In this document: one piece after another, positions 1 through 26,487 of the stretch
Position numbering within the stretch: the first letter of the stretch is position 1
How the letters are laid out: every line of letters begins with the position of its first letter
Origin: a virus
IMG/VR virus record: IMGVR_UViG_3300044608_002724
Location: 1-26,487 of that record
Direction: 5' to 3' (one strand)
Length of the DNA: 26,487 nucleotides
The notes under the pieces: generated by a model
What the model saw: the letters and a program-made list of their open reading frames with translations, nothing else
Database searches by the model: none
Told to the model about the DNA's origin: nothing
Translations under genes and position numbers: made by a program

Positions 1-2
1 AT

Positions 3-917
3 ATTTCCCGGAAAGATAAATCCGGGAAACACCCACCCTGTGGGCGTAAGAAGTCTTCTAAGAAGAACTACCCCAAATGCCGTCCTTCTGTTAAAGTGAG
101 CACAGAGACCCCGGAAACCACCGGAGAGATGTCCGATTCTGAAAAGAAGGCGGCGGTGCGACAAAAAAGATCTGCAGAGGCTAAAAAGAAAAGAAAAGGG
201 AAAAAACCTATTATGACTTCTCACCACAATATAAAAGAAGAAGTTCTTCTTGAAAAGAATAAACCAACAAATGCAAAATTATATGCCAGAGTAAAAGCAT
301 TGGCCAAAAGCAAATTTAAAGTTTATCCTAGTGCATATGCAAATGCTTGGTTGGTAAAAGAATACAAGAAGCGAGGGGGAGGGTATAAAACAATAAAAGA
401 GGCAAATGAAATGAAAGACACAAGAAAAGAAGCTATCGATATGGCATTATCTGAACTTATGAAAACGCAAGAATACGCAGGCGATCTTCTTAAAATGATG
501 AGCAAAATGCATGATGTCGAGCCTTGGATTCAAGGTAAAATTAATACCATTGGCGATTATATCGGAGCAGTTAAACATTATCTTCAATACAGAAATTCCA
601 AATATGGAAAAATGTTTGAGTCTTTAACAGAAGCAAAGAAAGACATGCCATGCAATAAACCGCGTCCATCCACCAGTGCTGGTAAGAAGATGATGGTCAA
701 AGCATGTGAAGGTGGCAAGGAAAAGATCGTACATTTCGGTGCAAAGGGATACGGACACAACTACAGTGCTGCCGCCCGTAAGTCATTCAAGGCTCGCCAC
801 AAGTGCTCAGAGAAAAAGAGCAAGCTCTCTGCCCAGTACTGGGCATGCAAGAAGCTCTGGGCTGGTAAGGGCGGCTCCAAGGCTTCCTGCCCACCCGGAA
901 GAAAATGCAAATATTGA
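3..917 (+). CDS. Basic, Cys-containing conserved phage protein (5'-truncated)
   Basis: The frame is open from the window edge to TGA at 915-917, so this is the C-terminal part of a longer protein; the GTG at 96 is internal because the frame upstream encodes more of the same Lys/Cys-rich protein (KHPPCGRKK..., YPKCRPS). The product is strongly basic. Its middle (YARVKALAKSKFKVYPSAYA) is typical of a conserved family of marine phage and algal-virus proteins of unknown function (DUF5872-like, from memory). The C-terminus repeats a second pattern, FGAKGYGHNYSAAARKSF followed by ARHKC and YWACKKLWAG, ending in a CPPGRKCKY tail. The first two thirds use AT-rich codons while the last ~80 codons are GC-richer, suggesting a composite origin. 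Possible roles are nucleic-acid binding or virion structure; neither is shown. Coding status is secure, function is not. Confidence 0.8.
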   Translation: MSRKDKSGKHPPCGRKKSSKKNYPKCRPSVKVSTETPETTGEMSDSEKKAAVRQKRSAEAKKKRKGKKPIMTSHHNIKEEVLLEKNKPTNAKLYARVKALAKSKFKVYPSAYANAWLVKEYKKRGGGYKTIKEANEMKDTRKEAIDMALSELMKTQEYAGDLLKMMSKMHDVEPWIQGKINTIGDYIGAVKHYLQYRNSKYGKMFESLTEAKKDMPCNKPRPSTSAGKKMMVKACEGGKEKIVHFGAKGYGHNYSAAARKSFKARHKCSEKKSKLSAQYWACKKLWAGKGGSKASCPPGRKCKY

Positions 918-938
918 GAAGATTCTTATTCTAGGGTG

Positions 939-966
939 TTGACATTCACTGAGCATCTGCTATAAT
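939..966 (+). promoter_or_regulatory. Sigma70-type promoter for the HTH gene
   Basis: A perfect -35 TTGACA (939-944), a 16-nt spacer and a perfect -10 TATAAT (961-966) preceded by TGC (extended -10). The downstream AGAGTCAT matches the promoter before gp33. The start point would be near 973, giving a ~70-nt leader that contains a hairpin. Confidence 0.85.
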
Positions 967-975
967 AGAGTCATC

Positions 976-1011
976 GAAGCAGCAGTCATACGACACCATA
1001 CTGCATGCTTC
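976..1011 (+). promoter_or_regulatory. Leader stem-loop upstream of the HTH gene
   Basis: GAAGCAGCAGT (976-986) pairs with ACTGC-A-TGCTTC (1000-1011): 11 base pairs with one bulged A and a 13-nt loop. It begins a few bases after the predicted transcription start and has no T-tract, so it is not a terminator. It may stabilise the mRNA or be a binding site for control of the small DNA-binding protein downstream; both are inference. Confidence 0.5.
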
Positions 1012-1041
1012 TTACCCGTGAGGTGTCAAAAGGATAATGAT

Positions 1042-1329
1042 ATGGCTCAGACTATTAGCAAGACTCGTAAGGTGATTAACTTCCTCTCGAATGGTGGAAG
1101 CCTCACCGCCGCCCAAGCGCGTTCGCGTTATGGCGTTCAGAATCTCCGTGCGACCATCAGCAACATTCGTAACATGGTCGAGGAATTCGGTAATTGGGAA
1201 ATTATTACAAATGTTAATACCAAGGGTTCTACGACTTATTCAATGGTCGATACTCATCCCGGCAAGCGTACCTATCGCTTCAATTCGGATGGTACTCGTA
1301 CCAAGGTCAATAAGCGTCGTTCCCGCTGA
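1042..1329 (+). CDS. Small helix-turn-helix (winged-helix-like) DNA-binding protein
   Basis: A 95-residue basic protein starting at ATG 1042, chosen over the upstream GTG 1018 because AAAGGAT lies at the right distance and MAQTISKTRKV is a sensible N-terminus. Residues ~8-45 (KVINFLSNGGSLTAAQARSR, then RATISNIRNMV) read as two helices with a turn, a compact HTH. Residues ~50-75 (WEIITNVNTKGSTTYSMVD) resemble a beta wing. Similar short proteins occur in T4-like phages of aquatic bacteria. The Arg-rich tail (KVNKRRSR) could contact DNA or RNA. It is a monocistronic unit with strong promoter, leader hairpin and terminator, so it is probably made early by host RNA polymerase. It is likely a transcription regulator; the target is unknown. 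Confidence 0.8.
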   Translation: MAQTISKTRKVINFLSNGGSLTAAQARSRYGVQNLRATISNIRNMVEEFGNWEIITNVNTKGSTTYSMVDTHPGKRTYRFNSDGTRTKVNKRRSR

Positions 1330-1347
1330 TTTTATTTTAATAGGGTG

Positions 1348-1381
1348 GACAAGGGTCGGGTAAAACCGACCTTTGTCTTTT
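1348..1381 (+). terminator. Rho-independent terminator after the HTH gene
   Basis: GACAAGGGTCGG (1348-1359) pairs with CCGACCTTTGTC (1366-1377) over 12 bp with one G-T wobble, loop GTAAAA, followed by TTTT. It is immediately followed by a TATAAATA element, separating early from late transcription. Confidence 0.85.
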
Positions 1382-1383
1382 GA

Positions 1384-1391
1384 TATAAATA
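1384..1391 (+). promoter_or_regulatory. T4-type late promoter
   Basis: A perfect TATAAATA, the consensus recognised by T4-type gp55/gp33 RNA polymerase. Expected start is near 1397, so the leader would be only ~15 nt but still include the GGAGG (1399-1403) before ATG 1412. Confidence 0.6.
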
Positions 1392-1411
1392 TTTCCGTGG
1401 AGGTATAACTT

Positions 1412-1642
1412 ATGAAACTATATTATTCAAAAGTTGTAGTTGACGGAAGAGCATTAGATCTTCTTCTCGATGAAGAAGAAATTCAGAATGCTAATAACAG
1501 GGCTTTACAGAACCCTAGCCTTGTGGTAGAATGTACGGAGTCACATGGCAACTGTTGGCCATGTGAAAAACCCCCGAAGTGTAACTTCTGGGATCGTGTG
1601 ATGAATAATTGTTGTCAATGCAAGGAGCATTATTATGACTGA
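1412..1642 (+). CDS. Small Cys-rich protein of unknown function
   Basis: A 76-residue ORF with a strong GGAGG 8 nt before ATG. The N-terminal half (KLYYSKVVVDGRALDLLLDE) is ordinary. The C-terminal half holds seven cysteines (CTESHGNCWPCEKPPKC, then NCCQC) and a His, spaced like a zinc-binding module. The 3' end overlaps the next gene by 8 nt (shared ATGACTGA), so translation is probably coupled to the Sm-like protein. It is the first gene of the operon after the late promoter. I do not recognise a family; a zinc-binding adaptor is a guess. Confidence 0.7.
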   Translation: MKLYYSKVVVDGRALDLLLDEEEIQNANNRALQNPSLVVECTESHGNCWPCEKPPKCNFWDRVMNNCCQCKEHYYD

Positions 1643-1943
1643 TATCAAGCTTGTTCGTTTGGTTACGGGAGAGGAGATTCTGTGCAAGTGTCAGAATACT
1701 CCTACTGGTGTTATGATTAAGGAACCTATGATTCTTGTCCCAATGGGACAGGGCAAGTTGGGATTTGCTAAGTGGCTTCCCTATGCCAACACCGATGATG
1801 GAGTTCAGGTCTCTAGCGATAATGTTATGTTTATTCTTGATCCGGATGTTGAGCTCAAGAATCAATATAGTTCAGCTTCCAGTGGTCTTGTTCTTCCCAC
1901 ACCAGTTGGTGGACCACAACTAAAAATTACCGGAGCACCCTGA
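1635..1943 (+). CDS. Sm-like (LSm-fold) phage protein
   Basis: A 102-residue protein. Its opening DIKLVRLVTGEEILCKCQNT, then MIKEPMILVPM, a segment around FAKWLPYA, and VSSDNVMFILDPDVEL match the small beta-barrel pattern of the Sm-like proteins described from cyanophages (a crystal structure of a putative cyanophage Sm-like protein was reported in 2009). The order of strands fits Sm1/Sm2: G-E-E-I-L for the bent strands, and a late V-x-F-I-L-D-P strand. Host Hfq and LSm proteins bind RNA as rings; the phage version may do likewise, but no RNA partner is known here. It overlaps the Cys-rich gene by 8 nt and is 15 nt before the deaminase-fold gene. Family call fairly firm, role unknown. Confidence 0.75.
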   Translation: MTDIKLVRLVTGEEILCKCQNTPTGVMIKEPMILVPMGQGKLGFAKWLPYANTDDGVQVSSDNVMFILDPDVELKNQYSSASSGLVLPTPVGGPQLKITGAP

Positions 1944-1958
1944 ATCTAGGAGTCCACA

Positions 1959-2348
1959 GTGACTTCTGATAAGGTGCGAAAGTACATCGATATGGCATAT
2001 CCGATCTGCTTGGATATCGAGCGACAGAAGAAACATGTCTCGATTATCCTTCATAAGAAAAGAGTCGTTGGAGTAGGCACGAATTCCTTTGGCTCCACTC
2101 ATCCGAAGGATAAGCAGATCGGATATCCTTACGATGAAATGCATAGTGAATTGGATGCACTTCTTCGTGTGGATAAGGGGCTTCTCAAGAAGCGACCGAA
2201 GCTTGACTTAATCAATGTTCGGTTCAACCGTTTTGGTGAATTGAGAATGTCCCGTCCATGCGATAAGTGCATGCCATGGTGTCAAGTGTTGTTCCGTACT
2301 ATTTGGTACACTACTGATGAAGGTATTTTCAAATTGGAGGAAGTATGA
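1959..2348 (+). CDS. Cytidine/deoxycytidylate deaminase-fold protein
   Basis: A 129-residue protein using GTG (1959) behind AGGAG (1948-1952). The zinc motif of the cytidine deaminase superfamily is visible: H62-S-E64 (H-x-E, with the proton-shuttling Glu) and P100-C101-x-x-C104, plus C108 nearby. The N-terminus (KHVSIILHKKRVVGVGTNSF) fits the first strands of the fold. In T4, a dCMP deaminase feeds dTTP synthesis; this protein is shorter and diverged, so the substrate (free nucleotide, nucleic acid base or other) cannot be told from the sequence. It shares ATGA with the following small gene, showing translational coupling. Confidence 0.75.
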   Translation: MTSDKVRKYIDMAYPICLDIERQKKHVSIILHKKRVVGVGTNSFGSTHPKDKQIGYPYDEMHSELDALLRVDKGLLKKRPKLDLINVRFNRFGELRMSRPCDKCMPWCQVLFRTIWYTTDEGIFKLEEV

Positions 2349-2500
2349 TCGAAGAAGGTTCTAGAGTTATTATTGTCGAAAGTAGAGAAAGCGGAATCGT
2401 TGAATCGAAAGCGGGCGAAAAAGATTATCGCGTTCGCCTCTCTGATGGTTCACTAGTTGTTCTGCACGAAGATGAGATTCTTCGTTTTCTGAGGGACTAA
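2345..2500 (+). CDS. 51-residue small protein, SH3/KOW-like
   Basis: ATG at 2345 overlaps the stop of the deaminase-fold gene (ATGA), and the ORF ends one base before the next start, so it sits snugly in the operon. The product is MIEEGSRVIIVESRESGIVE followed by DYRVRLSDGSLVVLHEDEIL: alternating hydrophobic strands with a turn at SDGS, the pattern of a small SH3- or KOW-like barrel as used in RNA- or protein-binding domains. Its upstream neighbour GGAGG (2335-2339) is a good ribosome-binding site. Too short for a firm family assignment. Confidence 0.65.
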   Translation: MIEEGSRVIIVESRESGIVESKAGEKDYRVRLSDGSLVVLHEDEILRFLRD

Positions 2501-2501
2501 T

Positions 2502-2753
2502 ATGTTTCGATTGTTCATCGATATTCCTATCTCCGCAATCAATACTGAGCATGCTGTTGAACAAGCACAAGCTCTTATCGACAAGATGATTCTTAGCGAT
2601 GATATGCAACAGCACTTTAAGTCTGTAAACATCGAGCAAATTAATTATCGTCTTGGTCATGATGAAGATCGACAGAAGTCGAATTATCTCATGATGGATG
2701 ATAAGGGTCATTGCTCAACCAAGAAGACAAAGGTGACAATCGCTGGAGAATAG
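2502..2753 (+). CDS. Conserved hypothetical protein, 83 aa
   Basis: It starts one base after the previous stop and ends at TAG 2751-2753, which is also the first three bases of tRNA-Gln. The N-terminus (MFRLFIDIPISAIN) is beta-like, the middle is an amphipathic helix (AVEQAQALIDKMI), and the C-terminal part (IEQINYRLGHDEDRQKSNYL, then KKTKVTIAG) is polar. Similar short proteins occur in T4-like phages, to my recollection, without known function. The context is the tail of the Sm-like/deaminase operon. Confidence 0.7.
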   Translation: MFRLFIDIPISAINTEHAVEQAQALIDKMILSDDMQQHFKSVNIEQINYRLGHDEDRQKSNYLMMDDKGHCSTKKTKVTIAGE

Positions 2754-2821
2754 GGATTGGTGTAACGGTAGCACCTTTGACTTTGGATCAAATTGTCTAG
2801 GTTCGAATCCTAGATCCCTAG
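2751..2821 (+). tRNA. tRNA-Gln (UUG)
   Basis: Acceptor TAGGGAT pairs with ATCCCTA (2814-2820) plus discriminator G. The D arm is GTGT...GCAC, the anticodon stem TTTGA/TCAAA with loop CTTTGGA (anticodon UUG), and the T arm CTAGG-TTCGAAT-CCTAG. No CCA is encoded. It reads CAA, the favoured Gln codon of the AT-rich late genes. Its first three bases are the stop codon of the preceding ORF. Confidence 0.95.
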
Positions 2822-2849
2822 TTGACTTCGATACATCTTGTGGTACAAT
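2822..2849 (+). promoter_or_regulatory. Sigma70-type promoter for tRNA-Ile and downstream genes
   Basis: TTGACT (2822-2827), a 16-nt spacer, TGG then TACAAT (2844-2849). It begins at the base after tRNA-Gln and would start transcription at about 2856, three bases before tRNA-Ile. Confidence 0.75.
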
Positions 2850-2858
2850 AGTAGTGTT

Positions 2859-2931
2859 GGGACGGGGGGGTGCTGGATGCCCAGAGCGACTTATAATCGC
2901 TTGGCAGTTGGTTCGAATCCAATCCGTCCTA
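2859..2931 (+). tRNA. tRNA-Ile (UAU)
   Basis: Acceptor GGGACGG pairs with CCGTCCT (one G-T) plus discriminator A. The anticodon stem is AGCGA/TCGCT with loop CTTATAA (anticodon UAU, reading AUA), and the T arm is GTTGG-TTCGAAT-CCAAT. Most bacteria read AUA with a modified CAU tRNA, so a UAU tRNA needs no lysidine. AUA is very common in the late genes here. A run of seven Gs (2864-2870) spans the end of the acceptor and the D stem. Confidence 0.93.
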
Positions 2932-2933
2932 TT

Positions 2934-3197
2934 ATGAAGAAGTATTATGCAATCGACGCAGGAAACGAGAATTACCTAAGTGATACGATATATCAGGACA
3001 ACTCTGCTCGCACTGGCACTTTGCTTTATTCTAAGAAGTCAGATGCACTTGAATGTCTTGAAGAGATGGAAAGCATCTGCAAGTACATGAAACGCAAGAG
3101 TACATACACCACGAATAAAGTTCAAACGATGGATGGTCCTGTGATTATAGATGGAGTGTGGTATGAGCGATTCAAAGGAAACTCGAAATCTAATTGA
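2934..3197 (+). CDS. Hypothetical protein, 87 aa
   Basis: ATG at 2934 lies two bases after the 3' end of tRNA-Ile and has no Shine-Dalgarno sequence; if the tRNA is excised the mRNA would be almost leaderless. The product starts MKKYYAIDAGNENYLSDTIY and contains a helical stretch (KKSDALECLEEMESICKYMK) and a C-terminal VWYERFKGN. The reading frame continues upstream through the tRNA, but that part is not credible as protein. The 3' end overlaps the start of the methyltransferase gene by 35 nt. Function unknown. Confidence 0.6.
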   Translation: MKKYYAIDAGNENYLSDTIYQDNSARTGTLLYSKKSDALECLEEMESICKYMKRKSTYTTNKVQTMDGPVIIDGVWYERFKGNSKSN

Positions 3198-3705
3198 TCA
3201 TTATCACTATTGGAACCATGATGCTATTCTCGCTGAACTTGATTCTCGCAGGCATAATTTTAGCGTACTTTGTTGTAACCTTTACAATGATTTTAATATT
3301 GCAAGTGTTATTCGCAATGCAAACGCTTTCCTCGCTTCCGAAGTATTACTATACGGGTCCAAGCAGTTTGACCGCAGGGGCACGGTTGGAACCCATCATT
3401 ACACTCGATTCCGACATCTACCTTCGTATGACGATGTGCGAGCGTACTTGTCGGATAAATTCGTGGTCGGAATCGATAATGTTCCCGACTCGAAGCCTAT
3501 CGATGAATTCGATTGGCCTACCGATAAGCATGTTGTGATGGTCATGGGGCAGGAACAGGTGGGTGTTCCTATGGAAATTCTTGACATCTGTGATGTCACT
3601 CTTTATATTAAACAATACGGTTCTGTACGAAGCCTTAATGTAGCATGTGCGAGTTCAGTTGCTATGTACGATTATTGTAGTAAAACGATAAAATCAGGTG
3701 TTTAA
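3163..3705 (+). CDS. SpoU/TrmH-family RNA 2'-O-methyltransferase
   Basis: A 180-residue SPOUT-class enzyme that would transfer a methyl group from S-adenosylmethionine to a ribose 2'-OH of tRNA or rRNA. All three SpoU motifs are visible: motif 1 NIASVIRNANAF (45-56, with the catalytic-type R51), motif 2 MGQEQVGVP (128-136), and motif 3 GSVRSLNVACASSVAMYDY (153-171), which forms the trefoil knot. Start 3163 is preferred to ATG 3151 because GGAG (3153-3156) then lies 6 nt upstream. The length matches single-domain TrmH/TrmL-type enzymes. It follows tRNA-Ile in the same transcription unit, making a tRNA substrate plausible but unproven. Its last 12 nt overlap the convergent HicA-like gene. Confidence 0.85.
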   Translation: MSDSKETRNLIDHYHYWNHDAILAELDSRRHNFSVLCCNLYNDFNIASVIRNANAFLASEVLLYGSKQFDRRGTVGTHHYTRFRHLPSYDDVRAYLSDKFVVGIDNVPDSKPIDEFDWPTDKHVVMVMGQEQVGVPMEILDICDVTLYIKQYGSVRSLNVACASSVAMYDYCSKTIKSGV

Positions 3706-4134
3706 TTCTGGATTTTCTTTTTGCCAACGATCAAGCCATGCTTTTCCTTTATCTGGTTTTCTTGTATTTTGTGCTTCTCTTTGTTGTGCATCATCTACCC
3801 GAACATCTCTTTGTCTTAATTCTTTTTTGATTGTATGCATAGTATGATCAAATCCACTAAAACCATCTATACTCATTTGATGGTCGTGAATTTGTTTTAA
3901 TGCATCTCTATATCTTTTTATTCCACCAGTTCCCATGCTAACCGCAGTAACATGTTCTCCGGTTTCTGGGTGGTGTACTTGAAAATGTCCACCCCCTCTG
4001 TCAGGATGACGAACAGTATAACCTAATAATATAGCAAGTTTTTTAATTTCACCTGGGGCATCAGAATCTGTATGGTTCACACCATATAAATATTTTTGAT
4101 TACCCTCATTTAAAAATTGTAAAAATGTTAACAT
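3694..4134 (-). CDS. HicA-like protein with a T4-type capsid-targeting N-terminus
   Basis: A 146-residue protein. Residues 30-82 (KKLAILLGYTVRH, GGGHFQVHHPETG, KRYRDALKQIHDH) follow the HicA toxin pattern: a double-stranded-RNA-binding-like fold with a conserved His in a G-x-H motif (H50), a following strand rich in His, and a terminal helix. HicA proteins are mRNA interferases, so H50 may be catalytic. The first residues, MLTFLQFLNEG, match the capsid-targeting sequence of T4 internal proteins (MKTYQEFIAEA-type), with a prohead-protease site L-N-E/G after residue 10. No HicB partner lies nearby. A TATAAATA lies 5 nt before ATG on the minus strand, so it is probably a late, leaderless transcript. 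The C-terminal ~60 residues are charged. Fold call moderate; packaging is inference. Confidence 0.7.
   Translation of the reverse strand: MLTFLQFLNEGNQKYLYGVNHTDSDAPGEIKKLAILLGYTVRHPDRGGGHFQVHHPETGEHVTAVSMGTGGIKRYRDALKQIHDHQMSIDGFSGFDHTMHTIKKELRQRDVRVDDAQQREAQNTRKPDKGKAWLDRWQKENPELNT
4085..4092 (+). promoter_or_regulatory. Candidate late promoter for the protease gene
   Basis: A perfect TATAAATA on the plus strand, inside the divergent HicA-like gene and 93 nt before the protease ATG at 4178. A second, weaker match (TCTAAATA, 4156-4163) lies just before the ribosome-binding site. Either could drive the protease; the perfect one also happens to encode Lys-Tyr-Leu on the other strand, so chance is possible. 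Confidence 0.4.
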
Positions 4135-4139
4135 ACTAT

Positions 4140-4147
4140 TATTTATA
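4140..4147 (-). promoter_or_regulatory. T4-type late promoter for the HicA-like gene
   Basis: TATAAATA on the minus strand, followed by ATAGT and the ATG at 4134. With a T4 late start 6 nt after the element, transcription would begin at or next to the start codon. Confidence 0.6.
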
Positions 4148-4177
4148 ACTTTGGTTCTAAATATAGCGGAGGTTTTT

Positions 4178-5251
4178 ATGGCTGTTCTGAAAAATTACAA
4201 TAGAGAATATCACGATCTTCATCTTTTTTCCCCCTCTGTTTCATTCAACCCAAAAGCAGATGGAGTGCCAATAGCATATAATTTAAATTGTGCTGCCGCG
4301 AAACAGAATGTTGATTTTTCTGGTTGTGCTACAAAAAATCAAAGATTCAATAATAGATCTACTTTTGTACCGACAGATCATGAAAATATAAATTATTGGA
4401 ATAACGGTTACTTTGCTGCAGTGTTAATAACACCAAAGCATGCATTGATTTGTCAACATTATTATGCAGCAATTCCCTCTCAAGTGAATCAATTGAAATG
4501 GCTTGGTAAAAGCGAACAGACACATTCAAGAAAAGTTAAATCATCAAAACATTTTAGTCCATACGATGTTCGTCTTGTTGAATTCGAACAAGAATTTCCA
4601 GCAGACGATATTAAAATATATTCAAGAATAGCAGATGTTCGTTATATTCCCAGAGACACTGAGATGTGGATGCAAGATGGACAATGCAGAATATACAGAA
4701 CAAAACTCAAGGAAAGCAGAACAACTAATAATACAGTTGCTGGAGATCCTACAACTTGGTCTTTAAAACCTTATCTAGACGATGGATTAGGATTAAATGA
4801 GGGAGTACAACCATTTGGTCTAACCGGAACATATTCTCCTAATGTTTTTTCTGGAGACAGTGGCTCACCTACATTTGTTTTGGATAAGACAGGTGATACT
4901 ATTTTGGTTGGGCTTGCATATGGTGGACACATTATTCCGCCTGTATTACTTGAAATGTTAAGAAAAGAAGTAGGCAATCAATATCCACTAGAATATGTGA
5001 AGATTTCTGCAAAACTTGGAGATTTTAATCAAGATGGTAAAGTGGATGCTGCAGATCAAACCACTTTATTGTCAAGTTGGTCAATGGATAACAATATGTG
5101 TGATTTAAATAATGATGGTATTGTAGACGGACAAGACATGGGAATATTAATGGCAAATTGGGGAGAATATGAAATGGAAAATTCTGTGTTCATAGGCTCT
5201 GTCCAACCCCCAATTATACCACCAATAAATCAACCAGTAAAACCAAAATAA
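4178..5251 (+). CDS. Trypsin-like serine protease with C-terminal dockerin domain
   Basis: A 357-residue protein; ATG 4178 is chosen because GCGGAGGT (4167-4172) lies just upstream. A chymotrypsin-fold triad can be read: H94 in ALICQHYY, D130 in SPYDVRLVEFE, and S228 in FSGDSGSP. Residues 280-331 form a type I dockerin: two calcium-loop repeats, GDFNQDGKVDAAD and CDLNNDGIVDGQD, each followed by a short helix, the second ending ILMANWGE. Dockerins bind cohesin domains and calcium. The tail (QPPIIPPINQP) is a Pro-rich linker. There is no signal peptide, consistent with a virion or cytoplasmic protein, or one released by lysis. Sharing a dockerin with the neighbour at 5362 suggests both are assembled on the same scaffold. 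Its role (virion maturation, host surface digestion or anchoring) is not determined. Confidence 0.8.
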   Translation: MAVLKNYNREYHDLHLFSPSVSFNPKADGVPIAYNLNCAAAKQNVDFSGCATKNQRFNNRSTFVPTDHENINYWNNGYFAAVLITPKHALICQHYYAAIPSQVNQLKWLGKSEQTHSRKVKSSKHFSPYDVRLVEFEQEFPADDIKIYSRIADVRYIPRDTEMWMQDGQCRIYRTKLKESRTTNNTVAGDPTTWSLKPYLDDGLGLNEGVQPFGLTGTYSPNVFSGDSGSPTFVLDKTGDTILVGLAYGGHIIPPVLLEMLRKEVGNQYPLEYVKISAKLGDFNQDGKVDAADQTTLLSSWSMDNNMCDLNNDGIVDGQDMGILMANWGEYEMENSVFIGSVQPPIIPPINQPVKPK

Positions 5252-5255
5252 TAAT

Positions 5256-5393
5256 ATGAGCAGAAAACACAGTGCCGGTAAAGGTGATAAATATAGAAAA
5301 GTAGACTACAAAAAATGGTCAGAAAATTGGGATAAAATTTTCTCAAAGAAAAGGAAAAAAAATGCCAACACAAATAACCCACGCAGCAAATAA
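5256..5393 (+). CDS. Small basic protein, 45 aa
   Basis: ATG 5256 lies 4 nt after the protease stop and the ORF overlaps the start of the next gene by 32 nt. The product begins MSRKHSAGKGDKYRKVDYKK and continues WSENWDKIFSKKRKK, a pattern (GDKYR.V.Y..W..NWD.IF) that I recall from other T4-like phages, which argues that it is real. It is very basic. It contains a late-promoter-like GATAAATA (5286-5293). There is no good ribosome-binding site of its own; re-initiation after the protease is likely. Function unknown. Confidence 0.55.
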   Translation: MSRKHSAGKGDKYRKVDYKKWSENWDKIFSKKRKKNANTNNPRSK

Positions 5394-7815
5394 AGTAACT
5401 TATAAATGGACTTTTAATCAAGATGTTCAGGGCGGAACATTCTGGGATGGAAGTCCATATATCATAAACACAAACGGTCTAAAACTTCTCAATGTAGAAA
5501 TGATAACTGAACACGGAACAGAGGGACCGAATAGAGTTATTTCTGATATTGAGCTTGGATACAACAAAAAAGTAGGATTCAAAGGAGAATTGTATATTAA
5601 TGGATTGATGAAAAATCCACAAGGAATGATTGATACTTCTTCAACGGGTCAACAAAGAGATAAAAATTATGCATTTGACTCAAGAAGTTTTAGTGCATTT
5701 GATCGAGGTTGGCTTCCTTTCAGACAAGTAATAGATCCTGTAACTAAAAGAAAAGTTAAAATACCTCGTCCCACAAATGAAGATTCTTCATACGCTTCTT
5801 TCAATTTAACTAAATTTTTAGAAACAAAATCTCAACTAGAAAGTGGTGGAATAGGTGTTACTACTGGAGATGTTTTAGTTGTTCAGTGGTCCAACTTTAA
5901 TATAAATTCACCTTCTGCGTGGAATGTAAATCGAGCCCAGGGTTTTGCTTATCAAAGAATCACCAGTAGATCTTGTTGCTTATCATACGGAACTTTGTTC
6001 GTTTTAAATGCTCATCCAGATGGAGTTAGTTCAGGATCTAATTATTTTAGACCTCCAGTTGTTTGGCCAGATAATCTGACCGCAAACAGACCAATTTTTG
6101 CAGTTTCTGCAATAACAGAGCGTCTTCCTGAAGTTGGTGAATTAGTACAAAATCCAACTACAAAACAAAAAGTTACAAATTATTCAAATGACCCTTCATT
6201 TAAGACTTTTTGTTACGGTATGCCCTTTGGTAATGGAACAAATTATTCTCAAGCATTACCACTTTATTCTGGAAGTATAGATGGGACTATTTCTGCATAT
6301 GGAGCATATTATATAAATCCCCTGATGAGTCGTCTGATGACATTATATTCAACAGAGACACAAGCACTTCCAGGAAGTCAAAGACTTCAAAATCTTAAAG
6401 TTATAGTTCAATGGGGAATTGATGCATATGGTTCTATTAAATCATATGCTTCTACCGCCAGTGGAGCTGGACAAAAACCATGCTCTGCTCGTCCTTGGTC
6501 TGTAATTGCTGGTTATTTCTTAAATGAAACTGCCCTGCGTCAACCAGAAACCACAATGATTGCAGATACTGTTAGATTAAATGGTTTATTGTTAAATTCC
6601 GGAGGACAAATAGAAAGTGATGAAGGAGACAGTGAAACAGAAATTCCTTCAAATGAAAAAATGGTCGATCTTTATGGAAATCCATACGCAGCAGGTGATG
6701 AAGGAACTGCTGCGAAGAAAAGATGGCTTGCACTTAGAACATCACTAGAAGCAATTTGTTACTACAAAATTGTAGATAGACCGGGAAGTGTTCTTGATTA
6801 TAGAACTTTAGGATCAACTCATAGAAGAACTTTTTCGGGTATCGGAGCAAATTTACAACAAACAGATCCAAATTTAGAATTTGCATTGCCCGGTGATAGA
6901 TTCAGAGCCGGAATTTCTACCTTTAAAGGGACGATGGCAAAAATTCAATGGAATACTGTTCCTGAAGATTTAAAAACTGGATGGGCTGCAACACATGATG
7001 GAAAATCAACAACATTTTGGTACACTTATATTAAAGTAACTTCTGGTCCTGGAGCAGGGGATACACTTTATAGAATTATAAAATCATGGGGTAATTTCAG
7101 ACAAGCAATACCAGATAATGAAACAAATGCCACTGGTTATGGATTTATTTTAGACAAACCTTGGCAACATGGACAACCAGATCAATCATCTACATTTGAA
7201 ATGATTACATGCACAGATAGAAATGTAGGAGAAGTTTTTTATCTGATCGGTCCAACTAGATTTAAAACAATGGCAGATGCAAACTTATCACCACATACCG
7301 TTTATGGAGAAATCTGCGAGCCTTCTGTTACTATATTATACGGTTGGATGAATTATATTGAAAGAGAAAAATTAAGTGGAATAAATCCAGATTTGGATAA
7401 AGGTTCTGTGTTGACTCATGACTATGTTCAAAAAATAGTAAATTCTAGTCCATACAAATGGTCAAATTACAGCACTTCTGGTGATTATATTGGATCTAGA
7501 CCATGGCAGGCTGCTATTTTGAACAAATGGTATAATAAACCAACTAGTCGTGCTGGACAGGCAGCAACTATTGATTGGAGAACATTACAAGGTGTTGAAT
7601 ATTGGCATGGCATAACAACTGATGATTATAGAGATACAGCATTGCCAGGGGATTTTAATGACGATGATGAAGTTAACGATCTCGATGTTCAAATGTTTGC
7701 AAATCAATTAGTTACTGAACAATATGGTGTGACATATGATTTAAACAACGATGGCGTAATTGATATAACCGATCTGAAAATACTGGTTAATGACTATTAC
7801 GGAAAAACTCAGTAA
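5362..7815 (+). CDS. Large dockerin-bearing protein, probable virion or secreted factor
   Basis: An 817-residue protein with AAAGGA before ATG. I do not recognise residues 1-755: they are rich in Tyr, Trp, Asn and Gly, beta-structured in appearance, with no signal peptide or coiled coil, and fit a large virion surface or fibre-like protein. The last ~57 residues are a dockerin: loop 1 GDFNDDDEVNDLD (the usual Gly is replaced by Asp), then loop 2 YDLNNDGVIDITDLKILV with all calcium ligands. It forms an operon with the dockerin protease upstream. The C-terminal position of both dockerins suggests docking on a cohesin partner not present in this window. A strong promoter for the next gene begins 6 nt after the stop. 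Confidence 0.75.
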   Translation: MPTQITHAANKVTYKWTFNQDVQGGTFWDGSPYIINTNGLKLLNVEMITEHGTEGPNRVISDIELGYNKKVGFKGELYINGLMKNPQGMIDTSSTGQQRDKNYAFDSRSFSAFDRGWLPFRQVIDPVTKRKVKIPRPTNEDSSYASFNLTKFLETKSQLESGGIGVTTGDVLVVQWSNFNINSPSAWNVNRAQGFAYQRITSRSCCLSYGTLFVLNAHPDGVSSGSNYFRPPVVWPDNLTANRPIFAVSAITERLPEVGELVQNPTTKQKVTNYSNDPSFKTFCYGMPFGNGTNYSQALPLYSGSIDGTISAYGAYYINPLMSRLMTLYSTETQALPGSQRLQNLKVIVQWGIDAYGSIKSYASTASGAGQKPCSARPWSVIAGYFLNETALRQPETTMIADTVRLNGLLLNSGGQIESDEGDSETEIPSNEKMVDLYGNPYAAGDEGTAAKKRWLALRTSLEAICYYKIVDRPGSVLDYRTLGSTHRRTFSGIGANLQQTDPNLEFALPGDRFRAGISTFKGTMAKIQWNTVPEDLKTGWAATHDGKSTTFWYTYIKVTSGPGAGDTLYRIIKSWGNFRQAIPDNETNATGYGFILDKPWQHGQPDQSSTFEMITCTDRNVGEVFYLIGPTRFKTMADANLSPHTVYGEICEPSVTILYGWMNYIEREKLSGINPDLDKGSVLTHDYVQKIVNSSPYKWSNYSTSGDYIGSRPWQAAILNKWYNKPTSRAGQAATIDWRTLQGVEYWHGITTDDYRDTALPGDFNDDDEVNDLDVQMFANQLVTEQYGVTYDLNNDGVIDITDLKILVNDYYGKTQ

Positions 7816-7821
7816 ACATAG

Positions 7822-7850
7822 TTGACAGAGTGCTTTTAACTTGGTATACT
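7822..7850 (+). promoter_or_regulatory. Strong sigma70-type promoter for the outer-membrane barrel gene
   Basis: TTGACA (7822-7827), a 17-nt spacer, TGG then TATACT (7845-7850). The start is expected near 7857, just before a GC-rich hairpin. Confidence 0.85.
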
Positions 7851-7860
7851 TATACACTAA

Positions 7861-7879
7861 CCCCCACATGGTGTGGGGG
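7861..7879 (+). promoter_or_regulatory. 5'-terminal mRNA hairpin
   Basis: CCCCCACA (7861-7868), loop TGG, TGTGGGGG (7872-7879): eight perfect pairs, five of them G-C. It would sit within ~4 nt of the mRNA 5' end and 7 nt before the GGAGA ribosome-binding site. 5'-terminal hairpins protect mRNAs such as E. coli ompA from decay; this role is inferred here. It has no T-tract. Confidence 0.6.
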
Positions 7880-7894
7880 AGAAATGGAGATTTT

Positions 7895-8674
7895 ATGAAG
7901 AAGTTTGCAACTGTATTGTCTGGATTGGCAACTTCGGTCGCTTTGGCGGGTGATCCTGCCCCGGCAGCGAAGTCCACTCTGGGCGATCTGAAGTTGGACT
8001 TTGGTGCGGAGGCATCACTGTACAACTTCAAGGGAAACGGCGGGTCGATCCTTGCTGTCGTGCCTGAACTTGAAGTTCATGGCTTGGCAGATGGGCTCGT
8101 TCTTTTTGCTGAACTCCCCGTGTACGGAGACGATAATCTTACCAACACCACTGGTCTTGGTGATCTTCGTCTTGGTGCTTCTGTTCGCGTCGTTCAAGAG
8201 GCTACTGAATTTGGTGCCGCTTGGCTTGATGTGAACGCCGGTGCTGAAATTCCCACCGCTGGTGGTGAACTCGGTTCTGCAAATGTGAACCCGTTTGTCG
8301 GGTTTGTTTTCGGTCTCGATGAGGTTGCGAAGTCAGAGTTTGACTTCACTCAAACCTTCGAGTACAAGTTTGTCGGTGGTCCTGCATTCAATCCCTACCT
8401 CGGTGGGCAAACTGATGCAGACATCATCTTTATGCGTACGGATCTCTCGGTTCCTGTTTGGGGCGATGCACTCGTTGGTGCCGTCACCGTCAAGCAGAAC
8501 TACACCGTTGATCCGGGTGAGCAGCAGCTCTTCGTTGGACCCAGCCTCGTCTGGAAGCCAACTGCTGCGGCTACCGTTGACTTTGGAGTAGATCTTCCAG
8601 TGTGGCAAGACCTCCAATCCTTCCGTCCTGAGAACAACTGCGTTGTTTCTGGCGGGATTACTATCAACTTCTGA
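7895..8674 (+). CDS. Phage-encoded outer-membrane beta-barrel protein
   Basis: A 259-residue protein starting at ATG 7895 behind GGAGA. It has a classic signal peptide (MKKFATVLSGLATSVALA, cleavage after A18). The mature part is a run of amphipathic strands with Gly/Asp turns (LVLFAELPVYGDDNLTNT, LRLGASVRVV, FDFTQTFEYKFVGG, TVDFGVDLPVW), and it ends in a terminal Phe (GGITINF), the usual signal for the BAM insertion machinery. It is predicted to sit in the host outer membrane. It has its own strong promoter and terminator and uses host-like, GC-richer codons, unlike the flanking late genes, so it is probably an early or recently acquired gene. By analogy with lambda Lom or phage-encoded porins it could alter receptors, permeability or superinfection; that is speculation. 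Confidence 0.8.
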   Translation: MKKFATVLSGLATSVALAGDPAPAAKSTLGDLKLDFGAEASLYNFKGNGGSILAVVPELEVHGLADGLVLFAELPVYGDDNLTNTTGLGDLRLGASVRVVQEATEFGAAWLDVNAGAEIPTAGGELGSANVNPFVGFVFGLDEVAKSEFDFTQTFEYKFVGGPAFNPYLGGQTDADIIFMRTDLSVPVWGDALVGAVTVKQNYTVDPGEQQLFVGPSLVWKPTAAATVDFGVDLPVWQDLQSFRPENNCVVSGGITINF

Positions 8675-8686
8675 AAGGAGCTAAAC

Positions 8687-8845
8687 ATGGCTAACGAAAA
8701 AACTTGCCCTGTTTCAAATCCGTGCGTATTCTGCTGGCGCAATCCGCGTCACTGGTACTTCCTTATCGCTACTCTTCCGTTCTTCGTCGCCGGAGTTCGT
8801 TTTGTTGCCGATATGGTCGGAAATGTCGTACCTGCAGCTAAGTGA
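8687..8845 (+). CDS. Small single-pass membrane protein, 52 aa
   Basis: ATG 8687 is preceded by a strong AAAGGAG (8675-8680) just after the barrel gene's stop. The product has a Cys-containing N-terminus (TCPVSNPCVFCW) and one hydrophobic segment, WYFLIATLPFFVAGVRFVAD, followed by a short tail. It forms a two-gene unit with the outer-membrane barrel and ends before the terminator. An inner-membrane partner of the barrel, a superinfection-exclusion peptide or a lysis-related peptide are all possible; nothing in the sequence decides. Confidence 0.7.
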   Translation: MANEKTCPVSNPCVFCWRNPRHWYFLIATLPFFVAGVRFVADMVGNVVPAAK

Positions 8846-8864
8846 TTATGAATCACCAAACAGA

Positions 8865-8896
8865 ACAGAGGGGGAGAAATCTCCCTCTGTTTTTTT
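8865..8896 (+). terminator. Rho-independent terminator after the barrel operon
   Basis: ACAGAGGG (8865-8872) pairs with CCCTCTGT (8883-8890), loop GGAGAAATCT, followed by a run of seven Ts. It ends 7 nt before the next promoter. Confidence 0.9.
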
Positions 8897-8903
8897 ATCA
8901 AGA

Positions 8904-8931
8904 TTGACAAGAGCTACGGATCTGGTATAAT
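8904..8931 (+). promoter_or_regulatory. Sigma70-type promoter of the tRNA/tmRNA operon
   Basis: TTGACA (8904-8909), a 16-nt spacer, TGG and TATAAT (8926-8931), continuing AGAGT. Transcription would start at about 8938, three bases before tRNA-Arg, and could run to the terminator at 10350-10374. Confidence 0.88.
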
Positions 8932-8940
8932 AGAGTTGTT

Positions 8941-9014
8941 ATTCCCGTAGCTCAATCGGATAGAGCAACGGTTTTCTAAACCGTTGGTTACAGGTTCGAG
9001 TCCTGTCGGGAATG
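8941..9014 (+). tRNA. tRNA-Arg (UCU)
   Basis: Acceptor ATTCCCG/CGGGAAT, discriminator G. D arm GCTC...GAGC, anticodon stem ACGGT/ACCGT with loop TTTCTAA (anticodon UCU), T arm ACAGG-TTCGAGT-CCTGT. It reads AGA, which dominates Arg codons in the late genes. No CCA is encoded. Confidence 0.95.
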
Positions 9015-9015
9015 T

Positions 9016-9088
9016 GCGGGCGTAACTCAGTTGGTAGAGTGATAGCCTTCCAAGCTATATGTCGAGGGTTCAAATCCCTTCGCCCGCT
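9016..9088 (+). tRNA. tRNA-Gly (UCC)
   Basis: Acceptor GCGGGCG/CGCCCGC, discriminator T. Anticodon stem ATAGC/GCTAT with loop CTTCCAA (anticodon UCC), T arm GAGGG-TTCAAAT-CCCTT. It reads GGA. It is separated from tRNA-Arg by one base. Confidence 0.95.
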
Positions 9089-9148
9089 TTCCTAAATACT
9101 GTGTCGAAGGTTGGAATGAGAGTTAAACTTTTACCATGGAGGTACACT

Positions 9149-9403
9149 ATGTTTGGACTTGGTTATAGAACTACATCGTATGCATTTGCAGCTGCTGCTG
9201 GATTCCTTATTCTTGCTGGACAAGCATATCACAAGTTTGCTTTTGCAAGTCTTGTGTGTGCTCTTATCCTTGCCTATCTGAAGATCAACGAAGAAGTGGA
9301 TGATCGTCGTAATGATTGGAACAATCGTCGCGTAGACGACCTGGATGACATGGTTCACCGCGAACTTTCAAATCTTCAGGTGAACAAGGCTGATCGCAAG
9401 TGA
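9149..9403 (+). CDS. Small membrane protein, 84 aa
   Basis: ATG 9149 has a strong GGAGG (9138-9142). The N-terminal half has two hydrophobic stretches (YAFAAAAGFLILAGQAY and FAFASLVCALILAYL), probably a membrane hairpin. The C-terminal half is highly charged (NEEVDDRRNDWNNRRVDDLD) and could form a cytoplasmic helix or coiled coil. It is embedded between tRNA-Gly and tRNA-Glu, so it is expressed from the tRNA promoter; a CTAAATA (9094-9100) upstream may be a weak late promoter. No family recognised. Confidence 0.75.
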   Translation: MFGLGYRTTSYAFAAAAGFLILAGQAYHKFAFASLVCALILAYLKINEEVDDRRNDWNNRRVDDLDDMVHRELSNLQVNKADRK

Positions 9404-9409
9404 TTCAAC

Positions 9410-9425
9410 GCCGGGGAAACCCGGC
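9410..9425 (+). other. GNRA-capped RNA hairpin between a CDS and tRNA-Glu
   Basis: GCCGGG-GAAA-CCCGGC: six G-C-rich pairs closed by a GAAA tetraloop, 4 nt before tRNA-Glu. No T-tract follows, so it is not a terminator. It could protect the 3' end of the upstream mRNA after tRNA processing. Confidence 0.5.
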
Positions 9426-9429
9426 AAAC

Positions 9430-9503
9430 GCTCCCATAGATTAACCGGCTAAATCCCCGCCCTTTCAAGGCGGTGACTCGGGGTTCGAGTCCCCGTGGGA
9501 GTA
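9430..9503 (+). tRNA. tRNA-Glu (UUC)
   Basis: Acceptor GCTCCCA/TGGGAGT (one G-T), discriminator A. Anticodon stem CCGCC/GGCGG with loop CTTTCAA (anticodon UUC), T arm CGGGG-TTCGAGT-CCCCG. The D arm is GATT...AATC. It reads GAA. No CCA is encoded. Confidence 0.94.
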
Positions 9504-9512
9504 TTTTATATT

Positions 9513-10190
9513 ATGCTAAACATAAACATACCACATTTTTATTGTTATCTGCGAAAAGAACAAATGTATCAGCACAAAACTCACATAGGTGAGTTTGATA
9601 AAGTTTTGGTTTTTGGTGCTCAATCTTGTTCTGGCAGGGCATTGACATTTCATGTATTGACGGATTATGGTCTTGTGAGAAGCAGGGTCCCCATCCACAT
9701 GCTTTGCCACAAGACAGATTCTTCAGTTTTTCCTTTGGATTATTTGCAGCTTTGGGATTGTTTTGATGAAAAAGTAACTGTTACTGAATTTGACGCATTG
9801 ACAGATACTAGATCTAAAATCGTATTGAAAGATGGTTCCGAACACTGGGGAAAGTACATGATGACTTTCGACTGGTTTAGAAATTCTTATTCGGATGAAC
9901 CTTCGCAATATAAATGCTTGCACATGTTCAAGTTGGATAACGGGAATTTTACACTACAGCCAAACAATAGAATTAAATGGAAATGCATGTCATTTGTTAC
10001 AAAGCCATTTCCTGAAAAACCAGATTATTTGGTTGATGATAAGGCGTGGATTTGTGAAGACCAGAGTGATCGTTGGATTATAAATTCACACGACAGTTCA
10101 TATTACTATACCATAGATAAAGTTGATATTGTTGATCCGGAGAAGAAAAACGAACAGCACGGGGGTTCGAATCCCCCCGGTTCCATTTGA
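9513..10190 (+). CDS. Conserved hypothetical phage protein, 225 aa
   Basis: ATG 9513 is 10 nt after tRNA-Glu and lacks a Shine-Dalgarno sequence. The protein begins MLNINIPHFYCYLRKEQMY and contains VFGAQSCSGRALTFHVLTDY, SRVPIHMLCHK, LDYLQLWDCFDE, HWGKYMMTFDW and LDNGNFTLQPNNRIKW. This pattern is familiar to me from many T4-like cyanophage genomes, always without a function. It is soluble, with scattered Cys and aromatic residues. The last ~13 codons (EQHGGSNPPGSI) run through the T arm and acceptor strand of the permuted tmRNA, so either the C-terminal tail is dispensable or RNA processing destroys this mRNA. Confidence 0.75.
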   Translation: MLNINIPHFYCYLRKEQMYQHKTHIGEFDKVLVFGAQSCSGRALTFHVLTDYGLVRSRVPIHMLCHKTDSSVFPLDYLQLWDCFDEKVTVTEFDALTDTRSKIVLKDGSEHWGKYMMTFDWFRNSYSDEPSQYKCLHMFKLDNGNFTLQPNNRIKWKCMSFVTKPFPEKPDYLVDDKAWICEDQSDRWIINSHDSSYYYTIDKVDIVDPEKKNEQHGGSNPPGSI

Positions 10191-10374
10191 CGGGACCGAT
10201 TGGTTTCGACTGGCGTTGAGTAGGCAAAGGGGAGATATCCGGGACCGGCAACGGGTTCCGCAAACAAATGTTGCAAAATTTAATTGCCAACCAACTGGCA
10301 ATGGCTGCTTGAAGCAGTGGGGAATGGTCATCCCGCATCTGAATCGACCCGGAGTCCACAAGGACTCCGTTTTT
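10151..10374 (+). ncRNA. ssrA: Circularly permuted tmRNA (two-piece type)
   Basis: The 3' tRNA-like part comes first: T arm GGGGG-TTCGAAT-CCCCC (10161-10177) and acceptor strand CGGTTCC plus A (10178-10185). After six bases comes the 5' part: GGGACCG (10192-10198) pairing with that acceptor strand, then ATTGGTTTCGACTGG, the signature of tmRNA 5' ends. A pseudoknot (PK1) follows: GGGACC (10241-10246)/GGTTCC (10254-10259) and GCAAC (10248-10252)/GTTGC (10270-10274). Eleven bases later, as in E. coli, a reading frame GCC...TGA (10286-10312) encodes the tag ANQLAMAA, with the stop in a hairpin loop (CTGCT-TGA-AGCAG). A weak P2 helix may pair 10213-10217 with 10153-10158. CCA is not encoded. Exact outer ends are uncertain. 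The RNA would rescue stalled ribosomes and tag products for proteolysis. Confidence 0.85.
10350..10374 (+). terminator. Terminator of the tRNA/tmRNA operon
   Basis: CGGAGTCC (10350-10357), loop ACAA, GGACTCCG (10362-10369), then TTTTT. The last T is also the first base of a TATAAATA late-promoter element. Confidence 0.88.
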
Positions 10375-10381
10375 ATAAATA
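10374..10381 (+). promoter_or_regulatory. Candidate late promoter inside a terminator T-tract
   Basis: A perfect TATAAATA whose first T belongs to the preceding terminator. Predicted start is near 10387. The only thing downstream on this strand is a second terminator, so it would make a ~55-nt RNA. Confidence 0.45.
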
Positions 10382-10386
10382 ATTAT

Positions 10387-10442
10387 GCCGCTTAGGACCG
10401 TCAGGGTGCGAGACTCCTCATTTCGGGGAGTCTCGCCTTTTT
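10387..10442 (+). ncRNA. Candidate short late RNA
   Basis: This is the segment between the late-promoter element and the second terminator. It carries no convincing gene: ATG 10385 opens a 19-codon frame that runs through the hairpin, which is unlikely to be a real protein. The RNA would be mostly a 3' hairpin with a ~20-nt single-stranded 5' part. It would lie antisense only to the last bases of the minus-strand gene. Existence as a stable RNA is inferred from the flanking signals only. Confidence 0.3.
10408..10442 (+). terminator. Second rho-independent terminator
   Basis: GCGAGACTCC (10408-10417) pairs perfectly with GGAGTCTCGC (10427-10436), loop TCATTTCGG, followed by CTTTTT. It reads as a plus-strand terminator, blocking read-through into the convergent structural genes; the minus-strand side lacks a T-tract. 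Confidence 0.88.
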
Positions 10443-11469
10443 AGTCTGCAGCAACATTTGGTATTTCAGTGGTAGCTATGCTAATACTAGGTCTTGAAAT
10501 TCGTGAAATAATTGAAGAGACATAAGTGGTCGATGCAGATCGCCTTTTGCCTTCCACTTGTATTTTTCTATCGGTTCCATCAGAGCAGGTTCCATTTTTT
10601 GTCCATTTTGGTGTGACACCAGAATAGGCAGAAGCTCTAATATCACATTGATTTTGTGTTTGATCTTGATAACACAGTGCAGTGCCATCAGCTAATGTAA
10701 AATTACAAGAACCTGTTTCTATTGAGGTATTTTTATCAATAAGGTCGTATGCGCCTTGTTGTAATACTTCCAATAAAATTGGATTTCCAAAACAAACTTC
10801 ATCAGAAACTTCTTCATCTAGAACAATTGTTTCTGTACCATCTGAATTTTTAAACACCGATAATACAGTAAAAATTTTATTATTTTTATTTGTTCCTGTA
10901 ATTTTTATTCTATCTCTCGGATAGATTCCAAAATTTATAAGCGAAATCGTTCTATCTGAAATCAAACTATTAGTTAATGTATAGGTAACAATCGGATTTT
11001 TTGGAACGGTTGACAATCCTATTTGAGGAATGGATTTCATATGTTTATTCAAATACATGGTAATTCTTTGATTTATAGAATTAACACTTATAGGTTGAGC
11101 TATTATTGCATAATTAACAAGCCTAATAAATGAATATGTTCCGGATAAATCGGCTTCACTTTGCGGATCTTCTATTAAATGAGTTGCTTGGGATAATGTA
11201 AAATTAGTTCCCGGATTCAATTCAAAAAACAAAGCATTTATAAGATCTCTATCATTTTGATTGGTGGATTGTGCGTAGTCTATTATTACGCTAGAATAGT
11301 CAAATGAAAATGAAATATTGGGAACAGATGCAAGATAATTTGATTTTTGAATGTCGCTCTGCTTAGTTACTTTAAAACTCAATCCAGAAAATAAACCAGA
11401 CCTTGTTGTTATGGTTACAGGGGTTTTTATTTTTGAAAAATTTTTATTTTTATAGTTTCTGTTAGACAT
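10441..11469 (-). CDS. Probable virion structural protein, 342 aa
   Basis: ATG 11469 lies 9 nt after the stop of the 443-residue gene upstream, so the two are co-transcribed. The product is rich in Ser, Thr, Asn and Ile, beta-like throughout, with a basic N-terminus (MSNRNYKNKNFSKIKTP) and a Cys-containing region near residues 255-300 (GSCNFTLADGTALCYQDQTQ, then NQCDI). It has no signal peptide or membrane segment. A late AT-rich gene beside tail genes, it is most simply a head decoration, neck or fibre protein. I do not recognise a family. A terminator for the opposite strand overlaps its stop codon by two bases. Confidence 0.7.
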   Translation of the reverse strand: MSNRNYKNKNFSKIKTPVTITTRSGLFSGLSFKVTKQSDIQKSNYLASVPNISFSFDYSSVIIDYAQSTNQNDRDLINALFFELNPGTNFTLSQATHLIEDPQSEADLSGTYSFIRLVNYAIIAQPISVNSINQRITMYLNKHMKSIPQIGLSTVPKNPIVTYTLTNSLISDRTISLINFGIYPRDRIKITGTNKNNKIFTVLSVFKNSDGTETIVLDEEVSDEVCFGNPILLEVLQQGAYDLIDKNTSIETGSCNFTLADGTALCYQDQTQNQCDIRASAYSGVTPKWTKNGTCSDGTDRKIQVEGKRRSASTTYVSSIISRISRPSISIATTEIPNVAAD

Positions 11470-11478
11470 GTTTTTATT

Positions 11479-12810
11479 TTATATCGACAGAATCGCCAAA
11501 GCAGATGACAATATACCAGCTGCAGAAGTACTAGGACCAGGTGCAGCGGTTAATGTATTTACAGACATAGGAATAAAAATACTTTCACCTGGTTCTAAAA
11601 TATATCCAGGATGTTGATTTCCAGTTGCAATAGAGATGGGAGTTCCAGCCTGTCCTATTAGAGCTGCAAGTATATGTGTTTGATTTTTTATATGAGTCCC
11701 ATGAACTGGAACTAAAGCTGGATTTTGTGGATTTGCAAGTGAAACAACAGGAGTAGTTGGAGTCAAAGTTATACTCCATGTTCTAACCGAGTTTGATTCT
11801 GATGTTTCATTTCTAATTCTAGCAGGTATTGTTGAGTTCAATCGAGTATTAATTGCAGAGATAGCTGTTGATATGTTCGCTGCATTTACACCAACAGTCG
11901 CTGTATTTCCAGATCCGGTTGCACCCACAAAAAGACCATAAAGATTTGATCTTCGATCAGTATCTACACTAGCAGAACCTACAACGGTTACTTGTTGTGG
12001 TATGGAGAAACTTACAATCATATCACCGGGATTATTTCCAGCACTAGCACTTTCAGATGCCTTTGTTCCTCTAACAACAACAGGAGTTGGATTAGTCAAA
12101 GAAGTCCATGTGTTTCCCATTACACGCAGGATATCACCGGTAACATTTTTTATTCCTACTATAGGATCTATATTGGCAGTCAAACTTAATCCAAGATTGG
12201 AAACAAATACCTTTAACGCATCTCCACTAGAACCAATTGCTGTTCCATTACTTCCGGCAATGTAAGTAGAGTGGGTGGATCCTCCCTGAAAAGGTGAAAC
12301 TTTTACGGTATCATTCGCTGCAGTTAAAGTCCATGCTCTTGTAGTTCCAATTTCACCATAAACTCTTATACTATCTGTTCCAAATGTTAATGCTCTTCCA
12401 CCGGTCGTAGAAACCAATCCTGTTATTCCTACAGAACCAAGAATAAAAACAGATCCAGTAACACCCACTCGAACACCGTTAGTTATTCCTTGTATACCAC
12501 CTGTTATAGCTAAAGGTCCACTGATTCCATTTGCAACATATATTGGTTGGGAGAATGAGTTTCCAACAACAAAAGTTCCATATCCAAAGACACCACCAGT
12601 AACAGCTATTCTATCACCACTTGATCCATACAAACGAACTGGCATTGGTGTGCTCTCGTTTGTTTTGTATGAGTAATTATCGTCTCCCCATGCGGCTTTT
12701 ATAATTTGGACATGGGATGTGACACCTGCATTTTGGACAATATCTGTAGCCAATACTGCATCGCCACCGAGAATCGCCACTGGTATGTTATTATCTTCGT
12801 CTACAGCCAT
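11479..12810 (-). CDS. Gly/Thr-rich beta-repeat virion protein, 443 aa
   Basis: It starts at ATG 12810 behind CGGAG. The sequence is dominated by short Gly-rich beta repeats around residues 70-140 (DRIAVTGGVFGYG, PLAITGGIQGITNGVRVGVT, ILGSVGITGLVSTTGG), the look of a trimeric fibre or decoration protein. The C-terminal half (residues ~330-430) reads as a compact beta domain, with HPGYILEPGESIFIPM. Similar Gly-repeat proteins of virions occur in aquatic T4-like phages with unknown role. It has no signal peptide. It is divergent from the gp33 gene, with a 65-nt gap holding the gp33 promoter; I saw no perfect late promoter on this side. Confidence 0.75.
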   Translation of the reverse strand: MAVDEDNNIPVAILGGDAVLATDIVQNAGVTSHVQIIKAAWGDDNYSYKTNESTPMPVRLYGSSGDRIAVTGGVFGYGTFVVGNSFSQPIYVANGISGPLAITGGIQGITNGVRVGVTGSVFILGSVGITGLVSTTGGRALTFGTDSIRVYGEIGTTRAWTLTAANDTVKVSPFQGGSTHSTYIAGSNGTAIGSSGDALKVFVSNLGLSLTANIDPIVGIKNVTGDILRVMGNTWTSLTNPTPVVVRGTKASESASAGNNPGDMIVSFSIPQQVTVVGSASVDTDRRSNLYGLFVGATGSGNTATVGVNAANISTAISAINTRLNSTIPARIRNETSESNSVRTWSITLTPTTPVVSLANPQNPALVPVHGTHIKNQTHILAALIGQAGTPISIATGNQHPGYILEPGESIFIPMSVNTLTAAPGPSTSAAGILSSALAILSI

Positions 12811-12860
12811 TAAAATTTCTCCGAATATTTGACCTTATACCTATATATTCCAGTTTTATG

Positions 12861-12869
12861 TGGTATAAT
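12861..12869 (+). promoter_or_regulatory. Extended -10 promoter for gp33
   Basis: TGG-TATAAT (12861-12869) followed by AGAGTCATGA; the stretch TATAATAGAGTCAT is identical to the promoter at 961. No acceptable -35 box is visible at 15-19 nt. Transcription would begin at about 12876, the A of the gp33 start codon. Confidence 0.65.
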
Positions 12870-12875
12870 AGAGTC

Positions 12876-13097
12876 ATGATAATAGACTTAAAGAATAAAT
12901 TCTCAAGAAGTGTGGAACTTTATGTCGAAAAATGGAAAGTTCCTTACATAGACGCAATATTAGCTTTATGTGAAGAATATAAGCTAGAACCAGAAGCGAT
13001 AACAAAGTTTTTAAGTAAGCCACTAATAGAAAAACTTAAGGTCGAAGGTCAGGACCTAAATATAGTGGCAAAAAACAAGTCAAAATTGCCGTTTTGA
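12876..13097 (+). CDS. 33: gp33-like late-transcription coactivator
   Basis: A 73-residue protein. Residues 16-64 (YVEKWKVPYIDAILALCEEY, then EPEAITKFLSKPLIEKLKVE) align by eye with T4 gp33 from its MVEEFGMSYLEAT segment through GIIEKIQSEAIDENLL. T4 gp33 binds the RNA polymerase flap and links the sliding clamp to the late sigma gp55 for transcription from TATAAATA promoters, which are present in this window. The protein is shorter than T4 gp33 (112 aa) at the N-terminus, and its C-terminus (KSKLPF) differs from the T4 clamp-binding tail. The start codon coincides with the predicted transcription start and there is no ribosome-binding site, so it is probably translated leaderless. It lies just upstream of gene 32. 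Confidence 0.82.
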   Translation: MIIDLKNKFSRSVELYVEKWKVPYIDAILALCEEYKLEPEAITKFLSKPLIEKLKVEGQDLNIVAKNKSKLPF

Positions 13098-13098
13098 C

Positions 13099-13127
13099 TT
13101 GACCAACAAGATACAATCTGATACAAT
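13099..13127 (+). promoter_or_regulatory. Sigma70-type promoter for gene 32
   Basis: TTGACC (13099-13104), a 17-nt spacer and TACAAT (13122-13127). A second TACAAT at 13112 is badly spaced. The start is near 13134, just before a hairpin in the leader. Confidence 0.65.
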
Positions 13128-13139
13128 ACAACCAATAGG

Positions 13140-13156
13140 CCAAGGTAGTTCCTTGG
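13140..13156 (+). promoter_or_regulatory. Leader hairpin next to the gene 32 ribosome-binding site
   Basis: CCAAGG (13140-13145), loop TAGTT, CCTTGG (13151-13156), directly followed by GAAAGGA and ATG 13170. In T4, gp32 represses its own translation through a structured leader and an unstructured AT-rich ribosome-binding site; a similar role here is inferred. Confidence 0.5.
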
Positions 13157-13169
13157 GAAAGGAAAACAT

Positions 13170-14057
13170 ATGTCATTTAGCGATTTTAAGAAGAAGTCAA
13201 AGAACAGTATTGAACAACTCGCAAAGAAGCTTGAGGAGGATATCGGCACCAAGAAGAGTTATAAGGATGACCGATTCTGGAGACCGGAGCTGGACAAGAC
13301 CGGTAGTGGATACGCAGTTATTCGCTTCCTGCCTGCAGGGGAAAATGAGGACATCCCATGGGCTAAGACCTACACCCATGCATTCAAGGGTAAGGGCGGT
13401 TGGTATATTGAGAATTGCCCTACTGCTATTGAACAAAAGTGTCCTGTATGTGAGATCAATAACGAGCTTTGGAATTCCGGGATCGAGAGCGACAAAAACA
13501 TCGCTCGCGACCGTAAGCGTAAGCTCTCCTACATCTCTAATATTCTGGTGATTTCAGATCCTGCTAATCCACAGAATGATGGTAAGGTCTTCCTGTTCAA
13601 GTATGGTAAGAAGATCTTTGATAAGATTCAAGAGGCTATGAAGCCTGATTTCCAAGATGAGAAGCCAGTGAATCCTTTTGATCTCTGGGGTGGATCTAAC
13701 TTCCGTATGAAGATTCGTAATGTGGCTGGATACACTAATTACGACAAGTCTGAGTTTGATTCTCCTTCTGGTCTTTTCGATGGAGATGATAAGAAGCTGG
13801 AAGCACTTTGGAACAAGCTCTATCGTCTGAAGGAGTTCACCGATCCGTCGAACTTCAAGTCATATGATGAGCTCAAGAAGAAGGTTCACAATGTTCTCGG
13901 AGCTAACATTCGTGATACTAGTAGCGAGGACACTACTGTAGAGGATGACATGGATGAACCCGTGGCACCTAAGCCTTCTACAAAGAAGAAGAGTTCACCT
14001 GAACCAGATGATGATATGGATGCCATGTCTTATCTGGAAAAGTTGGCTAATGAATAA
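13170..14057 (+). CDS. 32: gp32-like single-stranded DNA-binding protein
   Basis: A 295-residue protein that coats ssDNA during replication, recombination and repair. The basic N-terminus (FKKKSKNSIEQLAKKLEED) corresponds to the cooperative self-binding domain. The core has the gp32 zinc site: H70, C83, C91, C94 (H-x12-C-x7-C-x2-C; T4 has H64, C77, C87, C90). W79 and many aromatic residues follow (FRMKIRNVAGYTNYDKSEF). The C-terminal tail is acidic (SSEDTTVEDDMDE and DDDMDAMSYLEKLANE), as expected for recruiting partner proteins. Length is close to T4 gp32 (301 aa). Codon use is GC-richer than the structural genes. It is driven by its own promoter and has a good AAAGGA site. Its stop is back to back with the stop of the convergent gene, inside a shared hairpin. 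Confidence 0.95.
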   Translation: MSFSDFKKKSKNSIEQLAKKLEEDIGTKKSYKDDRFWRPELDKTGSGYAVIRFLPAGENEDIPWAKTYTHAFKGKGGWYIENCPTAIEQKCPVCEINNELWNSGIESDKNIARDRKRKLSYISNILVISDPANPQNDGKVFLFKYGKKIFDKIQEAMKPDFQDEKPVNPFDLWGGSNFRMKIRNVAGYTNYDKSEFDSPSGLFDGDDKKLEALWNKLYRLKEFTDPSNFKSYDELKKKVHNVLGANIRDTSSEDTTVEDDMDEPVAPKPSTKKKSSPEPDDDMDAMSYLEKLANE

Positions 14058-14065
14058 TTAGCCAA
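14043..14065. terminator. Bidirectional hairpin between convergent genes
   Basis: TTGGCTAAT (14043-14051), loop GAATA, ATTAGCCAA (14057-14065): nine perfect pairs overlapping the stop codons of gene 32 (14055-14057) and the minus-strand gene (14058-14060). T-tracts are short (AAATT on plus, CTTTT on minus), so termination efficiency is uncertain. Confidence 0.6.
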
Positions 14066-15230
14066 AAATTCTTCTCCAATTCGGCAGAAATGCCGTCTCA
14101 ATGGCCACCTTTTCGAAGGTGGTCATTTGTTTATTGGTAATATTAGTACTAATGTTGTTTACTACTGCACCACCACCATTTCCACCTTCCATTTGCACTT
14201 CTCCGCCAGTCATTTGCTCTCTTGCTTCTTGGTTTTTATTTTCGGTTATTTTTTCAGTTTGTGATTGTCGGGTTGCCTTTGCAGCTGCATCGATACTATT
14301 TGGTCCAGAAACCGGAGATACTTCTACTCCGCCGTTTTTTGTTGAAGATACAATCTCTGCAGATCCATTTTTGGCATCACCTGCCATGGCAATTGGAGTT
14401 GGTTGATTTACAACCACACTATTGGGACCTGCCGCCATCATAGATCCACCTTCAGCAAATGAGACAAATGATTTTTCATGCTTGGGAGAAAACACATATT
14501 TTACTTTTTTACTTTCATAAAAATGCGGTTTTCTTTCTATTGAGGTTTTATGAAAAGCTGAACTAGATGTGCTTTTTATTTCAGTATTATTAACTGGATT
14601 TGTGTTAGTGTTATTTTGTATTACTGTTTGTTTTTCTTTATTTGATTGGTCGTTATTTAATGTCGAATTATATTTTATTGAAAGATTTGCAGATGGCTCT
14701 ACAATGGTATTTTTTATATCTGATTTATTAGTCACAACTGAATTTGGTGTATTGTATTCATTTTTCCATAAATTTTCGGCAGAATCTATTTTGTTCTGGA
14801 TTGTGTTTATGTTCTTTTCGATTTTAGGAGAAGGAAAATTAAATAATTTATCGTTTTTAACCACTGTGGGATTTTTTCCCATAAAGGTGTTCATTATCGA
14901 AATTTTTTTATTTTGTTCCGTTATTCTGTTGGAATTATCTACTAAGGATTTGCTGTTTGATGTGTTTGTTGGGCTGGAACCATTTTTAATATTTTTAGTA
15001 TTATAGGTTACATTATTAATTGTAGTTTTTGACGGCAATTTATTAATTTGAAATAATTCTTTAATTTTTCCAAATAGATCACCAGAAAAATTATTATTTT
15101 CTTTTTTTGGCTCCTCAATTTTTGGAAGACTGTCTTGATATTTTGGGGAAATGTCAATCGGATCCTTTTTTTGTAAGGTAGGATCCTCTTTTTTAATTTG
15201 TCTTCCTTCAAATCTTGGTAAATTAGGCAT
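14058..15230 (-). CDS. Asn/Lys-rich, largely disordered probable baseplate-module protein
   Basis: A 390-residue protein in the minus-strand baseplate operon; its ATG overlaps the stop of the gp26 frameshift extension (shared ATGCCTAA). Residues 1-50 are charged (MPNLPRFEGRQIKKEDPTLQ), 70-230 are low-complexity Asn/Ser/Thr, 250-350 are Gly/Ala-rich (EGGSMMAAGPNSVVVNQPTP), and the C-terminus (TFEKVAIETAFLPNWRRIFG) looks folded. There is no membrane segment or signal peptide. The position next to gp26 and gp4 homologues suggests a tail or hub assembly protein; I do not recognise a family. Confidence 0.7.
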   Translation of the reverse strand: MPNLPRFEGRQIKKEDPTLQKKDPIDISPKYQDSLPKIEEPKKENNNFSGDLFGKIKELFQINKLPSKTTINNVTYNTKNIKNGSSPTNTSNSKSLVDNSNRITEQNKKISIMNTFMGKNPTVVKNDKLFNFPSPKIEKNINTIQNKIDSAENLWKNEYNTPNSVVTNKSDIKNTIVEPSANLSIKYNSTLNNDQSNKEKQTVIQNNTNTNPVNNTEIKSTSSSAFHKTSIERKPHFYESKKVKYVFSPKHEKSFVSFAEGGSMMAAGPNSVVVNQPTPIAMAGDAKNGSAEIVSSTKNGGVEVSPVSGPNSIDAAAKATRQSQTEKITENKNQEAREQMTGGEVQMEGGNGGGAVVNNISTNITNKQMTTFEKVAIETAFLPNWRRIFG

Positions 15231-15408
15231 TTCTTTCCGTTCTCTTTCTATTTTCTTCCTGGATGTAGTGCCTCAATTGGGACACATAAATCTCTCTTTC
15301 AAATGGCATCATGTTTTCTATATCACTTAACGACCATTTATGAATATGCATAAGATTGAAATTCAATCTATAATAACTAACGAGATTTATATGACCGAGG
15401 CTAATTCG
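15223..15408 (-). CDS. -1 frame extension of gp26, expected as a frameshift fusion
   Basis: Sixty-one codons in the -1 frame follow directly from the slippery heptamer: RISLGHINLVSYYRLNFNLM, then HIHKWSLSDIENMMPFEREI, then YVSQLRHYIQEENRK. The segment has the look of a conserved tail-assembly domain (PFEREIYV core with aromatic helices) and continues without a stop from the gp26 frame crossing point to TAA 15223-15225. An internal ATG (15351) could give a separate 42-residue protein, but it has no ribosome-binding site and would lose the SLGHINLVSYY part. The fusion would be 291 residues. The stop overlaps the next gene's start. Confidence 0.7.
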   Translation of the reverse strand, partial: RISLGHINLVSYYRLNFNLMHIHKWSLSDIENMMPFEREIYVSQLRHYIQEENRKRTERNA

Positions 15409-16097
15409 AAAAAAGAGTCAATTCCATTAAACTTAACGCTTCTGCTAACTCCGTCCTTAGTCTTATAAGGTAATTCTAATTCTAATTTGGGAATTTTTCT
15501 GAAAAATTCAATTAAAATATTATATTGATCCATGGTAAGAGAATCGAAAAATTCTTCGATGTCGTCTTCGCTGGTATCATTTTTTGTTATTGAATCAGTA
15601 GATGTTTGAAATTCAACAAAACAGTTTGCAAATAATTTTTTCAAATCATCATCGGTTTCTTTTTCTATGTAATAATTCAAATCCGGTGATTTTAACAATA
15701 ACACCATTCCATTACCAAATTTTACTTTGTATATATTTTCTATTTTTTCATTTGGTTTAAATAATGATATATCGCATTTCAAATTTATTTTTTCATTAGT
15801 CTCAGGACAGATTATTTGAAAGTCAAAGACCTCGCTAACGGACTTTGATCTCAAGTTTAAATATGCCATTTGAGCATCTATTAAACTTAAATTGCCTGCA
15901 TCTTTTATATCATGATAGCAATTTTCTATTATATTTTTCATGGCTTTTGCCATAGATGACACAGATCCTTCACTTTGTGCCAAAAGTAAATTTTTTTCTT
16001 CTTTTACCGTCATTGGTCTAAATTTATACTTTTTATTTGATGCCGGTAATGTCACTTCAAATATTGGTAATGATTTTTTTAAAATTTCAGTTAACAT
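15387..16097 (-). CDS. 26: gp26-like baseplate hub assembly protein
   Basis: A 236-residue protein of the T4_baseplate (gp26) family. The N-terminal pattern is characteristic: FEVTLPASNKKYKFRPMTVK, then EEKNLLLAQSEG, KAMKNIIENC and AYLNLRSKSVSEVFDFQIIC, with a C-P-E-T-N turn. In T4, gp26 acts in assembly of the central hub. Near the C-terminus, DSFFELASVI ends this frame, but a slippery heptamer over the two Phe codons allows a -1 product with 61 extra residues. That layout resembles the G/GT tail-assembly chaperones of lambda-like phages. It follows the 194-residue tail protein by 6 nt in a four- to five-gene operon started by gp4. Confidence 0.82.
   Translation of the reverse strand: MLTEILKKSLPIFEVTLPASNKKYKFRPMTVKEEKNLLLAQSEGSVSSMAKAMKNIIENCYHDIKDAGNLSLIDAQMAYLNLRSKSVSEVFDFQIICPETNEKINLKCDISLFKPNEKIENIYKVKFGNGMVLLLKSPDLNYYIEKETDDDLKKLFANCFVEFQTSTDSITKNDTSEDDIEEFFDSLTMDQYNILIEFFRKIPKLELELPYKTKDGVSRSVKFNGIDSFFELASVI
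15408..15414 (-). promoter_or_regulatory. -1 ribosomal frameshift site (slippery heptamer)
   Basis: On the minus strand the sequence is T TTT TTC, in phase with the gp26 frame (TCT TTT TTC GAA), the canonical X-XXY-YYZ heptamer. A 7-bp hairpin (AGATTGA-ATT-TCAATCT) lies ~40 nt downstream, rather far for a stimulator. Confidence 0.7.
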
Positions 16098-16103
16098 ATT
16101 TTA

Positions 16104-16688
16104 TTAAAGTCTATTGGACTCTACTCCTACTGTAAATGCTATTGTCATAATTTGATACGCTGGTTCAGATTCTGCCGCGAATTTAAAAGGCATAATTTTC
16201 TCTATAAAGCAGTTATTGTAAATATATGGTCTTTGTCTTTCTTCTTGATAATTTACAGGATATATTATTATATTATAACCATATATGTTATTTTTTTGCG
16301 GTCCTTTCCATTTAAAATAGGTGTCACCATTTTTGTTTCCTGGAAAGTCGAATTGTGTTCTATTATAATTTAAAAAACTGAATAAATTCCATTCACCTCC
16401 CCACTCACCCTCTTTGGAGGGCACCATAAATGTCAATAATAAATTATCTTCATATTTGATGCCTACTGGTTGTTTGTATTCCCAATTTCCTCTCCAATAA
16501 GTGTTTGTATAAAATTGATATTTTGGTCCAGGAAGAGTTGCTTCTATTACATATCTTGATGCATCCAAAATCAATTCTCCCTTACCAGCTTCATAAATAT
16601 AACAATCATATAAATGGGCAGATTGTAACCCTATAGTGTTTACGAGTTCTATTATAGAAGTTATTGAGTTTGGATTTCGTGTTGTCAT
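16104..16688 (-). CDS. Tail-tube-fold-like baseplate protein, 194 aa
   Basis: The start overlaps the stop of gp4 (ATGA). The sequence alternates beta strands: ILDASRYVIEATLPGPKYQF, LLLTFMVPSKEGEW, GYNIIIYPVNYQEE, then NNCFIEKIMPFKFAAESEPA and MTIAFTVGVES. The final pattern (N-C-F-x-x-K-I-x-P-F, then a strand pair) recalls the tail-tube protein family (gp19 and its baseplate relatives). A small hub or tube-initiation protein is therefore plausible. No exact family match is recalled, so function stays tentative while the coding call is firm. Confidence 0.7.
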   Translation of the reverse strand: MTTRNPNSITSIIELVNTIGLQSAHLYDCYIYEAGKGELILDASRYVIEATLPGPKYQFYTNTYWRGNWEYKQPVGIKYEDNLLLTFMVPSKEGEWGGEWNLFSFLNYNRTQFDFPGNKNGDTYFKWKGPQKNNIYGYNIIIYPVNYQEERQRPYIYNNCFIEKIMPFKFAAESEPAYQIMTIAFTVGVESNRL

Positions 16689-17113
16689 TTGATGTGTAGG
16701 TGGTCTTCCGTTAAAATTTTAAATTTCCATCCTTTTTTTGAACAGTAATCTAAAGCAGATTCCCACTTAGAGTTATTTATTGCATATCTGGCATACTCTT
16801 CAGAATAGCTTTTCTTTTTCTTATTCTTTGGAGCAACTGTTTGTTTTTTTGGTTTGATTTCAACAAGAAATGTTTCCACAACAGAATTGTTTACGGTTTC
16901 AAAAAGAAAATCCGGATAATACATACAAACCTTGTTTTTTATTGGGCAAATGTAAGGTATTCTAACTTCTTCGCTTGCCCAGCGTAAAACCGAGTTGTTT
17001 TCATCCAGATATTTACAAAACTTCCTTTCCCATAAAGATCTACAAATTATGTTGGATGGATCACCTACATATTTTGATGGATTTTTTGGGTAAAACTTAG
17101 TTTTATAGGGCAT
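16685..17113 (-). CDS. 4: gp4-like head completion protein (nuclease fold)
   Basis: A 142-residue protein; ATG 17113 (MPYKTKFYPKNPSKYVGDPS) is chosen because homologues start here and upstream codons overlap the divergent gp48 gene. Motifs typical of T4 gp4 are present: CRSLWERKFCKYLDEN, W45ASEEVRIPY, then a PD-(D/E)xK-like core with P67-D68 in YYPDFLFE and E85-x-K87 in VEIKPKK. T4 gp4 is needed late in head completion, before tail joining, and its fold resembles TnsA-type endonucleases. A CATAAATA element lies 8 nt before ATG. It begins the minus-strand operon that includes gp26. Confidence 0.88.
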   Translation of the reverse strand: MPYKTKFYPKNPSKYVGDPSNIICRSLWERKFCKYLDENNSVLRWASEEVRIPYICPIKNKVCMYYPDFLFETVNNSVVETFLVEIKPKKQTVAPKNKKKKSYSEEYARYAINNSKWESALDYCSKKGWKFKILTEDHLHIK

Positions 17114-17121
17114 AATAAAAA

Positions 17122-17129
17122 TATTTATG
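17122..17129 (-). promoter_or_regulatory. Late promoter-like element for gp4
   Basis: CATAAATA on the minus strand, one base from consensus. It overlaps the start codon of gp48 on the other strand (17127-17129) and would start transcription about 3 nt before the gp4 ATG. Confidence 0.5.
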
Positions 17130-17897
17130 GCTATCACCGTACCACCAACTCTAAACAAAACCCCATTCACAAAAACGCCGTTTTTGGTGTATTTACATGG
17201 AGCCGATACAGAGGCACCAAATAAATGGAGAGGTTGGACCAGAGAAGAGGTAAAAGCAGCTGGTAAAACTTGGGTTTTACCAATGCCAGAAAGAGGATTT
17301 GGAACAAATACAGAATTGAAAGTTACCGATGAGGAATCTGTATTAAGATATCCAAGCACACTGGGCAAAGCTACCGGAATGGGATCAAAATTTGTAAGTA
17401 CAATTGCCGGTGCGATACCATTACTTGGAGGTCTGATTACAGACCTTGATCAAGCAATGAGAGGGCACGGTATTGGTGGAGCAGGAGTTCCATTAGATTT
17501 TACTTCTTTGACTGTATATGGCAATAAGAAACGATCATTTAGATTTATTTTTGATTTATATGCTCTTGATAGTAAAGATTCAGGATCAATTTCAAGATTT
17601 TGTCGAGAGATGCATGGTAATTCTATGGTTAGACCTGGGCATGGTTACTTAACAACTCCCTATGTTTGGACATTCTCGATATTTACCAGTTCTGGAGAAG
17701 ATGTTACAGCATTATGGTTTCCAGATCCTGGTGCATGTGCTATGGTAAATGTATCGGATACACCTAGTAATTTTATTCACACTCATGATGGAACAACATC
17801 TGCGAGATCTATAGTTACTTTAACTTTAACTGAAATAGAACCAATGGGTTATCATAAAGGCGCATTTGTGCCTACTTGGTCTTTCGATCCATTTTAA
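17127..17897 (+). CDS. 48: gp48-like baseplate tail-tube cap protein
   Basis: A 256-residue protein. The C-terminal two thirds follow the gp48/gp54 tube-cap pattern: GVPLDFTSLTVYGNKKRSFR, FIFDLYALDSKDSGSISRFC, a loop MVRPGHGYLTTPYVWTFSIF, and a last strand set SIVTLTLTEIEPMGYHKGAF. A hydrophobic Gly-rich segment (VSTIAGAIPLLGGLITDLD, residues ~90-108) sits in the middle, as in such proteins. The T4 cap sits on the baseplate hub and nucleates tail-tube growth. The start is 13 nt from the divergent gp4 start and has no Shine-Dalgarno sequence. Gp48 rather than gp54 is a judgement from size and synteny. Confidence 0.72.
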   Translation: MAITVPPTLNKTPFTKTPFLVYLHGADTEAPNKWRGWTREEVKAAGKTWVLPMPERGFGTNTELKVTDEESVLRYPSTLGKATGMGSKFVSTIAGAIPLLGGLITDLDQAMRGHGIGGAGVPLDFTSLTVYGNKKRSFRFIFDLYALDSKDSGSISRFCREMHGNSMVRPGHGYLTTPYVWTFSIFTSSGEDVTALWFPDPGACAMVNVSDTPSNFIHTHDGTTSARSIVTLTLTEIEPMGYHKGAFVPTWSFDPF

Positions 17898-17913
17898 GGA
17901 ATAAAGATATAAA

Positions 17914-18801
17914 ATGAAATATTTTACTTTTTTCGACAAAATTCAATACCAGTTTGCAGATGATAGTTTACAGATGATGAATATTTTTAATAGACCCTCT
18001 GCAAATGTATCATTTGAGTTTCCTATTTCTCAGCCATACACCTATTTTATTGAAGACGGTAATACTCCCGATGATGTCGCAAGAAAAGTTTATAATGATG
18101 ACAATTACTTTTGGTTTGTTTTGCTTCAAAATAAAATAGTTGATTTTTATAAGGAATGGCCAAGTTCATACAGTCATTGGAAGGATCAGTTATTAACTAT
18201 TTACACGGCAGATACTTTTTTTTCTCCACATAAATTAGATGTGCAGATTGGAGATATAGTATCAAAGGTTGGAACAAGAGAAATAGCCGGTGTCACATTA
18301 GAAATCGACTTTGAAAATGCTGGAGTTGTAAGTGGGGTTGATCCATTCTTAAGATCATTTGATGTGCATAGAATAGCCGGTGAGATAAAGGAAAATAATA
18401 ATTATTGGATTCTAAGAAAATCTGGATTTAGCTATAGAAAAATAAATCCCCCAAATTCGACCGCAGCACATGTCCTTTATAGAAAAGAATTAAAACTGAA
18501 TGCAGGAGTTGAGTTCTATTCAATAGACAGCAAGAATAATAATATAATGATATCTCCATATTCAGATCCAAGTGGCACTAATTTAGTTTCATCTGGTGTC
18601 GATAATATTTTTGATTATCCAGATACTATTTTATCAAAATATATCAAGAAAGAATTACCTGGTTATATAATCCCAAGATCATTTTCAGACGCGAAAGAAA
18701 GAGAATGGTTGTTTAAGAAAAATATACAAGTAATTCCTATAAGTAATCTTACAAATCTCAATAATGCATATTCTGATCTTTTCGTGAAGGATTCTATATG
18801 A
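17914..18801 (+). CDS. 53: gp53-like baseplate wedge protein
   Basis: A 295-residue protein with the gp53 signature near residues 40-80: YTYFIEDGNTPDDVARKVYN, then NYFWFVLLQNKIVDFYKEWP, a LysM-like segment. The N-terminus (MKYFTFFDKIQYQFADDSLQ) and the C-terminal YSDLF are typical. In T4, gp53 joins wedge to hub and promotes assembly of the six wedges into the baseplate. AAGGA lies 13 nt upstream, a wide spacing. Its stop overlaps the start of the giant hub gene (ATGA), so translation is coupled. Confidence 0.9.
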   Translation: MKYFTFFDKIQYQFADDSLQMMNIFNRPSANVSFEFPISQPYTYFIEDGNTPDDVARKVYNDDNYFWFVLLQNKIVDFYKEWPSSYSHWKDQLLTIYTADTFFSPHKLDVQIGDIVSKVGTREIAGVTLEIDFENAGVVSGVDPFLRSFDVHRIAGEIKENNNYWILRKSGFSYRKINPPNSTAAHVLYRKELKLNAGVEFYSIDSKNNNIMISPYSDPSGTNLVSSGVDNIFDYPDTILSKYIKKELPGYIIPRSFSDAKEREWLFKKNIQVIPISNLTNLNNAYSDLFVKDSI

Positions 18802-21800
18802 TTAATACACCATACACTAAAGCACAAAAGATATTTAATTTAGTTGAAGTTTATATTCAACAAAGAGACGGAAAAGGAGCAAATAAAGGTGAAAAAATTT
18901 ATTTGTTCAAAGGAAAATATCCATTCGTTTCCAGTTCCTTTCAAGAAGAAATAACATCCACACAACTACCTGTAATTCAATCTATCATGATACATGAAGA
19001 TATGAAAGCCCCTTCTCTGAAGGGAAGGTTAAATTTTGTGGACAGATTGAACATCGTAGAAAGTTTAAAACTAAGTCCATTAGATTTATTGTATATAAAG
19101 GTCATGGAAGAGGAAACATATCTTCCTGGAATTTCTTCGCCTAAAATTAAAAATCTTGTGTTTTCAATAACATCGGTTGCGCAATTAACACAAGAAATTC
19201 ATGCAAGTACTATAGGTCCAAATACACACACCAGAGAAGTTCAGCTAGAATTTTGTTCAAATGAGCATTACATTTTAAATTATAGCTACTTTGATTATAT
19301 GGATGAAGATTTTATAGGTCCTATATCAGGCAAGAATGGACTCATCCAGTACATTTCAGACAAAGTGTTCAAGAAAAATGGAACTCCATTTTCTACCGCA
19401 AGCGTAGATATAAAAGCAGATGAAACATCAAATTACATTTATTTGAAAAAATATCACAATTTTTATCCTTGGGGAAAACCTACTTTTCCTCCTCTTCTGT
19501 CATCATTGATGCAAATGTTGACAGAACACTCTGTAGATAAAAATAATCCAAATGCAGCTAATTTTATGTTTTGGCAAGACTTGGATGGTTGGAATTTCAG
19601 GTCTGTGGAATCAATAATAAAGGAATATCCAGAGCCTGTCGCTGTTTACAAAGTTACAACAAATACAGATGACCCGACTAGAATATTGGCATTTGAATTT
19701 AATATAGAGGGTGATGTAGAAACTGATTTCTTCCAGCTTATAAAACACGGAGCATTTGGCTCAAATTATTTGTTTGTCGAACCGAAATATGAACAAGATC
19801 CATACGCAAGATTCTTAGATACATCGGATTCCCATGAAATAAAACAAATAAATTACGAATATATCAAAGATAATGATAAATGGCTAAAGATAGAACAATT
19901 ATCTGTTCTGGATGATTCTGAATATGTTCCAAATTGGAATAAAAACAGGCAATATGACCAATTCTATGGATATTTTAATTCTGGATTTTATAACAAGAAA
20001 AAGAAAGTCGATTGGGAATATCATGGATATAGTTACTCTAACAGGCAAGAGGATACGCTCTGGCAAACAGTTTTTGATATTACCGATATGGACGGTGAGA
20101 TACTAAGAAAGATTCAGAAGGAAATAAAAGAACCTCTGGTAAAGCATAGAAAAGAATATGCTAAGAAGATGAACCTGAAAGAAAAGTGGAAAGTCTATAG
20201 ATGTTCTATTTGTTGTGCTGGTTTGATGGACGATGATATGGGGTCTACCTTATCAAATGCGTTATCATCCTACGAGATTGTTGCCGCTGGATCATTCACA
20301 GATGTTTTGAATTATGATGGAGCAACTAAAGTACAGGGAAGCACAGATCCATTCCAACGCAGTGGAATTACATTAAGTTATGATTTGAATGAATATCCAT
20401 ATAGTCTGAGCTTGGGTGAATTTTTCAATCTTGAACAGCAACCAGATGTATTCACAAAATATAGATTTGACTTGGAAATTACAAGATATAATAAACTATT
20501 AGACATCTTAAATAAGAACATTCAAGCAAGAGAAAATCGAAAAGAACAATACAATTCTTCATACGCTGCGTACCAAGCCAAATGGAATGTGAAAAAAACA
20601 GTGTGTGAGGATTCTTCTTGTATTGGAAAAGAATGTACATGTCCTAGCACCAGTCCCAGTGAAATAAAAGATAAAGTAGACTCGATAATAGCATATGAAG
20701 AATCTTTAAAACGGCATGAACAAGAAATTTTAGATCTTCCTAGTACCGTGTCTATACAAAGTACTATAGAAAAATTAGAGCAACTAAAACAAGAATTTGA
20801 ATTATTATATGAAAGTTATTGGAATAGAAGAGCATTTTTCTTTTCAAAAGATATAGATTACTCTTTTCTAAAATCAGGAAATAATCTTTTTAATATTAAA
20901 AGTATAAAAAGAATGCGAATTAAAGGTAGTAAATATGAAAAATTTGCTACCAGAAAAGCATTTTCTGGATATACATTAGACAATGGCTTGACTTCAACAT
21001 ATGAATATACAGTTCCAAAAGAATTGTGTGGTGAAGGAGAAACAGCTAATCCGTATTATGACAGAAAATATAAAAATACTGTAAAAGCAGATAAATGGGA
21101 TTCGTTCGAAAATCCACTTTCAAAATTTCCATACACCGAAAATAATGATATCGGTAAAGGACCGATATGGTATAGAAACTGGAAAATAAAATATACTCTT
21201 TTATATCAAACTGATTATTGTTTAAATTCTCCTGTTAGTGATTGCTGCAATGGGCTTGTTCCTGTTTGTGTATGTACATGCAGTGGTCCACTTACGCAAT
21301 CGTGCAATCCTTCACCGGGAGCATTTGGAGGAACCCCGCCTTGCAGTACATTAGGGGAAGAGGGCGTTGATTATTACTTTGGTGAATGCGATCAAATAAA
21401 TACGGTTCCTTGGTATGAAGATTGTGTGAACAGAAATTATGGAGCATGTGTAACGATAACCTCAGATGGAACTCCAGATTGTGGTGCATATGCTTTTAGT
21501 AATATAGCAGAAGAATGTTGCGAAGGGGATACAGTCAGGTTTTTTGATAATATTTCTTCCGCATGTGAATTTGTAATAGGAGATGGACCTGGATTTGGTG
21601 GATGTTTTCCAACAGATCTAGCTCCACAAGTTTTGGGATGTGACCAAGGTAATAATAATTTTGTAAACGGTGATAATGATCAGGGTGGAGTTGCAGGGAC
21701 ACAAGACTCACAAAGTTCTACATGTGAATACAATCAAACTACATCATCTTCATATAATGTAGAATTAGAAATGTATGCAGAAAGTTTTTCAAATGATTTT

Positions 21801-23852
21801 AACTCAAATGTATTAACATTTCCGGTAGAAATTAGATACCATATATTGGCTAAATTAAAAGATAAATGCAATGAAGATAAGATGTGTAGAGGTGTGGAAA
21901 TTACCGATATAACACCAGTTGATAGTGAACCTAAATTGCTACATCCTTGGGCGGCGGATGAATTGACACCTGGATTTGATAATGATGATTACATAGATTA
22001 TAAAAAATCATCATCATTATTTGTTGATGATTTATCTGAGCTAAAGGCACCATCTTTGAATCTTGAAGAAATGGAAAGTTACGTCAGAGTAGAATTTAAA
22101 TCTCCAATAGGTTTAGAGTCTCTTAAAGATTTTCCAGAAGGTTTTATTAATACACCCGGCTCTGAATATTTTATGCCGTATATTGTGTTATTAACAGCGG
22201 GTCCATTTGGTACAGAATCAGCAAAAGCAAATGTTTCTGTTATAGGACAAGATCCTTATGGTTTTGATGTAGCGGTTAAGAAAACAAAAAATAGAGATGA
22301 TTTTGCAAAAATGAATTTGCATGATTATGGTGCAGATCCAGTATATCAAACAAATTCTTGTAATGTATTCAGTACTGCTACTTCTTGGTTAAGACATGCA
22401 CAGAATTTAATTTTCTATAAATCAAATAATTCTCTCGGTGATATTTTTACCCCAATGGGAATACAGGATATATTTGCTGCATCTTCTTTACAGAGAAGTG
22501 TACCAGTTAAAACTTGGTGGGATCTTTGGGTTTCTTTACCGCCTATTGCAATGAGCACTTTTTATAATAGAATAAATGTTAATGATACAGACAGAGGAAG
22601 GGTCCCTTTCTATGAAGAAGGATCATTAATATCACAACCAAAGACAGTAGATCCTTATCAAAATGATCCGGCAGTATTTGAAGTGGGATGGCCATTCTTT
22701 GCTATGCCAGACACGGAAAACATAGCAGCGGGTGCATATCCAGGAAATGCTGCCATAACTCCAAATGATGTATCTCAAAATTCTTTGAGTACGGGAGAGT
22801 TTATTCAAAAGCTTTCTCCTACCCAGAATAATAGTCTAGAAGGTGATCCTACTATAAAGGATCCATCAAATGTCAATTATTATTTCTCCGAAATAGTCGA
22901 TATCAGAAATATTAATCCCACAAAACAATATCCAGTTGTTTCTTATCCTGTCGGAACTATGATCTATGGGGGAGCTGGTTTCACTGTTGGACAAGTCTGG
23001 AAGCACGACAGTTCAAGATTGACAGAATATGGAATGGTACAATTAAGTTCAGATTCTATGCCATCTATAATTAGTTTGGTTGGAAACATAGGTGGTAATG
23101 TAGAAGACATTCAAAAATACTATAATTGGGTGAGTGATAAAGTCATAGATTGGTATCAAAACACAATATTTGATAATAATTTCTCGGCACAGTTTGTGGT
23201 ATTCTCTAAACAAACATCCGGTGGTTGCAAAGATTATCCATGCTCAAATCCAGATGGATTTATTGATAATACAAATTGTCCAACCAGCGATCCTTTATGC
23301 AATTGCCCATGTCAAGAACTCAGACCAGATAAAATAGTAAAAGTTAAAGATAGATTTACTGGTCAAATGATTCCGGCATTAACTGCAGATTTCGGTCCAG
23401 AACCTTCATCTTTAGAATTAGCAGAATTGAAAGAAAAGACCAAGGAATGCACCTTAATAAAGAGAGTGTTGGGAGAGGAATGGTTGGGGTGTGTATGGGA
23501 AGACCCAACAAGTCCTTATAATTGTAGTTGTCCATGTATAGGAACTAGGTTCTATGACTATATGAAATACAATAGAACCCAATCTACATTCTGGAGCACT
23601 CCATTAGAGACTCCATTATACAGAAATGCACAAATGGTTCTTTTGATGTCGAATAAATTAAAAATAACCGTTCCTGGTGATTTGGCAATTAAGAGTGGAC
23701 AAATTATAGAAATAGACGGAACCGTGGGTGAAATAAAGAAAAGATATAATGGAAAGTGGTTAGTAATGGAAATTGAGCATTTGATGGGAACATCAAGCCA
23801 TGTAATGAATCTAATATTAGTACGGGATAGCAATTCAAATACAAACTCATAA
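18798..23852 (+). CDS. Giant gp27-like baseplate hub protein with Cys-rich insertions
   Basis: A 1684-residue protein. The N-terminal part resembles the T4-like hub (gp27): a YLKKYHNFYPWGKPTFPPLL segment (~residue 215), then FMFWQDLDGWNFRSVESIIK. The C-terminal end (KITVPGDLAIKSGQIIEID, then YNGKWLVMEIEHLM) is the usual small beta-barrel end of these hubs. Between lie large insertions: a coiled-coil (~560-680) and five Cys clusters near residues 469, 602-616, 808-948, 1476-1506 and 1551-1580, with recurring C-x-C-x-C patterns (CVCTC, CNCPC, CSCPC). T4 gp27 has 391 residues, so this is over four times larger. It lies between gp53 and gp25. The Cys clusters may bind metal or form disulfides; there is no evidence which. 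I see no lysozyme motif. Confidence 0.78.
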   Translation: MINTPYTKAQKIFNLVEVYIQQRDGKGANKGEKIYLFKGKYPFVSSSFQEEITSTQLPVIQSIMIHEDMKAPSLKGRLNFVDRLNIVESLKLSPLDLLYIKVMEEETYLPGISSPKIKNLVFSITSVAQLTQEIHASTIGPNTHTREVQLEFCSNEHYILNYSYFDYMDEDFIGPISGKNGLIQYISDKVFKKNGTPFSTASVDIKADETSNYIYLKKYHNFYPWGKPTFPPLLSSLMQMLTEHSVDKNNPNAANFMFWQDLDGWNFRSVESIIKEYPEPVAVYKVTTNTDDPTRILAFEFNIEGDVETDFFQLIKHGAFGSNYLFVEPKYEQDPYARFLDTSDSHEIKQINYEYIKDNDKWLKIEQLSVLDDSEYVPNWNKNRQYDQFYGYFNSGFYNKKKKVDWEYHGYSYSNRQEDTLWQTVFDITDMDGEILRKIQKEIKEPLVKHRKEYAKKMNLKEKWKVYRCSICCAGLMDDDMGSTLSNALSSYEIVAAGSFTDVLNYDGATKVQGSTDPFQRSGITLSYDLNEYPYSLSLGEFFNLEQQPDVFTKYRFDLEITRYNKLLDILNKNIQARENRKEQYNSSYAAYQAKWNVKKTVCEDSSCIGKECTCPSTSPSEIKDKVDSIIAYEESLKRHEQEILDLPSTVSIQSTIEKLEQLKQEFELLYESYWNRRAFFFSKDIDYSFLKSGNNLFNIKSIKRMRIKGSKYEKFATRKAFSGYTLDNGLTSTYEYTVPKELCGEGETANPYYDRKYKNTVKADKWDSFENPLSKFPYTENNDIGKGPIWYRNWKIKYTLLYQTDYCLNSPVSDCCNGLVPVCVCTCSGPLTQSCNPSPGAFGGTPPCSTLGEEGVDYYFGECDQINTVPWYEDCVNRNYGACVTITSDGTPDCGAYAFSNIAEECCEGDTVRFFDNISSACEFVIGDGPGFGGCFPTDLAPQVLGCDQGNNNFVNGDNDQGGVAGTQDSQSSTCEYNQTTSSSYNVELEMYAESFSNDFNSNVLTFPVEIRYHILAKLKDKCNEDKMCRGVEITDITPVDSEPKLLHPWAADELTPGFDNDDYIDYKKSSSLFVDDLSELKAPSLNLEEMESYVRVEFKSPIGLESLKDFPEGFINTPGSEYFMPYIVLLTAGPFGTESAKANVSVIGQDPYGFDVAVKKTKNRDDFAKMNLHDYGADPVYQTNSCNVFSTATSWLRHAQNLIFYKSNNSLGDIFTPMGIQDIFAASSLQRSVPVKTWWDLWVSLPPIAMSTFYNRINVNDTDRGRVPFYEEGSLISQPKTVDPYQNDPAVFEVGWPFFAMPDTENIAAGAYPGNAAITPNDVSQNSLSTGEFIQKLSPTQNNSLEGDPTIKDPSNVNYYFSEIVDIRNINPTKQYPVVSYPVGTMIYGGAGFTVGQVWKHDSSRLTEYGMVQLSSDSMPSIISLVGNIGGNVEDIQKYYNWVSDKVIDWYQNTIFDNNFSAQFVVFSKQTSGGCKDYPCSNPDGFIDNTNCPTSDPLCNCPCQELRPDKIVKVKDRFTGQMIPALTADFGPEPSSLELAELKEKTKECTLIKRVLGEEWLGCVWEDPTSPYNCSCPCIGTRFYDYMKYNRTQSTFWSTPLETPLYRNAQMVLLMSNKLKITVPGDLAIKSGQIIEIDGTVGEIKKRYNGKWLVMEIEHLMGTSSHVMNLILVRDSNSNTNS

Positions 23853-23864
23853 CGGAATTCCACT

Positions 23865-24284
23865 ATGATAAACAATACAGATTATAGAAAATTATATAAA
23901 GATATAGACATAAACATGAAAAAAAATGAAGTTACCGGTGATGTAAAAATAAAAACCGGAGCCGCTGCCGTGTCGCAATCAATAAAAAATATAATTTTAA
24001 CTACTTTGGGCGAAAGACCATTTAGTCCAAGGTTTGGTTACGGAATGTATGATAAATTATTTGAATTGGATGACCCGGTAACTTTAGGCGAGATCAAATC
24101 AAAGATATCCTCTATAATAAATGTGACCGAACCGAGGGCTAGAGTCCAGACAAACGATGTTGAAATAATCAATTCTAGTAACAATGAAATATCAATAAAT
24201 ATTAAGTATACACTTAAGGGACCGGAATCAAGCACAATAAGCAATCAACAACAATTGACAATCGTACTGGTCGGGGATAACTAA
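23865..24284 (+). CDS. 25: gp25-like baseplate wedge protein
   Basis: A 139-residue protein of the gp25/TssE family. The core sequence is AVSQSIKNIILTTLGERPFS, then PRFGYGMYDKLFELDDP, and the EPR motif at residues 89-91 (VTEPRARV). The EPR core of gp25 interacts with the gp6/gp7 wedge and the sheath initiator position of contractile systems. The C-terminal strands (NEISINIKYTLKG) complete the fold. It shares one base with the gp6 gene (TAATG), so the two are coupled. Only a weak upstream GGA is visible as ribosome-binding site. Confidence 0.93.
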   Translation: MINNTDYRKLYKDIDINMKKNEVTGDVKIKTGAAAVSQSIKNIILTTLGERPFSPRFGYGMYDKLFELDDPVTLGEIKSKISSIINVTEPRARVQTNDVEIINSSNNEISINIKYTLKGPESSTISNQQQLTIVLVGDN

Positions 24285-26071
24285 TGGCTAATAATATTCA
24301 AATTTCAGATCTAAAATTAGACGAAATAAAAACAAGTCTAATTAATTATTTAAAAACAACAGAAACATTCAAAGACTACGATTTTACAGGGTCTGCGATA
24401 AACACTCTTGTTGAGTTATTAGCTTATAATACTTTTTATTATGGATTCTATTCCAATATGATTGCCAACGAAATGTTTTTGGATACCGCTCAGTTAGAGA
24501 GCTCTTTAGTATCCCTGACAAAACCTTTGGGTTATTTGCTTATTAATACAAAGTCTGCTTCCACTAATATAACCATGAAAAATTTGGCACCAAAAATAGA
24601 TTACTTAAGTTCTTTTTCCAAATTTAAAGGTTATGACATAAATGGTTCTGTATATTACTTTTATAATATAAAAAATGTTCCTGTAAAATCAATAGTTACT
24701 GGATTAGTTACAAATAGAGAAACTGATTATTTTCCCATATACGAAGCAAAATATGTTGTATATAAGCAACAGGTTTCAGTTGATCTGGATAAACAAGAAT
24801 TTTTATTGATCGGAAAAGAAATTGATCCAAGAACAATAGTTGTAGAAGTCACTCGTAATGGGATCACAGAACCATGGGAAAATTATGAAACTAACAATGA
24901 TGTAGTTGTTGGACCAAATACTAAAGTGTTTTTCTTGGAAAGAAAAACAAATGGATATATGGTAATGTTCGGAAAGCAATCCGAAACCGAGGAAAGCTTC
25001 TCTACAATAGGGGAACAGATTCAAGAAGATGATTTAGTCACGGTTTCTTATCTTGTGTCATCCGGTTCTTTGGGAAACAACATAGGAAATATTACTTTTG
25101 TTTCTGATGCAACAAATGTTGGAATAGGAACAGCAACTACTGAAACACCAATTCTATTTCCAACTAGAGGTGGTCAAAGCACTCCAAATATAGAATCAAT
25201 CAGATTTTTTGCACCGAAAACATTTGCAAGACAAAAAAGATTAGTAACCAAAAATGATTATTATGCTGCGTTGAACGAATTGGGTTATGGTAATGATGAC
25301 CAGCCAGATTTTTACTTCAAGGTATTTGGTGGTGAAGAGGCATCTCCACCATATCACGGAAGAGTTTTTGTTAGTATTTTAGATTTGAATCCCGATGACA
25401 ATGATGTGAATAATTTTACTGAAATAAATCAAATAAATGAAGTCATGGGAGCATTAAAATCACAATCCGTAGTTAGCGTATTACCCGAATATGTTCCACC
25501 TGTCGATGTGTCAGCAAAAGTTATAATAAATGCGGTTCTATCTGCTTCTTCCAGTGTAATCAGTGCAAGAAGAACAGCAATAACAAATGCTTTATTGGAA
25601 AAATACGAAACGAAAAAATACAATACCGATCTGATAGAAGAAGATATAAAAGACATAATAAGACAAGCTTCCCCCGGAACTTTAGTAAATGATAATAGTA
25701 TATTTGTTTATGCTATATTACAAACAAAAACAGATACAAATCAATATAAAATTCTGAACTTCAAGAATAAAATCGCTACCAATCCAGAATTAAATATTGA
25801 GATACGATTGAGTGACGCGCTTGTAAAAGATGATTATGACACCAAAAAATTATTTCGTTATAACCTTGAAACTGGAGCACAATTGTCAAATGCCGCTGTA
25901 GGTGAAGTAAATTATGAAGAGGGGATAATCACACTTTATCCCAATTTTGGATTGTATACTAATTTATTTGATGTTCAAGTAAGAGCAAGAGATGATAATT
26001 TTTATGCAAAGGATGAATTTGTTGTGTCTCTATCTGAATCGAATCTAAACTTAAACATAAACCCATTCTAA
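24284..26071 (+). CDS. 6: gp6-like baseplate wedge protein (Baseplate_J family)
   Basis: A 595-residue protein. The opening (LKTTETFKDYDFTGSAINTL, VELLAYNTFYYGFYSNMIAN, EMFLDTAQLESSLVSLTKPL) is the conserved N-terminal domain of gp6/gpJ proteins. The middle FAPKTFARQKRLVTKNDYYA is the signature of the baseplate_J core. In T4, twelve gp6 molecules form the inner ring that ties the wedges together. It is a little shorter than T4 gp6 (660 aa). It follows gp25 with a one-base overlap and precedes another tail gene after 6 nt. Confidence 0.93.
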   Translation: MANNIQISDLKLDEIKTSLINYLKTTETFKDYDFTGSAINTLVELLAYNTFYYGFYSNMIANEMFLDTAQLESSLVSLTKPLGYLLINTKSASTNITMKNLAPKIDYLSSFSKFKGYDINGSVYYFYNIKNVPVKSIVTGLVTNRETDYFPIYEAKYVVYKQQVSVDLDKQEFLLIGKEIDPRTIVVEVTRNGITEPWENYETNNDVVVGPNTKVFFLERKTNGYMVMFGKQSETEESFSTIGEQIQEDDLVTVSYLVSSGSLGNNIGNITFVSDATNVGIGTATTETPILFPTRGGQSTPNIESIRFFAPKTFARQKRLVTKNDYYAALNELGYGNDDQPDFYFKVFGGEEASPPYHGRVFVSILDLNPDDNDVNNFTEINQINEVMGALKSQSVVSVLPEYVPPVDVSAKVIINAVLSASSSVISARRTAITNALLEKYETKKYNTDLIEEDIKDIIRQASPGTLVNDNSIFVYAILQTKTDTNQYKILNFKNKIATNPELNIEIRLSDALVKDDYDTKKLFRYNLETGAQLSNAAVGEVNYEEGIITLYPNFGLYTNLFDVQVRARDDNFYAKDEFVVSLSESNLNLNINPF

Positions 26072-26077
26072 TAACAA

Positions 26078-26487
26078 ATGATACCATTTTTCGGAACAGG
26101 AATAACCAACGATAGCAAAGCCTTCTCTGTACTAAGTGCACTGGGAAATTCGTATCTTTCACGCAGAAATGAAAATATAAATCCAATACAAGTAGAAGCA
26201 CAGGTTCCTTATTGGATGACAAAAAATTCTGATGGGGATGGAAATCCATCCCAGATGATAAATTTTTTACAATCTTACTATGATTGGCTTACTAATAATT
26301 ATGGTTATGAAAACACGAATGTCTTCGACATTACAAAATTATTTGATGTCAACTTTTCACCATCATTTTTATTAGAGCACTTTGTAAATACTTTTGCAAG
26401 TGACATATCATCGATATATCAATTACCTGCATCTCAGCAACCAACACCGGATCAAATAAGAAATACTATTGTCAACATAAAAACTGA
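26078..26487 (+). CDS. Baseplate or tail structural protein (3'-truncated)
   Basis: ATG 26078 opens a frame that continues to the window edge (136 complete codons). The visible part begins MIPFFGTGITNDSKAFSVLS and contains MINFLQSYYDWLTNNYGYEN, then DITKLFDVNFSPSFLLEHFV. The pattern F-L-Q-x-Y-Y-x-W-L followed by F-x-x-x-F is common in virion proteins encoded after gp6 in aquatic T4-like phages (gp7-like or other wedge proteins). There is no ribosome-binding site of note; coupling to gp6 is likely. Function by position only. Confidence 0.75.
   Translation, partial: MIPFFGTGITNDSKAFSVLSALGNSYLSRRNENINPIQVEAQVPYWMTKNSDGDGNPSQMINFLQSYYDWLTNNYGYENTNVFDITKLFDVNFSPSFLLEHFVNTFASDISSIYQLPASQQPTPDQIRNTIVNIKT

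Follow-up and report, generated by a model that had tools for sequence, protein, structure and literature searches.

A dockerin-bearing serine protease, probably of chymotrypsin fold, in a T4-like genome and its recurrence in uncultivated phages

Dockerins, calcium-dependent docking domains usually borne by secreted bacterial proteins, are textbook components of bacterial enzyme scaffolds. For freshwater Planctomycetes, a passage of one study proposes, as a hypothetical model, a cohesin-dockerin peptide-degrading complex termed the "planctosome" (PMC6461901). On the phage side, a passage on VvAW1 likens its gene 40 to a dockerin type I protein (PMC3558961), and an excerpt of another paper presents a phage protein structurally similar to a cellulosomal module (PMC5967307); dockerins in bacterial genomes are discussed in part of a further source (PMC9377139). 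The full-text literature on phage, virion and viral-contig dockerins and on Planctomycetes cohesins, a body to which subscription journals are mostly external, yielded no description of a protease-dockerin phage fusion. No such fusion is described in the passages retrieved on virion-associated trypsin-like phage proteases, and a full-text search with the same bias against subscription journals returned no paper on phages of Planctomycetes.

The stretch of DNA analysed here (the window) is the whole of a 26,487-base IMG/VR virus record. Profile searches of the window match the gp32, gp53, gp25, gp6-like and T4_baseplate families, bearing out the original prediction of a T4-like genome, and its gp6 is closest to that of cyanophages, at 28% identity. 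Five tRNA genes (Gln, Ile, Arg, Gly and Glu) are located at 2751-2932 and 8940-9503. The motif TATAAATA, searched for as a late promoter with one mismatch allowed, occurs 74 times where 69 occurrences would be expected; it was set aside.

The reading frame at 4178-5251 (plus strand) encodes a protein of 357 residues without a visible signal peptide, composed of a predicted trypsin-like (chymotrypsin-fold) serine protease and a C-terminal type I dockerin. The intact His-Asp-Ser triad proposed for it is found at the predicted residues: His94 (codon 4457-4459, motif ITPKHALICQHYY), Asp130 (4565-4567) and Ser228 (4859-4861, motif GDSGSP), all on the plus strand and each invariant in 9 of 9 aligned members. 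The Dockerin_1 domain (PF00404) spans 5015-5152 on the same strand, with calcium loops at 5021-5056 and 5102-5137. C-terminal to it is a Pro-rich tail (5165-5248, plus strand) with basic residues toward its end, which is found in the family.

The C-terminus of the protease is a type I dockerin, an identity that is well supported. Dockerin_1 scores 23.7 bits on residues 280-325, against a Pfam gathering score of 22.9, and 26.6 bits in a search of the whole record. The loops at residues 282 and 309, both of 12 residues, match D-x-[DN]-x-[DN]-G-x-[ILVF]-[DNSTG]-x-x-[DE], in agreement with the complete two-loop dockerin that had been proposed. Among relatives, Dockerin_1 reaches 25.7 bits in L004, 35.9 in L006 and 33.7 in L121, whereas EF-hand models score at most 18.5 bits in L004 and L006, against cut-offs of 25 or more; a misread set of generic EF hands, or no dockerin at all, is thus contradicted. 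Two canonical calcium loops are present in 11 of 11 protease members scanned, and the NCBIfam GC-type dockerin model NF041540 matches only under its cut-off.

The catalytic region lies outside the common sequence models. A single protease sequence finds no protease family in Pfam, PHROGs or the PDB, and a three-row profile (A1) retrieves nothing from the PDB. Pfam Trypsin and Trypsin_2 give no match at E ≤ 10 for three protease members, so the comparison with trypsin models suggested alongside the original prediction came back empty even at this threshold. The term trypsin-like therefore holds for the fold, as judged from family profiles, but not for membership of a Pfam trypsin family, and we call the protease S1-like and place it outside these families. 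At E ≤ 0.01, A1 gives three matches in 294 Planctomycetota, three in 240 Verrucomicrobiota and two in 247 Bacteroidota genomes, about the number expected by chance. Two of the three Planctomycetota and two of the three Verrucomicrobiota matches are protease-like (L092, L093, L110 and L111), as is neither of the two from Bacteroidota. L092 matches Pfam Trypsin_2 over the cut-off and L110 under it; L093 and L111 show no Pfam trypsin match. The motif GDSG[GSA]P lies downstream in three of the five A1 matches driven by the His region (L093, L110, L111, L113 and L114), against a background of 1 in 1,073 and 1 in 166 reading frames of 120 residues or more in other loci.

Profiles with more members reveal the probable fold. 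A6, built from phage members and cellular relatives and thus including L092, itself a trypsin, gives 57 PDB matches at E ≤ 1, all of chymotrypsin fold by name (trypsin/chymotrypsin-type serine proteases, or complement and IgA-protease chains), with V8 protease at the top (E 6e-4). Removal of L092 and L110 (A7) leaves six matches of the same fold at E ≤ 10, the best at only E 0.27. The decisive step is A12, composed of phage members alone, which matches the haemoglobin protease Hbp at E 0.0046 and also trypsins; of its ten PDB matches at E ≤ 10, one is a kinesin and the other nine are serine proteases of the chymotrypsin fold. The Hbp and nsp4 matches are taken by us to represent the chymotrypsin fold. 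A12 further aligns with the Planctomycetota protein L093 at 97% probability across the His, Asp and Ser regions. A structure prediction made from a 3-row alignment has a mean pLDDT of 28.8. On these profile matches, the identity of 4178-5251 as a serine protease, probably of the chymotrypsin fold (S1-like), is well supported.

When IMG/VR was scanned with A9, an alignment of mixed dockerins, at least 39 loci were returned, three of them on contigs already known. The same protease-dockerin, at 353-359 residues, is encoded in at least eight of the other 36 (L121, L124, L131, L138, L141, L149, L150 and L151); since these eight were found via the dockerin, its presence in them is partly a product of selection. 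Together with the window, L003, L004, L005/L008 and L006/L010, the family occupies at least 13 IMG/VR contigs. The alignment of nine sequences (A10) leaves out copies (L003, whose protease DNA is identical to the window, and L005/L008, identical to L004) and near-copies (L141 and L151); across it, identity to the window goes down to 37%, and the triad (H94, D130, S228), GDSGSP and the principal residues of the calcium loops never vary. Across 17 virus records, A12 detects no stand-alone member without a dockerin. Its match in record G006 (E 4.6e-8) is one domain inside a 901-residue frame, behind repeats that we take to be RCC1-like and adjoining a presumably terminase-like gene. The 126-kb phage record G006 (L007/L016, L160) also encodes Gly-rich proteins in which dockerin-like calcium loops abound. 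By hydropathy only, a hydrophobic start is seen in 0 of 11 protease members; it is present in the L142 subtilase, the L134 secreted dockerin protein and outer-membrane proteins. Among 50,697 GenBank phages, the protein has no match at E 0.01 and its dockerin a single match at E 6. The fusion is therefore unusual, as first claimed, in GenBank phages, but it recurs on the contigs of uncultivated phages listed above, in which other proteins bear dockerins too.

The dN/dS ratios of the window against L004 and L006, by a simple Nei-Gojobori method and with synonymous sites near saturation, are 0.085 and 0.106 for the catalytic region and 0.102 and 0.129 for the dockerin; judged from these values, the protease-dockerin is under purifying selection. 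Its locus is shared by five contigs and flanked by T4-like genes, and its GC3 is 0.20, compared with 0.22-0.23 for gp6 and a 1684-residue tail protein. In the close relative L009, window positions 4148-5261 are replaced by about 39 bases between conserved flanks. From this alignment, the protease is a clean one-gene cassette, and its absence from L009 argues that it is not essential. A small Lys-rich reading frame between the protease and the next gene (window about 5256-5390) is kept in protease-less L009. Directly upstream of the protease in L010, and only there among relatives, is a 618-residue repeat protein (L010:870-2726), and the slot looks hypervariable.

The gene that follows (5362-7815, plus strand) encodes an 817-residue protein, termed X, with a Dockerin_1 domain at its C-terminal end (7645-7791, plus strand; 28.2 bits), the first loop of which is non-canonical in the window allele. 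X of the window form occurs in eight contigs (the window, L003, L004, L008, L009, L010, L024 and L025), with the protease in five and without it in three; L004 ends before the X dockerin. In L003/L009, L008 and L010, the dockerin of X is below the Pfam cut-off or reaches it only with neighbouring sequence. The DNA of the window and L003 is identical at 5250-5449 and 93-100% identical upstream in 300-base steps; within X, identity is ~70% from about codon 30 and 94-98% again at 7800 (stop). X of L003 is identical to X of L009. Conservation of X is lowest in the dockerin (57, 55, 38, 38 and 33% against L003/L009, L008, L010, L024 and L025, respectively), and the first 90 residues are the most conserved, or tied, in each of the five comparisons with the window. 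Such a pattern of conservation and alleles is usual for host-recognition proteins, and X, which exchanges alleles in the manner of receptor-binding proteins, is probably a tail or host-recognition protein.

In L025-L027, a capsid-like gene is followed by a paralogue of X, and the C-terminus of the L026 protein matches tail tube family phrog_45 (E 4.9e-25). In L024-L027, the paralogue is either fused to the tail tube or followed by the tube gene, and a domain of 800 residues on the tube is sterically puzzling. The two genes need not occur together: X was not seen close to the protease in any of eight distant loci. A pattern scan of GTDB genomes returned no relatives of X, and in 294 Planctomycetota genomes the dockerin part alone matches, in four. 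The X structure prediction has a mean pLDDT of 48.4, and its Foldseek search gave no match at E ≤ 0.001 in the PDB or BFVD. Beyond X, 7895-8674 (plus strand) encodes what is probably a barrel protein of the outer membrane, its start resembling a signal peptide. Barrels of this type are also encoded in L024, L149, L150 and L151; the gene is positioned 3' of X in the window and 3' of the protease in L149-L151, and the product may block receptors. Behind the barrel gene in L009, on the minus strand, is a Cys-rich protein of 1,058 residues (L009:9668-12844) that is absent from the window.

Dockerins are carried by other phage proteins as well. A 2,148-residue baseplate-wedge/virion structural protein (L122:2274-8717; phrog_17744, E 6.8e-52) contains an internal dockerin, and L142:3735-5153 encodes a secreted subtilase, to which we attribute a Peptidase_S8 match from its sequence, with a C-terminal dockerin and T4-like capsid- and tail-tube-like genes adjoining. 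Among the matches listed, Dockerin_1 is found at E 0.01 in 21 of 26 viral dockerin reading frames (36 minus 10 copies). Six T4-like contigs (L133, L134, L135, L136, L140 and L148) encode ~250-residue proteins that combine an uncharacterised domain with a dockerin and look secreted where the start is present. The L133, L136 and L148 proteins resembled cohesins by eye; this was rejected, with an hhalign probability of 6% and nothing relevant in the PDB.

Cohesin (PF00963) is absent from seven phage records at E ≤ 1, most of them fragments, and from four further records at E ≤ 0.01. The cohesin search that accompanied the original prediction thus returned nothing in 11 phage records, mostly fragments, which weakens the case for a phage-encoded dockerin partner. 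In bacteria, cohesin scores over the cut-off in 4 of 18 Planctomycetota genomes that bear dockerins. Within the class to which the Phycisphaerales record G007 belongs, it does so in a minority, 25 of 198 genomes, which makes a host-encoded partner possible. Similar dockerins in GTDB are from Planctomycetota by title in 36 of the 54 matches listed, including all of the best nine, a share that is only suggestive because the phylum is rich in dockerins. Considering these matches, the cohesins in the phylum and the proposed planctosome, the host is probably a member of Planctomycetota or their relatives.

We infer the place of action, partner and substrate of the protease as follows. No signal peptide is visible and the dockerin would need extracellular calcium, so the enzyme would work outside the cell, reaching it by carriage on the virion or by release at lysis. 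There the dockerin would tether the enzyme to a partner. The likeliest one is a cohesin, or a protein resembling one, exposed on the cells of a Planctomycetota-like host; a partner on the virion is less likely. Held in this way, the protease would trim host surface proteins at adsorption and entry or at release and exit. The dockerin-tagged neighbour X would share the same anchor. We assign this reading, a virion-borne or lysis-released protease held on the host surface, a probability of roughly 0.4. A competing account, which we regard as doubtful, holds that the dockerin, acquired together with a secreted host protease, only stabilises or displays the enzyme in a calcium-dependent way; freed by lysis, the enzyme would degrade surface or debris proteins with no cohesin involved. 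It accords with the lack of cohesin matches in 11 phage records, mostly fragments, and with the scarcity of cohesins in the class (25 of 198 genomes), even though dockerins are common in Planctomycetota. It does not sit well with a fusion and two calcium loops that are kept at 37% identity to the window, or with dockerins on several unrelated phage proteins, which look like a shared targeting need.

Two adjoining dockerin-tagged genes in a T4-like genome and the dockerin of the L122 baseplate-wedge protein would instead suit a cellulosome-like virion, with the protease anchored through a cohesin-like fold of a phage protein invisible to Pfam; this is unlikely given the cohesin-free records (seven at E ≤ 1 and four at E ≤ 0.01, mostly fragments) and the dissimilarity of the secreted L133/L136/L148 dockerin proteins to cohesins (hhalign 6%). 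Even less probable is an intracellular protease that processes phage structural proteins, a role for which the unseen signal peptide and the structural genes of the T4-like genome speak; the clean loss of the cassette from L009 tells against it, as does the dockerin, since a calcium-binding domain of this type fits the cytoplasm poorly. That dockerins are common in Planctomycetota could also mean that a bacterial gene sits on a mis-binned contig or that the calcium loops match by chance, but the T4-like flanks, the synteny of the locus in five contigs, the same family on at least eight more and the phage-like codon composition (GC3 0.20 versus 0.22-0.23) make such an artefact highly implausible. 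The surface-held protease, our preferred reading, also has a wider form, in which a T4-like phage group took over the host dockerin-cohesin system and uses the host scaffold as both receptor and anchor. Dockerins on the protease, X, the baseplate-wedge protein and others would then latch virions and enzymes onto host cohesins, a scenario that we consider rather improbable.

The protease fusion and the tail-type dockerins point to a phage way of attaching to cells or arming virions that we did not find described. To our knowledge, the partners of Planctomycetota dockerins are mostly unknown, and phage dockerins are ready-made probes for them; X, in turn, is a candidate for host recognition by phages of Planctomycetota.

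Comparison with described systems places each part of the protein near, and apart from, a known family. With chymotrypsin-fold proteases (S1, Trypsin_2 and the SPATE Hbp), it shares the H-D-S order, GDSGSP and a profile match to Hbp, whereas no Pfam trypsin model matches it. With type I dockerins (PF00404), it shares two calcium loops and a Dockerin_1 score over the curated cut-off, and the Clostridium dockerins 1daq and 2mte match the window dockerin at a phmmer E of about 0.001; in contrast to these, it is phage-encoded, belongs to a protein in which no signal peptide is recognisable, and carries A-A and G-Q at loop positions 10-11, where 1daq has S-T. The secretion signal that is a trait of cellulosomes and the planctosome is not seen, with a hydrophobic start in 0 of 11 members (hydropathy only). 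A dockerin-like protein of a phage had already been mentioned in the passage on VvAW1 gene 40, which names no protease and is set beside the window protein by description only (PMC3558961). The planctosome, as presented in the passage on it, likewise ties peptidase activity to dockerins outside Planctomycetota cells, with the host's own metallopeptidases in place of the phage serine protease of the window (PMC6461901). The conserved fusion suggests that these T4-like phages fasten an enzyme to the surface of the host through mimicry of its own docking system.

Follow-up and report, generated by a model that had tools for sequence, protein, structure and literature searches.

Probable synthesis of two tail assembly chaperones from one gp26-type gene by −1 ribosomal frameshifting in a viral genome

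Gene layout and the predicted frameshift site

The stretch of viral DNA analysed here (the window; IMG/VR record IMGVR_UViG_3300044608_002724, 26,487 nucleotides) carries on its minus strand a gene of the T4 gp26 type, which contains a run of Ts shortly before its stop codon and is followed by an open −1 frame. This raises the question of whether the gene encodes one protein or two. We consider it highly probable (roughly 0.92) that this single gene produces two tail assembly chaperones through a −1 ribosomal frameshift on T TTT TTC. The case is built from sequence comparison, resting on the heptamer, a conserved open −1 frame under selection, the lack of an initiation signal, paralogy in T4 and the upstream gene order; the shifting of ribosomes, its rate and the binding roles of the products are inferred.

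The short form, the analogue of TAC-N and of lambda G, is encoded by positions 15387..16097 (minus strand). It consists of 236 amino acids and matches PF12322 (E 5.9e-43) and phrog_150 (E 8.6e-46), and its PF12322 score of 147.5 bits, against a curated cut-off of 24.5, places it in the T4 gp26 family. The slippery heptamer T TTT TTC lies in phase with gp26 at 15408..15414 (minus strand) and is followed by six sense codons and the TAA stop at 15387..15389 (GAA TTA GCC TCG GTC ATA TAA), so that TTC is eight codons from the stop, the stop counted. The −1 frame entered at this point is open for 61 codons (15226..15408, minus strand) and ends at a TAA at 15223-15225. This C-terminal extension, RISLGHINLVSYY...TERNA after the slip, is the analogue of TAC-C and of lambda T. 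It matches phrog_634, annotated as 'baseplate hub assembly catalyst' (gp51), with an E value of 1.3e-25, and the match begins at the first residue of the profile. The predicted gp26–gp51 fusion, corresponding to TAC-NC or lambda GT, would span 15223..16097 (minus strand, stop included) and contain 291 amino acids. Its junction would be recognizable by the predicted peptide FNGIDSFFR, the 0-frame counterpart of which is FNGIDSFFELASVI. Direct rereading of the coordinates and lengths agrees with an earlier sequence-only reading, which had placed the heptamer eight codons before the stop and predicted a 61-codon −1 frame and a fusion of about 291 residues.

In the favoured mechanism, most ribosomes would terminate at the gp26 stop to give the 236-residue short form, and a minority would slip back by one base on T TTT TTC, continue for a further 61 codons and give the 291-residue fusion. 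The systems of lambda (G/GT) and T4 (separate gp26 and gp51) suggest by analogy that the tape-measure or hub substrate may be held by the part shared by both products, and that the extension may bring in the tube-side partner.

Conservation of the heptamer and selection on the −1 frame

When the codons of gp26 are shuffled, an in-phase heptamer of the form X XXY YY appears among the last 10 codons in 12% of cases and T TTT TT in 1.9%, and so the heptamer in the window gene alone is only mildly suggestive. A tblastn search among phage records found 502 with gp26 and 530 with the extension, mostly cyanophages but also vibriophages and Sinorhizobium phages. In all 95 loci taken from IMG/VR and from named phages, the junction reads T TTT TTN and gp51 comes next in the −1 frame. 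After the addition of six entries (five named phages and the window) and the removal of near-copies, a set of 83 loci was obtained, spanning cyanophages, vibriophages, Sinorhizobium, Stenotrophomonas and Pseudomonas phages and marine contigs. All 83 keep the six Ts and place gp51 in the −1 frame, the last base of the heptamer being C in 52 loci, T in 27 and A in 4, whereas third codon positions just 5' of the heptamer are close to random. A second sample, seeded on gp51 alone and sharing some contigs with the first, has the heptamer in 138 of 138 loci. Other Phe-Phe pairs in the same loci take the heptamer form in only 19 of 315 cases, indicating that retention of the heptamer in the relatives (83/83 and 138/138) goes beyond chance. 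Since these loci share ancestry and are not independent trials, the argument rests on the variable neighbouring positions and on this Phe-Phe control rather than on the raw counts. In agreement with the sequence-only reading, which would have been contradicted by loss of the heptamer where both frames exist, the heptamer is kept in every relative examined, and this conservation also rules out a sequencing error or a decayed gene. The window gp26 is 24-34% identical to its aligned relatives; two contigs that match the window without a difference over 1 kb share its junction and are not independent of it.

A very divergent gp26 was seen in Pseudoalteromonas phage XG4 (L116:2989-3732, unannotated). 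Its junction reads T TTT TTA (Arg-Phe-Leu), so that the heptamer is kept and the second Phe is lost, and an ORF of 645 amino acids comes next.

Substitution patterns in the relatives show purifying selection on the −1 frame. Codons 2-18 of the extension, which precede the first usable Met of the window, have a pN/pS of 0.26 compared with 1.1 and 1.7 in the other frames, and codons 19-50 have a pN/pS of 0.22. Together with the phrog_634 match, these values bear out the earlier description of the segment as protein-like and conserved. They also bear on the possibility that gp51 is an ordinary separate gene with its own start, translated by internal or coupled initiation. Separate gp51 coding sequences are indeed annotated in GenBank for S-PM2, S-SSM7, K566, phiN3 and others, and a start codon (ATG, GTG or TTG) occurs among the first 8 codons after the heptamer in 45 of the 83 relatives. 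However, none of these early starts (0/83) is accompanied by a Shine-Dalgarno (SD) core of 4 nt or more, and 21 of the 83 have no ATG, GTG or TTG at or before codon 19, yet codons 2-18 are conserved. In the window, the first ATG of the −1 frame is at about codon 20 after the slip and would give a 42-residue product, with a TTG five codons before it, and an SD core is absent at both, consistent with the earlier remark that the segment has no good start. A separate gene would also leave the six invariant Ts in gp26 unexplained, and in T4 gp51 the same segment is fused to a gp26 domain in one chain. We therefore regard separate initiation, for which no supported start was found, as improbable.

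RNA elements around the heptamer

Across the family, an SD-like purine tract formed by Leu-Glu-Gly codons lies about 10 nt upstream of the heptamer. GAG is used at the key Glu in 35 cases compared with 14.5 expected from codon usage, and the SD-like duplex energy is stronger than codon usage predicts (Wilcoxon p 1.5e-8); no such signal is present in a control segment taken 60 nt upstream. The RNA downstream of the heptamer is more stable than its shuffles (mean z −1.8, control −0.3). Uninterrupted helices of at least 8 bp starting at +10 to +17 are present in 31 of 83 loci compared with 5 of 83 in the control; the stems begin at about +12 to +14, and one helix class includes pairs in which both sides vary. 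The window itself has an SD-like signal equal to the codon-usage null (−3.3 vs −3.2), by simple folding its downstream RNA does not exceed its shuffles in stability (z about 0) and its best downstream helix has 6 bp. The window, in which stimulators were not detected, could frameshift with low efficiency or rely on an element that these analyses do not see.

The family-wide signals help to distinguish ribosomal frameshifting from transcriptional slippage, in which RNA polymerase rather than the ribosome would slip on the T run. Six Ts, or seven and more when the last base is T, could in principle allow such slippage, and one additional U would give access to the −1 frame. However, six Ts followed by C are short for this mechanism, and the family carries a ribosomal signature in the X XXY YYZ phasing, the SD-like tract about 10 nt upstream and the stems at +12 to +14, making transcriptional slippage even less probable than separate initiation. 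The weakest alternative, that the T run merely reflects Phe-Phe coding and common descent without recoding, could draw on the Phe-Phe pair being conserved in frame 0 and opening the aligned gp51 segment in sequences of shared ancestry whose counts are not independent, but it is rejected, as is chance, by the 19/315 control, and the T TTT TTA loci, which keep the heptamer although Phe is changed to Leu, and the separately conserved adjoining −1 frame leave it barely credible.

Chaperone function, T4 paralogues and gene context

Ribosomal frameshifting at this site would yield a chaperone pair of a kind known from other tailed phages. T4 gp26 and gp51 have been listed as hub-assembly chaperones (PMC3004832), and at least one record names the T4-type gp26 and gp51 'tape measure protein assembly chaperone'. 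An AlphaFold2 model of the window gp26 has a mean pLDDT of 91.6, and in the PDB it is matched best by 3fgx, with a Z of 8.1, and by 2ob9, the tail assembly chaperone of HK97, which resembles the N-terminal domain of gp26 (Z 7.9, rmsd 3.9 over 85 of 107 residues); the next unrelated entry has a Z of 4.2. Foldseek alone gave E values above 0.5 for this model, and a profile search of solved structures, chaperones included, with gp26 and gp51 returned nothing credible. A model of T4-type gp51 finds gp26-type proteins among viral models, and among PDB structures it has no clear match (best Z 4.8), the HK97 chaperone not being listed. Because of this last result and of the Foldseek values, the models give moderate support to a chaperone fold for gp26.

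In lambda, HK97 and others, as predicted for the window, a short chaperone and a −1-frameshift fusion are encoded after a tail-tube gene. The lambda heptamer is G GGA AAG, whereas that of the window is T TTT TTC, and the gp26 domain of the window is larger. The gene upstream of gp26 (16104..16688, minus strand, 194 amino acids) is tail-tube-like (phrog_45 or gp54-like): it aligns by hhalign at 98.9% with the phrog_45-type genes at the same place in relatives, and its homologues in two relative loci (L020 and L021) match phrog_45. On this side the gene order resembles that of lambda, where G-T comes after V. Taken together with the T4 paralogues described below, the HK97 fold match and the naming in one record, this order supports the earlier suggestion that gp26 and its predicted fusion act as a chaperone pair.

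T4 gp26 (208 amino acids) matches phrog_150 up to position 235, and T4 gp51 (249 amino acids) matches phrog_150 up to 280 and phrog_634 as well. In profile comparisons, residues 5-202 of T4-type gp51 align with gp26 (98.1%, E 7.7e-14) and residues 199-249 with the extension, starting at its Phe-Phe pair (96.4%, E 1.3e-9). On these profile alignments, T4 gp26 and gp51 are paralogues equivalent to the short form and the fusion, respectively. T4 gp26 ends in ...EFFELL and the window gp26 in ...SFFELASVI, and T4 gp51 carries the gp26 domain and the same extension in one chain. Unlike the window, T4 has two separate genes on opposite strands and no frameshift site at the junction. The relatives of T4 would use frameshifting, in place of which T4 has its two paralogous genes. 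Vladimirov, Gautam and Davidson are said to have found frameshifting conserved in several T4-like groups, with separate genes in T4's own group.

In a 2016 review, T4 was named as the exception to G-T frameshifting (Atkins 2016), and TAC-N genes of T4-like phages are known to carry polyT frameshift signals (PMC12846349). The work on T4-like tail assembly chaperones cited there (Vladimirov, Gautam & Davidson 2022, Virology 566:9-15) concerns, as far as that citation conveys, the same kind of gene and the same idea as the window, which differs from those systems in being a new, distant member without detected stimulators. The TAC loci of Vandenendeviridae and Andersonviridae also resemble the window in their −1 frameshift and polyT (GTTTTT) signal, and their downstream ORF is likewise annotated as a separate gene, although these are different phage families (PMC12846349). 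Since T4-like chaperones and polyT signals are already published, the frameshift in the window is not new in kind. The present analysis contributes a well-tested further case of a general point already published, with quantified signals; the conservation counts and the statistics on SD-like tracts and stems are its own. Hundreds of T4-like phage genomes carry gp51, listed in the records examined as a separate short gene, and these entries may be reread as the frameshifted half of gp26, that is, of the long chaperone. The relevant part of earlier work noted, giving no explanation there, that in cyanophages and vibriophages gp51 is missing the first ~200 residues present in its T4 counterpart (Sullivan 2010, PMC3037559). 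If gp51 is the frameshifted half of gp26, this difference is explained.

The frameshift arrangement is found in vibriophage phi-pp2, which belongs to the same family as T4, Straboviridae. In an unrooted tree of the shared domain, the frameshifting group is apart from T-even gp26 and gp51 (support 100/99); duplication may have replaced frameshifting. In a more speculative and rather doubtful scenario, duplication in a T-even ancestor, giving a short gp26 and an in-frame gp51 fusion, replaced a frameshift whose rate might set the dose of the next gene. Such dosing may be considered because, in frameshifting phages, the gene at the tape-measure position often begins next to the −1-frame stop or overlaps it. 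Slopekvirus KP15, a Klebsiella phage, has a fusion-type gp51 and a gp26 in tandem on one strand (L111:3001-4295), a possible intermediate of the T-even duplication.

The gene downstream of the extension (14058..15230, minus strand, 390 amino acids) has no profile match, tape-measure families included, and only its position makes it a candidate tape-measure gene. In K566 and S-PM2 the downstream gene partly matches tape-measure families (E 5.8e-7 and 1.2e-16, respectively), but the phi-pp2 counterpart, from the same family (phrog_15654), has no such match. Long genes that follow gp51 in other loci (L116, L015 and L017) differ widely in sequence and share their position, and some such genes partly match tape-measure or lytic-domain families. 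In the window, the end of the −1 frame, stop included, and the beginning of the next gene share 8 nt (15223-15230), and in about half of the 83 relatives the downstream ORF starts at approximately −14 to +5 nt from the gp51 stop, as counted by eye. This closeness would allow coupling of both genes.

Two further genes of the window lie on the plus strand. One (18798-23852) encodes a protein of 1684 amino acids, the C-terminal ~85 residues of which match the tail protein family phrog_350, and its remainder has no PHROGs match. By its match to phrog_3704 (E 1e-48), which carries a ferredoxin annotation in PHROGs, the other (9495-10190) is an auxiliary metabolic gene.
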